Assembly: GCF_900607235.1 (NCBI RefSeq)
Contig: NZ_LR027855.1
Coordinates: forward strand, 62,001 to 126,000
DNA: 64,000 bases
DNA from: Olivibacter jilunii
GTDB lineage: Bacteria > Bacteroidota > Bacteroidia > Sphingobacteriales > Sphingobacteriaceae
Direction of reading: 5' to 3'
The notes below the pieces were generated by a model that saw only the letters and a program-made list of their open reading frames with translations, did not search any database and was not told where the DNA came from. Both the position numbers and the translations under genes were made by a program. Positions 1-64,000 of the stretch are shown piece after piece (position 1 is the stretch's first letter; every line of letters begins with the position of its first letter).

Positions 1-60
1 TAATTTCCATTCGTCTCGCGTAATGCTCACGTACGGAGAATACTGTTCCTTCATTGCCAT
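1..60 (-). CDS. coaA: Probable pantothenate kinase, N-terminus only (cut by window edge)
   Basis: An ATG on the minus strand at 60 opens a frame that runs without a stop to base 1 and encodes 20 residues, MAMKEQYSPYVSITRDEWKL. The Y-S-P-Y followed by x(5-6)-R-D-E-W pattern resembles the N-terminus of type I (CoaA) pantothenate kinases, where a 'PY..F.R..W' segment precedes the kinase fold. CoaA phosphorylates pantothenate in the first step of coenzyme A synthesis. A second in-frame ATG lies at 54. Only the first 20 codons are visible, so the assignment rests on this short segment and is tentative; the rest of the gene lies to the left of the window. Confidence 0.5.
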   Translation of the reverse strand, partial: MAMKEQYSPYVSITRDEWKL

Positions 61-198
61 ATCAGTCATATTCCAAGTTTAAGCTTGCACGCGCAAACGT
101 AATAATTCAAAAGCCAAAAATCAAAATTCGTCCCCGCCAGGGGCTCCAATACAATCCATTTAACTACTTAACTATTCCCCCACTTAACCACGTAACTA

Positions 199-606
199 TT
201 AGGGAACCAAATTACTGTCAACTACGATTGGATTTGATAATATTTTATGTACCGGGCAGAGCTCCGCAATCTGAAGCAGCCGTTGCCGTTGGTCATCATC
301 CAAATTGCCAACCAATTTAATATGATTTTTTATGTAAGTCGTTTGCTGATGACTGCTTGGTACTACCTCCATTTTTACCGTTATGATAACTTCCTGCAAA
401 TCCCATTGCTTTCGATCGGCATACATCCTTAATGTAATAGCCGTACAAGAACCTAAACTCGAAAGTAACAATTCCTTCGGTCCTAATCCCTGATCAGTAC
501 CTCCCATAGACTCCGGTTCATCCGCTATTACGATATTTCGTCCATTGCTGACTTCTGTTTTATACCGTTCCTTTCCGATGGTAACTGTTACATTTACTTC
601 CGCCAT
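199..606 (-). CDS. OsmC/Ohr family peroxiredoxin-like protein
   Basis: This 135-residue protein has the two cysteines typical of the OsmC family: Cys54 in LGSCTAIT and Cys117 in AELCPVHK. OsmC/Ohr proteins are small dimeric cytoplasmic thiol peroxidases that reduce organic hydroperoxides. The sequence GPKELLLSSLGSCTA is the characteristic helix holding the first cysteine, and the length matches the YhfA/OsmC-like branch. The ATG at 606 directly follows an intergenic heptamer repeat tract. No partner gene (OhrR or other) is adjacent. The family is clear; Ohr versus OsmC versus YhfA substrate preference is not resolved. Confidence 0.88.
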   Translation of the reverse strand: MAEVNVTVTIGKERYKTEVSNGRNIVIADEPESMGGTDQGLGPKELLLSSLGSCTAITLRMYADRKQWDLQEVIITVKMEVVPSSHQQTTYIKNHIKLVGNLDDDQRQRLLQIAELCPVHKILSNPIVVDSNLVP

Positions 607-610
607 GCTA

Positions 611-707
611 GTTGTTAGTTATTCGTTGTTAGTTGTTAGTTATTCGTTGTTAGTTGTTAGTGAAAATTTACTTTTTACTTTTTACTTTTTACTTTTTACT
701 TTTTACT
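611..707. repeat. Heptamer-based tandem repeats
   Basis: Two short tandem arrays fill the gap between the OsmC and SpmAB genes. At 611-660 a 21-bp unit, GTTGTTAGTTATTCGTTGTTA, occurs 2.4 times and is itself three 7-bp words. At 670-707 the 7-bp unit ACTTTTT occurs five times plus three bases, and this array runs into the stop codon of the SpmAB gene. No gene or promoter was recognised here. Confidence 0.9.
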
Positions 708-1938
708 ATCCAAAAAAGATGTAAGCGATAATAATGGCTGCAATTATCCCTGCGAGTTCGGCTAAGAGAGCAGCAGGTAAAGCATGTCGCGTTCTTTTAA
801 TGGCCACTGATCCGAAGTATACTGCTAACACATAAAAAGTTGTTTCCGTACTTCCTTGAATGACACAAGCCACGCGCGACGCAAAATCATCGGCACCTTT
901 GGCATGCATTAAATCAATCATCAATCCACGCGCACCGCTTCCGCTCATCGGTTTCATAAAAGCGACAGGAAGCGCCTCCACAAAGCGCGTATCCAAACCC
1001 GCCCAGCTAACAATTGCACTGACGCCCTGAACCAGGTAGTCCATCGCACCGGATGCTCGAAAAACTCCTACAGCTACCAAAATCCCTACTAAATAGGGGA
1101 TAATTTTTACAGCAACTTCAAAACCCTCTTTAGCCCCCTCAATAAATGATTCAAAAACATTCACTTTGCGGTAGAAGGCTAGGGCAATGAATGAAATAAT
1201 TACCGTGAAGAGAATGACATTGCTTGCAACCTGCGATATAGCATTGATTTCTTCCTGGCTCAGCGTGGAAAAGTAGTACAAGAGTCCGCCGATCAAGATT
1301 GTCAGACCGCCCACATAAGCTATGATAACTTTATTGAACAGGTTAATACGCTGATAAATAGCGGTCACTACCAAACCGACCAAAGTAGAAAAGAAGGTTG
1401 CCAGCAGGATGGGAATGAACACATCGGACGGATCTATAGCTCCTGCTTCCTTCCGGTAAGCCATGATGGTAATTGGCAAGAGTGTCAAACTTGACGCATT
1501 CAATACTAAAAACATGATTTGCGCATTGCTTGCCGTATCTTTATTTGGGTTCAGTTCCTGTAGTTCTTTCATAGCCTTTAGACCTACCGGTGTCGCCGCA
1601 TTATCAAGGCCCAACATATTAGCCGAGAAATTCATCAAAACCGAACCCAACGCCGGGTGATTTTTAGGAATCTCCGGAAAAAGTTTATTAAAAAAAGGCC
1701 CTACTAAACGAGCAAAAATGTTAATCATGCCGCCCTTTTCGCCAATTTTCATGATGCCTAGCCAAAAAGACATTAAACCGATCAGGCCCAGGGAAATCTC
1801 GGCGCCTGTCTTTGCCGTATCGAAAGTTCCATTTACAATCGCCTGAAAAATCTCCTGGTCTCCAAGAAAAATCAGCTTAAAAAGCGCGACAACAAAAGCA
1901 ATTAAGAAGAAGGCTATCCAAACGTAATTTAAAGCCAT
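706..1938 (-). CDS. SpmA/SpmB-type nucleoside recognition (Gate) domain membrane protein
   Basis: The 410-residue hydrophobic protein has about ten predicted membrane segments and two halves that resemble SpmA and SpmB of Bacillus joined in one chain. The first half contains GLIGLMSFWLGIMKIGEKGG and the NMLGLDNAATPVGLKAM segment typical of SpmA. The second half has FIEGAKEGFEVAVKIIPYLV and PVAFMKPMSGSGARGL typical of SpmB. Bacteroidota do not sporulate; these fused 'spore maturation' proteins are common in the phylum and have no settled function, although Gate domains are linked to transport of nucleosides or small ions. The gene appears monocistronic. Confidence 0.87.
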   Translation of the reverse strand: MALNYVWIAFFLIAFVVALFKLIFLGDQEIFQAIVNGTFDTAKTGAEISLGLIGLMSFWLGIMKIGEKGGMINIFARLVGPFFNKLFPEIPKNHPALGSVLMNFSANMLGLDNAATPVGLKAMKELQELNPNKDTASNAQIMFLVLNASSLTLLPITIMAYRKEAGAIDPSDVFIPILLATFFSTLVGLVVTAIYQRINLFNKVIIAYVGGLTILIGGLLYYFSTLSQEEINAISQVASNVILFTVIISFIALAFYRKVNVFESFIEGAKEGFEVAVKIIPYLVGILVAVGVFRASGAMDYLVQGVSAIVSWAGLDTRFVEALPVAFMKPMSGSGARGLMIDLMHAKGADDFASRVACVIQGSTETTFYVLAVYFGSVAIKRTRHALPAALLAELAGIIAAIIIAYIFFG

Positions 1939-1941
1939 TAT

Positions 1942-2000
1942 TAGCTAGTTGTTAGTTATTAGTTGTCAGCTATTAGTTGTCAGCTATTAGTTATTAGTTG
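1942..2000. repeat. TTAGTTGT/CAGCTATTAG word repeat
   Basis: The short gap upstream of the SpmAB gene consists of repeated words such as TAGTTGTTAGTTATTAG and TTGTCAGCTATTAG. These belong to the same degenerate 7- to 8-bp family seen elsewhere between genes. No promoter element was identified in it. Confidence 0.7.
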
Positions 2001-2028
2001 CATAAGCCTAAAGCCTATATTTCATCCC

Positions 2029-3093
2029 TCAAGACCATAAATTTCTGTTCAAAAAACTCCAAGGCTTTTCATGGGAACCATTCTTCTTTTGTTCTTCGAT
2101 TAAGAAGTCAGCCATTTCATCCAGTATTAAATGATTCTCACTCACCGTACGGTCTCCCAAAGCAATTAAACGTTTCATATTCGATTCCTCTGCAGCATCT
2201 AAACTCTCCTGAATGCTGTTGAGATTTTCCGGTTCGATCCGCAGATAATCTTTTTCCTTGTTTGACGACCGGAACAGCTGGTGAAGGAAAAAGTCGCTGC
2301 TTTCGGCCACACCGCTCATCATGATGTCAATTAGAGCCGGTACCATGGAAATAGCCCGACTTTTTTTAAAATGCTCTAAGTTATACGATTTTCTCGATCG
2401 CCCCGTTCCCAAAGAAAAAATATGAATATCATTGATTTTCGTTTGATTAAATGCCCGAGTTACTTCAACTAAACCACTTAAAGCAGGATTTGTTGCAAAA
2501 ACACCGCCATCTAATAAAGGGTACCGTGTTCCTGATAACGAGTAAATTTCGGCGACACTAAAATAAGTCGGTGCGGCAGAGGTAGCCCGACAAACATCTT
2601 TGAGATAAAAGTCACGCACGTCACCCCGTTCAATAGCTGTCTGCTGCCTAAAAAAATGTGTCTTCCTAAGCTCTATGTTATAAGCAGAGATGATACAAGG
2701 TTTGATGAGTTCACTTAACTGCGTCTTTCCAAAATATTTCTGCAGCACACTTTCCAATGTAGCACTATTATAACGCTCACTGGTTAAACCCAAGCTTGAG
2801 GTAATGCGCTTGAAAAAACTCATTCTAAAAATATCGTGACCATATTTTAGATACATTTCCAAAGCTTCTTTGGCAGAAAAACGAGGTCGTTTGGGGTCTG
2901 ATTGATCAGGGCAGAGCAGTAGGCAAACCAAAATACCTCCGGTACTCGTACCGGCAAAAAAATCAAAAAAATCTACGATAGCTGCTGAGGGATTGTTCGT
3001 CTTTTGCTTCAGTTTTTCTTCCAAAGCAACCAAGATCATTCCCGGAATGATCCCTCGAATCCCACCACCATCAATAGATAAGATTTTCTTCAT
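2029..3093 (-). CDS. Patatin-like phospholipase
   Basis: This 354-residue protein shows the patatin signature in order. The oxyanion loop DGGGIRG lies at residues 8-14, the nucleophile elbow GTSTGG at 48-53 with Ser50 as catalytic serine, and the catalytic aspartate motif LDGG at about 194-197 (Asp195). Patatin-like enzymes are Ser-Asp dyad lipid acyl hydrolases. There is no signal peptide, so it should be cytoplasmic or peripheral to the membrane. The length and the KKILSIDGGGIRGIIPG start match the CBASS/CapV-like and housekeeping bacterial patatins, but no cGAS-like nucleotidyltransferase is adjacent, so a defence role is not supported. Confidence 0.92.
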   Translation of the reverse strand: MKKILSIDGGGIRGIIPGMILVALEEKLKQKTNNPSAAIVDFFDFFAGTSTGGILVCLLLCPDQSDPKRPRFSAKEALEMYLKYGHDIFRMSFFKRITSSLGLTSERYNSATLESVLQKYFGKTQLSELIKPCIISAYNIELRKTHFFRQQTAIERGDVRDFYLKDVCRATSAAPTYFSVAEIYSLSGTRYPLLDGGVFATNPALSGLVEVTRAFNQTKINDIHIFSLGTGRSRKSYNLEHFKKSRAISMVPALIDIMMSGVAESSDFFLHQLFRSSNKEKDYLRIEPENLNSIQESLDAAEESNMKRLIALGDRTVSENHLILDEMADFLIEEQKKNGSHEKPWSFLNRNLWS

Positions 3094-3107
3094 AAAGGTT
3101 GATATCA

Positions 3108-3188
3108 GTTAGTCAAGTAGTTGAGTCGTTAAGTAGTTAAGTAGGAATTTATCCTACTCAACTATTTATCTATTTCACTACTCAACCT
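3108..3188. repeat. Inverted TAGTTGAGT/ACTCAACTA repeat (hairpin)
   Basis: Upstream of the patatin gene, copies of the octamer word GTTAAGTA or GTTGAGTA (left half) face the reverse-complement words ACTCAACT (right half) around an ATTTA loop near 3149. The inner stem pairs AGTTAAGTAGGA with TCCTACTCAACT, 11 of 12 positions. The tract lies between the lpdA 3' end and the patatin start. It may work as a transcription terminator for neither, one or both genes; this is inference. Confidence 0.7.
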
Positions 3189-3189
3189 C

Positions 3190-4578
3190 CTACAAATGGA
3201 TTACCTCACCATAAGCATCCGCTGTAGCCTCCATAACAGCTTCACTCATCGTAGGGTGTGGGTGTATGGTTTTAATAATTTCATGTCCGGTAGTTTCCAG
3301 TTTGCGGGCGGCCACTACCTCGGCAATCATTTCCGTCACATTGGATCCGATCATATGTGCTCCTAAGAACTCGCCGTACTTCGCATCAAAAATAACCTTT
3401 ACAAAGCCATCCTTAGCACCCGCGGCACTTGCCTTACCTGAAGCTGAAAAAGGAAACTTGCCCACTTTAATTTCGTATCCGGCTTCCTTAGCGGCTTTTT
3501 CTGTATAACCAACAGAGGCAATTTCAGGCGAGCAATAAGTACATCCAGGAATATTATTATAATCAATTGGTTCAACATGTAAACCTTTGATCTTTTCTAC
3601 GCAGGTAATCCCTTCGGCAGAAGCAACGTGTGCTAAGGCTTGTCCTTTAACAATATCACCAATAGCATATACACCTTCTACATTAGTTTTGTAGAAATCA
3701 TCTACAACAACCCGGCCTTTATCAGTTTTTACACCGACTTCTTCTAAACCAAGGTTTTCGATGTTCGGAGTAATACCTACGGCAGACAACACAACCTCCG
3801 CTTCGATCACTTCTTCACCTTTTGCCGTTTTGATTTTCACCTTGCTAGGCGAAGCGCTGGTATCCACCGCCGTTACTTCAGCACCGGTTAAGATATTGAT
3901 GCCACTTTTTTTCAAGCTACGTTCCAACTGCTTAGAGATTTCTTCATCCTCAACTGGTACAATACGATCTAAATATTCAACAATCGTTACTTTCGTTCCG
4001 ATCGCATTGTAAAAATAAGCAAACTCTACACCGATAGCACCAGATCCTACGACCACTAATGAATTAGGCTGTTTATCCAAGTTCATGGCTTGACGATAGC
4101 CGATGATTTTTTTTCCATCCTGCTTAAGATTCGGAAGCTCACGCGAACGGGCGCCCGTTGCCAGTATTGTATGTTTGGCCGTGTACTCTTTAGTAGAACC
4201 ATCACCACCCTTTACCTCAATCTTACCGCCTTTTTTTATCTTAGCGGTACCCATGATTACATCAATTTTATTCTTTTTCATCAAGAATTGGATACCCTTA
4301 CTCATACCATCGGCCACGCCGCGACTTCTTTTAATAATCTCGCCAAAATCAGCCTCACCGCCCTCTACTTTGATACCGTAGTCAGCCGCGTGATTCAGAT
4401 ACTCAAAAACTTGCGCACTTTTAAGTAAAGCTTTCGTTGGGATACAACCCCAGTTAAGGCAGATACCGCCAAGAGATTCGCGTTCAACAATAGCCGTTTT
4501 GAAACCTAATTGTGAAGCTCTGATGGCTGCAACATAGCCTCCCGGGCCACTTCCAATTACAATGATGTCGTAATTCAT
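3190..4578 (-). CDS. lpdA: Dihydrolipoyl dehydrogenase (E3)
   Basis: The product (462 residues from the ATG at 4578) is the FAD-dependent E3 subunit that reoxidises dihydrolipoamide in 2-oxo acid dehydrogenase complexes. Visible features are the FAD-binding GSGPGG near the N-terminus, the redox disulfide GGICLNWGC (Cys40/Cys45), the NAD-binding GSGAIG, the second FAD motif YAIGD and the C-terminal HPHPTMSE with the catalytic histidine. Length is normal for the family. The frame is open 11 codons further upstream, but MNYDIIVIGSG is the usual E3 start. A TAGGTTTG sequence on the minus strand at 4677-4670 fits a -7 element about 90 bases upstream. No E1 or E2 gene is adjacent. Confidence 0.96.
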   Translation of the reverse strand: MNYDIIVIGSGPGGYVAAIRASQLGFKTAIVERESLGGICLNWGCIPTKALLKSAQVFEYLNHAADYGIKVEGGEADFGEIIKRSRGVADGMSKGIQFLMKKNKIDVIMGTAKIKKGGKIEVKGGDGSTKEYTAKHTILATGARSRELPNLKQDGKKIIGYRQAMNLDKQPNSLVVVGSGAIGVEFAYFYNAIGTKVTIVEYLDRIVPVEDEEISKQLERSLKKSGINILTGAEVTAVDTSASPSKVKIKTAKGEEVIEAEVVLSAVGITPNIENLGLEEVGVKTDKGRVVVDDFYKTNVEGVYAIGDIVKGQALAHVASAEGITCVEKIKGLHVEPIDYNNIPGCTYCSPEIASVGYTEKAAKEAGYEIKVGKFPFSASGKASAAGAKDGFVKVIFDAKYGEFLGAHMIGSNVTEMIAEVVAARKLETTGHEIIKTIHPHPTMSEAVMEATADAYGEVIHL

Positions 4579-4611
4579 TCTTATAAAAATTAATTCGTTT
4601 CGATAGTACAA

Positions 4612-5199
4612 TTAGCTTATACCCATTGAACAAGCCAAGAACGTGTTTGTCAAACAAGTATTACTTCCGCAAACCTAATAAAAATTCTTAGAATTAGAAG
4701 ATTTCCGGGCTGTGTCGGCATTTTTTTACCTTAGGGAAATAGTTGAAGTAGTAGAGTAGTTGAGTGGGCAAATAGTTAAGTGGTTGGGTAGGGGATTTAC
4801 TAGTAACAACAGCAACAGTATATACTTACCGGCAGGCAGTCTAATCAGGCTGATAGCTTATTTCCGACAGCAGACAACAGCTCTTGTTACATTTACCATT
4901 ACCTAAAGCATGTACCACAGGGGGCATGATTGTGATTTTGAAAAAAGTTATCCACAATCCACATTCGAAAATTCGAAACAATTTTAACCAATAAACAATT
5001 AAAAATCAGAAAAGACTTTATAGATTTCTAAACAGTTACAAAAACAATTGGATACCGCAAGATCGATCTGTAAATTATTCACACCCAAGCATCAAGTAAC
5101 ATTAACTTAATATTAAATTAACACAAAACCTGCTAATTATTCCTCGCGAGCTATTTAATTTTGTACCGAAAAACAAATTATTCAATCAATTCAACGCAC
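4612..5199. other. 588-bp AT-rich intergenic region with two DnaA-box matches
   Basis: No gene is visible. The region contains octamer words of the GTTGAGTA type at about 4740-4790 and a short CCGGCAGGCAG module near 4830. TTATCCACA at 4948-4956 and TTATTCACA at 5075-5083 both match the DnaA box TTATNCACA in the same orientation, with very AT-rich DNA between them. The right end carries the promoter of the TonB receptor. Two boxes alone do not make an origin of replication. Confidence 0.5.
5156..5163 (+). promoter_or_regulatory. Probable -7 promoter element of the TonB receptor gene
   Basis: TAATTTTG matches the Bacteroidota -7 consensus TAnnTTTG and lies 36 bases before the chosen ATG at 5200. 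A convincing -33 TTTG was not seen, so this is a one-element match. Confidence 0.5.
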
Positions 5200-7830
5200 A
5201 TGAAGAAGTTTTTACTTTCTTTCAAATCATTAAGACGTAGCCAATACCTTTTCAGTAAGGCTACGCTATTATTAGCATTGTTCTTGCTAATTAATACCAA
5301 ATTTTCTTTTGCGCAGCAAGCTATCCAAGGGATTGTAACCGACGGAACAAACCCAATAGCCGGGGCAACGATATCAATTACCGGAACGTCACGATCAACT
5401 TCTACGGACGTTGATGGAAAGTTCTCGTTAAGTACAACTAGGGAATCGGGTGAGATTGTAATTAGCTATGTAGGTTACGACGTGGAAAAAGTCAACTTTT
5501 CATCTGGGACTACTGACATTGGTACTATATCACTAAAACAAAGCGCACAATCTCTTGACGAAGTGATTGTACAGATAGGAAGTGGTTTAATAGATTTGGC
5601 AAAGGATAGAAAAACACCAATTGCAGTATCTACTATAAGCACTACAGAAATCCAGCAGAAAGCAGGAAATCAAGAATTCCCAGAACTCCTGAAAAATACT
5701 CCTTCAGTTTACGTGGCAGGTCAAGCAGGAGGTTATGGCGATTCTAGAATCATTGTTCGTGGATTTGATCAAACGAATACCGCGTTTCTTTTAAATGGTC
5801 AGCCCATAAACGGAATGGAAGACGGTAACATGTATTGGTCTAACTGGTCAGGCCTTGCTGATGTGGCAAATGCATTACAGATACAGCGAGGATTAGGTTC
5901 CTCCAAATTAGCCATTTCATCCGTCGGAGGAACAGTTAACATCGTTACAAAGTCTACAGACCTAACCCGAGGTGGTTTTGCTCAAGCACTGATTGGCAAT
6001 AACAATTACCAAAAGACAACTCTTGCCTATAACACCGGTTTATCAGAAAATGGGTGGGCAGCAAGTATTATGTTGACAAACTGGGCAGGAGACGGTTATA
6101 ACAAAGGAACGAGAGGAAATGGACAGAATTATTTTTTCTCGCTGGGCTACAAACCTAACGAAAAACATGCCTTTAACTTCTTGATTTTCGGAGCCCCTCA
6201 GAAACACGATCAAAATTTCACCAAAAGTATATCGAGTTATCTTCAAAATGGAAAAAGATACAATACAAACTATGGCTTCCTAGGTGGAGATTATCTTAGT
6301 GAAAGAACTAATTATTATCATAAACCCGTAGTTAACTTGAACTGGGATTTCAATATCGACGAAAAATCGACTTTATCAACTGTGGCTTATGCATCCTGGG
6401 GACGCGGTGGCGGCACAGGTAACTGGGGAAGCAGCAGTGCTAAAAAATATACACCAAGTGGCCATATCGATTTCAATGCTATAAAAACAAATAACGAAGC
6501 TATTGAAGGAGGGATCGGTGATTTCAATAATGGCGCCTATGCTATTCGGGCTTCCGTAAATAATCACGCTTGGTATGGTTTGGTTTCTAATTTCAACAGG
6601 CAGATAAACGAAAATCTAACTTATAATCTTGGTCTTGATGTAAGAACCTATAAAGGTACTCATTATCGAATGCTAACCAACCTGATGGGTTTGACTGGTT
6701 GGCATATCAATGACAATATGCAATACCCTAACGGTTATAACGTAACTGAAACATTCAGTATTAATCCCTGGAAAGCACTAACAAACAGTGTAGACAATAA
6801 TCAAAAGGTTGATTACGATTATGATGAGCGAATAACTTACGGTGGCTTATTCGGTCAGATCGAGTATTCAAACGAAGACTTTTCAGCTTTCCTACAAGGC
6901 GCATTGTCTAATCAGTCTCACGTGAGATGGGATAGATTTCAATACACGAAAGAAAATGAAAAGTCAGAAAAAGTAAACAATATCGGTTACAATATTAAAG
7001 GGGGGCTTAGTTATAATATTACGGAAAATCATGTCATATTTGGAAACACAGGGTATTATTCAAGACAACCGTACCACGATAACATTTATTTGAACTTCGG
7101 TAATGATGTAAATCCACTGACTAGCAACGAGAAGATATTCGGCGTTGAGTTCGGTTACAAATTCATCAGCACATTCTTTAGTGCAAATTTGAACGCCTAC
7201 AGAACATCATGGAAAGATAGAGTTACAACTACTTCAGATACAAATGATGATGGGCAGTTGATCTACACAAACAACTCTGGATTAAGCCAATTGCATCAAG
7301 GCCTTGAATTGGACTTCGTTGCAAAACCGTTGCCAAAACTTGACCTAAGAGGGTTTGCGTCCATTGGTGACTGGAAATATGATGACAATGCATTACAAAG
7401 GACATACGATGAAAGTTTAAATCTTTTATCTGAAGAAGTAACTGATGTAAAGGGTGGAAAAGTTGGCGATGCTGCACAGACAACCTTCGGATTAGGCGTC
7501 GCGTATCGTATAACAAGCAGTTTATCAGTTGATGCCGACTATAGGAACTATTCAAATTTATATGCCGATGTGGTTACTAAAGATAACATCAAACTTCCAA
7601 ATTATGACCTTGTAGATGCAGGCTTAAATTATCGTATAAGCTTTAACAAAACTGCTTTAAACTTACGTCTAAACGTAAATAACATATTTGACAGAGTTTA
7701 TCTTTCAGAAATGACTTCAGCAAGACCAGTCGAAGAAGGAACCGAGACGTATAAAGGAATCAATACAAGCAATAACGTTTTCTTTGGAAACGGTACTACT
7801 TGGAACTTTGGTATGAAATTTAGTTTCTAA
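5200..7830 (+). CDS. TonB-dependent receptor with CarboxypepD_reg-like domain
   Basis: The 876-residue outer-membrane protein (from the ATG at 5200) begins with a signal peptide ending near FSFAQ. A CarboxypepD_reg-like beta-sandwich follows (QGIVTDG to about ISLKQS), then the plug domain, with the IIVRGFDQTNTAFLLNGQP and VNIVTKS segments, and a long beta-barrel ending in an aromatic residue (WNFGMKFSF). There is no SusD partner, and the SusC-type plug signature is weak. It is therefore better called a general TonB receptor than a SusC. The gene is monocistronic and ends at a strong terminator. The substrate cannot be deduced from sequence or neighbours. The frame is open 13 codons upstream of MKKFLLSF, but those codons lack signal-peptide character. 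Confidence 0.9.
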   Translation: MKKFLLSFKSLRRSQYLFSKATLLLALFLLINTKFSFAQQAIQGIVTDGTNPIAGATISITGTSRSTSTDVDGKFSLSTTRESGEIVISYVGYDVEKVNFSSGTTDIGTISLKQSAQSLDEVIVQIGSGLIDLAKDRKTPIAVSTISTTEIQQKAGNQEFPELLKNTPSVYVAGQAGGYGDSRIIVRGFDQTNTAFLLNGQPINGMEDGNMYWSNWSGLADVANALQIQRGLGSSKLAISSVGGTVNIVTKSTDLTRGGFAQALIGNNNYQKTTLAYNTGLSENGWAASIMLTNWAGDGYNKGTRGNGQNYFFSLGYKPNEKHAFNFLIFGAPQKHDQNFTKSISSYLQNGKRYNTNYGFLGGDYLSERTNYYHKPVVNLNWDFNIDEKSTLSTVAYASWGRGGGTGNWGSSSAKKYTPSGHIDFNAIKTNNEAIEGGIGDFNNGAYAIRASVNNHAWYGLVSNFNRQINENLTYNLGLDVRTYKGTHYRMLTNLMGLTGWHINDNMQYPNGYNVTETFSINPWKALTNSVDNNQKVDYDYDERITYGGLFGQIEYSNEDFSAFLQGALSNQSHVRWDRFQYTKENEKSEKVNNIGYNIKGGLSYNITENHVIFGNTGYYSRQPYHDNIYLNFGNDVNPLTSNEKIFGVEFGYKFISTFFSANLNAYRTSWKDRVTTTSDTNDDGQLIYTNNSGLSQLHQGLELDFVAKPLPKLDLRGFASIGDWKYDDNALQRTYDESLNLLSEEVTDVKGGKVGDAAQTTFGLGVAYRITSSLSVDADYRNYSNLYADVVTKDNIKLPNYDLVDAGLNYRISFNKTALNLRLNVNNIFDRVYLSEMTSARPVEEGTETYKGINTSNNVFFGNGTTWNFGMKFSF

Positions 7831-7854
7831 ATTGAACATACTTTTTCTTCACAT

Positions 7855-7890
7855 AAAGCCGTCTCAGAATCTTGAGACGGCTTTTCGTTT
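7855..7890 (+). terminator. Rho-independent terminator after the TonB receptor gene
   Basis: A 12-bp perfect stem, AAAGCCGTCTCA at 7855-7866 pairing with TGAGACGGCTTT at 7873-7884, closes a 6-base loop and is followed by a T-rich tail (TTCGTTTT). It starts 24 bases after the stop codon at 7830. The A-tract on the left arm makes it potentially bidirectional. Confidence 0.9.
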
Positions 7891-8150
7891 TATAGACAAA
7901 TATCTAGTTGTTATTGAGCCACGTAAACTAGCTTCGCAAAATCATACGAGAATGACTGGAATTTAGGATTACGATATCAATGATTGTGATTCAAACTGTG
8001 AAAAGATAGTATACCCTTAGGCCGATCTCATAAGACGAGTACACAAAATCCAAGAAAGAGATAATCAATCTATTTATAAAGGTCCACTTTTCTAGAATAG
8101 ATGTTGGTTCTCGTTACCTCATTGATACCGAAAATTATTTTGGGGCAGAA
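7891..8150. other. 260-bp gap without a recognised gene
   Basis: AT-rich sequence lies between the TonB receptor terminator and the 3' end of the DUF6174 gene. I see no convincing ORF, repeat module or promoter. A short minus-strand open stretch near 8080-8150 is too short to support a gene. Confidence 0.6.
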
Positions 8151-8768
8151 TTAAATCCCTTCAACCAAAGTTATCGTAATCCCCCTAAAACAATCGTCCG
8201 CGCAATTGTCCTCCACAAATCCACAAGAGGAAATGATACCATTATTCTTTGCTTCAAAGAAGGTTTGAGCATTATTCCGTTTCTTCAACCAATCACTCTT
8301 TGCCTTTTCATATATTTGGTCCAAGGTGCAAGTTAGTGCACCGCCCGTATTTGCGTGATTGTTTAAGTTAGCCTGATTCTCGGACCATGTTAGCATTTTC
8401 AGCATACTGTCTGCACTGGGTAAATGTTCGGTGTTTCCCTGATACCTCTTTGATAAACTATCAAGCATTAGCTGAGCAGTTTCTAAATTCCAACCGTCTG
8501 CTGGCATTCGGATATCATTAAAAACAGTATAACGAAAATCTCGCCCCGTTACTTCTCCATTGTTTACGGTAATAGTTGTTTCCCATGCCGCACCTGCCCA
8601 TGTAGCTCCACTTACCACATATCTATAAGAATTATTACTCGATTCTTTAAAATCCAACCAAGCTTTATAACTCTGCTCATAGTCATTTTCATAGTCCATA
8701 TCACTCTTATCACAAGCGATGCAAAAGAGAGACAGAAAAAAAACAAAAAGGTACATTTTTCTTTCCAT
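8151..8768 (-). CDS. DUF6174-like lipoprotein
   Basis: This 205-residue protein starts with a lipoprotein signal peptide whose lipobox is FCIAC, so the mature protein would be lipid-anchored at Cys. The region SYRYVVSGATWAGAAWETTITVNNGEVTGRDF resembles DUF6174 proteins, in which an N-x-Y-x-Y segment precedes a 'vxnGkv' hairpin. Function is unknown. Four cysteines at the C-terminus (CGFVEDNCADDCF and an earlier one) could form disulfides in the periplasm. ATG codons at 8768 and 8756 are both possible starts. It has no operon partners. Confidence 0.65.
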   Translation of the reverse strand: MERKMYLFVFFLSLFCIACDKSDMDYENDYEQSYKAWLDFKESSNNSYRYVVSGATWAGAAWETTITVNNGEVTGRDFRYTVFNDIRMPADGWNLETAQLMLDSLSKRYQGNTEHLPSADSMLKMLTWSENQANLNNHANTGGALTCTLDQIYEKAKSDWLKKRNNAQTFFEAKNNGIISSCGFVEDNCADDCFRGITITLVEGI

Positions 8769-8913
8769 AATAAGGTGTTTATATCTATTATATCGTAACG
8801 TGTTTAGCTAAAAAAGAGCTACAACAACTTTCAGAAATCAGCTCTTAACTTAACAAAGGAATCTGCAAGGAATTCACCTTTAACCTAATAGATGAAGATG
8901 TATATATTATAAG

Positions 8914-9509
8914 AACGTTTATTTTGACTTCTTTCTTTTCATTAAGTTTTCGTTTTTTAAGGCATTCAAGCTTTCCCTAACGGGAAGGTCCGCGAAAGAA
9001 AAGAAGCCAAGAGCCGACCGTAGGAAGTCCATGAACACCTTTGAAAATAATGAAGTAGTGAATAAAATCGCCGCTTCCTGCCTACCGCAGGCAGGCAAAA
9101 TTTACAGGAGCGGTAGTGCCTCCCAGTGCTGACTGTAAATTTTGGAGGAGGCATTTTAGTAGAACGATAGGCTTTTACTTTTAACCGGACGTACTAGCTT
9201 TAGCTTTGTATATAGCCAGTGTGTTGGGAAAAACGGCCTTGGAGGATACCGATGCAACGAGCAGCAAAGTATGTGCATTATCGTTCATGTCGCAATATCT
9301 AAGCGGATTGAGGAAGTGAAACGGCTCCAATACGCGCCATGAATGCTTTGCAATCAGGTGCAAGGTAGCCTACAGAGCCTTGATTATTCATTTGTGTTTG
9401 TTTTAAAAGGTATTCATGAGCTCGAAGCTAGCTTCTCGGTTGTTTGGTTCTTTATCATCAAGGATAAAGAACATTATATTAAATGAAAAAATTAGTTAAA
9501 ATAAACGTT
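8914..9509. repeat. 596-bp palindromic element with imperfect terminal inverted repeats
   Basis: The outer 12 bp, AACGTTTATTTT at 8914-8925 and AAAATAAACGTT at 9498-9509, are a perfect inverted repeat, and similarity extends inward about 30 bp. Inside each arm is a small hairpin: TTCCC/GGGAA near 8980, and TTCTTTATC/GATAAAGAA near 9450. Inward of these lie inverted copies of a module also found at 49969-50040 and 58552-58623 (here diverged, 9006-9063 and 9382-9440). The centre holds a GCCTGCC palindrome module at 9071-9109. No transposase ORF of credible length is present. It looks like a non-autonomous mobile element or its remains. Confidence 0.55.
9071..9109 (+). repeat. 39-bp GCCTGCC palindrome module, copy 1
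   Basis: The 39 bp are an exact reverse complement of 11369-11407. The module contains a near-palindromic core, CCTGCCTACCGCAGGCAGG, followed by AAAATTTACAGGA. Related cores (CCTGCCTACCGGCAGGCAGG type) occur near 4830, 11960, 26150 and 41380. Confidence 0.9.
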
Positions 9510-9545
9510 ATCTTTTAAAAGCAATTTCCCTGAAGGCATCTAAAA

Positions 9546-9989
9546 ATGATTGCTATTTTCGGTATTACAATGGGTTATTTCATTAGCAAAACACTGTATT
9601 TCAATATCGTAATGCTCAACACTGATAGCAGAATCAATTATTTTGATAACACGATGACGTATTCTGCTACCGAAACGCCGTACTCCGATACCTTGATGCT
9701 CAACTTTGGTAGCGGAATCAATCATTTCGATAGCACGATTACGTATTCCGCTACCGAAATGCCGTATTTCGATACCATTATACTCAACTTCGATAGCACA
9801 ATCAATCATTTCGACAGGTCAATAAAACATTTTGATAACACAATAATCTACGTCGGTAACAGGCTACGCTATATTGATAGTCAAGTTTCTGACTTTTCCC
9901 TTGTCGGCGAACGAATTTCTTTATATGACCGTCAGAAACCCGCTTTCTACTCAACAAACACACCTAAGCTGACAGCCGACGACCGATAG
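9546..9989 (+). CDS. Hypothetical ORF of heptapeptide repeats
   Basis: A 147-codon frame encodes about 13 successive 7-residue units of the form [YHN]-F-D-[ST]-x-I-[TNL], for example HFDSTIT, NFDSTIN and HFDNTII. Four units form a higher-order 84-bp repeat: 9645-9728 and 9729-9812 align at 84-bp spacing. There is no signal peptide and no recognised domain. Differences between the 84-bp units are mostly non-synonymous, which argues against strong purifying selection, and a repeated antisense frame is also open. A weak GAAGG sequence precedes the ATG. It may be a real repeat protein or a non-coding 21-bp minisatellite; I cannot decide from this window. Confidence 0.4.
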   Translation: MIAIFGITMGYFISKTLYFNIVMLNTDSRINYFDNTMTYSATETPYSDTLMLNFGSGINHFDSTITYSATEMPYFDTIILNFDSTINHFDRSIKHFDNTIIYVGNRLRYIDSQVSDFSLVGERISLYDRQKPAFYSTNTPKLTADDR

Positions 9990-10078
9990 CTGATAGCTAA
10001 TACCTACACCTAACACCTTAGAGCTAAAAATAACCTTCAGCTAACATTTAAGTCAAGTAAAATACCTATAATCGCGTC

Positions 10079-11341
10079 ATGGTAACAAGAGTTTTTTCTT
10101 ATTTGCTAGGTGTCGCATTAGCTGTTTTTTTGGTGTCACCTACGCATGCCCAAGACACCACGCAAAAATCAGTTCCAAATCGTCAAAATGTAGCCAAGCA
10201 ACAAGACAAACCCTATGTAATCCTGATCTCTGCCGATGGTTTTCGGTATGATTACGCAGAAAAATTCCAGGCAACTCATTTACAACAACTATCGTCAAGT
10301 GGCGTAAGTGCCAAAGCACTGATTCCGTCATTTCCTTCCATTACCTTTCCCAACCACTATACAATCGTAACGGGCATGTACCCATCGCATCATGGCTTGG
10401 TTGGAAATAATATCTACGACCCGAAAATGCAAGCAAGATATAGCATGTCAAATGCGAAGGCCGTCAAGAATCCGGCTTGGTATGGCGGTATCCCCATTTG
10501 GACACTTGCCGAGCAACAGGGTTTACTGAGTGCTAGCTTTTATTGGCCGGGATCGGAAGCAGCTATTGGTGGAATGTTGCCGTCTTATTATTATGCTTAC
10601 AATGAAAAGATTCCAATAGCAAAACGCATACAGACTGTTGTGAACTGGCTATCATTACCATCGGAAAAACGTCCGCACCTCATTAATTTTTACTTCCCCG
10701 AAGTCGATCATGCAGGACACCTCTATGGCCCCGATGCAACCGAGACGAAAAAAGCGGTGCACTTCATTGATTCTGCCGTTAATGCCCTCAACATCGCCGT
10801 ACAACAAACGGGACTTCCTGTCAGTTTTATTTTCGTTTCTGATCATGGTATGAAGGCCATCAATCGAGACGAACCCTTGCCATTACCTTTTAAAGTCGAT
10901 ACAACGCAAGTGATCATTGCTTCAAATGGCACACTTGTAAATATACATGTGAAAGACAAAAAGAACCTTCAGTCGATTTACCAATCCATTCAAAAGTCTG
11001 ATAAGTTTGATGCCTATCTAAGTGATCAAGTACCAAGCAATTATCATTACGGAAAAAAAGAGGACAAATATCACCGAATAGGCGATATCGTATTGGTTGC
11101 GAAAGCACCTTATTATTTTTCCAATAAGAAACCACATCCCGGAGCACATGGATTTGACCCCTATGAAACACCGGAAATGCGAGCTACTTTCATCGCTTGG
11201 GGACCCGCCTTTAAAGAAGGTTTAACGATCGGTGCCTTTGAGAATATTCATATCTATCCACTATTGGCGAAGATATTAGGTTTGAAATACAAACATCGTA
11301 TCGATGGAAATGATAAAGTAGCTAAAGAAGTCTTGAAGTGA
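10079..11341 (+). CDS. Nucleotide pyrophosphatase/phosphodiesterase (NPP), alkaline phosphatase superfamily
   Basis: The 420-residue exported protein has a signal peptide ending near THAQ and the NPP metal and catalytic motifs: Asp53 in ISADGFRYDY, the nucleophile Thr89 in SITFPNHYTIVTG, the PEVDHAGHLYGPD segment, FVSDHGM and the late GAHGFDP histidine. These enzymes use two zinc ions to hydrolyse phosphodiester or pyrophosphate bonds in nucleotides and related compounds, here presumably in the periplasm. Length and motif order are normal for bacterial NPPs. No adjacent gene suggests a specific substrate. The gene is followed 27 bases later by the second copy of the 39-bp palindrome module. 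Confidence 0.93.
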   Translation: MVTRVFSYLLGVALAVFLVSPTHAQDTTQKSVPNRQNVAKQQDKPYVILISADGFRYDYAEKFQATHLQQLSSSGVSAKALIPSFPSITFPNHYTIVTGMYPSHHGLVGNNIYDPKMQARYSMSNAKAVKNPAWYGGIPIWTLAEQQGLLSASFYWPGSEAAIGGMLPSYYYAYNEKIPIAKRIQTVVNWLSLPSEKRPHLINFYFPEVDHAGHLYGPDATETKKAVHFIDSAVNALNIAVQQTGLPVSFIFVSDHGMKAINRDEPLPLPFKVDTTQVIIASNGTLVNIHVKDKKNLQSIYQSIQKSDKFDAYLSDQVPSNYHYGKKEDKYHRIGDIVLVAKAPYYFSNKKPHPGAHGFDPYETPEMRATFIAWGPAFKEGLTIGAFENIHIYPLLAKILGLKYKHRIDGNDKVAKEVLK

Positions 11342-11368
11342 TACAGCCAGCACCGGACGCATTACCAT

Positions 11369-11407
11369 TCCTGTAAATTTTGCCTGCCTGCGGTAGGCAG
11401 GAAGCGG
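11369..11407 (-). repeat. 39-bp GCCTGCC palindrome module, copy 2 (inverted)
   Basis: Exact reverse complement of 9071-9109. It lies just after the NPP stop and before the 3' end of the minus-strand XRE gene. A transcript would fold its CTGCC/GGCAG core into a stable hairpin, so it may act as a terminator; this is inference. Confidence 0.85.
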
Positions 11408-11430
11408 TGAACTTTATTTTATTAGTAATA

Positions 11431-11805
11431 TCATCGATCTTTATAGTAGGTACTACTATCATTTTCTGTCAATTTCTCTACTAAAACCTGAAGTAGCTCC
11501 TTAATATTAATCAACTCATTTTTAAGTTCCTCTAAAGTGGGTGAATGTCCTTGCCTCACGTTATCATCAGTCACCAAATTCTGCCAGCTTACTTCTTCAT
11601 CCAGATCGAGGTGCGGCCCCATTAGCTCATCACTGGTCATCGAATAAAGTATACCAACCAATTTAGCTTGTTCTATTGTTAGTTTTTTTTCACCCGACTC
11701 CAGCTGCTCATACTCTTCTTTAGTAAGCTTCAACTTGTAAGCCACATAGGCCATACTGTAATCATTGGCGTAACGTAGAAATCTTAGTTTTTCATGTAAT
11801 TCCAT
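11431..11805 (-). CDS. XRE-family helix-turn-helix protein
   Basis: From the ATG at 11805 the protein has 124 residues, starting MELHEKLRFLRYANDYSMAY. Residues 1-60 form a Cro/CI-type helix-turn-helix (YSMAYVAYKLKLTKEEYEQLESGEKKLTIEQ). The C-terminal half is acidic and ends in a probable helix, LEELKNELINIKELLQVLVEKL, that could be a coiled-coil dimerisation segment. The frame stays open 24 codons upstream, but those codons lie in an intergenic repeat module, so the internal ATG is preferred. Such small regulators are common in Bacteroidota; the targets are unknown. There is no toxin-like neighbour. Confidence 0.8.
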   Translation of the reverse strand: MELHEKLRFLRYANDYSMAYVAYKLKLTKEEYEQLESGEKKLTIEQAKLVGILYSMTSDELMGPHLDLDEEVSWQNLVTDDNVRQGHSPTLEELKNELINIKELLQVLVEKLTENDSSTYYKDR

Positions 11806-11815
11806 ATGTTTAGGT

Positions 11816-11998
11816 TTTATTTTTAGTTGTGAGCTGCGAGTTGTGAGTTGCGGGCTTTCTTCCTGTCTTATGTCCATGTTAGGCTATAGGCTGTAAGCTG
11901 TAGGCTTTATTCTACACTTTAAACTTTCTCGCTACGCAAAAATTCATCGTTCATCATTCCTGCCTACCGGCAGGCAGGCAACACTCATCACTTAAGAC
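11816..11998 (-). repeat. Composite intergenic repeat module, copy A
   Basis: The sequence upstream of the XRE gene is largely the reverse complement of 26133-26285. Matching parts in order are the CAACTCGCAACTCACAAC words, ACATAAGACAGGAA, the AAGCCTATAGCCTA words, GATGAACGATGAATTTTT, GGAATGATGAACGATG and the CTGCC/GGCAG palindrome. Because the XRE reading frame stays open into it, a naive annotation would add 24 repeat-derived residues. Confidence 0.8.
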
Positions 11999-12135
11999 CC
12001 TACTCAACCATTTAACCAGCTCAAAATATTTGTTTTTTCTCTACAAAAATAGGTAAAATACATCCATTTACAAATACTTTAACTAGCTAAACGTTCTTAA
12101 ACTAATTTTATGGAAAATAAAGGAGAACATAGAAC

Positions 12136-12357
12136 TTGACAGCACTGGGTTTATATTTGGCAAAGCGATCAATTAACAAAGCGGAAGTTTCCAGAAAGAC
12201 GGGTTTGAGTACTTATCGGTTGAGCCAGCTTTCCATTAATCCAAAATCGCATGTTCGAATCGAGGAATTATATCTTATCGCCTTGGCCATAGGCGTTAAA
12301 CCGGGTGAAATGTTTGAAGAGCTGTGTGGGAATCTTAAACTCAAACACCAGTCCTGA
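12136..12357 (+). CDS. Small XRE-family helix-turn-helix protein (TTG start)
   Basis: This 73-residue protein is almost entirely a Cro/CI helix-turn-helix: ALGLYLAKRSINKAEVSRKTGLSTYRLSQL, followed by ELYLIALAIGVKPGEMFEEL. The first codon appears to be TTG at 12136, preceded by AAAGGAG at 12119-12125, a good ribosome binding site. The nearest ATG (12110) lies in another frame. It encodes a nine-codon peptide whose TGA stop overlaps the TTG start, so the two may be translationally coupled, or a frameshift may have broken a longer N-terminus. It is a probable DNA-binding regulator with unknown targets. Confidence 0.7.
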   Translation: MTALGLYLAKRSINKAEVSRKTGLSTYRLSQLSINPKSHVRIEELYLIALAIGVKPGEMFEELCGNLKLKHQS

Positions 12358-12532
12358 TCCCATAAAAAGAGGCACTTCGCTCGACCCTCCTTCGGGGTCC
12401 ATACACTGTATATTCACGGTATCTTCACGTTATATCCGCATTTATCCACCATTTAGTGGACTTTTAGCGGTAAAGTAGCGAATAAGTAGCGACCAAAGAC
12501 CAAGTGGGTGGGAGAGGAAGGAAGATAAAAGA

Positions 12533-12567
12533 AACCGTATAGTAGTTAGTAACACTACTATACGGTT
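12533..12567 (-). terminator. Terminator hairpin of the SusCD operon
   Basis: A 14-bp perfect stem (AACCGTATAGTAGT at 12533-12546, ACTACTATACGGTT at 12554-12567) closes a 7-base loop. Read on the minus strand it is followed by a T-rich run (TTTCTTTTATCTT). It starts 17 bases past the SusD stop codon. Confidence 0.8.
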
Positions 12568-12583
12568 CATGCACTAAGATTGA

Positions 12584-14131
12584 TTACTTATTCCACCAAA
12601 GCGCTGTTGTAATCACGTCATCGCCTTGACGTGCCAAGGCTTGTTGATAATGTTCACGATTAACGTTTTGCTCTTTATTCGGATAATATAAGCGTTTCGG
12701 AATGCCGTTTCCGAAAATAGGCTGGAACGTATAGTTGACGATTCCGTTCTCCGTTTGCCTACTCCAAACAACATCTCCAGGTTTCACTAAAAATATAGGA
12801 TAACCGGTACGACGGATTTCTGACCAAGCCTCCAAGCCTTGAGTGTACAAAGCCAGGTATTTTTGCGTTAAGACATTTTCTTTGTTCGCCGCCGGCAAGG
12901 CATCAGCATATGATTTCGCAGTCGCACCATCAATACCCCATTTAGTTAAAGAAGCTTCTACACCTTTTCGGTAGCTTGCATCATCCCAGTTATTGTATTC
13001 GGCAATTAAAAAAGCCACCTCGGCATACTCCTGTAAGACTTCCGCAAAGTCGGGCGCATTCACAATGGCTCCTGGTAAGCTAATGGCAGTAGGCCCATTA
13101 ATACCTCCTGCTTCCAAAGGTAATCCGTAAGGCTGACCTATGTAAATTTGGCGCTCATTAGGTAAAGCGTAACGCGGTAGACGCGGGTCGGCCGTCTTAA
13201 AAGGTCCTAATTCTCCTTTTAATACATTTACCAAAACATGCGAAACCGCAAAATCTTTTCTATTCGCGGTAACGGTCGCTCGATAGAGGGGGGCTTCATT
13301 TGGTGCACCACTGGAATATTTAAAAGCGGCATTATCTGCATTGGACGTAAATACACCTTTTGCCAAGGCATCCGAAAAATGTTCTTCTGAAACAGCCGGA
13401 AGTTTCACACGGATACGCGTAGACAAGCGTAACCGAAGTGATTGCGCAAATTTAGCCCATTTTTCATTACTGCCTGCGTATATAATATCCGAGCTGCCGA
13501 AAGTATTTTGCCCTTTATACTTCAACAGGGTATCGCCTGCCGCCTTTAATTCATTTAGGATATCAACATATATTTTTTCCTGTGACGCGTACACCGGCGT
13601 ATAATTGTCGGGATTTTGTTGCAGCGCTTCAAATTCAGGGTCTTTATTTCCATAGGATTCATAGGGCACATCGCCAAAAACATCCGTCAGGGAATGGAAG
13701 GTGAAAGCTTTCAATATACGTGCAATCGCAATTTGATTCGCATTACTACCAGCTGTTCCGGCACTTGCCACCGATTTTGTCAGCTCATCGGTATTTAACT
13801 TGATAATTTGGTTCAAGTTATTCAGTGCCTTATAAGAGTTAGCCCAAAAGACGTCGGAATAAGAACGTGGAATATCATAACGCGACTGATCGGTGTAGAT
13901 ATTCTGACTATAATATTGGGCGAAAAGCATCGTTCCACGTAACGAAAAATTTTCGTTTCTGATATTGTCCATTATTTGTTTCTCCGCCGTCAACAGAATC
14001 GTTGGTGTAGGAACATTTCCCGGGCGATTGGGATCTTCGTTGATCTCCGCCAGCTTCTCGTCAGAGCAGGAGATCAAAGCGCCTGAAAACGCTAGGGGAA
14101 GGAGAAATAAGATATTTTTATAAAGATTCAT
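12584..14131 (-). CDS. SusD/RagB-family outer-membrane lipoprotein
   Basis: The 515-residue protein carries a lipoprotein signal peptide (lipobox LISC, mature Cys at about residue 22). It has the SusD-like alpha-helical fold signature seen in the SusD_like_2 branch: an early INEDPNRPGNVPTPTILLTAE segment, the ADPRLPRYALP segment and a C-terminal REHYQQAL region. SusD proteins sit on the cell surface as lids over SusC channels and bind glycans or peptides. It lies 12 bases after the SusC gene and forms its operon partner. No glycoside hydrolase, peptidase or regulator is adjacent, so the ligand is unknown. Confidence 0.94.
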   Translation of the reverse strand: MNLYKNILFLLPLAFSGALISCSDEKLAEINEDPNRPGNVPTPTILLTAEKQIMDNIRNENFSLRGTMLFAQYYSQNIYTDQSRYDIPRSYSDVFWANSYKALNNLNQIIKLNTDELTKSVASAGTAGSNANQIAIARILKAFTFHSLTDVFGDVPYESYGNKDPEFEALQQNPDNYTPVYASQEKIYVDILNELKAAGDTLLKYKGQNTFGSSDIIYAGSNEKWAKFAQSLRLRLSTRIRVKLPAVSEEHFSDALAKGVFTSNADNAAFKYSSGAPNEAPLYRATVTANRKDFAVSHVLVNVLKGELGPFKTADPRLPRYALPNERQIYIGQPYGLPLEAGGINGPTAISLPGAIVNAPDFAEVLQEYAEVAFLIAEYNNWDDASYRKGVEASLTKWGIDGATAKSYADALPAANKENVLTQKYLALYTQGLEAWSEIRRTGYPIFLVKPGDVVWSRQTENGIVNYTFQPIFGNGIPKRLYYPNKEQNVNREHYQQALARQGDDVITTALWWNK

Positions 14132-14143
14132 TGTCTTCTCAAA

Positions 14144-17100
14144 TTAAAATTTAACGTTCACATTTAAACCGTAGGTGGCAGGTATTGGTAGATTTCCTCC
14201 TTCAATCCCCTGTATATTACCTCCGCTATTGGTAAATTCAGGATCAATGTATTTACTTTTAGTATAAATATTCCAAAGGTTACGGCCATAAGCGTTGATA
14301 CCCAACGTTTTGATTACTCCGTCCGGTTTCAGCTGAAAATTATACCCGAGTGTAATCTCCCGTAACTTCACGAATGTGGCGTCAAAAACACTAAAGGTGG
14401 TGGGCCCGTTATATTCATTACGTGCCCAGGTTTGTGCACTAATCCGCGTATCATTTGGCCTTGTATTCGTTACGTTATAACTTCCGTCCGGATTAAACTG
14501 TACATCCGCTTTTACACCATCTACTACGATACCCGTTTCTCGGATATTATTGGCAGCAGTACGGTCCAGGATTCCTGCGTACATACCTACTTTATAGGTT
14601 TGCGAGAAGAAATGCCCTCCAACACGTGCGTCGATTAAAAATCCAAGTGTAAAGTTTTTATACTTAAAGCTGTTTTGAAAGCCTACTAAATAGTCAGGTA
14701 GCACAGTTCCTAAATCTGTCATTTGCGAAGTACGTAAGTAAGTACCGTCCTCCTGCACCACGCGTTGCCCGTCAGGAGCATAAACAAAGTCATAACCTCT
14801 GATTTGTCCATAGGATTCTCCTTCTTGTGCTACTAATGACACCAGTGTATTGTTTAGCTCGAGCGTACTGATGCCCTCATATAAACGGGCGATTTTATTA
14901 CGGTTTAACGACCAGTTGACTGAACTATTCCATTCGAAACGATCATTTTTTATCGGTGCTCCGGTTAGGATTACTTCAAATCCTTTATTGGTTATTAGAC
15001 CTGCATTTAAGAATTTCTGTTGATATCCAAAAGCATCGGAAGTCGGAACTGCAATTGTCTGGTTTCTACTACGGTTATTGTAATAGGTAACGTCTAAGCC
15101 TAATCTATTTTTAAACAATTGAAACTCGAATCCCGTTTCCCAAGTACTAGTCAGTTCGGGTTTCAAATTGGGATTGTTCATGATATCAGGCTGCGTATAA
15201 GACGGTTGGCCATTAAATGCAGGTAACGAACTATATAATTGTGCTAAGCTATAGGGTGCTGCACCGTTACCGACTTCCGCCCAGCCCAATCTGAATTTGG
15301 CGTAGTCAATCCAAGGAATGTTTCTTATTCCTTCCAATTCACTGAAAACAAAACTGCTTGTGAGCGATGGATAGTAAAAAGAATTATTGTTAGTAGGTAG
15401 GGTAGACCACCAATCATTCCGTAAGGTACCGTCTAAATAGAGCATATTTTTCCAACCGGCAGAAAAACTGCCAAAGATCGAATACACTTGTTCTCTAAAT
15501 AAACCATGTCCATTATTGGCTAAGATACCACTTGAATTCCGCAAGTCATAGTAATTCGGAACTACTAAGGGTCCACCCGTTTGGAGATCACTGACGCGAC
15601 GATTCGCATCCCGAATGTTACCACCAACCAAACCGGATAGCGAGAAGTCGGTCCATTGTTTATTGGCGGTTGCCAGAAATTCATAGTTGAATTCATGGAA
15701 ATTATTACTATATTCCTGATACATAGACTGTGAGCGGGAATACACTGCGATACGATCTTGATATTGATATTGATAAATATCTGCGTAAACTTTACCACTC
15801 AAATTAAGCCACGAATTGATAGGAGCCGACACCCCGACATTACCATATAACCTGTCGCGGCTCTCTTCCAGGTAACTCTCATAAGCCGACCAATAGGGAT
15901 TATCAATAAAACGCGTAGCACGATCGCCCGGTGTATCGCGATAGCCGGTTCGATTCCACGGTCTAGGGGTTCCATCGGGTCGTTTATAATCGCTCAGCTT
16001 CTTATAGTCGACTTGCACACCTCCCCATTGAAAAGCCTCTAACATAATATTCCGATTGGAAGCACCGGTCCAAGGTCTACCCGTTGAGTTATTTTTAACG
16101 TAGTTAAGATTACTGGAAATCGTTACCTTTCCCAGTCCTGTAGACCCTGAAAAACTCAATGTATTACGTCCTAAGCTGGCATTTGGAACAGTTCCGCGGA
16201 CATTCTTATTGGTATACGATAGCCGATAGCTTGTTTTCCCACTGCTTCCTGCGATCGCCAGATTATTGGTATTGGCAATACCCGTGCGAAAAAAGTAATT
16301 GACATCGTGCTCGGGATACAGCCAAGGCTCAGGATTCAAATATTCGGGGTATCCGGGGTCTAAATTATACCAATGCAAAACGGGTGTGCCATCCAAACGA
16401 GGGCCCCAGCTTTCGTCGGCAGCATAATCAACAATATTATACGTTGTGCCATTAATCGTAGCCTGCGGAAACTCGGTACTATAACCTTGTCCGTATAGTT
16501 TTTGTCTTTTTGGCAAACGTACTATTTGTTCCAATTCAATTCCTGTATTCAGGCTAATCTCAGTCTTTTCCTTATTATTTCCCTTTTTCGTTGTAATCAA
16601 AATAACGCCATTGGCTGCACGACTTCCGTAAAGCGCTGCGGAAGGACCTTTCAATACCGAAATATTTTCAATATCATCCGGATTTAAATCTTGTATCATA
16701 TTCCCTACGTCCTTACCGGCACTTCCCCCAATGGTGGAAGCGGTATTTAAATCGGCATTGTCAATAGGGGTTCCATCAATAACGTAAAGCGGTTGATTAT
16801 TACCGGTAATGGATTTTATACCACGAAGCAAAACACGCGTTGATCCTCCCATATTGCCGCCGGAGGGTATAATCTGTAAACCTGCCACTTTACCGGAAAT
16901 GGCGCTCAGTGCATTGGTGGGTCGGGTGTTGAGCACATCGCCGCTCACATCTTGCACGACATATCCCAATGCTTTCTTCTCCCGTTTAATACCTAGGGCA
17001 GTAACCACCACCTCAGAAAGCTGGTTATCAGGCACTAAACTCACTTGGATCTTTTGCTCGTCACCAACCACCACTTCTTTTGGTTGATAACCGACGTAAG

Positions 17101-17320
17101 AGATCACCAAAACGCTGTTGTCAGCTACTTCAAGAGAGAATGTTCCATCACTCTTTGTTTGGGTTCCTTGCGTGGTATTCTTAACCAGCACGGATGCACC
17201 TGCAATGGGCTGTGTGTTTTCGTCCAGCACCGTTCCTGTAAGCGTACGTTGCCGGGCAAAATTTAATGTAGGCAACAGTATGAGCAGTATGCCTACGTAC
17301 CGCAGTAATTGTAAATTCAT
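14144..17320 (-). CDS. SusC/RagA-family TonB-linked outer-membrane transporter
   Basis: This 1058-residue protein has a signal peptide (ending near NFARQR) and a CarboxypepD_reg-like domain (LTGTVLDENTQPIAGASVLV, about residues 27-105). The SusC-type plug signature follows: VVTALGIKREKKALGYVVQ, then ISGKVAGLQI and VLLRGIKS...PLYVIDGTPIDN. A large beta-barrel ends in NVNVKF. It imports ligands captured by the SusD partner using TonB energy. Length and domain order are typical. The operon SusC-SusD has no visible regulator. The gene is divergent from the exonuclease/GIY-YIG gene across a 260-bp gap. Confidence 0.96.
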   Translation of the reverse strand: MNLQLLRYVGILLILLPTLNFARQRTLTGTVLDENTQPIAGASVLVKNTTQGTQTKSDGTFSLEVADNSVLVISYVGYQPKEVVVGDEQKIQVSLVPDNQLSEVVVTALGIKREKKALGYVVQDVSGDVLNTRPTNALSAISGKVAGLQIIPSGGNMGGSTRVLLRGIKSITGNNQPLYVIDGTPIDNADLNTASTIGGSAGKDVGNMIQDLNPDDIENISVLKGPSAALYGSRAANGVILITTKKGNNKEKTEISLNTGIELEQIVRLPKRQKLYGQGYSTEFPQATINGTTYNIVDYAADESWGPRLDGTPVLHWYNLDPGYPEYLNPEPWLYPEHDVNYFFRTGIANTNNLAIAGSSGKTSYRLSYTNKNVRGTVPNASLGRNTLSFSGSTGLGKVTISSNLNYVKNNSTGRPWTGASNRNIMLEAFQWGGVQVDYKKLSDYKRPDGTPRPWNRTGYRDTPGDRATRFIDNPYWSAYESYLEESRDRLYGNVGVSAPINSWLNLSGKVYADIYQYQYQDRIAVYSRSQSMYQEYSNNFHEFNYEFLATANKQWTDFSLSGLVGGNIRDANRRVSDLQTGGPLVVPNYYDLRNSSGILANNGHGLFREQVYSIFGSFSAGWKNMLYLDGTLRNDWWSTLPTNNNSFYYPSLTSSFVFSELEGIRNIPWIDYAKFRLGWAEVGNGAAPYSLAQLYSSLPAFNGQPSYTQPDIMNNPNLKPELTSTWETGFEFQLFKNRLGLDVTYYNNRSRNQTIAVPTSDAFGYQQKFLNAGLITNKGFEVILTGAPIKNDRFEWNSSVNWSLNRNKIARLYEGISTLELNNTLVSLVAQEGESYGQIRGYDFVYAPDGQRVVQEDGTYLRTSQMTDLGTVLPDYLVGFQNSFKYKNFTLGFLIDARVGGHFFSQTYKVGMYAGILDRTAANNIRETGIVVDGVKADVQFNPDGSYNVTNTRPNDTRISAQTWARNEYNGPTTFSVFDATFVKLREITLGYNFQLKPDGVIKTLGINAYGRNLWNIYTKSKYIDPEFTNSGGNIQGIEGGNLPIPATYGLNVNVKF

Positions 17321-17546
17321 AAGAAATTGTCAGTTAATTTGATTAATATAGGGTGAGTACCGCCTAATTAGCAGCAGATGACTTGCACATGCATTCGCAT
17401 GCTGTTTTTTAATAAGGAAGAAATAAACGATGCAATTAATTTCGATTTTTGTAAGTGTTGATCCATATTATTCAAAATAATAAAGTATAGTAATCTAATA
17501 GACAAACCTAGACAAAAATGTTTTGATACACAAATTTTTTCTTTTT

Positions 17547-17574
17547 TTGTGTACTAATTTTTTTAGTATATTTG
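17547..17574 (+). promoter_or_regulatory. Promoter of the exonuclease/GIY-YIG gene with embedded operator
   Basis: TTG at 17547-17549 and TATATTTG at 17567-17574 match the Bacteroidota -33 and -7 elements (TTTG and TAnnTTTG) with 17 bases between them. The palindrome TACTAA-N5-TTAGTA at 17552-17568 fills this spacer and overlaps the -7 box, a classic position for a repressor site. The -7 box ends 6 bases before the ATG at 17581, so the transcript would be leaderless or nearly so. Confidence 0.7.
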
Positions 17575-17580
17575 CTTTTC

Positions 17581-18969
17581 ATGGAATATGCTATTGTTGA
17601 CATTGAAACTACCGGGGGACATGCGGCCGGTCATGGGATTACCGAAATCGCCATTTGCATCCATGATGGTGCCGGTATATGCCATAGATATGAAACACTG
17701 GTCAATCCGCAAGCGCATATTCCACTTCATATTACGGCATTAACAGGCATCAGTAATGAAATGGTTGCAGATGCACCCACCTTCGCAGAAATAGCCGCCA
17801 CTGTCTACCAACTACTGGAAGGCCGGATATTTGTTGCACACAATGTAAACTTTGATTACTCCTTTATAAAGCATCACCTGGCCTTTTGTGGCTATAGTTG
17901 GAATGCCCCAAAATTGTGCACGGTCCGGTTAAGTCGCAAAGTATTACCGGGATTCGCGTCTTATAGTCTTGGCAAACTTTGTCAGCAATTGAATATCTCC
18001 ATAACCAATCGTCACCGCGCAGGTGGAGACGCTACTGCCACCGGGATTTTGTTCTCCCTATTGCTCGAGAAAGGCCCGGACGCTATACAGGCTATGCTTA
18101 AAAAAGCGTCGAAGGAACAGGCCTTGCCACCTAACTTACCCAAGGAAAATTTTGAACGCTTACCTCAAACACCCGGCGTCTATTACTTTAAAAACCAAAA
18201 GGGAAAAGTGGTATATGTTGGAAAAGCAAAAAACATCAAAAAACGAGTATCTGCTCATTTTTCAGGCCAAAATCCTAACCCGCAGCGTCAGAATTTCATG
18301 CGAAGCATTTATGATATTGACTTTGTTAGCTGCGGAACAGAATTGATAGCTTTTTTGCTCGAGGCAGTCGAAATCAAAAGATTATGGCCTGAAAACAACC
18401 GGGCCCTTAAACGCTTTGAACCCAAGTATGGGCTATATAGCTATGAGGATCAAAAAGGCTACATACGTGTGGCTATTGATAAGCATCAACGCTTTCAACA
18501 GGCTATTTGCAGTTTTGGAAATGTGATTGAAGCTTACAACCTCGTTAACAGACTGATCCAGGAGCATCGGCTCTGCCCCAAATTGAATGGAATACAAAAG
18601 GTGCAAGGTGCTTGTTTGAACCACAGAAATGGTGGCTGTTTGGGAGCCTGCATAGGAGAGGAGAATAAGGATAATTATAACGAGCGCATGTATACCGCTT
18701 TAGATAATTTAGCGAAAATGCTACCCTCCTTCATAATTCTTGATAAAGGTCGCACAGAAGACGAACAAAGTTGTATTTGGGTAGAAAAAGGCAAGCTCTT
18801 TGGCATCGGATACATTGCTTATGAAAGTGATATCAACCATCCTGAAGAGATAAAAGACACCTTAACCCGCTATCCATCCAACGATTATATGATGCACCTC
18901 ATCATGAGCTATGCCAATCAACATCCCAAGCTAATCCATCGATTAATGGAAGGGGAAGTAGTTGAGTAG
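17581..18969 (+). CDS. DEDDh exonuclease fused to GIY-YIG (UvrC/Cho-like) nuclease
   Basis: The 462-residue protein has two nuclease domains. Residues 1 to about 165 are a DnaQ-like 3'-5' exonuclease with Exo I DIETTG (Asp7, Glu9), Exo II HNVNFDYSFI and Exo III HRAGGDATAT. Residues about 190-280 are a GIY-YIG domain (GVYYFKNQKGKVVYVGKAKNIKKRV) related to the N-terminal incision domain of UvrC and to Cho. A C-terminal extension contains cysteines (CLNHRNGGCLGAC). Such proteins are thought to act in DNA repair. The ATG at 17581 is preferred over the upstream TTG at 17572, which lies inside the -7 promoter box. Its operator is shared with the dinB-dnaE operon it converges on. Confidence 0.9.
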   Translation: MEYAIVDIETTGGHAAGHGITEIAICIHDGAGICHRYETLVNPQAHIPLHITALTGISNEMVADAPTFAEIAATVYQLLEGRIFVAHNVNFDYSFIKHHLAFCGYSWNAPKLCTVRLSRKVLPGFASYSLGKLCQQLNISITNRHRAGGDATATGILFSLLLEKGPDAIQAMLKKASKEQALPPNLPKENFERLPQTPGVYYFKNQKGKVVYVGKAKNIKKRVSAHFSGQNPNPQRQNFMRSIYDIDFVSCGTELIAFLLEAVEIKRLWPENNRALKRFEPKYGLYSYEDQKGYIRVAIDKHQRFQQAICSFGNVIEAYNLVNRLIQEHRLCPKLNGIQKVQGACLNHRNGGCLGACIGEENKDNYNERMYTALDNLAKMLPSFIILDKGRTEDEQSCIWVEKGKLFGIGYIAYESDINHPEEIKDTLTRYPSNDYMMHLIMSYANQHPKLIHRLMEGEVVE

Positions 18970-19199
18970 AGAATTAGTTGAGTAGTCGGGTAGGGAAATA
19001 GTTGAGTAGGGAAATAGTTGAAATAGTCGGTAGAAATTCAACGGCTTAACCACTCAACAACTTAACCACTCAACAAATCAACTACTCGACGACTTAACTA
19101 CTCAACAACTTAACGGCTTAACCACTCAACAAATCAACTACTCAACAACTTAACCACTCAACAACTTAACTACTCAACAACTTAACTACCCCCTCAACT
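18970..19199. repeat. Octamer tandem array, 8-bp units NNNTYAAC, in a hairpin-like arrangement
   Basis: Between the convergent exonuclease and dnaE genes, 19035-19186 consists of 19 consecutive 8-bp units that all fit NNNTCAAC or NNNTTAAC (one unit ends CGAC), for example CACTCAAC and AACTTAAC. The preceding stretch, 18958-19025, holds the reverse-complement words (GTTGAGTA, TAGTTGAG). The whole gap can therefore fold into a long imperfect stem and could end transcription from both sides. No ORF is present. Confidence 0.9.
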
Positions 19200-22142
19200 T
19201 CACCCCAAAATAGGATTATCCTGAATGGGCAGTTTGGCAAATTTCTCCACCTCAATGCTTGGCACGCCAAAGTCTTCCACCACTTTACCTAATAGGAGAT
19301 AACAACCATGCCCTCTAAAAGGATAAATGGGCGTACGACCTGGAAAATGGGTGGTATCGAAAAAGTTTCCATGGACATCTAAAAATGTACCAAACCACAT
19401 TTTCTTTTGGTTCTTCATGCGTACCGTTTTTTCACACACATATAAACCGACCATTTTGACCGTTTGGTCGACATGTGTCAGCAAATCCTTTGCCATTACG
19501 TCGCCTCGATAGCTGGTTTTAAGCATATCAAACATCGTAAGCGTCAAGGGATAGCCTAGTAAATCAAGCTCTTGGTAGGCATCTTCCAAACGTTCATCCG
19601 GAAGTACCGGCATTGTGTATTGCTTATTAACGATGGCAAACAACTCCTTATCCCTTTTTGGTTTGACTGATCCGCCCATGTATAAATGACTATCCCATAG
19701 CAACTCTTTTTTCGTGCGCCCGGTAATACGTAACGCGCCAACTTTAATCAGTATAGCAAGTTGCTCTAAACCAATATCGGTTCGCCTAATAAAGTCGGTT
19801 AAATCTTGAAAAGGCCCGTTTGTTACCCGTTCGCAGGGAATCAATTTTATGAAATCTTCATTAAGTCCCTGTATACCTATTAAACCCAAATAAACGTCGC
19901 GTCCGTTAATGGTCACTTTTTCTTCGCTGTTATTAACACAGGGCAAATGAACGGTTGCACCGGTTTTTTTTAGCTCGTGCACATATAACCAGCGCGCATA
20001 GAACCCCCCATAATTATTCAATACCGCAACCATGAACTCCTGAGGAAAGTAGGTCTTAAGGTATAAACTTTGATAGCTCTCTATGGCGAAGCTAGCGGAA
20101 TGGGCCTTGGAAAAACTGTAGCCGGCAAAGCTGGAAATTTGGCGCCACACTTCTTCAGTGGTTGCTTCGTCTCGACCGATAGTCTTGGCACTGAGAAAAA
20201 ATTTATCTATTAATTTTTGAAAGGCATCTCGACTCCTATATTTACCACTCATCGCCCGTCTGAGCACATCGGCGTCGGCTAAATCCAATCCGGCGTAATG
20301 ATAGCATACCTTAATAACGTCTTCCTGGTACACCATCACGCCATAGGTTTCTTTTAGCTGTTCTTTCATAACAGGGTGTAAATAGATTACTTCATCCGGA
20401 TGATGAAAATAATAAATATAGTTTCGCATCATACCGGACGAGGCCACGCCGGGCCTGATGATCGAGCTGGCAGCGACTAAAGTCAGGTAATCCCGACATT
20501 GGAGCTTTTGTAAAAGCTGGCGCATCGCTGGTGATTCAATATAAAAACAGCCAATACTATCGCTCGCGCCTAAACGCCGATTGATCTGCTCATCGATCAG
20601 AAAAGACTTGACAGCGTGAATATCAACGGATTTCCCCTTGTTTTGTCGGATCAGTTCAACAGCTTCCTTGATATGGCCAATGCCGCGTTGACTCAAGATA
20701 TCGAATTTATCTAAACCGATGGCTTCGGCTGCATACATGTCCCATTGTACTGTCGGCATGGCCTTAGGCGGCAAGTCCAAAGCCGTATAAAAGGTGATCG
20801 GCTCTTCACTTACCAATACCCCTCCGGCATGGATGGATCGTTGATTTGGCATCCCATCCATTAGCTCGTAAACCGCCATGATTTTCCGGAAGGTCGGGTT
20901 GTCTTGATTGACTGCATCTTGTGTAGGATCGGTAAAGCTATCGATTTCGCTCTTTGGCAACCCAAGTACTTTACCAATTTCCCGTATGACGGAGCGTCCT
21001 TTGAAGGTGCTGATGGTGCCCAGCAGCCCGGTATAAGCAATACCGTAACGCTTTAACAGATATGCTTGTATTTCTTCCCGTTGATGCCAGCTATAATCGA
21101 TATCGAAATCGGGCGGACTGCTTCGTTTTGAATTTAAGAAGCGCTCAAAATATAGATCCAGGGCAATGGGATCAACATCGGTGATACCTAAACAATAAGC
21201 CACCGTGCTATTTGCCCCGGATCCGCGTCCTACGTGATAAAAACCACGACTTCTGGAATAATTGATAACGTCCCAGGTGATGAGAAAGTAGGCACAGAAA
21301 TCCATCTGTTTAACCACTGCAAGCTCGGCTTCAATTTTTTGCTTTGCCTGCATATTTCCGGAGCCATAACGATCATGCATACCTGCTAAGGTCAGTTTCT
21401 CCAGCAAAATAGCATCATTGGCTTTGCTATCGGTAAATGTTTGTTTGTTTAATCGACCAAAGTGGTAGTCATCGGTAGAGCAGTTTGCTAAAAGTTGATG
21501 GGCATTGTCCAAAAGATATTCATAACCGCTGTATAATCGCTGTAACTCTTCTAAGGGGCGTAAAGACTCCGTCTCTTGACAAATGGCGATTTCGTTCACC
21601 TTAGTCAATAATGTATTCTGATCAATCGCTCTTAAATACTGATGGAGCCGGTAATGTTTTTTATCCTGAAATGTAACCGAATAAAGCGCCACTAGTTTCC
21701 GTTGAATAAGGGCCATATCCAATCGGAAAAGCTGGTTAATATCTTGCGGTCGTACACCCACATATTCGTGTTCCGCCAGCATAAAGGACACTGCCTTGAA
21801 GGGATAAATCACATAGGCCTGTTCGAATACAGGCGCTCGCTCCGGCAATACCAAATCGCAGAGCTGGTGATAGGTTAAAAAATCGTTCAGCTCTTTCATA
21901 CCCTTCCTGTTCCGGGCGATGCCTATGTACAGTAACCGATCCTCCTTTCTGAATTCTATTCCCACCAAGGCACGTATTCCTGCAACTCGTGCCTTCAGGA
22001 TAAAGTCCATACTCGCTGAAGAGTTATTGATATCGGTTAAGACTATCTCAGAAATGCCGAGCTTACGCGCCTCTTCAATAAGTACATCTAAATCAATTGT
22101 ACCGTAACGCAAACTGTAAGAGCTATGAACATTCAAATACAT
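19200..22142 (-). CDS. Second DNA polymerase III alpha-like subunit (error-prone DnaE paralog)
   Basis: The 980-residue C-family polymerase is clearly shorter than a replicative DnaE (about 1160 or more). An N-terminal PHP domain (NVHSSYSLRYG) has lost part of the metal site: the usual TDH reads TDI. The palm contains GRGSGANS and PDFDID with two catalytic aspartates (about 343-348), and the third aspartate is in TVQWD (about 466). An HhH region and an OB-like segment (VKMVGLYVCEKTVRM) follow, while the tau-binding tail is absent. This fits the damage-tolerance DnaE that accompanies a Y-family polymerase. It starts one base after the dinB stop codon, so the two are translationally coupled. 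Confidence 0.9.
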   Translation of the reverse strand: MYLNVHSSYSLRYGTIDLDVLIEEARKLGISEIVLTDINNSSASMDFILKARVAGIRALVGIEFRKEDRLLYIGIARNRKGMKELNDFLTYHQLCDLVLPERAPVFEQAYVIYPFKAVSFMLAEHEYVGVRPQDINQLFRLDMALIQRKLVALYSVTFQDKKHYRLHQYLRAIDQNTLLTKVNEIAICQETESLRPLEELQRLYSGYEYLLDNAHQLLANCSTDDYHFGRLNKQTFTDSKANDAILLEKLTLAGMHDRYGSGNMQAKQKIEAELAVVKQMDFCAYFLITWDVINYSRSRGFYHVGRGSGANSTVAYCLGITDVDPIALDLYFERFLNSKRSSPPDFDIDYSWHQREEIQAYLLKRYGIAYTGLLGTISTFKGRSVIREIGKVLGLPKSEIDSFTDPTQDAVNQDNPTFRKIMAVYELMDGMPNQRSIHAGGVLVSEEPITFYTALDLPPKAMPTVQWDMYAAEAIGLDKFDILSQRGIGHIKEAVELIRQNKGKSVDIHAVKSFLIDEQINRRLGASDSIGCFYIESPAMRQLLQKLQCRDYLTLVAASSIIRPGVASSGMMRNYIYYFHHPDEVIYLHPVMKEQLKETYGVMVYQEDVIKVCYHYAGLDLADADVLRRAMSGKYRSRDAFQKLIDKFFLSAKTIGRDEATTEEVWRQISSFAGYSFSKAHSASFAIESYQSLYLKTYFPQEFMVAVLNNYGGFYARWLYVHELKKTGATVHLPCVNNSEEKVTINGRDVYLGLIGIQGLNEDFIKLIPCERVTNGPFQDLTDFIRRTDIGLEQLAILIKVGALRITGRTKKELLWDSHLYMGGSVKPKRDKELFAIVNKQYTMPVLPDERLEDAYQELDLLGYPLTLTMFDMLKTSYRGDVMAKDLLTHVDQTVKMVGLYVCEKTVRMKNQKKMWFGTFLDVHGNFFDTTHFPGRTPIYPFRGHGCYLLLGKVVEDFGVPSIEVEKFAKLPIQDNPILG

Positions 22143-22143
22143 A

Positions 22144-23310
22144 CTACCAATCCAACTGTAAAGAAGAAGCTAAGCCGATAGCCTCTTCACCGTACCGATT
22201 GCGTACCTTGTCCATCACCTGATACAAACTATAATGCTTTTCGGAGGCTGAATAAAGCTGAATCTGCTCGTGCCCACCTACCAAATGGGATAATTTGACG
22301 CCGATCAATCGAAGTAACATACGGCGATTGTATACGGCTTCAAAAAGTTCTTTGGCTTTCGATATCAATATATGATCCAACGAGGTATACGCAATTTTTG
22401 CCTGCTTTGTAACCGTTTCGAAATTGGCATAACGGATGGTAACGGTAATACAAGCAGTTAACTTATGTTTTTGTCGAAGCTCGTAGGCAATGCTGGTCAC
22501 CATCGCTACTAAAAGTTCCTTAATCACTTCGATGTTCATACTATCGGCTGCAAAAGTACGCTGTGTTCCGATTGACTGTTGCTCTCGATAAGGTACTACC
22601 GGTGTGGGGTCGACGCCATTTGCCCGGTGCCAAAGGGTCAGGCCAGCTTGTCCCATCGCTTTAAACATCATCTCGGGTGGAATCTCAATAAGCTTGCGAA
22701 TATAACGAACTCCCATTTCACTCAACTTGATGTAGGTAGCGGATCCTAATCCCGGGATTTTTTTTATAGATAGGGGATCCATAAAAGAGCGTATATCCCG
22801 AGATTGCACTTCTTGTTCTCCATTCGGTTTGCATTCATTCGTCGCCATCTTCGATACCGTTTTGTTAATGGATAAGCCGAAAGATATCGGTAAACCCGTT
22901 TCTTTTATAATCAACTGTCGCAATTCGTGCGCGTATTTCATGCAACCAAAGAAGCGATCCATGCCCGTTAAATCAATGTAATGTTCATCAATGCTCGCCT
23001 TTTCGAACAAGGGGACTTTCTCCGCCAAAATTGCCGTAATCTCCTGTGATGCTTTGGTGTAATCGTCCATATTACCCTTTATGAAGATAGCATGTGGACA
23101 AAGCTGTTTTGCCATACGGGAGGGCATGGCTGCGTGTACCCCAAATTTACGGGCTTCATAGCTGCAAGAAGTAACCACTCCTCTATCAGAGGTACCACCA
23201 ATAATAACAGGCTTTCCCGTCAAGCTGCTGTTTTTACGCATCTCAACAGATACAAAAAAGGCGTCCTGATCCATGTGGATGATATGCTTATTTTGCTCCA
23301 TCTCGTTCAT
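22144..23310 (-). CDS. dinB: Y-family DNA polymerase (DinB/Pol IV-like)
   Basis: The 388-residue translesion polymerase shows the Y-family active-site motifs HMDQDAFFVSVE and KASIDEHYIDLTG. It also has the helix-hairpin-helix IKKIPGLGSATYIKLSEMG and a little-finger domain beginning near QSIGTQRTF. The C-terminus ends LQLDW, which may serve as a short beta-clamp-binding tail. Y-family enzymes copy past DNA damage with low fidelity. The gene is first in an operon with the dnaE paralog. Its start at 23310 follows a promoter overlapped by a TACTAA-N5-TTAGTA palindrome, suggesting control by the same regulator as the exonuclease gene. It could equally be called ImuB-like, since it pairs with a DnaE, but the catalytic residues are intact. 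Confidence 0.93.
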   Translation of the reverse strand: MNEMEQNKHIIHMDQDAFFVSVEMRKNSSLTGKPVIIGGTSDRGVVTSCSYEARKFGVHAAMPSRMAKQLCPHAIFIKGNMDDYTKASQEITAILAEKVPLFEKASIDEHYIDLTGMDRFFGCMKYAHELRQLIIKETGLPISFGLSINKTVSKMATNECKPNGEQEVQSRDIRSFMDPLSIKKIPGLGSATYIKLSEMGVRYIRKLIEIPPEMMFKAMGQAGLTLWHRANGVDPTPVVPYREQQSIGTQRTFAADSMNIEVIKELLVAMVTSIAYELRQKHKLTACITVTIRYANFETVTKQAKIAYTSLDHILISKAKELFEAVYNRRMLLRLIGVKLSHLVGGHEQIQLYSASEKHYSLYQVMDKVRNRYGEEAIGLASSLQLDW

Positions 23311-23316
23311 TTTACA

Positions 23317-23345
23317 TCACAAATATATACTAATATTTTTAGTAT
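23317..23345 (-). promoter_or_regulatory. Operator and -7 box of the dinB-dnaE operon
   Basis: ATACTAA at 23327-23333 and TTAGTAT at 23339-23345 form a perfect 7-bp inverted repeat with a 5-bp spacer. Its inner 6-bp half-sites are identical to those upstream of the exonuclease gene. On the minus strand the -7 element TATATTTG overlaps the downstream half-site and lies nine bases before the ATG. A clear -33 TTG at the right distance is not evident. Confidence 0.7.
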
Positions 23346-23502
23346 TTTAAATTCGACCGGAATCAAAAAACTAACATATTCACTATAAAATCATCTTTTT
23401 GATGAAAAAACGACGATAATTTCAATGATTGCTTTGCTTTTGACAAAATTTCCTTACATTTCAGCTGCAATCATTTAAAACTATATTAACGCAATTTTTT
23501 AT

Positions 23503-24843
23503 ATGGATCTATCAAAAGAGCAGTTTATTGAAGATATCAAAAAGCGAAATGCAGGGGAAGCTGAATTTTTACAGGCAGTTGAGGAAGTTGCTGAAACCAT
23601 TATTCCCTTTTTGCAAAAACATCCAGAATATCGAAACGCTAAGATATTGGAGCGCATAGCCGAACCGGAACGCGTCATTATCTTTCGGGTTCCTTGGTTA
23701 AACGATCGGGGCGAGGTGGAAATAAATCGTGGTTTTCGTGTACAAATGAATAGTGCCATCGGCCCCTATAAGGGTGGTTTGCGCTTTCATGGTTCAGTTA
23801 ACTTAAGTGTTTTGAAATTTCTTGCTTTTGAACAGGTCTTTAAAAATAGTCTCACGGGTTTGCCAATGGGAGGCGGAAAAGGGGGATCGGATTTCGATCC
23901 AAAAGGAAAATCAGATAATGAAGTAATGAAATTTTGTCAGAGTTTCATGACAGAACTTTATCGGCATGTCGGAGCCGATATTGACATTCCTGCGGGCGAC
24001 ATCGGTGTCGGTTCAAGAGAGATCGGTTATCTTTTTGGTCAATATAAACGCATTAAGGGTGAGTTTACCGGTGTACTTACGGGTAAAGGCTTTGAATGGG
24101 GCGGAAGTCAAATTCGACCGGAAGCTACCGGTTATGGCTTGGTTTACTTTGTAGAGGAGATTCTGAAACAACAGAAACAGGAGATCAAGGGCAAAACCGT
24201 CGTCATTTCCGGCTCGGGCAATGTGGCGCAATTCGCCGCTGAAAAGTGTATTGAGGAAGGGGCAAAGGTACTAACCTTATCGGACTCGGATGGTTTCATT
24301 TACAATAAAAAAGGTATTGACTTGGAAGGTTTAGCCTATATTAAGGACCTAAAGAACAAGGAGCGGGGAAGAATTAGTGAATACGCTGAAAAATTCGGGT
24401 GCGAATACTATCCGAATGAGAAGCCCTGGCGTATAAAGTGTGACATCGCTTTACCTAATGCAACGCAAAATGAATTGGATGAGCAGGATGCAAAACAATT
24501 GGCAAAAAATGGCTGTATTTGCGTAGCCGAGGGGGCGAATATGCCTTGTACGCCAGCTGCCATCGCCGTTTTTAATAAAGAACATATTTATTTTGCCCCT
24601 GGCAAGGCGGCTAACGCCGGAGGTGTGGCCGTATCGGGACTGGAAATGTCTCAGAATTCCTTACGTTATGCCTGGACTCGTAAAGAAGTAGATCAACGTC
24701 TAAAGCAAATTATGCATGATATACACAGTATATGCGTCAAATACGGTAAAGAAAAGGATGGTTATGTCAATTATGAAAAGGGAGCGAATATTGGTGGTTT
24801 TGTAAAAATTGCAGATGCGATGTTAGCCCAGGGGTTAGTTTGA
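23503..24843 (+). CDS. gdhA: NADP-type glutamate dehydrogenase
   Basis: The 446-residue protein catalyses reversible amination of 2-oxoglutarate to glutamate, a main route of ammonium assimilation. Motifs are the glutamate-binding LTGLPMGGGKGGSDFDPKGKSD with the catalytic Lys, the PAGDIGVGSREIGYL segment, the dinucleotide-binding VVISGSGNVAQFAAEK and the late PGKAANAGGVAVSGLEMSQNS. Length and sequence match the hexameric small GDH class (about 445 residues). The gene stands alone, divergent from dinB, and ends at a GC-rich hairpin. Confidence 0.97.
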   Translation: MDLSKEQFIEDIKKRNAGEAEFLQAVEEVAETIIPFLQKHPEYRNAKILERIAEPERVIIFRVPWLNDRGEVEINRGFRVQMNSAIGPYKGGLRFHGSVNLSVLKFLAFEQVFKNSLTGLPMGGGKGGSDFDPKGKSDNEVMKFCQSFMTELYRHVGADIDIPAGDIGVGSREIGYLFGQYKRIKGEFTGVLTGKGFEWGGSQIRPEATGYGLVYFVEEILKQQKQEIKGKTVVISGSGNVAQFAAEKCIEEGAKVLTLSDSDGFIYNKKGIDLEGLAYIKDLKNKERGRISEYAEKFGCEYYPNEKPWRIKCDIALPNATQNELDEQDAKQLAKNGCICVAEGANMPCTPAAIAVFNKEHIYFAPGKAANAGGVAVSGLEMSQNSLRYAWTRKEVDQRLKQIMHDIHSICVKYGKEKDGYVNYEKGANIGGFVKIADAMLAQGLV

Positions 24844-24873
24844 TGGATACTGACAAAATGACCTGAAATAAGA

Positions 24874-24905
24874 GGCGCCGATCCAAAATTACAAATCTCG
24901 GCGCC
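24874..24905. terminator. Hairpin between convergent gdhA and DUF2795 genes
   Basis: GGCGCCGA at 24874-24881 pairs with TCGGCGCC at 24898-24905 around a 16-base loop. It lies between two convergent genes and may serve both. The T-run is weak on either side. Confidence 0.6.
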
Positions 24906-24915
24906 CTATAAAACC

Positions 24916-25137
24916 TTAGTATTCATCTTCATTGAAAAGGAAATCGTCTTTAGTAGGATAATCAGGCCATACTTCTTCGATACTCTCGTATGCCTCACCA
25001 TCATCTTCCATTTCATTCAGATTCTCCAATACGCCTTCTGGTGCACCGGAACGAATAGCATAATCAATTAATTCATCCTTTGTTGCCGGCCATGGTGCAT
25101 CTTCTAGATGCGAAGCCAATTCTAATGTCCAATACAT
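24916..25137 (-). CDS. DUF2795 domain protein
   Basis: The 73-residue acidic protein contains the DUF2795 signature WPATKDELIDYAIRSGAPEGVLENL, followed by ESIEEVWPDYPTKDDF. Proteins of this type are very common in Bacteroidota as short stand-alone ORFs; no function is established. AAGGA lies eight bases before the ATG. A perfect 14-bp palindrome (ACAAAAATTTTTGT) sits 23 bases upstream of the start. Confidence 0.9.
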   Translation of the reverse strand: MYWTLELASHLEDAPWPATKDELIDYAIRSGAPEGVLENLNEMEDDGEAYESIEEVWPDYPTKDDFLFNEDEY

Positions 25138-25160
25138 AATTCTTCCTTAATACTTTTATA

Positions 25161-25174
25161 CAAAAATTTTTGTC
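25161..25174. promoter_or_regulatory. 14-bp palindrome upstream of the DUF2795 gene
   Basis: ACAAAAATTTTTGT is a perfect inverted repeat in the short leader of the DUF2795 gene. It may be an operator, but A/T palindromes of this kind also arise by chance in AT-rich DNA. Confidence 0.3.
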
Positions 25175-25360
25175 ATAAAATCAAAACGCATTAAACAAAA
25201 ACTGAACCAAATGGAAATATAATTGCGTTTTTTTGATATACTCCAAAAATATTGGCCCGAATATAAGATTTTGCAAACAATTTTAAAAGCATTATTAATA
25301 ACAAACTTAACACAATCTCGACTGTTATTTTCCTGTAATAAGATTGTAATAAATTAGCAT

Positions 25361-26116
25361 ATGAGAGCAATTTGGACAGGCGCTATCGGCTTTGGTTTAG
25401 TAAATATACCGGTTAAATTATTTAGTGCTACAGAACAAAGTCGACTGGACTTCGACATGTTGGACAGAAAGGATCATTCCAGAGTCCGCTATCAACGGGT
25501 AAATGAAAACACCGGAAAGGAAGTAGCTTGGGAAAATATCGTCAAAGGCTATATGTTGAATGACAATTATATCATACTGGAAGATACGGATTTCGAGGAG
25601 GCAAGTCCTGAAAAAAATAAAATGATCAATATCCAATCCTTCGTAAAGGAAAAAGAGGTGGATAGCATGTATTTTGAAACTCCCTATTACATTGAGCCGC
25701 AAAAGGGTGGACAAAAGGCGTACCATCTATTGGTAAAAGCACTCGAGAAGGCAGGCATGGTAGGGCTTGCGACCTTTGTTATGCGTGCAGGCGAAAATCT
25801 CTGTATGATTCGGGCAAAAGAAAATATTTTGATCCTTAATAAGCTTCGCTTTGAACAGGAAATACGCTCACCCGAGGAACTAAACATCCCTCAAAATGTA
25901 AAATTGACGAAAGCGGAAATCGATATGGCTCTCGAGCTCGTGAATAGGCATAGCACCTCTTTCGATGTTTCTGCTTACAAAGACGAATACACAGACGAAC
26001 TGCTTAAGATTATCAAGGAAAGAGCAAAAGGTAAACGACCAAAAGTACGTAAGATGAAAGTGAAGGCCACGCGTACCAACGATTTATTGGAACAATTGAA
26101 AGCAAGTTTGGGGTAG
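25361..26116 (+). CDS. ku: Ku protein (bacterial non-homologous end joining)
   Basis: The 251-residue protein begins MRAIWTGAIGFGLVNIPVKL, the hallmark start of bacterial Ku, and continues through the Ku core with HLLVKALEKAGMVGLA and ENLCMIRA. It has the usual basic C-terminal tail, RAKGKRPKVRKMKVKATR. Ku homodimers bind DNA ends and recruit the ligase LigD for end joining. Length is typical. No ligD gene is present in the window, so the partner must lie elsewhere. The gene stands alone in this block. Confidence 0.96.
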   Translation: MRAIWTGAIGFGLVNIPVKLFSATEQSRLDFDMLDRKDHSRVRYQRVNENTGKEVAWENIVKGYMLNDNYIILEDTDFEEASPEKNKMINIQSFVKEKEVDSMYFETPYYIEPQKGGQKAYHLLVKALEKAGMVGLATFVMRAGENLCMIRAKENILILNKLRFEQEIRSPEELNIPQNVKLTKAEIDMALELVNRHSTSFDVSAYKDEYTDELLKIIKERAKGKRPKVRKMKVKATRTNDLLEQLKASLG

Positions 26117-26368
26117 GTTGAGTATATGAATGGGTGATGAGTGTCTGCCGGTAGGCAGGAATGATGAACGATGAATTTTTTGCATAGTGTTGCTTAAAGC
26201 CTATCGCCTATAGCTTAATATTGATATAGGACATAAGACAGGAAAAAAACCAGCAACCCACAACTCGCAACTCACAACTAAAAAAGTCTTGATACCTACT
26301 TAAAACTTAAAACCTTACACCTTACACCTTACACCTTACACCTAAAACCTCACACCTGATCTCCTTAA
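26117..26368 (+). repeat. Composite intergenic repeat module, copy B, with heptamer array
   Basis: Between the convergent Ku and DACNV genes, 26133-26285 matches the reverse complement of 11816-11998 (GTAGGCAGGAATGATGAACG, ACATAAGACAGGAA, CAACTCGCAACTCACAAC). It is followed at about 26310-26345 by the 7-bp unit CTTACAC repeated four times plus related words. No gene is present. Confidence 0.85.
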
Positions 26369-27505
26369 CTACAGCAACAACGTATCAATACGATGCGCGT
26401 GAACCATTTGCAGCGTTTCGGACCAAACAAAAACCGTAAAAAGTCCATCCTGCGAAGCTACTAAGGCCATAGCCTCTTTTTGATCGTGCACAAATTGCGC
26501 AGCTGCCAAATGGCGCGTACCGCCGATCTTTACCGGATCGACAATCTCAGCTTCCTGCCCCGCCACCGGCTCGGTGATCAGTACTTTGGGAACCGGCGCG
26601 TTTCTCGCTGCTCGGGCTACTTTCGCTCCGAAGGCCAATAATTCATAATTTTTAGTAATAATGGTAGCACCGTCTATTGCGGTAAATCCACCGATCACAT
26701 CAATCGTTCTTAGAATATCCTCTCGCCAAACACCTCCCGATTCGTCCTCCGCTTGTTTTGAGATTAATTCACCGAGGGCACAATACACCGGATCAATGGA
26801 GTAACCGATGGGATGTACAATGGATTCTTTCCATTCATCTTGATGAGTGGGTACCACCAGTAATAGTCCACCTCGATTATGTCTGCGCATCGCAACAGCC
26901 AACTCCACCAAAATATTGACGGAATCGTCAATAGCATCGGGTAACGGCATACCTAATAGCGAGGCTAGCAAATCGGGATAACCGTTTAAGGTTAAATTAC
27001 GCTCATCTACCATTTTAATTTGATCACCTTTTAGCACGGCAATATTGACAAACTTTCCATACCCTTCGTGCCTTTTATGTTTCACCACTAAAAGTCCCGG
27101 TTCTATGACCTCCAAAACCAAACACCATTCGGAAATATCATGAGTGGTTCCCCAAATAAACAGATTGTCTTCTTCATGCCAAACGCCCAAATGAATGCTT
27201 GGTTGAATAACTGCAGGGGAGAGCTTCACCAAATTATGGGGGGTAAATCGTACCGGATTAGCAAAACGTAATGGCTGCACGACATTATCCGAAGCCATTA
27301 GCGCAATCGAAATTTTTGGTGAATACCCCTCTTCTCGTCGTAGGCTGGCCCAAAACGCTGCATCAATGACGGCTTCAATGATATTAGCCTTCGGAAGGTA
27401 GCGCTTTTCCGACGCTCCCATTTGATATTCAGCCTGTTCAGCAAAATACTTTTCCAATGTCGCGGAAATCATTTTTGCAGCGAGATAGGTAGTTTCAGAA
27501 ATCAT
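26369..27505 (-). CDS. DACNV-type sensor fused to diadenylate cyclase (DisA_N)-like domain
   Basis: The 378-residue protein appears to have an N-terminal sensor region (about 1-190) and a C-terminal domain resembling the DAC (c-di-AMP synthase) fold. The DAC hallmarks are GGFTAIDGATIITKNYELLAFG, with the catalytic DGA near residue 278, and GGTRHLAAAQFV near 329, where canonical enzymes read RHR. This deviation, Leu for the second Arg, may weaken or change catalysis. The architecture corresponds to proteins described as 'probable sensor domain DACNV-containing'. There is no signal peptide or membrane segment. The promoter TAAGTTTG (minus strand, 27517-27510) ends four bases before the ATG, suggesting a leaderless transcript. 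Confidence 0.75.
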   Translation of the reverse strand: MISETTYLAAKMISATLEKYFAEQAEYQMGASEKRYLPKANIIEAVIDAAFWASLRREEGYSPKISIALMASDNVVQPLRFANPVRFTPHNLVKLSPAVIQPSIHLGVWHEEDNLFIWGTTHDISEWCLVLEVIEPGLLVVKHKRHEGYGKFVNIAVLKGDQIKMVDERNLTLNGYPDLLASLLGMPLPDAIDDSVNILVELAVAMRRHNRGGLLLVVPTHQDEWKESIVHPIGYSIDPVYCALGELISKQAEDESGGVWREDILRTIDVIGGFTAIDGATIITKNYELLAFGAKVARAARNAPVPKVLITEPVAGQEAEIVDPVKIGGTRHLAAAQFVHDQKEAMALVASQDGLFTVFVWSETLQMVHAHRIDTLLL

Positions 27506-27692
27506 AGTTCAAACTTAGCTAATTTTTACTGAGTATCGAATAGTAGCTTGTTACTTAAGTTAATAAAAAAGGTTCTTTTTAAATCGTCAAACCAAATATA
27601 TATGATCCCATCATTCCCTTACCCTTTATTCAAATAAACAACACCTTCACACAATTTCACAAAATGGCTGTTACTTAATTAAACAAATTAAA

Positions 27693-28601
27693 ATGAGTAT
27701 GACAAAACACGTTCATTGGATAGTTGTAACCCTTTCTATGGGACTACTAATAGCCTGCAGCGAAAATAGACAAACAAACGATCAAACTGATGTAGGTAAA
27801 CCTGAACGTAAAACACCTAAAATTAACCTTTATTCAGGAGGGTATAAAACTTTCGTTATCAAGGATAATGACACCGCATTCAAAAGTTTTAAAAAACGGT
27901 ACACTGCGCAGCAACAGCACGTTATTTTAGCACTGAACCGTATTGATTTCAATAATTTTAATAATGTCGATTCCTTGCTTATTCCTGATTCTGTACAAAC
28001 CGATATCAATAGCTATACGCCTTTTCCCTTAACGGTAAAAGAGCTGAAGCCTGTTGATAAAATGGTGTTTTTTTCTTACCCGATTCAGGCTTTTGCCGCT
28101 TATGAAAACGGACAGCTTATCCGTTGGGGCCCTAGTAGCATGGGCAGTAAGAAATACCCTACTAAAACAGGACTTTCTTTTACCAACTGGAAGGCGGAGG
28201 AGCATGTAAGTACGGCGGACGACGAATGGCTCCTTCGATGGAACTTCAATATCCGGAATAAGGAAGGAATTGGCTGGCATCAGTACACCATGCCGGGTTA
28301 TCCTGCTTCGCATTCTTGTTTACGTTTATTGGAAAATGATGCCAAGTGGCTCTATGATTGGGCCGAACAGTGGGTCGTAGAGAAAGACCAGCATGTATTG
28401 GCAGAAGGAACGCCTGTTATTGTTTTTGGGTCGTACGACTATGAGGGAGATAAACCTTGGTTTAAGTTATTGCAAGATCCGAAAGCCACTAACATCACAG
28501 AGGAGCAACTGGTCAAGGAATTTAAACCGCATCTGGAACGAATACTGCAAGAGCAGGAAAAAAGGAAACAAGTGATGGCTTCGCGACGCGACTCGATCTA
28601 A
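27693..28601 (+). CDS. L,D-transpeptidase (YkuD-family) lipoprotein
   Basis: The 302-residue protein has a lipoprotein signal peptide (LLIAC lipobox, Cys at about residue 22). The YkuD catalytic segment comes late: HQYTMPGYPASHSCLRLLENDAKWLYDW, with the catalytic Cys in SHSCLR (usual form SHGCIR). YkuD enzymes form 3-3 peptidoglycan cross-links or attach proteins to peptidoglycan. The preceding segment AAYENGQLIRWGPSSMG is the usual first strand of the domain. No operon partner is present. The Gly-to-Ser change in the motif is also found in Bacteroidota members of the family, as far as I recall. Confidence 0.87.
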   Translation: MSMTKHVHWIVVTLSMGLLIACSENRQTNDQTDVGKPERKTPKINLYSGGYKTFVIKDNDTAFKSFKKRYTAQQQHVILALNRIDFNNFNNVDSLLIPDSVQTDINSYTPFPLTVKELKPVDKMVFFSYPIQAFAAYENGQLIRWGPSSMGSKKYPTKTGLSFTNWKAEEHVSTADDEWLLRWNFNIRNKEGIGWHQYTMPGYPASHSCLRLLENDAKWLYDWAEQWVVEKDQHVLAEGTPVIVFGSYDYEGDKPWFKLLQDPKATNITEEQLVKEFKPHLERILQEQEKRKQVMASRRDSI

Positions 28602-28717
28602 ACAAGCCTCGTGCCGTGTAATTTTTATGCTAATTTTATTATGAGCAATTTCACGACATCATTTCTATAAAACAAATGATATATTAGCCTTCCATAACAA
28701 GCATAAAATATACGAAA

Positions 28718-29749
28718 ATGAATTGGACTCCAAATCCCGATCGATACAAACAGATGGTGTACAACACCTGTGGACGCAGCGGCTTAAAGCTTCCCGCCAT
28801 CTCGCTAGGTCTTTGGCATAACTTCGGCGATGACACGCCACATAACATAAAAAGAACCATTTGCCAAACCGCCTTTGATCTGGGTATTACGCATTTTGAT
28901 CTGGCGAATAATTATGGACCGCCTCCCGGAAGTGCAGAACTTGCTTTCGGACGGATTCTGAAAGAAGATTTTGCCGGTCTTCGTGACGAGCTGATCATAT
29001 CTTCTAAGGCGGGTTATGATATGTGGCCAGGTCCTTACGGCGAATGGGGTAGTCGGAAGTACCTCATTGCAAGCTGTGATCAGAGTTTAAAACGTATGGG
29101 TTTGGACTACGTCGATATTTTTTATTCGCACCGCTTCGATCCAAATACGCCGTTGGAGGAAACAATGATGGCTCTTGATCACATTGTACGTTCCGGCAGG
29201 GCGCTGTACGTTGGAATTTCTTCCTATAATGCCCAAAGGACGCGAGAGGCTGCAGCTATATTGCGCGAATTGGGAACGCCTTGTCTAATCCACCAACCAA
29301 GTTATTCGCTGCTAAATCGCTGGATTGAGAAGGATGGTTTATTGGAAGCGTTAGAAGACACCGGAATGGGCTCCATCGTATTTTCGCCTTTGGCACAAGG
29401 GATGCTGACAACAAAATATTTAAAGGATATTCCAAAGGATAGTCGCGCCAACCAACATAAATCTTTAAACCCCGATTTCCTAAGTGAACGTAATCTGGCT
29501 AACATACGCTCATTGAATGACATTGCTGCCGCCCGCGGACAAACATTGGCTCAAATGGCTATTGCCTGGGTGTTGAGAAAAAATGAAGTGACGTCAGCTT
29601 TAATTGGCGCCAGTAAACCGGAACAAGTGATTGATTGCGCCGGCGCTATTGACAATTTAGCGTTTACGGAAGAAGAGCTGAGTGCCATCGACCGCTATGC
29701 ACAAGACGGCGACATCAATATTTGGGCAAAATCAGCAGAATTGGAGTAA
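28718..29749 (+). CDS. Aldo/keto reductase (YghZ/L-glyceraldehyde 3-phosphate reductase type)
   Basis: The 343-residue TIM-barrel oxidoreductase starts MNWTPNPDRYKQMVYNTCGRSGLKLPAISLGLWHNFGD, the typical YghZ-like N-terminus. It has the AKR catalytic tetrad: Asp and Tyr in THFDLANNYGPPPGSAE, Lys in LIISSKAGYDMWPGPYGEWGS and His in DIFYSHRFD. The NADPH-binding end LIGASKPEQV is also present. YghZ reduces L-glyceraldehyde 3-phosphate and methylglyoxal in E. coli; the substrate here is inferred from family only. The gene is monocistronic and ends before a hairpin repeat tract. Confidence 0.92.
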   Translation: MNWTPNPDRYKQMVYNTCGRSGLKLPAISLGLWHNFGDDTPHNIKRTICQTAFDLGITHFDLANNYGPPPGSAELAFGRILKEDFAGLRDELIISSKAGYDMWPGPYGEWGSRKYLIASCDQSLKRMGLDYVDIFYSHRFDPNTPLEETMMALDHIVRSGRALYVGISSYNAQRTREAAAILRELGTPCLIHQPSYSLLNRWIEKDGLLEALEDTGMGSIVFSPLAQGMLTTKYLKDIPKDSRANQHKSLNPDFLSERNLANIRSLNDIAAARGQTLAQMAIAWVLRKNEVTSALIGASKPEQVIDCAGAIDNLAFTEEELSAIDRYAQDGDINIWAKSAELE

Positions 29750-29754
29750 GATAT

Positions 29755-29846
29755 GGGTTGAGTGGTTAAGTAGTCATAACGGTAAATAGTACTGGTAGTC
29801 AACCACCGAACTATTCAACTACTCAACCATTCAACCACTCAACTCT
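29755..29846. repeat. Inverted octamer repeat between convergent genes
   Basis: GGTTGAGTGGTTAAGTAGT on the left faces AACTATTCAACTACTCAACC and AACCACTCAACT on the right, between the aldo/keto reductase stop and the kelch gene stop. This is the same design as at 3108-3188 and 18970-19199, and it may act as a bidirectional terminator. Confidence 0.75.
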
Positions 29847-29848
29847 AA

Positions 29849-30847
29849 CTAATTCGGATGCTTCACCAAATCGGGAGTGAATTTCCATATATCATCAAAT
29901 GGTGTACTTCCGCTTCTTCCACCGACAACATACCCCACACCACCCGATGAAAATCCGACCGCCTGCTGCCGGGAAGACGCACCATCTATGGTGAAATCGT
30001 CATGTTCAATCCAGTAATCAACCGACGGATCATATCGCCAGGTTGAACTTAGTATAGAGCTATTAGTTCCTCCCGTTATAAATCCGTAGCTACCAATGAC
30101 AAAAACCGCCGGAAAGTTTCGCCGCAAATCATATGTATAGTCGTCCGTTCTGCCGCTGAGCGGTTCTTTTGCAATCCAGTTTTGTCCATCAAAGGCATAA
30201 AAGCTGGAAACATACGCTTTATTATTGGTCCCACCTCCGAGGTAGGCGACATTATTGATCACAAAGCTGAAGGCAAAACTTCTTTTTTCCGGCGCACTGT
30301 TTACTTTCGTCCAACTGTTGCTACTCGGCGAATACGTATAGAAATCGTTATAATCCTGTGCATCAACATCCTGTCCGCAACCAACATAGGGGATATTATT
30401 GACTACAAAGCTTACCGCGCCATATCGAGCTGTACCGGGAAAAGGTGCGATGGGGGTCCAGGTGTCCTGCTGAGGGTCATACTCATAAAAGTCATTGAAC
30501 ATTTTTGTTCCATTCGTACCCAATCCCACATAACCTTTTCCATTAATGGCAAAGGCAACAGCGTTATTACGGGCCTCTCCCGGAAAACTGGCCCGATCCG
30601 TCCAGGTAGCCGTTCCCACATCATAAACCCAAGTATCATTGAAACGAGTACTGCTGGTTCCGTAGCCTGTTGTAATATAAACATCGTCGTTAATGATAAA
30701 ACTGGCTGCACCACTTCTAGGGAGTCCGTCAAAATCAACACCCCGTACCCATTCTTCATCGTCATCATCTTCCTGATCCTTGCTACATGCAGCAGCGGTA
30801 ATCAGCACGAGAAACATCATGGTCAATTTAATAAATCTAGTCTTCAT
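29849..30847 (-). CDS. Kelch-repeat lipoprotein
   Basis: The 332-residue protein carries a lipoprotein signal peptide (AAAC, Cys at about residue 21). About six kelch-like blades follow, each with a pattern such as G-x-[AG]-x-F-x-[IV]-N-[NGD] ... GYVGLGTN ... NDFYEYDPQQDTWTPIAPFPG. It should form a six-bladed beta-propeller outside the cytoplasmic membrane. It follows the DUF4270 gene by six bases and is probably co-transcribed with it. The pairing of a DUF4270 lipoprotein with a kelch lipoprotein is a known Bacteroidota arrangement; the role is unknown, possibly in surface or envelope interactions. Confidence 0.88.
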   Translation of the reverse strand: MKTRFIKLTMMFLVLITAAACSKDQEDDDDEEWVRGVDFDGLPRSGAASFIINDDVYITTGYGTSSTRFNDTWVYDVGTATWTDRASFPGEARNNAVAFAINGKGYVGLGTNGTKMFNDFYEYDPQQDTWTPIAPFPGTARYGAVSFVVNNIPYVGCGQDVDAQDYNDFYTYSPSSNSWTKVNSAPEKRSFAFSFVINNVAYLGGGTNNKAYVSSFYAFDGQNWIAKEPLSGRTDDYTYDLRRNFPAVFVIGSYGFITGGTNSSILSSTWRYDPSVDYWIEHDDFTIDGASSRQQAVGFSSGGVGYVVGGRSGSTPFDDIWKFTPDLVKHPN

Positions 30848-30853
30848 TTTTTA

Positions 30854-32245
30854 TTAGTATTTAGTATATAATATGCGAAGCTTAATCGGCGAATTACCAT
30901 CGCCTTTGCCAATCAATAGCCGGTCAACTTTCGTAAGCAGATCACTTACAGGTATCGTTAAATACAAGGAGCTTTTCTTGTCTTCCATTGCCCCTCGATA
31001 ATTACTTACATATTCGGTTAAGTTGAAGGTGTATTTTGAATTACCAACACCACCACTTAAGTCGTTTGCCAAATAGGCAACTTGTGTAGTGGTTTCATAA
31101 CTGGAGGTTAGTAAGGATTTGGGCACACCATGCTCGTCAGCCAGCATCATATTTAAGCTAGGAGGAGGTGTGTAAGGTATATGTGAATTGGGCGGCGTTT
31201 CAATGGTGAGCTCGGCTTTATTGATAATGACGTCATTCCGGTTAACAAATTCATAGAGATAAGGAAACTGAATTTTGGTAACCAAACCGGTCAGTCCTTG
31301 CAACATAACCTGCTGTTTTGTTTCAGTGCCGGGCAGCTCAGCTTCGGTGTCGGCTTTTAATGCGCTGATAAGACTTTGACTGCGATCAACCTTAATGCTA
31401 TTGAATTGATAGCTGCCATCATCCACTTTCATATTTAAGCTATCTTGCACTTTTTTACCATCTGTATTCCGCGTATAGGAATAATAGACTTTCATTAAAA
31501 TTGAATCGGTGGCGAAAGCCGTTAACATAGAAGTCTTACTAGTGGGCACTAATACAAAGCCCTTTATATATTCCAAAAATTCTTCGGAATTGCTAACCTG
31601 ACTACTGCCACTTTTTATTTTTGCCCATAAATCTTCCCCAAATGATTGATTCGCTTTGACAAACACCGTATCCGACTTGGAATAAGTTTTAGTCTTAGGC
31701 CGATGTTTAAAGCTGACAGATCCCAAAGGGATAGCATCGTAGCTAAATGCACTGTTCGTAAATAGCGTAGAACCGCTGGCAAATACGGGTTTTTCATCTT
31801 CCTCCCAAGCATTGGATTCGTCAATAAGTTCGATCTCTTCCGTGACCCGATGAAGATTAAAAGATTGAGTTAAAGTAGTGTCGCCATAATAATAACCTTG
31901 ATACGGCAAGGCAAGTGACAATGAATCGAAAGCCGCGTCATCAGGTAAAGTTACATTACTAATGGCCGAATTGCCGATTCGGAAATAACTGGAGACCGTT
32001 AGATTACCCATTACTTCATCATTCATATGACCGACCAATAGGACTCCCTGCCCGTTGGAGGGTAGCGGATCTAGCTGATAGGTAGCCGTGCGAACGGTAA
32101 TGCTATCCACGATTTCTGCGCCGATATTATCATTGGTATTGCTCAAGCTAATGGTACCATCTTTCGTACAGGAAACCAGAAGAAAAATCAAAGAGGAATA
32201 AATAAAAAGCTTCGTTCCTAAAAGTCCGGGTTTTATTATCGTCAT
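30854..32245 (-). CDS. DUF4270 family lipoprotein
   Basis: The 463-residue protein has a lipoprotein signal peptide (LLVSC) and the DUF4270 N-terminal pattern DNIGAEIVDSITVRTATYQLDPLPSNGQG.LLVG, which continues with DEVMGNLTVSSYFRI. DUF4270 proteins are secreted or outer-membrane lipoproteins of Bacteroidota without a proven function. It leads a two-gene operon with the kelch protein. The intergenic region shared with the divergent histidine kinase gene holds four 10-bp-spaced direct repeats that could allow the neighbouring OmpR-type regulator to control this operon. Confidence 0.87.
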   Translation of the reverse strand: MTIIKPGLLGTKLFIYSSLIFLLVSCTKDGTISLSNTNDNIGAEIVDSITVRTATYQLDPLPSNGQGVLLVGHMNDEVMGNLTVSSYFRIGNSAISNVTLPDDAAFDSLSLALPYQGYYYGDTTLTQSFNLHRVTEEIELIDESNAWEEDEKPVFASGSTLFTNSAFSYDAIPLGSVSFKHRPKTKTYSKSDTVFVKANQSFGEDLWAKIKSGSSQVSNSEEFLEYIKGFVLVPTSKTSMLTAFATDSILMKVYYSYTRNTDGKKVQDSLNMKVDDGSYQFNSIKVDRSQSLISALKADTEAELPGTETKQQVMLQGLTGLVTKIQFPYLYEFVNRNDVIINKAELTIETPPNSHIPYTPPPSLNMMLADEHGVPKSLLTSSYETTTQVAYLANDLSGGVGNSKYTFNLTEYVSNYRGAMEDKKSSLYLTIPVSDLLTKVDRLLIGKGDGNSPIKLRILYTKY

Positions 32246-32334
32246 AAATCAAGTGATTATCAAATTAAGAGGGCGAGATGAACTTAAAACATAAACTCGC
32301 TTGCTCAACTGAGGCAAAGGTGTGCAGGAATAGT

Positions 32335-32370
32335 GTTAAATACTGTTACATATTGTTAAAAATAGTTAAG
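32335..32370. promoter_or_regulatory. Four 10-bp-phased direct repeats, candidate OmpR-type regulator site
   Basis: GTTAAA, GTTACA, GTTAAA and GTTAAG start at 32335, 32345, 32355 and 32365, exactly one helical turn apart, in the divergent region between DUF4270 and the histidine kinase gene. OmpR/PhoB-family regulators bind such tandem direct repeats. The site lies about 30 bases upstream of a -7 element (TAATTTTG, 32398-32405) for the kinase gene. Confidence 0.55.
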
Positions 32371-32427
32371 CTTAACCCATTGACACTGAGTTACTCTTAA
32401 TTTTGCCTCATTCTTATTTTAAAATGC

Positions 32428-34029
32428 ATGTCTAAACAACACCGTTATCTATTGGGATTAATTACCTTGGCCAGTTTAGTAACCATTGTGTTTCAGTGTT
32501 TTTGGCTTGTTGGTAATTACCAACACGAGAAAGAGAACTTCATTGCTTATGCCGAGCGCCTACTCTTCGAAAGCATGCAGGAGGAACGCGAGCTACAGTT
32601 TCGATCCGCTTATCCAGAGGCATATACCTCTTTAAAACAAGGCGGCTTTCCCGCGGCTAGGCAGCTGTTTTATCAACAGGCAGACGAAAAGAATCGAGTT
32701 GCTGCACTGGCTATAAGCGGTGTGCCCGCAACGGCGATAGCCGCAAACGATACGCTTGCACATGATTCGCTACCGATGCAAGGGGTATTTCCTGTTGCTC
32801 TCATGCATATGGATTTTCATGCACTGCAAAAAAGGTATCGCAACAAATTAGGTCCGGATTTACAGAATGTATTTTTTCTTGATACGCTGAAAGCGAAGAG
32901 AGTGGATGATAAAGGCATTGAAGCCGGTATGGTTGGGCCAACGCCTCGCTTATTTAAAATGAGCGGTTCCTCAAAGACCACCATAAGCGTAACGAGATCG
33001 CTACCGGCGAGACCTGCTGAACCGATTAGGCTACACACCCTCACCAGACCGGTTTTTGGCATAGCTATGCGTTCCGGATCAGATCGAAATGGCTCACTGC
33101 GAGGTCATCACTTCTCCGTACCTTTTGGGAAAACCAATCCAAAAGTGATCGTTGATTTTCCGATACAGGCGACAACGATGATGCTTGATCCCTCCAAAGA
33201 CCTTTTTCTGTCCTTATACCTAAAAACGCCTACTTGGTGGATTTTTAGGCACCTGGCATGGGCACTCCTTTCGTCGTTTGCACTTACAAGCCTTACGATT
33301 GGGTGTCTTGTGTATTTGCTTTACACCATTTTTAAGCAAAAGAAACTGGCGGATATAAAAAACGACTTTGTAAACAATATGACGCATGAGCTGAAAACGC
33401 CTCTAGCGACTGTCTTAGCGGCAACTGAGACATTGCAACAGCTGAGGTTAAAAGATAATCAGCAAAAAGCCGATCTATATTTGCAAATGACGCATCGATC
33501 GGCGACGCACCTTACGAACCTTATCGATCAAATTTTGCATTTAGCGGTAGGAGAGAAGAAGGGAATGCATTTACACCCCGAACCGGTGGACACCAACAAA
33601 CTACTACTACAATTGGTGGAGACACATCAACTCATCAATCAACATCAAGTCACCTTATCGATAGAGGAAGAGGTACCCTTAATAAATGTTGATAAGATGC
33701 ATATTGTTAATGCCGTTAACAACTTATTAGATAATGCGATTAAGTATACCGTCGAACCGATCAATATTCGGGTAATCAGCAAAATGGAGAATGGGCAATG
33801 GGTATTGAGTATTGCTGATAACGGCATTGGTATTGCTTCTGCCGATATTAAACATATTTTTCAGCCATTTTATCGAGTGCCAACGGGTAATATCCACCGC
33901 GTGAAGGGTTTTGGCTTGGGATTACACTATGTAAAACAAGTAATCACCCAACACAAAGGACAAATTGAGGTTATTAGCACGCCGGGCAAGGGCACCACCT
34001 TTACTATTTATTTACCCCTGAACATATGA
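32428..34029 (+). CDS. Membrane sensor histidine kinase
   Basis: The 533-residue kinase has two membrane segments (about residues 9-29 and 275-300) flanking a roughly 245-residue periplasmic sensor region without a recognised fold. The HisKA domain contains the phosphorylated His in NNMTHELKTPLATVL. The HATPase domain shows the N box NAVNNLLDNAIKY, the G1 box DNGIGI and the G2 box GFGLGLHYV. Its last codons overlap the ATG of the OmpR-type regulator by four bases, so the pair is translationally coupled. The signal it senses is unknown. Confidence 0.93.
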   Translation: MSKQHRYLLGLITLASLVTIVFQCFWLVGNYQHEKENFIAYAERLLFESMQEERELQFRSAYPEAYTSLKQGGFPAARQLFYQQADEKNRVAALAISGVPATAIAANDTLAHDSLPMQGVFPVALMHMDFHALQKRYRNKLGPDLQNVFFLDTLKAKRVDDKGIEAGMVGPTPRLFKMSGSSKTTISVTRSLPARPAEPIRLHTLTRPVFGIAMRSGSDRNGSLRGHHFSVPFGKTNPKVIVDFPIQATTMMLDPSKDLFLSLYLKTPTWWIFRHLAWALLSSFALTSLTIGCLVYLLYTIFKQKKLADIKNDFVNNMTHELKTPLATVLAATETLQQLRLKDNQQKADLYLQMTHRSATHLTNLIDQILHLAVGEKKGMHLHPEPVDTNKLLLQLVETHQLINQHQVTLSIEEEVPLINVDKMHIVNAVNNLLDNAIKYTVEPINIRVISKMENGQWVLSIADNGIGIASADIKHIFQPFYRVPTGNIHRVKGFGLGLHYVKQVITQHKGQIEVISTPGKGTTFTIYLPLNI

Positions 34030-34700
34030 TACCACTTTTATTAATCGAAGACGAAACCGATTTGGGACTTATTATTGCTGATAATTTGCGATCTGCTGAA
34101 TTTGACGTGAACCATTGTTCAGATGGGGAGCAAGGTCTTTTATTATTTTATCAGATGAAGCCGGAGATCGTCATTCTCGATGTGATGCTCCCCGGTTTGG
34201 ATGGCTTTGCAATCGCAAAAAAAATACGGGAAGTGGATACAGAAACTCCTATTTTATTTCTAACGGCCCGAACGCAAACAGCAGATGTTGTTAACGCTTT
34301 TGAATTAGGGGCAAACGACTACCTACGTAAGCCCTTTAGTCTGGAAGAACTGAAAGTCCGTATCAATGCCTTGGTACAACGTAATCAATGGCAAAATCAA
34401 AAACGCTTTTTACATATCGGTGATTATGCCATGGATAGTATGCGACAAACATTGAAGCATCGGGAAGGGAAGGAAATTAATTTGTCTTTCAGGGAGTGTG
34501 AACTGATCAAAATGCTCTACGAAAACAAAAATAAAGTCATTCACCGCCAAGATATTATCCATGCCGTATGGCCTCATGATCGTTTCTTCACTGGCAGAAG
34601 CTTAGACGTATTTATTAGTCGAATTCGGACCTATTTACAAAAGGATGATCGTATTTCTATCGTAAATGTTCGTGCAGTAGGTTATAAAATGATTGTATAA
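34026..34700 (+). CDS. OmpR-family response regulator
   Basis: The 224-residue regulator has an N-terminal receiver domain with acidic residues in LLIEDETDLG, the phospho-acceptor Asp in VILDVMLPGLDG and the Lys in YLRKPFSLEEL. A C-terminal winged-helix DNA-binding domain follows (LSFRECELIKML, VIHRQDIIHAVWP, RSLDVFISRIRTYL, VRAVGYKMIV). It forms a two-component system with the kinase it overlaps. The direct repeats at 32335-32370 are a candidate target, which would mean autoregulation and control of the DUF4270/kelch operon. Confidence 0.95.
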   Translation: MIPLLLIEDETDLGLIIADNLRSAEFDVNHCSDGEQGLLLFYQMKPEIVILDVMLPGLDGFAIAKKIREVDTETPILFLTARTQTADVVNAFELGANDYLRKPFSLEELKVRINALVQRNQWQNQKRFLHIGDYAMDSMRQTLKHREGKEINLSFRECELIKMLYENKNKVIHRQDIIHAVWPHDRFFTGRSLDVFISRIRTYLQKDDRISIVNVRAVGYKMIV

Positions 34701-34707
34701 TGGAGAA

Positions 34708-35442
34708 TTAAGCCCATTGGTTCAATAATTTTTTAAACGATTCTCTGTACAGATCGCCAACGGGTATTTCTGCTGAGCCAACATATACACTATTTCTTCC
34801 CAACGCATCTATTTTGTTAACGGCAATAATAAAGGAACGATGTATGCGGATAAAATCCGCTTCAGGAAGCCGTTCTTCGATACTCTTTAAAGTTGTTAAC
34901 GAACTGATAGCTTGCTCTTTATTGAGCAGATGGATCTTTACATAATCTTTGATAGATTCGATATAGGCGATATCATTCAAATCAATCCGAATCAGTTTAT
35001 AATCCGACTTAATGTATAGATAACGCTCTTTTTTACCTTTATCTTGGTCGACTGGTAACGTTTCCATTGATTCAAAGTAACTTTTCGCCTTGTTAGCCGC
35101 CTGTAAAAATTCATTATAATTGAACGGCTTTAATAGATAATAAAGCGCATCAACTTGATAACCTTCGATAGCGAATTGATTGAAAGCAGTTGTAAATACA
35201 ATTCGACAGGTATTTTTTTGATTTGATTGTGCCATTAACTTCGAGAATTCCATTCCTGTTAGTTCAGGCATATAAATATCTAAGAATATCAGTTGGACGG
35301 AAAGTTTATCTAATACATCCAAAGCCTCTATTGCACTACCATAAGAGCCTACCAGCGTTAAAAAAGGCGTTTTCTCAATATAGTTGCTAATTAGCCCCAA
35401 TGCTAGCGGCTCATCATCGATTGCAATGCAATTCAAGTTCAT
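34708..35442 (-). CDS. LytTR-family response regulator (first pair)
   Basis: The 244-residue protein has a receiver domain (IAIDDEPLALGL, phospho-acceptor Asp in LIFLDIYMPELTG, Lys in LLKPFNYNEF). A LytTR DNA-binding domain follows, with YLYIKSDYKLIRIDLNDIAYIESIKDYVKIHL and FIRIHRSFIIAVNKID. LytTR regulators bind direct repeats. Its start overlaps the end of the LytS-type kinase gene by four bases. The pair is divergent from the efflux operon at 36.7 kb and may regulate it; that is inferred from position only. Confidence 0.94.
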   Translation of the reverse strand: MNLNCIAIDDEPLALGLISNYIEKTPFLTLVGSYGSAIEALDVLDKLSVQLIFLDIYMPELTGMEFSKLMAQSNQKNTCRIVFTTAFNQFAIEGYQVDALYYLLKPFNYNEFLQAANKAKSYFESMETLPVDQDKGKKERYLYIKSDYKLIRIDLNDIAYIESIKDYVKIHLLNKEQAISSLTTLKSIEERLPEADFIRIHRSFIIAVNKIDALGRNSVYVGSAEIPVGDLYRESFKKLLNQWA

Positions 35443-36491
35443 GATAATATAAGTGTTAAATCGACTTGATAAATGGTATCGTTGGCAATTTTGTTAATTG
35501 TTAAAAGATGCCTGCCTGGATACAACAAATTAAGGCGTCTTTTTGTGTTCTGTAAACCGATACCGCTTTCTTCTAAAGGATTGCTTGTTTTCTCTTGTAA
35601 GGTATTGCTTACCTTTAAGTGTAAAGTTTGGTCCTTTACCGAGACTTCAATCCGTATTTCGCTTGCTTTCGTTGCACTAATACCATGCTTGAACGCATTT
35701 TCAACAAAGGGTAATAACAGCATCGGTGCTATCTTGTAATCATGGGACAAAACAGGCTCCTTATAGATTACCTGATTATTGACATGCAACCGTAATTGCA
35801 TCAACTCAATATGATCTTTCAAAAACTTTAACTCCTCTACTAAGCTAGTTTCGTTTTGCGCTGTTTCGTATAGCAAATAACGCATCATTCTCGATAATTT
35901 ATGCAAGGCCTCTCGGGAGAGCTCCACATCGGAAAACGATAAAGCGTAAATATTGTTAAGTGTATTGAAGAAAAAATGTGGGTTGATCTGTGCTTTAAGA
36001 AAAGAAAGTTCGGATGCTATCTGCTGTTTCTGCAACTCGTCTTTTAAACGTGCCTCTTGCTGCCATTGTCTTACGGCTGCCACTGTTGTACTTATTCCCA
36101 GTACCAGTAAACTGAACATCAAAGTGAAACCATCGATAAGTTCTTCATGTTTTGGCGGCCGCTGTCTTGCATTCGCCATCATTACCTGAAAATCCAGCCA
36201 TCTTTCAAGTAAAAGGGCAAGCCCTTGCCCAAAGAAAAGTGCAATCAATAACCATATAAGAAAAAGCAATCGCTTGTTCCTAAAAAGGAGTCTAGGGGTA
36301 AAGAGCAGGTAATTACTGTAAAAAATAACAACGAAAAAAAAGATAATGCTGACATGCTTTATCCAAAATGCAGCAGGTAACTTAATTCCCCAACTAAGTG
36401 GAGGATAAACGAGTAGGGTAAACCCTAACAGTACCCACAACAAAATATGCGTAAAAATAATACCAAGTGTTCTTCTATTTGCTTTCTCCAT
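35439..36491 (-). CDS. LytS/YehU-type sensor histidine kinase (first pair)
   Basis: The 350-residue kinase has four N-terminal membrane segments, a linker helix, and the His_kinase domain with the phospho-acceptor motif FLKAQINPHFFFNTLNNIYALS. A HATPase domain follows (MLLLPFVENAFKHGIS, then GIGLQNTKRRLNLLYPG). This is the usual architecture of the Bacteroidota two-component kinases paired with LytTR regulators. It is first in the operon with the LytTR gene. No separate sensor domain is visible, so sensing would be through the membrane segments. Confidence 0.93.
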   Translation of the reverse strand: MEKANRRTLGIIFTHILLWVLLGFTLLVYPPLSWGIKLPAAFWIKHVSIIFFFVVIFYSNYLLFTPRLLFRNKRLLFLIWLLIALFFGQGLALLLERWLDFQVMMANARQRPPKHEELIDGFTLMFSLLVLGISTTVAAVRQWQQEARLKDELQKQQIASELSFLKAQINPHFFFNTLNNIYALSFSDVELSREALHKLSRMMRYLLYETAQNETSLVEELKFLKDHIELMQLRLHVNNQVIYKEPVLSHDYKIAPMLLLPFVENAFKHGISATKASEIRIEVSVKDQTLHLKVSNTLQEKTSNPLEESGIGLQNTKRRLNLLYPGRHLLTINKIANDTIYQVDLTLILS

Positions 36492-36739
36492 TATTTCGCA
36501 TTTGACTTACAATGTTAAGGGATATCCCAAACTCTGTAAAGATTAACCGATAGAGAGTCAGATTTTCTCGTCCAAACCGACAAAATCATCTTTTAACGCC
36601 TTTTTAGACAACACAATTTAACAATGCTGGTTTTATCTGCAAAATAACACTTTCTGTCGAGCATACCGTCCTTTCAATCTAGAAAGCTTTTTTATATCTC
36701 GTAAAGCTTGTCTTTTTGTGCCGTTCCAAAACATGAAAT

Positions 36740-38074
36740 ATGGCAATTAGATGGTTAAAATATATGAGTTTTTTCGCGCTCATATCGTGCACATTGGCTG
36801 GTAATGCCCAGCAAGAACAAACGCATATCAAACAATGGTCTTTAAAAGAATGCTTGGCTTATGCCCAACAACATAATATAACCCTCAATAATTTACGTTT
36901 GGCCAAACAAAGTGCGGATCAAAACCTCATCAGTGCCAAAGCTTCTGTATTGCCCGATTTAAATGCCTCAGCTTCACAGAATGCGACTCACTACGGGACA
37001 GCCTGGGGGGATACCGGTAAATCGATCAATTTAAATGGAAGTGCGGGTTTAAACTCTTCCGTAACGCTTTTTAATGGGGGAACCCTAAGAGCCGATATTC
37101 GCCAATCACAATTAGCTACTGAAATGGCTGATTTGGACGTTTCTGAGGCAGGTAACGACTTATACTTACAGATTATTCAAGCTTATACCAACATTATGCT
37201 TGATAAAGAAACCATTGTTTATGCGCAGGACCTGGTACAAACATCCCAAGCGCAAACTGAACAAATGGATCAACAGTATAAGGCCGGTGCGGCAGCGAAA
37301 AAAGATTTAATTCAATTGCAGGCGCAACTAGCTTCTGATCAATATACATTAACCAGTGCTAAGAATGCGGAAAGACAAGATAAAATTACCCTGAAACAAT
37401 TGCTTCAGCTTCCGGTGGACAGCGCTTTCGATATTGTAAAAGCCGATACGACTTTTGCCCTTGCAGCCATTCCTTCGTTACATGAAGTGATCCAGGACGC
37501 AATAAACAAGCGGCCCGAGATAAAGAATAGCTTACTCAATATCGAAAATTCAAAGCTCGATCTCAAAAAGGCAAAAGCGGGTTATTTGCCGGTTATATCT
37601 CTGAATGGCGGGATAGGCACCAATTACAACAACGGCACCAATATAGGTACCTTTAGGCAATTTGATAATAATTTCTATCAACAAATCGGCATTACTGCGA
37701 CCATCCCCTTGTTCAGCAGAAAGGTTAATCAAACCAATGTAGCAAAGTCCAATATTGCCATTAAACAAGCAGAGCTTGATCTGTTGAATACAAAAACTAT
37801 TCTTTCACAAACAGTGGAAAAGGCTTACATCAACACGCAGAATGCATATAGTCAATACGATGCCTCCGCCGAACAGTTAAATTATAATAAGGAAGCATAC
37901 CGGATAGCAGGTGAAGAATTACGTGTAGGATCGGCTAATACAGTAGAATATATACAGCAAAAAAATCTATACATACAAGCATTACAAGCATATACGCAAG
38001 CAAAATATAGTGCCATGCTTTCGCTCAATGTATTCAATTTCTACAAGGGCGATTTTTTGGAAAATCAACAATAA
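36740..38074 (+). CDS. TolC-family outer-membrane efflux protein
   Basis: The 444-residue protein has a signal peptide (ending near NAQQE) and two OEP repeats of long helices, with WSLKECLAYAQQHNITLNNLRLAKQSADQNL at the start and an equivalent segment, INKRPEIKNSLLNIENSKLDLKKAKAGYLPVISL, in the second half. It would form the trimeric channel of a tripartite efflux pump. It is the first gene of a four-gene operon with a MacA-type adaptor and a MacB-type ABC transporter split into two proteins. The LytTR/LytS pair is divergent from it across 248 bp. Confidence 0.94.
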   Translation: MAIRWLKYMSFFALISCTLAGNAQQEQTHIKQWSLKECLAYAQQHNITLNNLRLAKQSADQNLISAKASVLPDLNASASQNATHYGTAWGDTGKSINLNGSAGLNSSVTLFNGGTLRADIRQSQLATEMADLDVSEAGNDLYLQIIQAYTNIMLDKETIVYAQDLVQTSQAQTEQMDQQYKAGAAAKKDLIQLQAQLASDQYTLTSAKNAERQDKITLKQLLQLPVDSAFDIVKADTTFALAAIPSLHEVIQDAINKRPEIKNSLLNIENSKLDLKKAKAGYLPVISLNGGIGTNYNNGTNIGTFRQFDNNFYQQIGITATIPLFSRKVNQTNVAKSNIAIKQAELDLLNTKTILSQTVEKAYINTQNAYSQYDASAEQLNYNKEAYRIAGEELRVGSANTVEYIQQKNLYIQALQAYTQAKYSAMLSLNVFNFYKGDFLENQQ

Positions 38075-38097
38075 GTGCAAACTCTTGAATTATATAT

Positions 38098-39270
38098 ATG
38101 AATCGTAAAAAAATAATCATTATTGGTATCCTGATTTTAATGCTCGCTGTTTTACTTTATTTCTTTTTCGGCAGGAAAAAGGAAAACGGAGTAGCTTTTG
38201 AAACAACAGTGCCTGAAAAAGGCCCCATTGCATCCATCATTACCTCAACGGGTACTATTCAGCCGGTTGACACGGTAGCCGTGGGAACGCAGGTTTCCGG
38301 TATTATAGCCAGCATCTATACCGACTACAACGCGCAGGTAAAAAAAGGTCAACTATTAGCGGAGCTAGATCCGACCTTAATGCAGGCAACGGTTGATCAA
38401 ATCAAGGGACAGCTGGCGCAGGCGCAAAGTAATTTTAATTATCAGCAAATCAATTTCAATCGCCAACGGGAGCTTTTCCAAGTAGGGGCGATCAGCAAGG
38501 CCACTTACGATCTGGCAACTAATTCGTATGAAACGGCGCAGGCAAGTGTCAACAGCATTAAGGCGCAGTTGCGATCGGCGCAGCAGAATTTATCTTTTAC
38601 TAAAATCTATTCACCAATTGATGGGGTTGTGCTTAATCGAAGTGTCAGCGTTGGGCAAACAGTGGCCGCCAGTTTTAATACGCCTACTTTATTCAGTTTA
38701 GCCAAAGATATTACCAAAATGCAAGTACAGGCCAAAGTAGACGAAGCCGATATTGGCGATGTCCAAATGGGTGATCGTGTTACTTTTACGGTGGATGCCT
38801 ATATCGATCAAACTTTTGAAGGCAAAGTTTCTGAAATTCGTTTACAACCCAGTACCTCCAATAATGTTGTCACGTACACAACGATTATTGAAACCAGTAA
38901 TGCTGATATGAAGTTAAAACCAGGTATGACCGCTACAGTAACGATCTACACAAAAGAAGCTAGCAACGTACTTACAGTTCCTGTCAGTGCCCTGAAACTC
39001 ACCATCGAACCAGGGCAGGTTACACCACCGTATCGACTCATCGAAAACCAAGCCGCCGATACGGCCCAGAATGCCGTATGGGTACTGAAAGGAAATCAAG
39101 TGTTTAGGCAGGCCATCAAAGTAGGCATTAATGATAATACAAAGGTTCAGGTAGAAGGAGGGGTAGGCGCCAAAGATAGCATTATAACAGCTATTGTGAG
39201 TACCGGACAAGGTACACCGGAAAATATGGGGTCAAACCCTTTCTTGCCGACACCAAGGAGAAGACGATAA
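38098..39270 (+). CDS. MacA-type periplasmic adaptor (HlyD/RND-MFP family)
   Basis: The 390-residue protein has one N-terminal membrane anchor (IIIIGILILMLAVLLYFFF). A biotinyl-lipoyl-like half (GTQVSGIIASIYTDYNAQVKKGQLLAELD) is followed by a helical hairpin (QATVDQIKGQLAQAQSNF onward), the second lipoyl half (IYSPIDGVVLNRSVSVGQTV) and beta-barrel domains (KPGMTATVTI). It bridges the inner-membrane ABC transporter to TolC. The C-terminus ends in an odd basic run, PTPRRRR. Its stop shares one base with the start of the ATPase gene (TAATG). Confidence 0.93.
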   Translation: MNRKKIIIIGILILMLAVLLYFFFGRKKENGVAFETTVPEKGPIASIITSTGTIQPVDTVAVGTQVSGIIASIYTDYNAQVKKGQLLAELDPTLMQATVDQIKGQLAQAQSNFNYQQINFNRQRELFQVGAISKATYDLATNSYETAQASVNSIKAQLRSAQQNLSFTKIYSPIDGVVLNRSVSVGQTVAASFNTPTLFSLAKDITKMQVQAKVDEADIGDVQMGDRVTFTVDAYIDQTFEGKVSEIRLQPSTSNNVVTYTTIIETSNADMKLKPGMTATVTIYTKEASNVLTVPVSALKLTIEPGQVTPPYRLIENQAADTAQNAVWVLKGNQVFRQAIKVGINDNTKVQVEGGVGAKDSIITAIVSTGQGTPENMGSNPFLPTPRRRR

Positions 39271-40016
39271 TGGCAGCGATATTAAATATTAAGGATCTGA
39301 AAAGAGAGTTTCTCGTCGGATCGCAGGTGGTACGTGCCTTGAAAGGTGTAAACTTCGATGTAAATACGGGTGAATTTGTTACGATCATGGGAAGTAGTGG
39401 TTCGGGTAAATCCACCATGCTTAATATCTTAGGCTGCCTGGACAAAGCGAGTTCGGGTGAGTATTTTTTAGATGGAATTAATGTTAAAAGTTTAAATCGG
39501 GATGAATTAGCCAAATTGAGAAACAATAAAATTGGTTTCGTTTTTCAGGCCTACAATTTATTGCCTAGAACGTCGGCATTGGAAAATGTGGAACTACCCT
39601 TATTGTACCAATCCGGCATTTCTCATAAAGAGCGGCAGGAAAAAGCGATGCATGCACTGGAAATGGTAAAACTGCAAGACCGGTATGATCATACGCCGAG
39701 CCAGCTTTCAGGTGGGCAGCAACAGCGTGTGGCTATTGCCCGAGCTTTAGTGAATGAGCCTGTGATGATCTTAGCAGATGAAGCAACGGGAAATCTCGAT
39801 ACGAGGACCTCGTACGAAATTATGACCTTGATGCAAGAGTTGAATCAAGAGCAACAAAAGACCATTGTATTCGTCACACATGAACCTGACATTGCATCAT
39901 TCAGCAGCCGAACCATCCTATTGCGGGATGGAAAGATTCAACGAGATACACCAAATACGGCGATTCGTTCCGCTAAAGAGGCCTTGGCTGCCTTACCGAC
40001 AAATGATGATTATTAA
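39270..40016 (+). CDS. MacB/LolD-type ABC transporter ATPase
   Basis: The 248-residue ATPase has Walker [10 protein letters not shown], the Q-loop in [11 protein letters not shown], the ABC signature [15 protein letters not shown], Walker [10 protein letters not shown] and the H-loop VTHEPD. The length and the [20 protein letters not shown] segment match the MacB/LolD group. In E. coli MacB the ATPase and permease are one chain; here they are separate genes. It forms part of the TolC-MacA-MacB-type efflux operon. The substrate, for example macrolides, peptides or lipoproteins, cannot be told from sequence. Confidence 0.95.
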
Positions 40017-40039
40017 CGCATTTGCAGAAAATTCAATTT

Positions 40040-41266
40040 ATGAATTACGTCAATTTATTACGCATAGCGCTCCGGGCGATTCAAAGGAATAAACTGAGAG
40101 CCTTTCTTACCATGCTGGGCATTATCATTGGTGTCGCCGCTGTGATTACCATGATGTCTATTGGCGAAGGGTCCAAACAAAGTATACAGAATACCTTCTC
40201 AAGCATGGGTTCTAATATGATTACGATTATGCCTTACAACAACAGTCCGATGCCGGGCGGTGTTCGTCTAGGCGCAGCCAGTGTGCAATCGCTCACCCTT
40301 AGCGACGTTAACAAGATCAAGCAGGAGGTAAGTGAAATTAACGCGCTTTCACCTGGTGTTTCCAGTAGCGGACAGGCAATTCGGGGAGCCAATAACTGGC
40401 CAACATCGCTACAAGGTGTTTCCAGCGACTACCTACAGATACGCCAATTAAGTATAAAGGATGGATCAAACTTTACGGAAGAACAAGTGAAGGCTTCTGC
40501 CAAGGTCTGTTTAATAGGCCAAACCGTTGTTGATAATTTGTTCAAAGAAAACGAGAATCCTGTGGGCCAGATTATCCGTTTTGGAAAAATTCCTTTTCAG
40601 ATTATTGGTGTACTTAATGCAAAAGGGCAAAATACTTTCGGACAGGACCAGGATGATATCATCATTGCTCCTTATACAACCGTCATGAAACGTATCTTGG
40701 CTACAACCTATCTTCAAAATATTTATGCAGCAACACCGAACGAAGCTTTGTCAAATCAAGCAATGGAACATATCACAACCGTCTTAAGAGAAAATCACCG
40801 TATTCGGGAAGGTACTGAAAATGATTTTGAAGTACGCACCATGGCCGAACTTATACAAATGCTCAGTTCAACAAGCGGCATGATGACCTCCTTATTGACT
40901 GCAGTAGCCGGTATCTCACTTCTCATTGGCGGAATTGGTATCATGAACATTATGTATGTATCGGTTACAGAACGTACACGGGAAATTGGATTACGGCTGT
41001 CAATAGGGGCTCGTGGCCGGGATATTTTGTGGCAGTTTTTAACGGAAGCCGTCGTTATTAGCATGACAGGCGGTGTAATGGGAGCAATACTTGGAATTAT
41101 AGCCTCCTTCACGATATCCAGTCTCGTTCATTGGCCGATCTTGATTTCCGAATCATCAATCGTCATTTCATTCTTTGTCTGTGTTATTACCGGTGTCTTT
41201 TTTGGTTATTATCCTGCGGTAAAAGCCGCAGCACTGGACCCTATAGAAGCTTTGAGATATGAGTAG
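40040..41266 (+). CDS. MacB-type ABC transporter permease
   Basis: From the ATG at 40040 the permease has 408 residues (MNYVNLLRIALRAIQRNKLRAFLTMLGIIIGVAAVITMMS). It has the MacB_PCD periplasmic domain between the first membrane segment and the C-terminal FtsX core of three membrane segments (ISLLIGGIGIMNIMYVSVTERTREIGLRLSIGAR). The mechanotransmission-type MacB fold couples ATP hydrolysis to extrusion of substrate through TolC. The frame is open six codons further up to a TTG at 40022, but the ATG starts the conserved region. It is the last gene of the operon. Confidence 0.94.
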   Translation: MNYVNLLRIALRAIQRNKLRAFLTMLGIIIGVAAVITMMSIGEGSKQSIQNTFSSMGSNMITIMPYNNSPMPGGVRLGAASVQSLTLSDVNKIKQEVSEINALSPGVSSSGQAIRGANNWPTSLQGVSSDYLQIRQLSIKDGSNFTEEQVKASAKVCLIGQTVVDNLFKENENPVGQIIRFGKIPFQIIGVLNAKGQNTFGQDQDDIIIAPYTTVMKRILATTYLQNIYAATPNEALSNQAMEHITTVLRENHRIREGTENDFEVRTMAELIQMLSSTSGMMTSLLTAVAGISLLIGGIGIMNIMYVSVTERTREIGLRLSIGARGRDILWQFLTEAVVISMTGGVMGAILGIIASFTISSLVHWPILISESSIVISFFVCVITGVFFGYYPAVKAAALDPIEALRYE

Positions 41267-41289
41267 TATCGTAGGGTTTTTAGTGGTGG

Positions 41290-41450
41290 ATGAGCTGTTG
41301 AATCGTTGGTACTACATAAGATGAAAGACATCGGATATAAGACATAAGACACGGGATAGGAAATCCTGATACTTGCCTGCCTGCCGGTAGGCAGGCCTTG
41401 TACCAATGCCCTTATAGTCGACACTGCCTAAAGCTTATAGCCTAATGCTT
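41290..41450. repeat. Intergenic repeat words with GCCTGCC palindrome core
   Basis: Words ACATAAGA, GACATAAGACA and AAGCTTATAGCC surround the palindromic core TGCCTGCCGGTAGGCAGGC near 41376-41395. The segment is flanked by TTGGTAC (about 41308) and GTACCAA (about 41400), so it can fold into nested hairpins after the permease gene. It is a partial copy of the module at 11816-11998 and 26133-26285. Confidence 0.75.
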
Positions 41451-41455
41451 AAAAC

Positions 41456-41479
41456 AAAAAAGCCCGATTTCCTCGGGCT
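41456..41479 (-). terminator. Rho-independent terminator of the histone-like gene
   Basis: On the minus strand AGCCCGA pairs with TCGGGCT around a GGAAA-type loop and is followed by TTTTTT. It lies 33 bases downstream of the small histone H1-like gene. Confidence 0.85.
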
Positions 41480-41511
41480 CCGGTATTTCATAGGTAATAA
41501 TTTTTTAATGA

Positions 41512-41691
41512 TTATTTACCCGAATTTTTGATAGAGGTAACATCATTGCGAATCTCTTGGGCAAGATTCTTTAACTCTTGCATTGCTTTACGTACCCGTG
41601 TACCGGCAGCTGCATTTCCTTTGTTGTAGAATTTGTCGGCATCAACTTCAACTGAGCTAATAAGCTCTTTTAACTTTCCAAATTTGTCCAT
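41512..41691 (-). CDS. Histone H1-like (Hc1-type) nucleoid protein, 59 residues
   Basis: A minus-strand ORF from the ATG at 41691 to the TAA at 41512-41514 encodes MDKFGKLKELISSVEVDADK, then FYNKGNAAAGTRVRKAMQEL and KNLAQEIRNDVTSIKNSGK. The pattern KFxKLKELIxSxExDAxKFYxKGNxAAGTRxRKAMQxLKxLAQxIR is the signature of the short histone H1-like proteins of Bacteroidota, distantly related to chlamydial Hc1. They bind DNA and probably organise the nucleoid. It ends at a clear terminator, has its own transcription unit, and is easy to miss because of its size. Confidence 0.9.
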   Translation of the reverse strand: MDKFGKLKELISSVEVDADKFYNKGNAAAGTRVRKAMQELKNLAQEIRNDVTSIKNSGK

Positions 41692-41949
41692 TGTAGTAAT
41701 TTTTTATTTAAGTGATAATTTGACGACAAGATGATCTTGCCCTAATGGGCTACAAACCACATTTTTCGTACCAAATCGCTTTAAATGAGCTAAAAACACA
41801 GTTTTTTTTAAAAAAAATGGTAAAAAGCAATAAAAATGCATTGATTTATCTAAAATAGGCCATAAAACGTCATGGAATCAATTCGGCATGACCGATCCCA
41901 AAAGAGTCTTCATTACATTTATTGTAGCGTTTTATATACGCTATCGGTT
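41692..41949. other. 258-bp gap between the histone-like and DeoR genes
   Basis: The left part is the upstream region of the histone-like gene, with A/T-rich runs (a TTTTTTTAAAAAAAA-like tract near 41803-41817). The right part is the 3' flank of the DeoR gene. I see no further gene or clear promoter. Confidence 0.6.
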
Positions 41950-42699
41950 CTACTGTATAGAAACGCCTTCATCTTTAAACGCGGCTTGCAGTGTAGCGTC
42001 GAGTTCTGCATCGGTCAAAATCAGATCGATCGAATGAACCGGTCCTACGAAAAAAGGTTCGGCCGTAGCAATTTTATTAACGGTTGACAAGGCTATTACA
42101 TATTTCGCATTGGCTACAATATTTCGCTTGATAATACAATCATCATAATCACGCGTAGTGATCCCGGCTACTAAATCAATGCTGCAAATTCCCAAAAAAG
42201 CCAGATCTGATTTAATCGTACGAATCGCATCTACGGTATCAGCACCGACAGTCGTAAAGGCACCTTTATTTAAACGCCCCCCTAAAAATATAACTTCTGC
42301 TAAGGGGTGATCCTCCAATGCGTTGACAATGGGAAAACTGTTTGTAACAACAACAATGTTCCGCTCGGGGGGGAGGGCAGCGGCCACCGCCAAACTTGAT
42401 GTTCCCCCGTCAAAAAACACTACTTGTCCATCCTCAATAAAATTTAACGCTTTTTCAGCAATTAATCGCTTTTGTTCCAGTTGTAAATGTTCCCGATCGC
42501 GATAGTGATGGGGAACCGGCGAGTGAGCAATGGCACCTCCCCGCACAGCTTTCACAATTCCTAGGTCGGACAACTCCTTGATATCTCTCCGCACGGTATC
42601 TTCCGAAACATTTAGTAACTCACTTAACTCCTTCAGTTGCGCCGACTGTTTGTTCTTTATGTGCTCCGTTAATCGCTGTTGCCTTTCTGCTTTGATCAT
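41950..42699 (-). CDS. DeoR-family transcriptional regulator
   Basis: From the ATG at 42699 the protein has 249 residues. It has an N-terminal winged helix-turn-helix of the DeoR type (MIKAERQQRLTEHIKNKQSAQLKELSELLNVSEDTVRRDIKELSDLGIVKAVRGGA). The DeoR C-terminal sensor domain follows, with DGGTSSLAVAAALPPERNIVVVTNS and the FLGGRLNKGAFTTVG segment that usually binds a sugar phosphate. The frame stays open 28 codons upstream through operator DNA, which are not coding. It is divergent from a nucleotidase gene, and three palindromes in between are probably its operators. Confidence 0.93.
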   Translation of the reverse strand: MIKAERQQRLTEHIKNKQSAQLKELSELLNVSEDTVRRDIKELSDLGIVKAVRGGAIAHSPVPHHYRDREHLQLEQKRLIAEKALNFIEDGQVVFFDGGTSSLAVAAALPPERNIVVVTNSFPIVNALEDHPLAEVIFLGGRLNKGAFTTVGADTVDAIRTIKSDLAFLGICSIDLVAGITTRDYDDCIIKRNIVANAKYVIALSTVNKIATAEPFFVGPVHSIDLILTDAELDATLQAAFKDEGVSIQ

Positions 42700-42703
42700 C
42701 TTT

Positions 42704-42783
42704 TTGCAATTTAATGCAAAGTTAATAAAAATATATTGCAATAAATTGCAAATATTATGTATTTTTGTTGCATTAAATTGCAA
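42704..42783. promoter_or_regulatory. Three 16-bp palindromic operators at 32-bp spacing
   Basis: TTGCAATTTAATGCAA (42704-42719), TTGCAATAAATTGCAA (42736-42751) and TTGCATTAAATTGCAA (42768-42783) are inverted-repeat variants; the first and third are exact reverse complements of each other. Start-to-start spacing is exactly 32 bp. The -7 element TATTTTTG (42760-42767, plus strand) for the nucleotidase and TAACTTTG (minus strand) for deoR each abut an outer site. Confidence 0.8.
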
Positions 42784-42786
42784 TAT

Positions 42787-43323
42787 ATGAAAAAACGATC
42801 AATTGCTATTGACATGGATGGCGTCTTAGCCGACACGGAAAGTCAGTATTTACATTATTATGAGCAGGAATATGGAAAGCGTTTAACGAAGGACATCTTC
42901 CATAATGTCCCCGAGGCGGAAGCTTTGCCAAACGGATCTATATTTAAATACCTTTATACACCGGGTTTTTTTAGAACGATACCGGTAATGGCGGGAGCAG
43001 TGGGAGCTGTAAGGAGGCTTCAGACGCGATATGAAGTTTACATTGTTTCTGCCGCGATGGAATTTCCACTTTCTCTATTTGAAAAGAAGGAATGGCTTGC
43101 TGAACATTTTCCATTTATTCACTGGCACAACATCATTTTTTGCGGAGACAAAAGTATTATTGATACCGACTTTATGATTGATGACTATTGTAAGAATCTG
43201 GATTTCTGCAAAGGAAAACCCATTTTGTTTAGCGCTGGTCATAATGCCGGTATAACCCATCATCTTCGCGCTAATAATTGGCAGGAAATACTTGATATAC
43301 TGGACGTAGTCCCTACAAATTAA
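42787..43323 (+). CDS. 5'(3')-deoxyribonucleotidase-like HAD hydrolase
   Basis: From the ATG at 42787 the protein has 178 residues. It begins with HAD motif I, IAIDMDGVLADTE (the two catalytic Asp of DxDGV), has motif II in YIVSAAMEFP and the late motif IV DTDFMIDDYCKNL. This matches the NT5C (deoxy-5'-nucleotidase) family of Bacteroidota and Firmicutes, which dephosphorylates nucleoside monophosphates. The frame extends ten codons upstream, but those codons lie in the operator region. It is divergent from the DeoR regulator that probably controls it. Its stop overlaps the stop of the convergent LytTR gene by three bases. Confidence 0.9.
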   Translation: MKKRSIAIDMDGVLADTESQYLHYYEQEYGKRLTKDIFHNVPEAEALPNGSIFKYLYTPGFFRTIPVMAGAVGAVRRLQTRYEVYIVSAAMEFPLSLFEKKEWLAEHFPFIHWHNIIFCGDKSIIDTDFMIDDYCKNLDFCKGKPILFSAGHNAGITHHLRANNWQEILDILDVVPTN

Positions 43324-44066
43324 CGAGACAAGGTCTTTTTATCTAGCCAAGCTGAAAAAGCGTCCTTAAAGATGTTTCCAATAGGAATACTTCTTTGAGG
43401 ATAATAAGCTAACCTAATTTGGTTTCCCTCTATCGCACGAACATGCTTTAGTGCGATAATATAGGACTTATGAATTCTCATAAAAGCCGTTTTGCTTAAA
43501 TGCTTTTCTATTTCCTTCATGGTAATGAATGCAATGATTCGTTCGCCATGATCTAAATAGATAGAAATATAGTTTTTAAGTCCTTCAATGATGACAATCT
43601 TACTTACGTCTATTTTAAATAGTTTTCCTTTGCGATCTGTTTTTATAAAGAGGTACGGACTACCTGGTAGTTCAACTTCGTTTTTGTTATCTTGATGATT
43701 TTGAACTTTATTAACAGCCTGCAAAAATCGGTCAAAGGAAATAGGTTTAAGCAAATAATCAACAACAGCAAATTCATAGCCCGTGAGTGCATACTCCGTG
43801 TAAGCTGTTGTGAGAACAACTTGTACATCCATATTTAGGACGTTAAGTAACTCTATTCCGGTAAGGTAGGGCATCTGCACATCCAAAAAAAGTAGATCAA
43901 CCGGCTTTGCTTTGATTGCCGACAAAGCGCTCACTGGCTCCGTAGACGAGCCAACTAGCTCCAGAAATGGAACTTTTCCGATATGATGTGTTAAAAGATC
44001 AATCGCGTGTTCTTCATCGTCAATTACAAAGCAGCTCATCCTTTGGCGGGTATCTTCTTTTATCAT
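43320..44066 (-). CDS. LytTR-family response regulator (second pair)
   Basis: The 248-residue protein (or 239 from the internal Met of MSCFVIDDEEHA) has a receiver domain (FVIDDEEHAIDLL, Asp in LLFLDVQMPYLTG, Lys in LLKPISFDRF). A LytTR domain follows (YLFIKTDRKGKLFKIDVSKIVIIEGLKNYISIYL, then FMRIHKSYIIALKHV). It lies eight bases downstream of its LytS-type kinase. The gene upstream of both in the same direction is the WD40/barrel fusion, so all three may be one operon. Confidence 0.94.
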   Translation of the reverse strand: MIKEDTRQRMSCFVIDDEEHAIDLLTHHIGKVPFLELVGSSTEPVSALSAIKAKPVDLLFLDVQMPYLTGIELLNVLNMDVQVVLTTAYTEYALTGYEFAVVDYLLKPISFDRFLQAVNKVQNHQDNKNEVELPGSPYLFIKTDRKGKLFKIDVSKIVIIEGLKNYISIYLDHGERIIAFITMKEIEKHLSKTAFMRIHKSYIIALKHVRAIEGNQIRLAYYPQRSIPIGNIFKDAFSAWLDKKTLSR

Positions 44067-44074
44067 GGCTAAAA

Positions 44075-45166
44075 CTATTGTTCGATCGGAATTTGCAATA
44101 ATACGGAAAATGTCGCTTTATCTTCCTGCACTACAAAGCGATGTTTATCTCCATAGATTAAATGTAACCGCTGCCGGATATTACTTAAGCCTATACCATT
44201 CGAAAGTTCCTTGCGTCCTTCTCCCTTTTTATTTTTTATGGAGAAAAAGAAATGTTGGTCTTGTTCTAACAAGTTGATTTCCAGTGGATATTTAACATCC
44301 AACAAATCGCCATGCTTAAATGCATTTTCTACCAAGGTTATCAAAACTAACGGGATAATCTTGAGTTGCTTATTCTTCACCTGATCGTCATACTTAATAT
44401 TCAGTCGACTATTGAGTCTTTTCTGGTTAATTTCAATAATGTTCTGCAAGTGTACAATCTCTTTTTCGAGCACCACCTTTCCTTCCTTATCTTCCTCTAC
44501 GGTTAAAGCATAGCGCATAATATCAGACAACAACAATACAGCCTTGGCCAGATCTTCATCGAGTCGAATACTCTTTGAATAAATAAAACTTAAGGAATTG
44601 AATAAAAAATGAGGATTAATCTGATGTTTAAGAGCGCTCAATTCGGCCTGTGCCCTTTGCTTTTCTAAAACTATTTGCTGCCTTTTCCGATGCCACCACT
44701 CGATGGTTAAAGACGCGCCAATGCAAATGAGTATATCAAAAATGGAAAACACAATGAACCATAGCATAAACCATGCAAAGCTATCTTCCGGAATGAGCGT
44801 TTTGGAGTCTTGTATATGACGAACCGAATGCATGGAGTTGGTTTCCAAAGAATCAAAATATCCATAGCTAAATTTGATAAGGTAGAGGATAATAAAACAG
44901 AGGATTGGTTTTTTCCATTTTCCTTCGCGAATAACCGGAAGTATAATATAAAAAATTAGAAAAAAGTACGACAATACATTTTCTGTTATAAAAAGGATGG
45001 CATTTATAACAAAACCATAGCGTCTACCAAAGTAAAATACCGCCTCCTGCGGATTAGACACATAAGAAATAAAAAAAACAAAACAGTATAAAAATACACC
45101 AAACAGGGAAAGAACAGCAAAACGTTTCCACTGCTTGTGAATCAATATTTTAAGTTGCTGCATCAT
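44075..45166 (-). CDS. LytS/YehU-type sensor histidine kinase (second pair)
   Basis: The 363-residue kinase has four membrane segments in the first 160 residues and a short coiled linker. The His_kinase motif is ELSALKHQINPHFLFNSLSFIYSKS, with a HATPase domain (IPLVLITLVENAFKHGDLL, then GIGLSNIRQRLHLIYGD). Together with the LytTR gene it is a second complete two-component pair of the same architecture as 34.7-36.5 kb. It starts 20 bases after the stop of the WD40/barrel gene, suggesting co-transcription. Confidence 0.93.
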   Translation of the reverse strand: MMQQLKILIHKQWKRFAVLSLFGVFLYCFVFFISYVSNPQEAVFYFGRRYGFVINAILFITENVLSYFFLIFYIILPVIREGKWKKPILCFIILYLIKFSYGYFDSLETNSMHSVRHIQDSKTLIPEDSFAWFMLWFIVFSIFDILICIGASLTIEWWHRKRQQIVLEKQRAQAELSALKHQINPHFLFNSLSFIYSKSIRLDEDLAKAVLLLSDIMRYALTVEEDKEGKVVLEKEIVHLQNIIEINQKRLNSRLNIKYDDQVKNKQLKIIPLVLITLVENAFKHGDLLDVKYPLEINLLEQDQHFFFSIKNKKGEGRKELSNGIGLSNIRQRLHLIYGDKHRFVVQEDKATFSVLLQIPIEQ

Positions 45167-45186
45167 CCTTCCCTTAAAATTTCGTT

Positions 45187-47193
45187 TTAGAACGCAACAC
45201 CGGTGCCCGCAAAAGCGCCAAAATCGCCCTTACTTGTTAAACCAAAATCGACACGGGTATACAATCGATATCTTGGAATAAGCTGTTGCCTAAAGCCAAC
45301 ACCATAGAATGCCTTAATGGAGGCTTTGTAATCTTTAAAGAAATTTTTTGCACCATCTCCCAAACCGGCGAAAATGGCATATCCAAAGCGACGGTCGGCG
45401 CTTGAAAAGTAAGATCGATACTCCGCTTGCACACTAAACACCTGCTCTGCGATATATAAATTTCGCCAAACGCCCCTAAATGCTCTATCGGCGGTTATAT
45501 AAGGCAGCTGATAAAAAGGAGCTTCACCTCCCCACGTTGCGTTAAACATTCCTTGGAAAGCTAATACATCGCCTTGTACAAGCCAATCTACAGGTATAAA
45601 TTTCCGATAATCAAATTTCAATTCCTGATACTGATAATCGCTGATAATTTCTTGATTAAACCAGTAATAATTAATCTCTAACCTACTTCCCTTTGTGGGA
45701 AATAGAACATCATTTCGCTTGTCCATGCGTAGGGTAGGACCGATACCAAAAAGCCAACCTCCTTGGCCGCCGTGAAAATTGGACGTGGGCTTTTCCTCAA
45801 AATCCAATTCATTATCTTTTCTCAATTTATAGTTAATTCCTACAAAGAACTGATCGGATAAAATCCTGCTCACCGATCCTTCTAACACAAAATTGTCCGA
45901 AACATAGGCCGTTTTATGACGATCGTTGCTTTCTCTTCCAATGCCGAAAAAATAGTTTTTTGCATTGTTTGTAAACAAGAAATTGTTCGTAAAATACCAC
46001 TTTTCTTTATAGTAAGCTTCCATATAAGCGCCCACTGCCAATTGCTTTCCATTGAAGCCGTAACTGACAATTGGAGCAAAGATGGTTGGTTGTGAAAATC
46101 GGGAAGCATGACCGGTCTTTGGGTACCAAATCATCGTAGCGCCCGCACCTACAATAAAACCTGCTTCTCGCTTGAACCCAATGATGGGTTGTGGCAAAAA
46201 TTTCAGCCTTTTCCCTTCATGGTTTTTAGAAGAAGACAAGCGATCATGTATTTCCTGTGAAGCTTCTATGTCTATGGGAACTGTTGTCCAACCTTGTTCT
46301 TTTTTTATGAGTATATTATTATCTTTAGTAAAACCTGGAGGAGTAAAAATATTTGATAGTTCTTGCTCCTTGTTTTTTTGAACGGGATTCCAAATGGATA
46401 GGCGACCGTCCACATCAACGCTAACTATATTTTCGCCGACACGATCGTAACCCAACCAAGTAATTTTTGATGAGCCTGTTTTGATTTCCCGAATTAAGGT
46501 ATCTTGAAAATCGCGAATCTGTATGTTATTTTCTGCCGTTACACTTGCTATTTCTTGCTTGTTGGGATGGAAGATCAATAAGCGTTGCTTTTCTTTTTCC
46601 CAGTTAACGTTTACTTTGGTTAGCGACTCGTAATCTAATAACTGGATAAGCCGATTGTTTGTAAATCCAATCAACTTACCATCGTAACTGATACCGACCG
46701 CATTAATGTCGGATGCAATATTCCTAGTCGCAATCGCTTTCCATGTGTTTGTATCATACTTGGTCATTCTTGCATTAAAAGTTTTCACGGAATGAACAAA
46801 TACGCATTCTTTTTTTACAGGGCTAAAAGCAGCCAATTTCGTTTTAAAAGGAAGCCGCGCAAGCTGGCGTATGATATCTCTACTTAGTGCGTAAATTGTG
46901 GTTTGTCCGTCATTCCCCGAGGCTACCAAAAACTGTCCGTCCGGCGAAAAGGTCAACAAACCGCCTACACCTCTTCCAGGCACCAATAATTCATTCACTA
47001 TAGCCTTTGTACGCATGTCCTGAAATAAGATCCGGTCGGGTAGTTCGCTCACGGAAAGGGACAACGTAGGATTGACACGCTCTTGCAAGGTGATTGCCTT
47101 TTGGCCATGTACCGTAAAGACACTGATGAGTGCGAGTAGGAAACAAGCAATCTGTTTTATAACTTCTTTTTTTAAACTCAACGAAAAAATCAT
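45187..47193 (-). CDS. WD40-like propeller fused to an outer-membrane beta-barrel
   Basis: The 668-residue exported protein has a signal peptide (ending near TVHGQK). A first half (about 30-345) is made of WD40-like blades, such as LLTFSPDGQFLVASGNDGQTTIYAL and LGYDRVGENIVSVDVDGRLSIWNP. A second half (about 365-668) resembles an Omp85/BamA-type 16-strand barrel: ILSDQFFVGINYKLRKDN, GPTLRMDKRNDVLFPTKGSRLEI (the usual 'D.RD..f.P.kG' motif of the family) and AFRGVWRNLYI, ending FGAFAGTGVAF. POTRA domains, normal for Omp85 proteins, are missing and the propeller takes their place. The function is unknown. Confidence 0.75.
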   Translation of the reverse strand: MIFSLSLKKEVIKQIACFLLALISVFTVHGQKAITLQERVNPTLSLSVSELPDRILFQDMRTKAIVNELLVPGRGVGGLLTFSPDGQFLVASGNDGQTTIYALSRDIIRQLARLPFKTKLAAFSPVKKECVFVHSVKTFNARMTKYDTNTWKAIATRNIASDINAVGISYDGKLIGFTNNRLIQLLDYESLTKVNVNWEKEKQRLLIFHPNKQEIASVTAENNIQIRDFQDTLIREIKTGSSKITWLGYDRVGENIVSVDVDGRLSIWNPVQKNKEQELSNIFTPPGFTKDNNILIKKEQGWTTVPIDIEASQEIHDRLSSSKNHEGKRLKFLPQPIIGFKREAGFIVGAGATMIWYPKTGHASRFSQPTIFAPIVSYGFNGKQLAVGAYMEAYYKEKWYFTNNFLFTNNAKNYFFGIGRESNDRHKTAYVSDNFVLEGSVSRILSDQFFVGINYKLRKDNELDFEEKPTSNFHGGQGGWLFGIGPTLRMDKRNDVLFPTKGSRLEINYYWFNQEIISDYQYQELKFDYRKFIPVDWLVQGDVLAFQGMFNATWGGEAPFYQLPYITADRAFRGVWRNLYIAEQVFSVQAEYRSYFSSADRRFGYAIFAGLGDGAKNFFKDYKASIKAFYGVGFRQQLIPRYRLYTRVDFGLTSKGDFGAFAGTGVAF

Positions 47194-47300
47194 GTAAAAT
47201 ATGTTAATTCACAGCATGGAAACCGGACTAAAATAAAAGACATTTACCGAATTGCGAAATAGAATACACCAACTTAAGCACTAATTCTACCAACAGCTAT

Positions 47301-47948
47301 TTATTCGGGACCAGTTTTGGATTTCTTATAAACAATACCCTTTATAAAACCGGCATAGTGTAGGGAAGAGAAAAGCATCTGATACCGGTTGCGCTGAAAA
47401 TAGGGGCTCATATCGATGAGATTGCGTGCTTCAACTTGGCACAGATACCCAAAAAATTTATACATAAGTTTGAGCATTCCCTTTTTCCAGCCGTTTTTCT
47501 TATTCGGATCAAGATAAAAATCAGCATAAAGCCAGAGGCCTTCGCTTGCCAGTAATCTCGTCAAATGACCAAATACTTTTTCCGCTTTTGGTCGCAAAAA
47601 ATTATCGAACAAAAAGGAAGTGATGATCACATCATAAGAATTTTGAAGTGCCTCAAAATCTTCAATGGCTTGCTCAACAAATACAACCTTGTTATTAGCA
47701 CAATTACGATCTCGGGCCATTCGCAACATTTTTTCTGAAATTTCCACATAGGTTATCGTTAAACCTTCGGGATGTAACTTGGCCAGCGCCTCCAGTATCC
47801 ATCCCGATCCACCTCCAACAATCAAAATACGACTATCCGCTGCAATGCTGTGTATCAGATCTAATTGAACGTTGACCTGCGCCCGCCCGAACACCAATCG
47901 GCTTAACCTATCATATAAGGGCGCAATATTATCATAGTTATTCTTCAT
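47301..47948 (-). CDS. Class I SAM-dependent methyltransferase
   Basis: From the ATG at 47948 the protein has 215 residues starting MKNNYDNIAPLYDRLSRLVFG. The Rossmann motif I is SRILIVGGGSGWILEAL. LTITYVEISEKMLRMAR (acidic end of strand 2), NKVVFVEQAIEDF and YDVIITSFLFDNFL follow. The 'YD.iA..YD.L' start is typical of UbiE-like methyltransferases. The alternative ATG at 47975 would overlap the upstream UbiA-like gene by 20 bases; the internal start leaves a 7-base gap. The two genes probably form an operon that modifies an isoprenoid or aromatic compound. Confidence 0.85.
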   Translation of the reverse strand: MKNNYDNIAPLYDRLSRLVFGRAQVNVQLDLIHSIAADSRILIVGGGSGWILEALAKLHPEGLTITYVEISEKMLRMARDRNCANNKVVFVEQAIEDFEALQNSYDVIITSFLFDNFLRPKAEKVFGHLTRLLASEGLWLYADFYLDPNKKNGWKKGMLKLMYKFFGYLCQVEARNLIDMSPYFQRNRYQMLFSSLHYAGFIKGIVYKKSKTGPE

Positions 47949-47955
47949 CGTATTG

Positions 47956-48864
47956 TTACACAAATTGCATGGCAAATATTCCGCAAATTGCTTTCACCAG
48001 TAACAAACCGTCAATAACAATTAGGTAATAAAGTATCCGATGCCGCTTATGCATAGAATAAGCCACTACCAAAGATAAGGCGAAAGGGAAAATATTGATC
48101 ACTAAAGGAATGAAGCTAAAATGCCTATAATAGCCGAAAATGACCATGGATAGGACACCTACGGATAGCAATGGAATTAATAGCTGAAAGATTGTATTTC
48201 GAAGACCAAATCTCACGACAAACGTTTTTAATTGCTTATTGGCATCCTCTGCATAATCTTTAATATCGAACATGATGGCATTTACCGTACAGAACATAAA
48301 GGTTTTAACAAAAAGCCATAGCACAAGAAAGGGATCGACCGAATTTAGCGGGTGCTGTATTTTCAACATAATAATAGGAAAAAGGTTGACGCAACATGCC
48401 CAGACGAATCCGATGATAAAGGCCTTCAATAAACCCGAATTTCGAATATTCAGCGCCATAAATGATCGGGGTAAAAGTCCGTAATATAAAATAATTGCAA
48501 CGAGTACAATAATAAGAATCAACCAATAAATCCAATGTAGGGAGCTCAACGACTGTATGTTTTGCCAAATCAGCCCTAAAGCAAGCAGTAGGCTGATCAA
48601 AATGGAAAATCCTAAGTTTCCTTTAGCAAATCGGATATTTTGTTGATACCATTGGGTGCGCGGATTGTTATGTCTACTGCTTACTGTTACATTGATATAA
48701 GCATATGTATAGTATGCCATCGTTGCAAAAAACAAAAGCAGATAATAAGCTGTATTATTAAAAGGAATGGCAAGTTGAACGGCGGTTTCCAGCGATAAGG
48801 CGATGGCCAGAATACCGACAAAAATGTTTCCAAAAAACACAAATTTAATAAAGCGATCTATCAT
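47956..48864 (-). CDS. UbiA-family prenyltransferase-like membrane protein
   Basis: The 302-residue protein has about eight or nine membrane segments and one clear UbiA signature, NAIMFDIKDYAEDANKQLKTFVVRFG, which equals the second Asp-rich motif (DxxxD). The first motif, normally NDxxDxxxD in the N-terminal half, reads AYINVTVSSRHNNPRTQW and lacks the aspartates. Either the fold is kept with altered chemistry, or the substrate pyrophosphate is bound differently. It is followed by a methyltransferase gene. It is not adjacent to menaquinone or heme genes here. Confidence 0.75.
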   Translation of the reverse strand: MIDRFIKFVFFGNIFVGILAIALSLETAVQLAIPFNNTAYYLLLFFATMAYYTYAYINVTVSSRHNNPRTQWYQQNIRFAKGNLGFSILISLLLALGLIWQNIQSLSSLHWIYWLILIIVLVAIILYYGLLPRSFMALNIRNSGLLKAFIIGFVWACCVNLFPIIMLKIQHPLNSVDPFLVLWLFVKTFMFCTVNAIMFDIKDYAEDANKQLKTFVVRFGLRNTIFQLLIPLLSVGVLSMVIFGYYRHFSFIPLVINIFPFALSLVVAYSMHKRHRILYYLIVIDGLLLVKAICGIFAMQFV

Positions 48865-49025
48865 GCCCTCAACGGATATGGAAGCTAAAATACAGTTTTT
48901 GTATCTGATTGACCGGAGTTTTTTTCATCATACTTTTGCGGAAATTTAATCGGATGACTTGCATATTAACTTAGCTTATTAGTATATTGCTTTAAGTGTT
49001 AGCGCTTGAGTTTAAATTTAATTTT

Positions 49026-49859
49026 ATGAAGACGCTTTTAGTACTAACGGATTTTTCTGACGCAGCCACACATGCTGCGAAATACGCTGCTATCTTAGCG
49101 AAGCAGTTGAAAATCGCACGTATATTATTATTCAATAAGTTGCCGAGTATTACATCAATTCCCAGCAGTCCGTTGGTAGTAAATAAAACACACGAAACCA
49201 AAGAGGAATCGATGACGCATTTAAAGCGATTGGTTAATGAACTGAAATTTTTAAAACATACGGACACCGAATTGACCTACTTAGCAAAAGAAGGTGATTT
49301 GGATGAGCTTACCAATGATTTAATCAACAAATATCAGGTGGACTACGTGGTGATGGGTTTAACCGGTAAAAGTAAACTTGAGCAAACCCTAATAGGAAGC
49401 AATACCATAAAGATCGCTAAAACTGTCAACCGGCCCCTATTAATTGTGCCCGAGTCTGCAAAGCTTACACCTATCACTAAAATCGCATCGGTGATCGATC
49501 TGCAAGATCCTAAACAGGCGCAAACAATAACCAATTTATTGAATCCTTTGCATTTCCATAACCACCTCGAACTCTACGTGCTCAGTCATGAAAGCGAAGG
49601 CATACCGCTACAAACCTTGCACAATCATAATTTTACCGCTGTAAAGGAAAAAATTAGTCGATACAATCCCAAGTACTATGCCATCAGCGAAATTGATATT
49701 GTAAGGGAAATATTGGAGTTCTCCAAGTCGCATGACATCTCGTTAATCGTCCATATTGAGAAGAAAAGAAACTTTTTTGAAAGCCTCTTCTTAACAGACA
49801 TTACCGAGCGGATGGCTTATGTAACCCATATACCATTACTTTTAGCAAAGCAGGCGTGA
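49026..49859 (+). CDS. Universal stress protein with two UspA domains
   Basis: From the ATG at 49026 the 277-residue protein has two tandem UspA folds: residues 1 to about 145 with TLLVLTDFSDAATHAAKYA and the nucleotide-binding loop VMGLTGKSKLEQTLIGSNTIKI, and a second, more diverged domain ending ERMAYVTHIPLLLAK. The first domain keeps the G-x2-G-x(n)-G-[ST] ATP-binding pattern; the second has lost most of it. Such tandem USPs are common in Bacteroidota and respond to stress. The frame is open ten codons upstream, but the conserved start is MKTLLVLTDFS. Confidence 0.92.
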   Translation: MKTLLVLTDFSDAATHAAKYAAILAKQLKIARILLFNKLPSITSIPSSPLVVNKTHETKEESMTHLKRLVNELKFLKHTDTELTYLAKEGDLDELTNDLINKYQVDYVVMGLTGKSKLEQTLIGSNTIKIAKTVNRPLLIVPESAKLTPITKIASVIDLQDPKQAQTITNLLNPLHFHNHLELYVLSHESEGIPLQTLHNHNFTAVKEKISRYNPKYYAISEIDIVREILEFSKSHDISLIVHIEKKRNFFESLFLTDITERMAYVTHIPLLLAKQA

Positions 49860-49860
49860 A

Positions 49861-50112
49861 TTAGGCTTTAGGCTTTTAGGCATTAGGCATTAGGCTATAA
49901 GCAGTAAGCTTTATAGTAAGCCTTAAGGTATAAGCTATAAGCAGTAAGCTTTAAGCCCACAAAAGCCCATCATCACATCAGCTAACCGACCGTAGGGAGC
50001 TCATGAATGCCTTTAAAGTGAACACGAATGAATAATTATCACATTGGCTAATTGGCTCATCATCACATTGGCTAATAAACTACTTTTCTACTCAACCACT
50101 CAACTATTTCCC
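49861..50112. repeat. Left arm of a long inverted repeat (partner 58495-58868)
   Basis: 49969-50040 is an exact 72-bp reverse complement of 58552-58623. Outside this core, 49861-49960 (TTAGGCN heptamers and AAGCAGTAAGCTTTA words) matches the reverse complement of about 58770-58868. The inner side, 50041-50112 (TTGGCTAATAAACTACTT and octamer words), matches about 58495-58551. A small frame at 50120-50212 has no start codon. No gene is recognised up to the sigma factor gene. Confidence 0.92.
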
Positions 50113-50306
50113 TAATAAAAAAATAATTGAAGCCATAGGGGTAGATGAAGGAACGGTTGTCATAGTAGCAAAGAAGGGAAGCGGAATGAGGAAGGTTATC
50201 GGTATTTCATAAAAAAATAGAGGAAGAAAATGATAAACGTGCTAGGATACGCGCAAGAATTGTATATGACAGCGAGTTTATCTAAGTTTGACTTGATATA
50301 GCTTAT

Positions 50307-50906
50307 ATGCTAACACAATTAAATATGCAGAGCGACAACGTCACGCTTAACCTGTTGCAACAGGGGAATGAAGAAATTTTCGAAAATGTTTTTAAACAGC
50401 ACTTCAATAGTCTACATGCTTACGCTTTTACAATTTTAAAAGATGCCGTTGCAGCAGAGGAGATCGTACAATCACTTTTTTTAAAACTCTGGGAAAAAAG
50501 AGAGAATCTGGACATACGAAGCTCACTAAAATCGTACCTATATCGAGCTACTTACAATGATTGCATGAACACCATTAAGCATTGGCAGGTAAAACAAAGA
50601 CACCAAGATCATATTACTTATGTAAATGATTTCACCTACGAACATACTGCTAATCAGCTGCATGAAAACGAACTAAAAAGGGAACTTCAAAAGGCCTTAA
50701 ACGTATTACCGGAAAAATGTCGAACAGTTTTTCAGATGAGTCGCTTTGAGGAGTTAAAGTATCAGGAGATCGCAGACAGACTAGAGATATCGATTAAGAC
50801 CGTGGAGAATCAAATGGGAAAGGCACTGAAAATATTACGGACGGAATTGGCTGATTATTTGCCGCTTATGGTTTATTGTTTACTAAAATTATTTCTCGGG
50901 CAATGA
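50307..50906 (+). CDS. ECF RNA polymerase sigma factor (FecI-like)
   Basis: The 199-residue sigma factor has region 2 (NEEIFENVFKQHFNSLHAYAFTILKDAVAAEEIVQSLFLKLWEKR) and region 4 (LNVLPEKCRTVFQMSRFEELKYQEIADRLEISIKTVENQMGKAL). It belongs to the Bacteroidota FecI-like group that works with FecR anti-sigma factors. The start of the FecR gene overlaps its stop by four bases (ATGA). ATG codons at 50307 and 50325 are both possible starts; the first is taken. It probably drives its own operon. Confidence 0.95.
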   Translation: MLTQLNMQSDNVTLNLLQQGNEEIFENVFKQHFNSLHAYAFTILKDAVAAEEIVQSLFLKLWEKRENLDIRSSLKSYLYRATYNDCMNTIKHWQVKQRHQDHITYVNDFTYEHTANQLHENELKRELQKALNVLPEKCRTVFQMSRFEELKYQEIADRLEISIKTVENQMGKALKILRTELADYLPLMVYCLLKLFLGQ

Positions 50907-51919
50907 AAGATGAATTACTTATAAAATTCCTTCTTAAGGAAGCATCTCCTGAGGAAGATCAAGATGTACAAGCTTGGCTTGCAGAGGACCAGGCCAACCG
51001 GAAAAAGTTTGAACAATTCAAATTGATTTGGGATACCAGCAAGCAGCTTGCGTTGCAGCAACCTATGGACGAAGATATAGCATGGAAAAGGTTTCAACTG
51101 CTGAGAGATCAACGCTTTGAAAGACCCCCAGAAGATGTCGACGAGGGCGATTCAATACCACATCTTCAAGAATATCAAGGTAAGGGTACGGGATGGTTAA
51201 GGGTAGCGGCAAGCATCCTAGCGGTTATGGGTTTAATGACAGGTATTTACCTTTACATTATAGCACCAAAGCATCCGTATTTGCATAGCATTGAGGTGAC
51301 GGCTAATGAAACGCCCCTAACCGATACTTTACCGGACGGAACCGTTGTAACACTTAACAGTCATGCTAAACTCAGCTATACCGAAGATTTATTTAACGGC
51401 CAACGCAAAGTATATATGTCGGGGGAGGCTTTTTTTGATGTGGCCAGCGACAAGAAACGCCCTTTCAATGTAGCCGTAAAAGATTTGACGATCAACGTAC
51501 TGGGCACTTCGTTTAATGTAAAAAGCAACAGAAAATTGACGGAGGTTATTGTGGAGACCGGAGCTGTTCAAGTAAGTCGAGAAGATGTAATTATCAAATT
51601 AAAGCCAGACGAAAAAGCCATTGCAATGGTAGAACAAAAGGGCCTTAAACAGGAAAAGCAACACGATAAACTGTATGACTACTACAGAAGTAGGATGTTT
51701 AAATTAGACGGGACCCCTTTGTGGCGATTTGTAGAAGTACTCAACGAAGTTTATCAAGTGCGGATTGTACCGGAGAATATAGCCACAGGCAATTTGCCAA
51801 TAACTACTACCTTTGACAATGATTCTTTACCCGGCATCTTGCATACGTTATGTAAAACATTACGATTGGAAATGGAAAAAAATGGTAAAACAATTATATT
51901 AAAAAAAGAAACGTTATAA
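50903..51919 (+). CDS. FecR-family anti-sigma factor
   Basis: From the ATG at 50903 the protein has 338 residues. A short cytoplasmic anti-sigma domain (DELLIKFLLKEASPEEDQDVQAWLAE) is followed by one membrane segment (LRVAASILAVMGLMTGIYLYII, about 100-121). The FecR domain (DTLPDGTVVTLNSHAKLSYTEDLFNGQRKVYMSGEAFFDV) and a C-terminal DUF4974-type domain (GTPLWRFVEVLNEVYQVRI) complete it. It should hold the ECF sigma factor inactive until a surface receptor signals. The gene downstream is an STN-domain protein rather than a SusC-type transporter. Confidence 0.95.
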   Translation: MKDELLIKFLLKEASPEEDQDVQAWLAEDQANRKKFEQFKLIWDTSKQLALQQPMDEDIAWKRFQLLRDQRFERPPEDVDEGDSIPHLQEYQGKGTGWLRVAASILAVMGLMTGIYLYIIAPKHPYLHSIEVTANETPLTDTLPDGTVVTLNSHAKLSYTEDLFNGQRKVYMSGEAFFDVASDKKRPFNVAVKDLTINVLGTSFNVKSNRKLTEVIVETGAVQVSREDVIIKLKPDEKAIAMVEQKGLKQEKQHDKLYDYYRSRMFKLDGTPLWRFVEVLNEVYQVRIVPENIATGNLPITTTFDNDSLPGILHTLCKTLRLEMEKNGKTIILKKETL

Positions 51920-51940
51920 TATAACATAATCGCTATCCCC

Positions 51941-53590
51941 TTGGAGAACCAATTATTGCATTCTTGTAAAAGCCTGCTATTGACATTCGTATTGTCTTTA
52001 GCGGGTTTCACCGCTTTTAGTCAAAACTATCTTTTTAAGCCGGTTAAACTTCATGTGAGCCAACAAAAACTTGTAACCGTACTGGAAGATATCGGAAGGC
52101 AAGGTGGCTTTCATTTTTCTTATAGCAGCGGCATTATCCGAAGTGACAGTTTGGTTAGCATCCAGCATTTCAATGGCGACGTAAAGACGGCACTCAATAC
52201 ATTACTGGGTGATAGTTACGAATATCAAGAGAGTCCGAATCATTTAATTATCCGTCCGGCTCCATTTCGTTTAACGCTCATGCCTGAAGAATTGGGCGAA
52301 GGAAAAAAAATATATACCATTAAAGGCTATGTAGTGGATGAAAAAACCGGAGCAGGAATCCATAATGCCAGCGTTTATGAAAAACGGCTACTCGTGGGAA
52401 CGATGACCGATAGAAAGGGTTATTTTAAATTAAAGCTGAAAACCAAGGACGGAAATCCCATGATTTTAACGGTTAGCAAAGAACTTTACAAAGATACCAC
52501 CACCGTTTTCTTGCCTACCGTCAACCTAGGAAAAAACATCAATAGTAGTGGGCATTATGGATATATGGGAGATGGGGAAGAATCTGTCTCCAATACCGCG
52601 CTCGCTCGTTTATTTTTAAGTTCTAAACAAAAGCTAAATGCATTAAATCTGGGAAACTTTTTCGCCTATACCCCCGTACAGGTTTCGCTAACTCCCGGCT
52701 TAAGCTCACATGGCATGATGAGTGGTCAGGTCGTCAACAAGTTCTCGGCTAATCTCATTGGTGGTTACACCGCGGGAGTCAATGGCGTAGAGTTGGCTGG
52801 AATATTCAATATCGATCGCTATCACGTGAAATATGTTCAGGCGGCGGGTGCTGTCAATATGGTAGGGGGTAATATGTCGGGGGTTCAACTCTCCGGAATT
52901 TATAATACGGTTATTGATAGCTTAAAGGGTTTTCAAGCCGCCGGCGTCTTTAACTTTGTTAAAAAACATGCAAATGGCGTTCAATTGGCCGGCATAATGA
53001 ACTATGCTGAGGAACTAAGGGGCGTACAAATTGCCGGAATTCTCAATAGGACGAAAACGAACCACGGCTTACAATTTGGTTTAATAAATATGGCTGATAC
53101 CTCTTCGGGAATCAGCATTGGATTGGTTAATATTTCAAAAAACGGAATGAAACGACTGAGTGTATCAAGTAATGAGGTCCTGTATACCAATCTGGCATTT
53201 AAAAGTGGAAACGCAAATTTATACAGCATTCTTTCTGCGGGCTACGGAAGCTGGAATGGTGAGCAAACTTTTGCTACGGGCTTCGGATTGGGGCATGAGT
53301 TTAGAAGAAGAAATCAAGATAATTATTTTGCGGTAGAACTTTTGAGCCAGCAATTACACCGATCAGTCTATGAAAACGTGAGCAGTTGGACTAAGATGAA
53401 TATCCTTTACAATTATTCTTTAGGTCAAAAAACAAAATTGTACGTTGCGCCAACGATTAATTTCCTTAGCAAGAATAAACAGGTTATTGAAAACGCACAA
53501 GACATTCCTTCGGCCGGATATCCATACCTTCTAAACAAAGAACGCTTTAAATGGTGGGTAGGACTTGAATTGGGTGTTGCTTTTTTCTAA
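51941..53590 (+). CDS. STN + CarboxypepD_reg + LA_2272-type repeat surface protein
   Basis: The 549-residue protein appears to start at TTG (51941), which supplies a signal peptide ending near TAFSQ; no ATG exists before residue about 110. It has an STN (secretin/TonB N-terminal) domain (KPVKLHVSQQKLVTVLEDIGRQGGFHFSY), then a CarboxypepD_reg-like domain (YTIKGYVVDEKTGAGIHNASVY). Repeats of about 21 residues with G-x-Q-x-[AS]-G-[IV]-x-N (residues about 265-400; GVQLAGIMN, GVQIAGILN) follow, then a beta-rich end. STN domains usually belong to TonB receptors that signal to FecR; here the barrel/plug is replaced by the repeats. Confidence 0.75.
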   Translation: MENQLLHSCKSLLLTFVLSLAGFTAFSQNYLFKPVKLHVSQQKLVTVLEDIGRQGGFHFSYSSGIIRSDSLVSIQHFNGDVKTALNTLLGDSYEYQESPNHLIIRPAPFRLTLMPEELGEGKKIYTIKGYVVDEKTGAGIHNASVYEKRLLVGTMTDRKGYFKLKLKTKDGNPMILTVSKELYKDTTTVFLPTVNLGKNINSSGHYGYMGDGEESVSNTALARLFLSSKQKLNALNLGNFFAYTPVQVSLTPGLSSHGMMSGQVVNKFSANLIGGYTAGVNGVELAGIFNIDRYHVKYVQAAGAVNMVGGNMSGVQLSGIYNTVIDSLKGFQAAGVFNFVKKHANGVQLAGIMNYAEELRGVQIAGILNRTKTNHGLQFGLINMADTSSGISIGLVNISKNGMKRLSVSSNEVLYTNLAFKSGNANLYSILSAGYGSWNGEQTFATGFGLGHEFRRRNQDNYFAVELLSQQLHRSVYENVSSWTKMNILYNYSLGQKTKLYVAPTINFLSKNKQVIENAQDIPSAGYPYLLNKERFKWWVGLELGVAFF

Positions 53591-53640
53591 AAAGAATAGG
53601 GGGGAAGTCTAGCTAGCTTGTCATTAGTTAAACGAAGATA

Positions 53641-54738
53641 ATGACAAGATTTATGGAAAGAAAACTATTTAGCTACAAACAGACCCTGCTGGCACTTACT
53701 TTATTAATAGTAGGATCTTTTAACCTCTCTGCTCAAGAAGATAGCCCTGCTCACGTAGGCATCATATATCCATTAAGTACCCATGGTGGCAAAGCAGCCA
53801 ATTATAGCAACACCATTAGCTTACATGCTATAGCAGGTCTATCTGGTGGAGAGAAAGCGTTCGCATTATATGGTGTTGCCGGAATTGTTAAGGGCAATGC
53901 TTCCGGATTGCAAGCTTCCGGTGTATTCAACCAGGTTTCCGGCACGCTCCATGGCGTACAGTTAGCCGGTGCCGTCAATTTAGCAGGCGATGCAGCTAAG
54001 GGTTATCAATTTGCGGGCTTGTTCAACCAAAGTAGGGGAAATGTTCATCTACAATTGGGCGGTGTGCTCAATACAGCGATTTCTACCAAGGGCTTGCAAG
54101 CAAGTGGTGTAAGCAACAGGAGCAAGCAAATGGATGGTGTGCAGATGGCAGGACTTTACAATCAGGCTGACAACGTAAAGGGTGTCCAAATAGCTGGGGT
54201 CATCAACAAAGCAAAAAACGTAAGGGGCATACAATTCGGGGTGCTGAATATCGCGGATAGCAGCGATTATACCCTCGGCTTGGTGAATATCGTGAAAAAT
54301 GGGGAAAAGAGTATCCGCATTGGAACAGATGAAGATCTGTCGACTTTTGCCAGCTTCCGCTCCGGTGGCCAAATTTTATATGGAATCCTCGGAATTGGGT
54401 TCAATCCGCAATATGAGGCCATTCGCTACGGCGTAGAAGGAGGTATCGGTGCGAATCTGTTAAATCGAACCAACTTTAGGCTAGCTGCTGAAATCTCATC
54501 CATCACGCTAACTGATTTTGATGGCAATTACTTTAATAAAAATGGTTTACGTATTCTACCTTCCATCAAAATAGGACCTAATATATATCTATATGGCGGT
54601 CCATCGATTAATTACATCAATACTGATAATGAGGATGGCAAAAAGCTGGTTAAAATGAAAATTTGGGACAAGCAGAACAGCAAAGATTATCAAGCGCTGA
54701 ATGTAGGCTTTACCGCAGGTCTACAGCTGGTACTGTAA
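53641..54738 (+). CDS. LA_2272-type surface repeat protein
   Basis: The 365-residue protein has a signal peptide (ending near NLSAQE). About seven repeats follow, centred on G-x-Q-x-[AS]-G-x-x-N, for example GLQASGVFN, GVQLAGAVN, GYQFAGLFN and GVQIAGVIN, spaced about 20 residues apart. A C-terminal beta-rich part (GIGFNPQYEAIRYGVEGGIGANLL) follows. The repeats correspond to those called LA_2272 family after a Leptospira protein, whose function is unknown. It is a shorter relative of the gene before it, without the STN domain, and looks like a tandem duplication. Its 3' end overlaps the convergent PepSY gene by 29 bases. Confidence 0.75.
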   Translation: MTRFMERKLFSYKQTLLALTLLIVGSFNLSAQEDSPAHVGIIYPLSTHGGKAANYSNTISLHAIAGLSGGEKAFALYGVAGIVKGNASGLQASGVFNQVSGTLHGVQLAGAVNLAGDAAKGYQFAGLFNQSRGNVHLQLGGVLNTAISTKGLQASGVSNRSKQMDGVQMAGLYNQADNVKGVQIAGVINKAKNVRGIQFGVLNIADSSDYTLGLVNIVKNGEKSIRIGTDEDLSTFASFRSGGQILYGILGIGFNPQYEAIRYGVEGGIGANLLNRTNFRLAAEISSITLTDFDGNYFNKNGLRILPSIKIGPNIYLYGGPSINYINTDNEDGKKLVKMKIWDKQNSKDYQALNVGFTAGLQLVL

Positions 54739-55939
54739 ATCGTTTTCCTTTTGGTGGTATGGCCGGCCTGCTTTTTCGCTTCCGGCCATACCATATAATA
54801 AAGCCTGTGACCGGTAAAGAAGCGGCAATTAGGCTAGCGATAAAAGCGAGGATTTTCCCGGGTAAACCTAAAATGGCGCCTACATGAATATCGTAATTCA
54901 TAGCAATAAGCTTCTCACCATTGTTTTTCTCTGCGTAATTACGACGATAAAGTCTTTTCCCTGTATACTGATCTAGTTGTATTTCGTCTGTGTTATAATA
55001 GAGCTCTGCGCCTCGATAACCAGCTGCATAGATTACACCTTCTTTGCCGAAAGCCGGTGATAAACCAATACGATCATACCCTTTATCAAATTCCTTATTG
55101 GCCGTAGCGAATGCAACATCCAATGGGGAAAGTACGGCGACTGCTGTGGTATCCGACTGTTTCGTAACAAAGGGCGGTGGTGTGGTTGATTGCGAAGCGT
55201 TTACATAAACCGCCGTTTCGAACCACTTCATGGCCCAAACCATTCCTGTTAATGCCAAAATCAGTGTAATTAGCAAGGCATAAAAACCGGGCACATTATG
55301 TAAATCGTAATTCAGGCGCTTAAATCCTGCTTTCCATTTGATCTTGAAGCTCTTATTGACATTCGATTTTTTTAGATTTTTAGGCCACCATAATACTAAA
55401 CCTGTTATTAAAAGAATGACGAATAGGAGTGTAGCATATCCTACGATTGGCTGACCATAGGGTGTATTCAGCAGCAAACTCCAATGGATATATTTCACAA
55501 TGGTAAAAAATTCCCTGGTGTAATCAATACGACCGGTAATCTCACCGGTGTAGGGATTGATAAATACGGATTCGTAACAGTTAATGGCGCCGAAAAAGGT
55601 GAGGGCTTGTTGGTTGCCCGCCTCATAACACATGAACTCCCATGCTTTCTCCGGTGCGCGATAGCTTGTGATATAGGTTGCCGACTTGCCCAGCGCTTTG
55701 TCAGCAGTTGCTTGTAAACTACTTAAGGGCAGCACCTTTGCGTTTTCCGGCACTTCAACATAAAACTTGTCGCGATGAATCAGGTTGCTAATTTCATGTT
55801 GGAAGACAAAAAGACAACCCGTAATGGCTACAATAAAAACAATGATGCCTGAAATCAAACCGAGCCATAAATGCAGAAATGCAGCGATTTTTTTGATCGC
55901 TCCTTTTTTCTTCTTTGCTTTCGTCTTACCATGTGCCAT
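54710..55939 (-). CDS. PepSY-domain inner-membrane protein (PiuB-like, iron reductase type)
   Basis: The 409-residue protein has four membrane segments and a PepSY-associated TM architecture. The start is KIAAFLHLWLGLISGIIVFIVAITGCLFVFQHEI, a typical 'HxWxGL' start with a conserved His, followed by YIHWSLLLNTPYG, LWWPKNLKK, YDLHNVPGFYALLITLILALTGMVWAM and DIHVGAILGLPGKILAF. Such proteins often accompany siderophore receptors and are thought to reduce or release iron in the periplasm. It follows the TonB receptor gene by 11 bases and is co-transcribed with it. Confidence 0.9.
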   Translation of the reverse strand: MAHGKTKAKKKKGAIKKIAAFLHLWLGLISGIIVFIVAITGCLFVFQHEISNLIHRDKFYVEVPENAKVLPLSSLQATADKALGKSATYITSYRAPEKAWEFMCYEAGNQQALTFFGAINCYESVFINPYTGEITGRIDYTREFFTIVKYIHWSLLLNTPYGQPIVGYATLLFVILLITGLVLWWPKNLKKSNVNKSFKIKWKAGFKRLNYDLHNVPGFYALLITLILALTGMVWAMKWFETAVYVNASQSTTPPPFVTKQSDTTAVAVLSPLDVAFATANKEFDKGYDRIGLSPAFGKEGVIYAAGYRGAELYYNTDEIQLDQYTGKRLYRRNYAEKNNGEKLIAMNYDIHVGAILGLPGKILAFIASLIAASLPVTGFIIWYGRKRKSRPAIPPKGKRFTVPAVDLR

Positions 55940-55950
55940 TAACCCGATAT

Positions 55951-58401
55951 TTAGAATTTATACGTTAAATTAGCCAAAAAGCTTCTCGGCATCTGCGGTT
56001 CGATCGTTGTCCACCCTTTAAAGTATTCCTTATCAGTCAAGTTATCCATCTTTAATCCGATCCTAAATTTAGGATGATCATAAAAAACAGAGGCATTCAA
56101 CACCGTATATCCCGGCAAAGTAAAAGTACCGGTCAGCAAATCGTTGGTAATAATATTCTCGCTGGCAGAATTGCCGCCGAAACCTAAACCAATCCCTTTA
56201 ATTGCTCCTTGATGAAAACGATAACTAACCCAGTAATTAAGCAAATGTTTGGGGCCTGCCGAAACAGGTCGGCGATCATTAACATTCACATCGGCATTGG
56301 TAATTTTACTGGTATTATTACTATAGCCGAAAATAATATTCAAGCCCTCTACCGGACGTGCAGTTAAGTCCAATTCAAAGCCTCGTGACAACTGTGTACC
56401 ATTCTGAACGGTGATGTTGTATGTAGTGTCATCTCTGATGATTGATTCAGTTCGCGTAATATTTTTAACGGATATATCATAGTAACTGGCAGTAAAGCTC
56501 AATCGATTATCCAGTACATCCAATTTAACGCCGCCTTCCCATTGATTAGCTTGCTGCGGTTTAAACGTATTGGGTATATCCGGGAGCGGTTGCGTAACCG
56601 GAGCCACATTCCGAAAGCCATTCATATAATTGGCAAAAATCGATATTTGGTTAGGGATCACTTGGTACACGACACCAAATTTCGGTGAAACAGCCGTCTG
56701 TCCATAGTCGCCCGTTACCACACCTGTATTTAAGTTCTCCGTTCCACCGCTCTGAAAGCGATCGACGCGCACACTCGCCATGGCGATCAACTGATCGGTT
56801 ATATTAAGTACGTTAGACAAGTAAGCTCCGTATACATTACTGCTGGCGCGATTGTAGGTATAAGAACCGGTACTGGCGGCCAGTCGCTCATCAATTGCCT
56901 CCTTATTGTAATTGTAGTAATTTGGATCATCAATACTCGAATTCAGTCGATCAAAAACAATATAAGGAGCATTATTATTTTTATTCACCTGTCTTAGGTA
57001 GTCTAAACCAAAAACCAAACGATTCCGTAAACCACCAATCTTAAAGTCGCCCGTAAAATTCTGCTGAATATTAATCACTTCACTTACTGCGTTTTGTTTG
57101 GTAACATAACGGCTCAATATCGTGTCGTTTGCAATGGTGCCTAACCGTTCATTATCAACATCCGTATACATCACATACTGATAATAACCATCGGTTTTTC
57201 TTCGGTTATAATTGACTTGGGTTCTAGATGTCCATTGATCGGATATCTTATACAAAGCTTGTCCTCTTAGATTAATTGTAGGGGTTTTAAACGTTACATC
57301 ATCATGTGTATATGACCGATTATAATCAAATTGTAATTCGTCCGGTGTATTTGCATGGAGAGGTCGTGTTCTATTCAGAAAAATCATTAGCGGGTTTGTT
57401 CCTTCATAATGATATAATTCAGCATCTAAGTTCAAAGTCAATCGACTAGTAGCTCGATATTCCAGTGAAGGTGCGATGAAAAATGATTTCCTGAACCCCG
57501 CATCCTGAAAACTGTTTTGCTTATGATATGCCGCATTTACACGTCCTAATAGATTCTTTTTTTGATTGAGCGGACCGTACAAATCTAAGGTTGCCCGATG
57601 TTGAGCATAATTGCCTATGGTGTAAGAAACTTCTCCACCTACCGTATCCAAGGGTCTTTTAGTAACGATATTGATCAGACCTCCGAAATTAACCAGTGCT
57701 CCACCATATAACGTGCCCGACGGCCCTTTGACCACCTCTATTTGCTCGATATTAGCGGGGTCTAAATCGCCATTGGTCAGTGCAGCAACTCCATTAATCA
57801 AATTTGGCTGTGTAGAAAAGCCCCTTAAGGTGAAGTACGCGGCCCCATCGCCGCTTCTACCGGTCGAACTCCATAGCTTATCTAATCCTGAGCTATTTTT
57901 TAACGCATCGTTAAAGTTTGTGACTATTTGATCTCTCAGCACTTCTTTGGTAATCGTCGTATAAACTTGGGGGTTTTCGAGGTTATTAAGCGGTAGTTTG
58001 GAGACAAAATTGCTTTTTCTTCTCGTATACGGATTAGCGCCTACACCATTAACCACCACCTCGCTGAGCGTGGCGGCACTTTCTGTTAAGATGATCGTCT
58101 GTACATCCACTTCAAGGTCGTCCACCTTAATTTGCAACTCTTGGGTATTCAATCCTAAGGCCGTTACGCGAAGTGTGTAAGAGCCGAAAGGGACTTGCTT
58201 GATCTCATAGTGTCCATCAACATCGGTCGATGCGCCACGATTTAAACCTTTTAAGGTAACGGAAACGCCTTCAGCACCTTTACCGTCAGCGGTCAACACC
58301 ACCCCCTTTAGGTTAGCAATCTGTTGTGCTTGAATAATTGATGGTAGAAATAAGGATTGAATAGTGACAAATAAAACAGTTAGGTAGGAGAGCGGTCTCA
58401 T
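55951..58401 (-). CDS. TonB-dependent siderophore receptor with CarboxypepD_reg domain
   Basis: The 816-residue protein has a signal peptide (ending near IQAQQ) and a CarboxypepD_reg-like domain (ANLKGVVLTADGKGAEGVSVTL). The plug contains YFTLRGFSTQPNLINGVAAL and IEVVKGPSGTLYGGALVNFGGLINIVTKRP, the pattern of ferrichrome/siderophore receptors. The barrel ends SFLANLTYKF. It should import iron-siderophore complexes. The partner gene downstream is the PepSY protein. It lacks an STN domain, so it does not look like the signal receptor for the FecI/FecR pair on the opposite strand, although that pair is close by. Confidence 0.93.
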   Translation of the reverse strand: MRPLSYLTVLFVTIQSLFLPSIIQAQQIANLKGVVLTADGKGAEGVSVTLKGLNRGASTDVDGHYEIKQVPFGSYTLRVTALGLNTQELQIKVDDLEVDVQTIILTESAATLSEVVVNGVGANPYTRRKSNFVSKLPLNNLENPQVYTTITKEVLRDQIVTNFNDALKNSSGLDKLWSSTGRSGDGAAYFTLRGFSTQPNLINGVAALTNGDLDPANIEQIEVVKGPSGTLYGGALVNFGGLINIVTKRPLDTVGGEVSYTIGNYAQHRATLDLYGPLNQKKNLLGRVNAAYHKQNSFQDAGFRKSFFIAPSLEYRATSRLTLNLDAELYHYEGTNPLMIFLNRTRPLHANTPDELQFDYNRSYTHDDVTFKTPTINLRGQALYKISDQWTSRTQVNYNRRKTDGYYQYVMYTDVDNERLGTIANDTILSRYVTKQNAVSEVINIQQNFTGDFKIGGLRNRLVFGLDYLRQVNKNNNAPYIVFDRLNSSIDDPNYYNYNKEAIDERLAASTGSYTYNRASSNVYGAYLSNVLNITDQLIAMASVRVDRFQSGGTENLNTGVVTGDYGQTAVSPKFGVVYQVIPNQISIFANYMNGFRNVAPVTQPLPDIPNTFKPQQANQWEGGVKLDVLDNRLSFTASYYDISVKNITRTESIIRDDTTYNITVQNGTQLSRGFELDLTARPVEGLNIIFGYSNNTSKITNADVNVNDRRPVSAGPKHLLNYWVSYRFHQGAIKGIGLGFGGNSASENIITNDLLTGTFTLPGYTVLNASVFYDHPKFRIGLKMDNLTDKEYFKGWTTIEPQMPRSFLANLTYKF

Positions 58402-58494
58402 TCTTATTTGGACTTTATCTAAATTTCTGCAAAGAAAAGAACTAAAACCTGAAAATACAATTCTTATTAAAAATTATTCTAAAGAAGAGTTGGG

Positions 58495-58868
58495 GAGGGG
58501 GAAGTGGAGTAGTTAAGTAGTGGAGTAGGGAAGTAGTTTATTAGTCAATGGGATAATTATTCATTCGTGTTCACTTTAAAGGCATTCATGAGCTCCCTAC
58601 GGTCGGTTAGCTGATGTGATGATTAGCCAATTAGCCAATGAATGATTAGCCGATGTGATGATTAGCCAATTAGCCAATGGGATGATTAGCCGATGTGATG
58701 ATTAGCCAATTAGCCAATGGGATGATTAGCTAACGTTATCATGGGCTGATTGCTGATTTCCGATAGCTTAAAGCTTACTGCTTATAGCTTATACCTTAAA
58801 ACTTACTATAAAGCTTACTGCTTATAGCCTAAAACCTAATGCCTAATGCCTAACACCTAAAACCTAAT
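58495..58868. repeat. Right arm of the long inverted repeat (partner 49861-50112)
   Basis: 58552-58623 is the exact reverse complement of 49969-50040 (72 bp). Outside it, 58620-58735 adds tandem copies of GATTAGCCAATTAGCCAATG and GATTAGCCGATGTGATG words that are fewer in the left arm. 58760-58868 matches the outer part of the left arm (AAGCTTACTGCTTATAGC and CTAATGCCTAATGCC words). The repeat fills the 574-bp gap between the siderophore receptor and the YceI gene, apart from the YceI promoter. Confidence 0.9.
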
Positions 58869-58897
58869 GACTAAACCGTCATAGCAATTTCACAATA

Positions 58898-58938
58898 AAT
58901 GTTTAAACATTAATTTAATATTAAAGTATTTATCTTTG
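58898..58938 (+). promoter_or_regulatory. Promoter region of the YceI gene with two palindromes
   Basis: AATGTTTAAACATT (58898-58911) and TTTAATATTAAA (58914-58925) are perfect inverted repeats just upstream of the -7 element TATCTTTG (58931-58938), which lies 37 bases before the ATG. The first palindrome resembles MarR-type operators found near YceI genes in this phylum, but no MarR gene is present here. Confidence 0.45.
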
Positions 58939-58975
58939 ATTCATCAAGACAGAAATGTATTAAAAATTTAAAAAT

Positions 58976-59503
58976 ATGGCAACAACATGGGTAGTAGATC
59001 CTGTACATTCGGATGTACAGTTCAAGATCAAACATTTGGTAATCTCCACCGTTACCGGTGCGTTTAATCAATTTGACGGTCAAGCGACAGCAACAGATGG
59101 TTTTGAAGAGGTAACAGCGAATTTTAGAATTGATGTAAAAAGCATAGACACTAAAAATGCTGATCGCGATAACCATTTAAGAACCGGTGATTTTTTTGAT
59201 GCAGATAGCCATCCTGAAATTTCGTTTAACTCCACTTCTTGGAGAAAGATTGGGGATGATGAATTTGAATTAATGGGTGACTTAACGATGAAAGGAATAA
59301 CTAAACCTGTTACGCTTAAAGCTGAATTTGGCGGGATTGAAAAAGATGCTTACGGCAATACCAAAGCGGGCTTTGAAATTACCGGAAAAATTATCCGTAA
59401 GGACTTCGGTCTTACTTACAATGCACTAACTGAAACAGGAGGCCTTGCTCTTGGTGAAGACATCAAATTAGTGAGCAATATACAGCTTGCAAAACAAGCA
59501 TAA
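58976..59503 (+). CDS. YceI family protein
   Basis: The 175-residue protein fits the YceI lipocalin-like fold: TTWVVDPVHSDVQFKIKHLVISTVTGAFNQFDG, then DNHLRTGDFFDADSHPEISFNS, GDLTMKGITKPVTL and GFEITGKIIRKDFGLTYNAL. YceI proteins bind polyprenoid or amphiphilic molecules. There is no signal peptide, so this member is cytoplasmic, as often seen in Bacteroidota. It stands alone, with palindromes in its promoter that suggest control by an unlinked regulator. It is followed by a hairpin-like repeat element. Confidence 0.95.
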   Translation: MATTWVVDPVHSDVQFKIKHLVISTVTGAFNQFDGQATATDGFEEVTANFRIDVKSIDTKNADRDNHLRTGDFFDADSHPEISFNSTSWRKIGDDEFELMGDLTMKGITKPVTLKAEFGGIEKDAYGNTKAGFEITGKIIRKDFGLTYNALTETGGLALGEDIKLVSNIQLAKQA

Positions 59504-59553
59504 TTGTTGACGGTAAAACAATGTAAGAAAGTGTTTAAAAGGTAGTTAACACC

Positions 59554-59695
59554 TAAAAAAAGTGTCATTGCGAGCGGTCAGTTTTTTAACAAAAACAAAG
59601 GAGCCCAAAGGACGATTTAGTTATATCCTCGCTCTGTAGGACTCGAAGGTCATTGCGAGGAACGATGGTGATGGACTTTTTAGACACTTTTTTTA
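59554..59695. repeat. 142-bp element with 13-bp terminal inverted repeats and GTCATTGCGAG words
   Basis: TAAAAAAAGTGTC at 59554-59566 and GACACTTTTTTTA at 59683-59695 are perfect inverted repeats. Inside, GTCATTGCGAG occurs twice (59564-59574 and about 59649-59659). GTCATTGCGAGGAACGA-like words are widespread dispersed repeats in bacteria. The outer repeats could also serve as a long-range terminator stem for the YceI and GNAT genes. Confidence 0.75.
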
Positions 59696-59700
59696 TATTA

Positions 59701-60138
59701 TTAAACATTTCCCCATTCCATACTTAAGATGGGATAGGGTTTTCCTGCATCATCTACAGCGGTACGGCCGACAACCACAAAACCCATATGCTTGTAAAAG
59801 CCGACCGCTTGCTGATTCTGCTCATTGACATCAACGGTTCTTGCATCCTTTTCATCCAAGGCATACTGCACTAATTTTTTACCTATTCCGATCCCGCGTT
59901 TGGTTGCATCTATAAATAGCATTTGGATGGCTTGGCCGGAGATCCCAATGAAGCCGGTTAGTATGCCATCTTGCCTGATGTGACCGTATAAATCTACTGA
60001 GTCGAGGTATTTATTATAAATCAGTTCTTTATAATACAAAATATCTTCTTCTTTAAGAAAATGATGAGTCGCTCTTACCGCACTTTCCCAAATCTCCATG
60101 ACACGTTCATAGTCGTGCCGGGTTAAACTTTTAATCAT
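59701..60138 (-). CDS. GNAT-family N-acetyltransferase
   Basis: The 145-residue protein starts IKSLTRHDYERVMEIWESAVRATHHFL. It has the acetyl-CoA-binding motif A, MLFIDATKRGIGIGKKLVQYAL (variant R-G-x-G-x-G-x), and motif B, NEQNQQAVGFYKHMGFVVVGRT. This start resembles the YjaB-type acetyltransferases, which often act on small molecules or proteins. The substrate is unknown. It is divergent from the YafY regulator. Confidence 0.92.
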   Translation of the reverse strand: MIKSLTRHDYERVMEIWESAVRATHHFLKEEDILYYKELIYNKYLDSVDLYGHIRQDGILTGFIGISGQAIQMLFIDATKRGIGIGKKLVQYALDEKDARTVDVNEQNQQAVGFYKHMGFVVVGRTAVDDAGKPYPILSMEWGNV

Positions 60139-60236
60139 CGCTATTGGCTAAATTTCAAAGATAAACTTTTACTTATCTTAAATGACTTTTTTCTATACTT
60201 GTCAATCTTTTTCTAGAATTAGGTTCTCGAACTCAC

Positions 60237-60926
60237 ATGAATAGAATCGACAGACTTTTTGGTATTGTAACGTTACTTCAGTCACGCAGATATGTCGGAG
60301 TAGAGGCGATCGCGGAAAAATTTGAAATTAGCACCCGAACAGTTTACCGAGATATCCGAGCAATTAATGAGCAAGGTATTCCTATCAGTTTTGAAGCGAA
60401 CAAAGGTTATTATATTGTTCAAGGCTACTTTCTGCCACCGATATCTTTCACAAATGACGAAGCCAATGCACTGATCCTTATGGAACGTTTTCTAGCGGGT
60501 TTCGCTGATCGTTCTATACAAAAACACTATACCGCAGCATTAAACAAAGTCAAAAATGTAATGCGAGGTCAACAAAAAGAGCAATTGGAGTTCCTGAACG
60601 AGCATATTAAATTACAAATTCCATCCCGCCTCCAAAATGATTTTGAATATTTATCCACCATTCAGCATGCCATCACCAATAAATCAATCTTGCGTATCGA
60701 TTATGAAAAGGAAAATGGTGAGCGAAGTTGTCGTGAAGTGGAAGCAATCGGACTTATTTTTTACGCCTTTAGCTGGCATCTCATCGCTTGGTGCCACCTT
60801 CGCCATGAGTATCGCGACTTCAGGGTATCAAGAATTAAAAAGTTGTTTGATCTAAAATGTCCTTTCAGAAAATCAGATCACATGCCAGTGGCTGACTTTA
60901 TGAAGAAGCTACCTGTGGATTATTAG
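60237..60926 (+). CDS. YafY-type transcriptional regulator (HTH_11 + WYL)
   Basis: The 229-residue protein has an N-terminal winged helix-turn-helix (MNRIDRLFGIVTLLQSRRYVGVEAIAEKFEISTRTVYRDIRAINEQGIPI). A WYL domain follows (SILRIDYEKENGERSCREVEAIGLIFYAFSWHLIAWC, then YRDFRVSRIKKLFD). WYL domains often sense nucleic acid or other ligands. The length corresponds to the short YafY branch without a C-terminal WCX extension. It is divergent from the GNAT gene and may regulate it; this is inference from position. Confidence 0.93.
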   Translation: MNRIDRLFGIVTLLQSRRYVGVEAIAEKFEISTRTVYRDIRAINEQGIPISFEANKGYYIVQGYFLPPISFTNDEANALILMERFLAGFADRSIQKHYTAALNKVKNVMRGQQKEQLEFLNEHIKLQIPSRLQNDFEYLSTIQHAITNKSILRIDYEKENGERSCREVEAIGLIFYAFSWHLIAWCHLRHEYRDFRVSRIKKLFDLKCPFRKSDHMPVADFMKKLPVDY

Positions 60927-60946
60927 CTAAAAGTCGTATCCGGGAC

Positions 60947-61804
60947 TTAGAAATGCGCTAATACTAAACGTATTGCCTTTTCAACGGTCTTCTGCGGTTC
61001 TTTGCTAAAGACGCCCTCTAAGCGACTTGCCAATATCGCATTTACGGAAATCGCTTGATGGCCCAACGATTTAGCTAAGCCATATATACCCGCTGTTTCC
61101 ATCTCTAAGTTGGCGATGCGCATTCCCTTATAACGGAAGGAACAAAGCTTGTTTAACAAATTCGTTTGGTGTTGTTCTGCACGTGTAACTCGCCCCTGCG
61201 GTGCATAGAACCCCGGAGCCGTCAAAGTGATTCCTTGCGGAACGCCTTTGGCCAGTTGATGCAACAAATTGTCGGAACAAGCAGCCACATAGGGATGTAT
61301 ATATTGGGTTGATAAATGCGTTTGAAAGGCCGTCTGCAATTCCAATTCAACCGCAGCTTCTTCTTTTCGATAATAATGCAACAGCGGATCGAGCCCGATA
61401 CCGAAAGTGGATATCAAAATGGAATCTAAAGGAATATCATTGTGTAGGGCACCTGATGTGCCAATCCTTATGATATTCAATGATCGTAACTGCGATTTAA
61501 CTGTACGACTACGCAGATCGATATTTACCAAAGCGTCGAGCTCATTTAATACAATATCGATATTATCTGTGCCGATTCCTGTTGAGATAACACTCAGCCT
61601 ATTTTGTCCCACATAACCGGTATGTGTAATAAATTCTCGTTTACCTTTCTTCACTTCAATCCGATCAAAGTACTTGCTTACTTGACCAACACGGTCAGGA
61701 TCGCCTACGGTAATAATGGTATCGCCCAAATCTTCAGGCAATAAATTCAAGTGGTAAACGCTGCCATCGGCATTCAATATAAGATCGGTATCCGTCATCT
61801 TCAT
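60947..61804 (-). CDS. Nucleoside phosphorylase (uridine/purine phosphorylase type)
   Basis: The 285-residue protein has the PNP/UDP fold motifs: TIITVGDPDRVGQVSKYFD (phosphate-binding GDPxR), VISTGIGTDNIDIVLNELDAL, IIRIGTSGALHNDIPLDSI and the NLEMETAGIYGLAKSLGHQAISVNAILASR active-site segment. It cleaves nucleosides with phosphate to a base and ribose-1-phosphate. Whether uridine or purine nucleosides are preferred cannot be said. It lies four bases after the YigZ-type gene in the same direction. Confidence 0.92.
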   Translation of the reverse strand: MKMTDTDLILNADGSVYHLNLLPEDLGDTIITVGDPDRVGQVSKYFDRIEVKKGKREFITHTGYVGQNRLSVISTGIGTDNIDIVLNELDALVNIDLRSRTVKSQLRSLNIIRIGTSGALHNDIPLDSILISTFGIGLDPLLHYYRKEEAAVELELQTAFQTHLSTQYIHPYVAACSDNLLHQLAKGVPQGITLTAPGFYAPQGRVTRAEQHQTNLLNKLCSFRYKGMRIANLEMETAGIYGLAKSLGHQAISVNAILASRLEGVFSKEPQKTVEKAIRLVLAHF

Positions 61805-61807
61805 ATG

Positions 61808-62425
61808 CTAGGTGGTTCGCAGGTATTTTACTTTTACGTTCGTTAAATGTTGTAATTTACTTAAGGTATGATTGACTTGTGTTTGGCGGATCTCAAAAGT
61901 CAGTGAACAGTTATTATCGAAAGCCTGCTGCTGCACAATTAGATCGTCTTCTTTAACAATGCGCATCACATCATTCATCTGCATGTAATCGAAACTCACC
62001 TCATATACGTCATTGACTGTTTTTTCTATTATCCGGGCCTGACTGACGGCGTCTTGTGTAGCGCTTTTATAAGCATTGATCAATCCTGGAACGCCTAACA
62101 GTGTACCGCCGAAATAACGTACTACCACTACCATTAGGTTCGTCAAATCATGCGATAGAAGTACATTTAATATGGGGCGACCGGCCGTACCGGAAGGCTC
62201 CCCATCATCGTTTAAGCGGAATACGGAACGATCTGTTGTTAAACGGTAAGCCCAGCAGTGATGTCGTGCTTTCGGATGGAGATCTTTCACTTCGGTTATC
62301 ACATTTTTGAGATCTTCCGGATCACTAAAAGGGTAGGCATAGGCAATAAATTTACTTCCTTTGTCCTTGAACAGACCTTCAGCCGGTTTTTCAATCGTTT
62401 TATAGGTATCTTCAAATAAATTCAT
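61808..62425 (-). CDS. YigZ/IMPACT family protein
   Basis: The 205-residue protein has the UPF0029/IMPACT N-terminal domain (GLFKDKGSKFIAYAYPFSD, KARHHCWAYRL, DDGEPSGTAGRPILNVL, VVVVRYFGGTLLGVPGL) and a DUF1949-like C-terminal domain. IMPACT/YigZ proteins are linked to translation or ribosome-associated regulation; the biochemical role is unclear. It is the middle gene of a ribD-EamA-YigZ-phosphorylase run on the minus strand, with short gaps. Confidence 0.92.
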   Translation of the reverse strand: MNLFEDTYKTIEKPAEGLFKDKGSKFIAYAYPFSDPEDLKNVITEVKDLHPKARHHCWAYRLTTDRSVFRLNDDGEPSGTAGRPILNVLLSHDLTNLMVVVVRYFGGTLLGVPGLINAYKSATQDAVSQARIIEKTVNDVYEVSFDYMQMNDVMRIVKEDDLIVQQQAFDNNCSLTFEIRQTQVNHTLSKLQHLTNVKVKYLRTT

Positions 62426-62446
62426 GAATAATAATTCGCTTAAAGC

Positions 62447-63310
62447 TTATAATAGGCCAATGATAATTACTGAGATCACTGCCAATACCAATCCAACTTT
62501 GTTTAAAGTACTTAATTTCTCCTTAAACAGGAATAAACCAACAACTGCACCTACAACAATGACACCTATATTCATTCCTGAAAACACAACAGAAGGATTG
62601 TTTGGTAAAGCCTGATGAGCTTTCATATAAAAGAGGATATTTCCAAAGTTAAAAAGTCCCAGCCCCAATCCCCAAAGGGTTCCTGAAAGCGAAAATTTTT
62701 CCTTTTTGGTGCTTGCTAAAAAGCCGAGGTACAAAAACGACACCAAGGTACAGAGTACGAAAACCAAAAAAATCGAAGTTCTATACGAAACTGCTTGGTA
62801 TTGGGCAATATGTTTAAAAAGAATATCGATTATTCCCATACCGAAAAATACCATCAGCGGATACTGCCAGGCATTTTTGCTTGTAAGGCTGTGTTGATTG
62901 CGTTTCTGCCATTTAATAGAGCATACGATGGCCGCTAATCCGATGGCTACGCCAAAAAGTTTGGTAGCACTTGGATGTTCATTAAAGATAAAGAATGCAG
63001 CCAGGAGTGGAATAAAAAGAGACAGACGTTGAGCCACTTCCGTTCGCACAATGCCCGAATAGCGTATAGATCCCGCAATGATAATAAAGAGGGAGGGTAG
63101 TAATAATCCCAATGCTAAATAGCTTATTAATGGCGCCTCTGCGATGGAAAAATTACTTAGATCGGGCTTCAGGTAATGGTAGCTCAATAAGACAGTCATC
63201 GGATAATTCCATGCAATCATTTGCAGGGTGTTAACCGAATAGCGCCTAGCCAATTTGATAATCACCGATACCGTGACGCTGCACAAAACACTTAAAAGGA
63301 CTAAGAGCAT
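62447..63310 (-). CDS. EamA/DMT-superfamily transporter
   Basis: The 287-residue integral membrane protein has ten predicted membrane segments in two EamA halves, with VLLSVLCSVTVSVIIKLARRY at the start and GMNIGVIVVGAVVGLFLFKEKLSTLNKVGLVLAVISVIIIGLL at the end (the 'F.E.ls..k..G..Li..gi' pattern). Members export or import metabolites. It starts two bases before the RibD gene ends and may be in the same operon. The substrate is unknown. Confidence 0.88.
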   Translation of the reverse strand: MLLVLLSVLCSVTVSVIIKLARRYSVNTLQMIAWNYPMTVLLSYHYLKPDLSNFSIAEAPLISYLALGLLLPSLFIIIAGSIRYSGIVRTEVAQRLSLFIPLLAAFFIFNEHPSATKLFGVAIGLAAIVCSIKWQKRNQHSLTSKNAWQYPLMVFFGMGIIDILFKHIAQYQAVSYRTSIFLVFVLCTLVSFLYLGFLASTKKEKFSLSGTLWGLGLGLFNFGNILFYMKAHQALPNNPSVVFSGMNIGVIVVGAVVGLFLFKEKLSTLNKVGLVLAVISVIIIGLL

Positions 63311-63312
63311 CT

Positions 63313-64000
63313 CTATTTGTTAAAATAAACGGTAAGTGAATCATTCCCTATGTTTTCCTTGATTTGAGGTATAACCTGCAAACGGGGAGCGTCTAAACCA
63401 TCCTTCCAATAAGCCTGTCCTCTAAACACACGCGCTTCATCCCACAAACCCGCCTTTATAAATAGATTGAGCGTTTTTATACCGCCTTCAACAACAAGTG
63501 ATTGAACATCCATCAAGTGAAGCTGATATAGAATATTTTGTGGCAAATACCAGTCGAAATTTTCCAACGCAATCAACTTTAGTCTGTCTTGCCAATCGGT
63601 TTTTTTCGCGTTGAATACAATTGTTTCCGCTTCTTTATCAAACAAATGAAGATGAGGTGGGAGCGAAAGCTCTTTATCAATAACGATCCGTTTGGGATTT
63701 CTTCCAAACCAGTGGCGGACAGTCAGTTGTGGATTATCGATCAACGCCGTATTGGCTCCTACCAAAACCGCATCTTCTTCGCTACGCCACCGATGGTTGA
63801 CCACCTGTGCAGCGGAGCCCGTGATCCATTGCTGTTTTTCACCTTTAGGAGCAAAATAACCATTTGCTGTTTCTGCCCATTTTAGTATAACATAAGGTCG
63901 TTGGTGCTGCACCCGAGTAAAGAAACGACGGTTTACAAATTTTGCTTCTTCTTCCAGCACACCTTCAAGTACGTCAATTCCCGCTTCACGCAATTTGGCA
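63313..64000 (-). CDS. ribD: Riboflavin biosynthesis protein RibD, C-terminal part (cut by window edge)
   Basis: The frame is open to the right edge of the window (codons read ...AKLREAGIDVLEGVLEEEAKFVNRRF...). It contains the RibD reductase domain: RPYVILKWAETANGYFAPKGEKQQWITGSAAQ, RSEEDAVLVGANTALIDNPQLTVR and SLVVEGGIKTLNLF. The 'LREAGI.V..GVLE.E...LN..F' linker before it is the end of the deaminase domain. RibD deaminates and reduces the pyrimidine intermediate in riboflavin synthesis. The N-terminal deaminase domain should lie beyond 64000. Confidence 0.93.
   Translation of the reverse strand, partial: AKLREAGIDVLEGVLEEEAKFVNRRFFTRVQHQRPYVILKWAETANGYFAPKGEKQQWITGSAAQVVNHRWRSEEDAVLVGANTALIDNPQLTVRHWFGRNPKRIVIDKELSLPPHLHLFDKEAETIVFNAKKTDWQDRLKLIALENFDWYLPQNILYQLHLMDVQSLVVEGGIKTLNLFIKAGLWDEARVFRGQAYWKDGLDAPRLQVIPQIKENIGNDSLTVYFNK

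Follow-up and report, generated by a model that had tools for sequence, protein, structure and literature searches.

Two DNA-repair operons in the genome of Olivibacter jilunii lie behind copies of one palindrome, TACTAA-N5-TTAGTA, which raises the question of whether they belong to a single damage-inducible regulon and which protein would bind in front of them. Both lie in the window, the whole stretch of 64,000 nucleotides that was analysed. We find it very probable, from sequence comparison, that both palindromes act as SOS operators of the CTAA-N5-TTAG type and that the protein which binds them is the non-canonical LexA of the Bacteroidetes, an XRE-HTH/S24 repressor encoded on contig C6 of this genome. 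The features of the block are listed here.

17552..17568: operator TACTAATTTTTTTAGTA, 12 bp before the exonuclease ATG; motif match, kept at 29/30 exonuclease loci examined
17567..17574, + strand: –7 box TATATTTG (TAnnTTTG, consensus from PMC9723704), which has the last 2 bp of the exonuclease operator in common
17581..18969, + strand: DnaQ-type 3'-5' exonuclease fused to a UvrC/Cho-type GIY-YIG domain, 462 aa (Pfam, NCBIfam)
19200..22142, – strand: dnaE-like DNA polymerase III alpha, short form, 980 aa (Pfam DNA_pol3_alpha, finger, HHH_6, PHP)
22144..23310, – strand: dinB, Y-family DNA polymerase IV, 388 aa (Pfam IMS, IMS_C; NCBIfam PRK02406 above cut-off)
23320..23327, – strand: –7 box TATATTTG of the dinB-dnaE promoter, which abuts the operator (offset 0)
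23328..23344: operator TACTAATATTTTTAGTA (+ strand), 17 bp before the dinB ATG; motif match, kept at 30/30 dinB loci examined

Two operator copies and the promoters beside them

In the window, we found that TACTAA-N5-TTAGTA matches exactly at two positions, 17552-17568 and 23328-23344, as an earlier sequence-only reading of this DNA had stated. When we shuffled the dinucleotides of the window 100 times, the full 12-base motif was present on average 0.01 times and no shuffle (0/100) reached two copies. The core CTAA-N5-TTAG is present at the same two positions only, and two or more copies of it arose in 39/100 shuffles; with up to two mismatches allowed, there were 8 matches in the window as compared to 4.24 expected, a number reached by 6/100 shuffles. 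Within the window, the 12-base motif in full therefore reaches significance, but its 8-base core by itself does not.

The exonuclease gene (17581-18969, + strand) and the dinB-dnaE operon (23310-19200, – strand) are convergent, and their two promoters face each other as the same reading had described. The exonuclease matches RNase_T (E=1.1e-30) and GIY-YIG (E=3.3e-8) in Pfam, its best relatives in NCBIfam are PRK07883 (a DnaQ-UvrC type fusion) and UvrC/Cho, all below curated cut-offs, and candidate catalytic motifs can be seen by eye. The GIY-YIG half of the window protein has an analogue in Cho of E. coli, a UvrC-like SOS nuclease (the sequence match to Cho is below cut-off). The window DnaE contains a PDFDID motif. 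Because the window DinB contains MDQDAFF and SIDE motifs, it looks catalytically competent, unlike ImuB.

Housekeeping promoters of the Bacteroidetes have a –7 box, TAnnTTTG, at positions –12 to –5 (PMC9723704). The operator had been said to overlap this box at both promoters; this holds at the exonuclease, where 2 bp are in common, and at dinB the operator abuts the box with an offset of 0. Across the genome, 8 of the 9 exact sites have a TAnnTTTG that starts –2 to +1 bp from the end of the operator, and the same is true of 11 of 17 tabulated site-gene pairs. In relatives, the box starts 0, 2 or 3 bp past TTAG in 25/30 dinB loci and 12/29 exonuclease loci, and in shuffled tails TAnnTTTG was found at those offsets in about 1-2%. 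Since TAnnTTTG is held near the operator end at most targets, a bound repressor would cover the –7 element of most of them. At the regulator loci of relatives, TAnnTTTG adjoins the operator in 0/30, and the regulator's own promoter is built differently from the target promoters. If the box lies at –12 to –5 here too, the leaders would be about 2 nt long for the exonuclease and 5 nt for dinB; leaderless mRNAs make up only 5.5% in the flavobacterium of PMC9723704.

The repressor gene and the conservation of its operator

To find S24 peptidase genes, we searched the whole genome with the Pfam S24 profile and obtained 3 matches, on contigs C2, C5 and C6; this search found none in the window, which belongs to contig C8. 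The sequence-only reading had noted that an S24 gene is missing here and had placed the regulator elsewhere, and an XRE-HTH/S24 repressor is indeed encoded at C6:288010-288777. It has an HTH_3 domain (residues 8-62) and a Peptidase_S24 domain (residues 105-209), both above the Pfam cut-off; its Pfam matches are HTH_3, HTH_31, HTH_19 and Peptidase_S24 only, with no match to the LexA winged-helix domain, and its best NCBIfam match, RstR, is below cut-off. An exact operator lies at C6:288798, 20 bp upstream of the repressor start, and the repressor is transcribed away from it. Ala106-Gly107, Ser143 and Lys182 are invariant in 14/14 aligned relatives, including the paralogue on C2. We then looked at regulator loci in named genomes, taking the best 80 of 326 confirmed. 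In these, CTAA-N5-TTAG is present within 150 bp upstream in 80/80, at a distance from the regulator start of 20-31 bp in 79/80 and 110 bp in one, and the Ala-Gly, Ser and Lys residues are kept in 80/80; the closest relative among these 80 is from Olivibacter sp. XZL3 (98%). The sites, their placement and conservation, the regulator with an operator of its own, and the conserved cleavage and catalytic residues are all observed in the sequence.

To measure how far the operator is conserved, we searched 121 genomes of the family, where the regulator has a match in 114, dinB in 115 and the exonuclease query in 121, the weakest of the last being UvrC-type matches to the GIY-YIG half only. We took the 30 best-scoring loci per gene, which are not a random sample, and examined 200 bp upstream. 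In these best-scoring loci, CTAA-N5-TTAG is present upstream of 30/30 regulator, 29/30 exonuclease and 30/30 dinB genes (89/90 in total; the single exonuclease locus without it is L119), with exonuclease identities down to about 54%. Shuffled sequences gave means per 30 loci of 0.15 (regulator), 0.25 (exonuclease) and 0.28 (dinB), with maxima of 3, 3 and 2. Among 48 permutations of the half-sites, the next best reached 7, 1 and 2 loci for the same three genes, and alternative spacers of 0-11 reached at most 0, 1 and 3. A scan of this genome and its relatives for TACTAA-N5-TTAGTA had been proposed, with a lack of conservation upstream of orthologues as the outcome that would speak against a regulon; the repair genes and the S24/XRE regulator carry sites, and 29/30 exonuclease and 30/30 dinB orthologues examined keep the core. 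Outside the family, in a phylum sample of 148 genomes, the operator is upstream of 6/24 relatives of the regulator, and the remaining ones have other dyads or none, which matches the account given in PMC8565304.

Counting the motif across the genome is less informative. As a control we used the reversed pattern, which is a different palindrome and makes for a weak test. Against it, we counted 9 exact operator sites vs 5 control sites, 14 vs 9 for TRCTAA-N5-TTAGYA, and 35 vs 53 with up to one mismatch; summed exact counts were 67 operator vs 54 control in the 25 family genomes alone and 68 vs 87 over 41 genomes. We rejected genome-wide counting as proof of a regulon, given 35 sites against 53 and 68 against 87 for the control. 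Therefore, position, orthology and the regulator carry the case. Sites with one mismatch in a six-copy repeat (C5:180876-181407, TAATAAGGGAGTTAGTA) were dropped as unrelated repeats, and several other one-mismatch sites were not counted as targets, being inside genes or far from gene starts.

These counts bear on the idea that no regulator binds the palindromes, and that they are chance AT-rich dyads or a part of the promoter architecture, of a kind that easily forms next to TAnnTTTG boxes. Counts with mismatches that do not exceed the control, and a core that is not rare in the window, are what this idea would lead one to expect; however, orthologous promoters keep the half-sites and the fixed 5-bp spacer though the proteins are only 45-60% identical, and neither shuffles nor permuted half-sites give comparable conservation, so that we give chance almost no credence. 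It is also highly improbable that the operons are co-regulated by a cue other than damage, with the repressor a phage-type regulator that has another trigger. Its N-terminal part is of the phage-repressor HTH type (Pfam HTH_3; NCBIfam RstR below cut-off), but the regulon includes recA, three dinB operons and two imuA-type operons, and mitomycin induces relatives of the repressor in other Bacteroidetes (PMC8565304). A different XRE or S24 repressor might also bind the sites, for example the paralogue at C2:444691-445449, which is 37% identical to the C6 protein. The genome has two S24 matches besides C6, the residues Ala-Gly, Ser and Lys are all present in the C2 paralogue, and paralogy is frequent in this repressor group (PMC8565304). 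It is the C6 gene, however, that itself carries the operator, as do its orthologues in 80/80 named loci (best 80 of 326), whereas the C2 paralogue has other residues in the helix-turn-helix region and CTAA-N5-TTAG was not found in its locus (L018) or upstream; we consider binding by such a protein very unlikely.

The regulon in this genome and its published counterpart

In our reading, none of the 9 exact sites in the genome is more than about 100 bp upstream of the gene start that it precedes. Besides those in the window and at the repressor, exact sites precede a PA0069-family radical SAM gene (NCBIfam above cut-off), two imuA-imuB-dnaE2 operons (L019 and L021, the latter named by resemblance), an HD-domain gene, a DUF2272-patatin pair and a 162-aa dinB remnant. 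Before recA (L027), which has exact sites in three congeners, there is a core or near-core site, as there is before a GHKL ATPase gene and two further dinB-dnaE operons (on C9 and C2). We identified recA and the extra dnaE genes by inspection of their sequences. A near-core site with one mismatch lies before a TIGR03916-TIGR03915 repair pair and is followed by a second CTAA-N5-TTAG. This single genome thus holds three dinB-dnaE and two imuA-type polymerase operons that bear the operator, plus the dinB remnant. With 9 exact sites, conservation at orthologues and the regulator on C6, the sequence supports the earlier suggestion that both window operons belong to one regulon.

Some of these genes are less certain members. 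The HD-domain protein has the operator within 250 bp in 9/14 loci scored, a count that leaves out 6 loci with weak matches to a longer paralogue. At the locus with the GHKL ATPase and the DUF2272-patatin pair (C7:323310 and 323407), Pfam identifies HATPase_c_3, DUF2272 and Patatin. Of 20 GHKL loci, the 8 that score best have the operator upstream and the other 12 do not (0/12); a strong match to the DUF2272 protein is present in 4/301 family genomes, with the operator upstream in 2. We regard the GHKL ATPase and the DUF2272-patatin pair as candidate targets. A reading of this locus as a defence system was set aside, as PADLOC gave no match for the proteins scanned. In the open-licence literature, we found nothing on point for patatin with SOS or LexA or for imuA-dnaE2 on conjugative elements, and nothing on the SOS response of Olivibacter.

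Two operator types have been described in the Bacteroidetes (PMC8565304, Sanchez-Osuna et al. 2021). According to this work, the CTAA-N5-TTAG type is bound by an autoregulated XRE/CI-like S24 repressor, as shown in another species by EMSA with arm and spacer mutants, and mitomycin induction was shown in other species; its regulon includes recA, dinB, imuA-imuB-dnaE2, splB, COG1573-COG4277 and the GIY-YIG exonuclease COG0847, and the Sphingobacteriaceae are named as one of the families in which such regulons are large. The system seen here agrees with this group in operator core, 5-bp spacer, HTH and S24 domains of the repressor, Ala-Gly and Ser-Lys residues, an operator at the repressor's own gene, and targets. 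Because PMC8565304 gives the same operator, repressor family and both kinds of target, the window block is a new instance of a described system, and some of the extra targets may already be in the supplement of that paper. The operator had been called unlike the usual LexA boxes; it does differ from CTGT-N8-ACAG, but it was published in 2021 (PMC8565304). As compared to what PMC8565304 describes for the group, this one genome has five polymerase operons with an operator as well as a dinB remnant, the candidate targets are extended by the HD protein, the GHKL ATPase and the DUF2272-patatin pair, and the repressor has a degenerate GIY-YIG neighbour. The dinB-dnaE arrangement stands in PMC8565304 under its other motif, GGA-N5-TCC, whereas here it follows CTAA-N5-TTAG. 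The canonical LexA regulon of the E. coli type is similar in its S24 repressor, its damage-sensing logic and its translesion polymerase targets; in contrast, the repressor found here matches HTH_3 in place of the winged-helix domain and is paired with CTAA-N5-TTAG in place of CTGT-N8-ACAG.

By analogy with the published family, from which we infer repressor binding, cleavage and induction, the SOS circuit would work as follows. As long as the cell is undamaged, each promoter would have its –7 element occupied by a dimer of the repressor, which would exclude RNA polymerase. Upon damage, RecA filaments would trigger self-cleavage at Ala106-Gly107 via the Ser143/Lys182 dyad; the cleaved repressor would then leave its operators, which would permit synthesis of the exonuclease/GIY-YIG enzyme and of the DinB-DnaE pair. 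With them, recA, imuA-imuB-dnaE2 and other repair genes would be co-expressed.

A small protein divergent from the repressor

Across the operator from the repressor, in the opposite direction, we found that a small gene, whose product has about 110 aa, shares this operator in 79/80 named loci (best 80 of 326). The protein is below the Pfam cut-off for GIY-YIG (E=0.0044). Its structure model (mean pLDDT 82.8) has UPF0213 BH0048 (1zg2) as its best PDB match (E=2.6e-4), the only match with E of 0.001 or less, and also matches Slx1 and UvrC weakly; by this model the protein has a GIY-YIG fold. When we aligned it to five ordinary GIY-YIG relatives, the catalytic Glu was found in 0/79 copies, the Tyr of YIG in 0/79 and the Arg in 10/79. 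Two other motifs, TD-x-NR and one resembling N-P-x-W, are conserved. With the catalytic Tyr, Arg and Glu missing from most or all copies, it looks like a dead nuclease. In the flanks fetched for the phylum sample, the small protein is present at 3/3 regulator loci of the family and 0/24 others, and for this reason it looks restricted to the family.

We tentatively propose, as a hypothesis that we think more likely wrong than right, that the SOS repressor of the Sphingobacteriaceae is one half of a conserved two-gene switch, in which the dead GIY-YIG protein, divergent from the common operator, partners the repressor or the damage signal. It might then serve as corepressor or anti-repressor or read DNA junctions, and a nuclease fold would have been recruited to the control of the SOS response. 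UmuDAb-DdrR of Acinetobacter (PMC11332147) offers a likeness, in that an S24-family repressor of error-prone polymerases is found with a second small, lineage-restricted protein. Nothing that we saw makes DdrR, which is the corepressor of UmuDAb, a GIY-YIG protein, and the analogy extends only to how the putative partner might work. The main text of PMC8565304 mentions GIY-YIG once, for the exonuclease, and our search of the open-licence literature for degenerate GIY-YIG proteins with SOS returned nothing on point.

Taken together, a blind reading of the sequence independently recovered a published regulon, all three checks made at the sequence level passed, and the likely regulator gene has now been located. 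The exonuclease-GIY-YIG fusion and the DinB-DnaE pair under facing promoters, and the five operator-bearing polymerase operons, are testable additions to this regulon. The apparently dead nuclease that is paired with the repressor may be a component so far missing from the picture of SOS control in this family.

Polymerase operons that carry the operator

In the O. jilunii genome itself, a copy of the operator, the CTAA-N5-TTAG palindrome predicted to bind the SOS repressor, accompanies each of five polymerase operons, of which three are dinB-dnaE and two imuA-type, as well as a dinB remnant of 162 aa. These operator-bearing polymerase loci lie at the following positions:
window 17552-23344
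contig C9, 80043
contig C2, 592468
contig C7, 31435
contig C8, 298044
contig C7, 7052

By eye, the copy at C7:31435 adjoins genes of conjugative appearance. A short repeat array on contig C5 (180876-181407) contains TAATAAGGGAGTTAGTA six times in about 530 bp, and this unit resembles the operator with one mismatch.

Surroundings of dinB-dnaE in the window

The convergent exonuclease and dnaE genes are separated by a tandem-repeat stretch (18953-19189) with units of 8, 16, 24, 40 and 56 bp, for example CTTAACTACTCAACAA. About 2 kb from dinB, with a glutamate dehydrogenase gene in between, is a Ku gene:
25361-26116, matched by the Pfam family Ku at E=1.3e-51

A motif search of the window found no CTAA-N5-TTAG in the Ku gene region.

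The predicted SOS repressor locus and a second S24/XRE paralogue

C6:288878-289192 (locus L022:5879-6223), protein with a degenerate GIY-YIG domain, encoded divergently from the SOS repressor gene
C2:444691-445449 (locus L018), second S24/XRE paralogue (37%)

The degenerate GIY-YIG gene and the SOS repressor gene diverge from a shared operator, an arrangement found at 79 of the 80 named loci, and the catalytic Glu is missing from all copies of the GIY-YIG protein (79/79). CTAA-N5-TTAG was not found in the locus of the second paralogue; by eye, its promoter has an imperfect dyad around ACCATTGGT.

Further genes with an operator or a near-operator

C8:183809-184654 (locus L025), HD-domain protein, exact operator
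C2:24417-24433 (locus L029), TGCTAA-N5-TTAGTA site 52 bp before a 308-aa gene
C7:322144-326097 (locus L020), GHKL ATPase (HATPase_c_3) and DUF2272-patatin pair

The 308-aa product had no match in a Pfam search, and by eye alone it has an Rpn/PD-(D/E)XK look. Nine of the 14 scored relatives of the HD-domain protein also have the operator. Between the GHKL ATPase and the DUF2272-patatin pair, we found two operators 97 bp apart; in the O. domesticus-like genome G004, the two sets are at separate places, with an operator at both.
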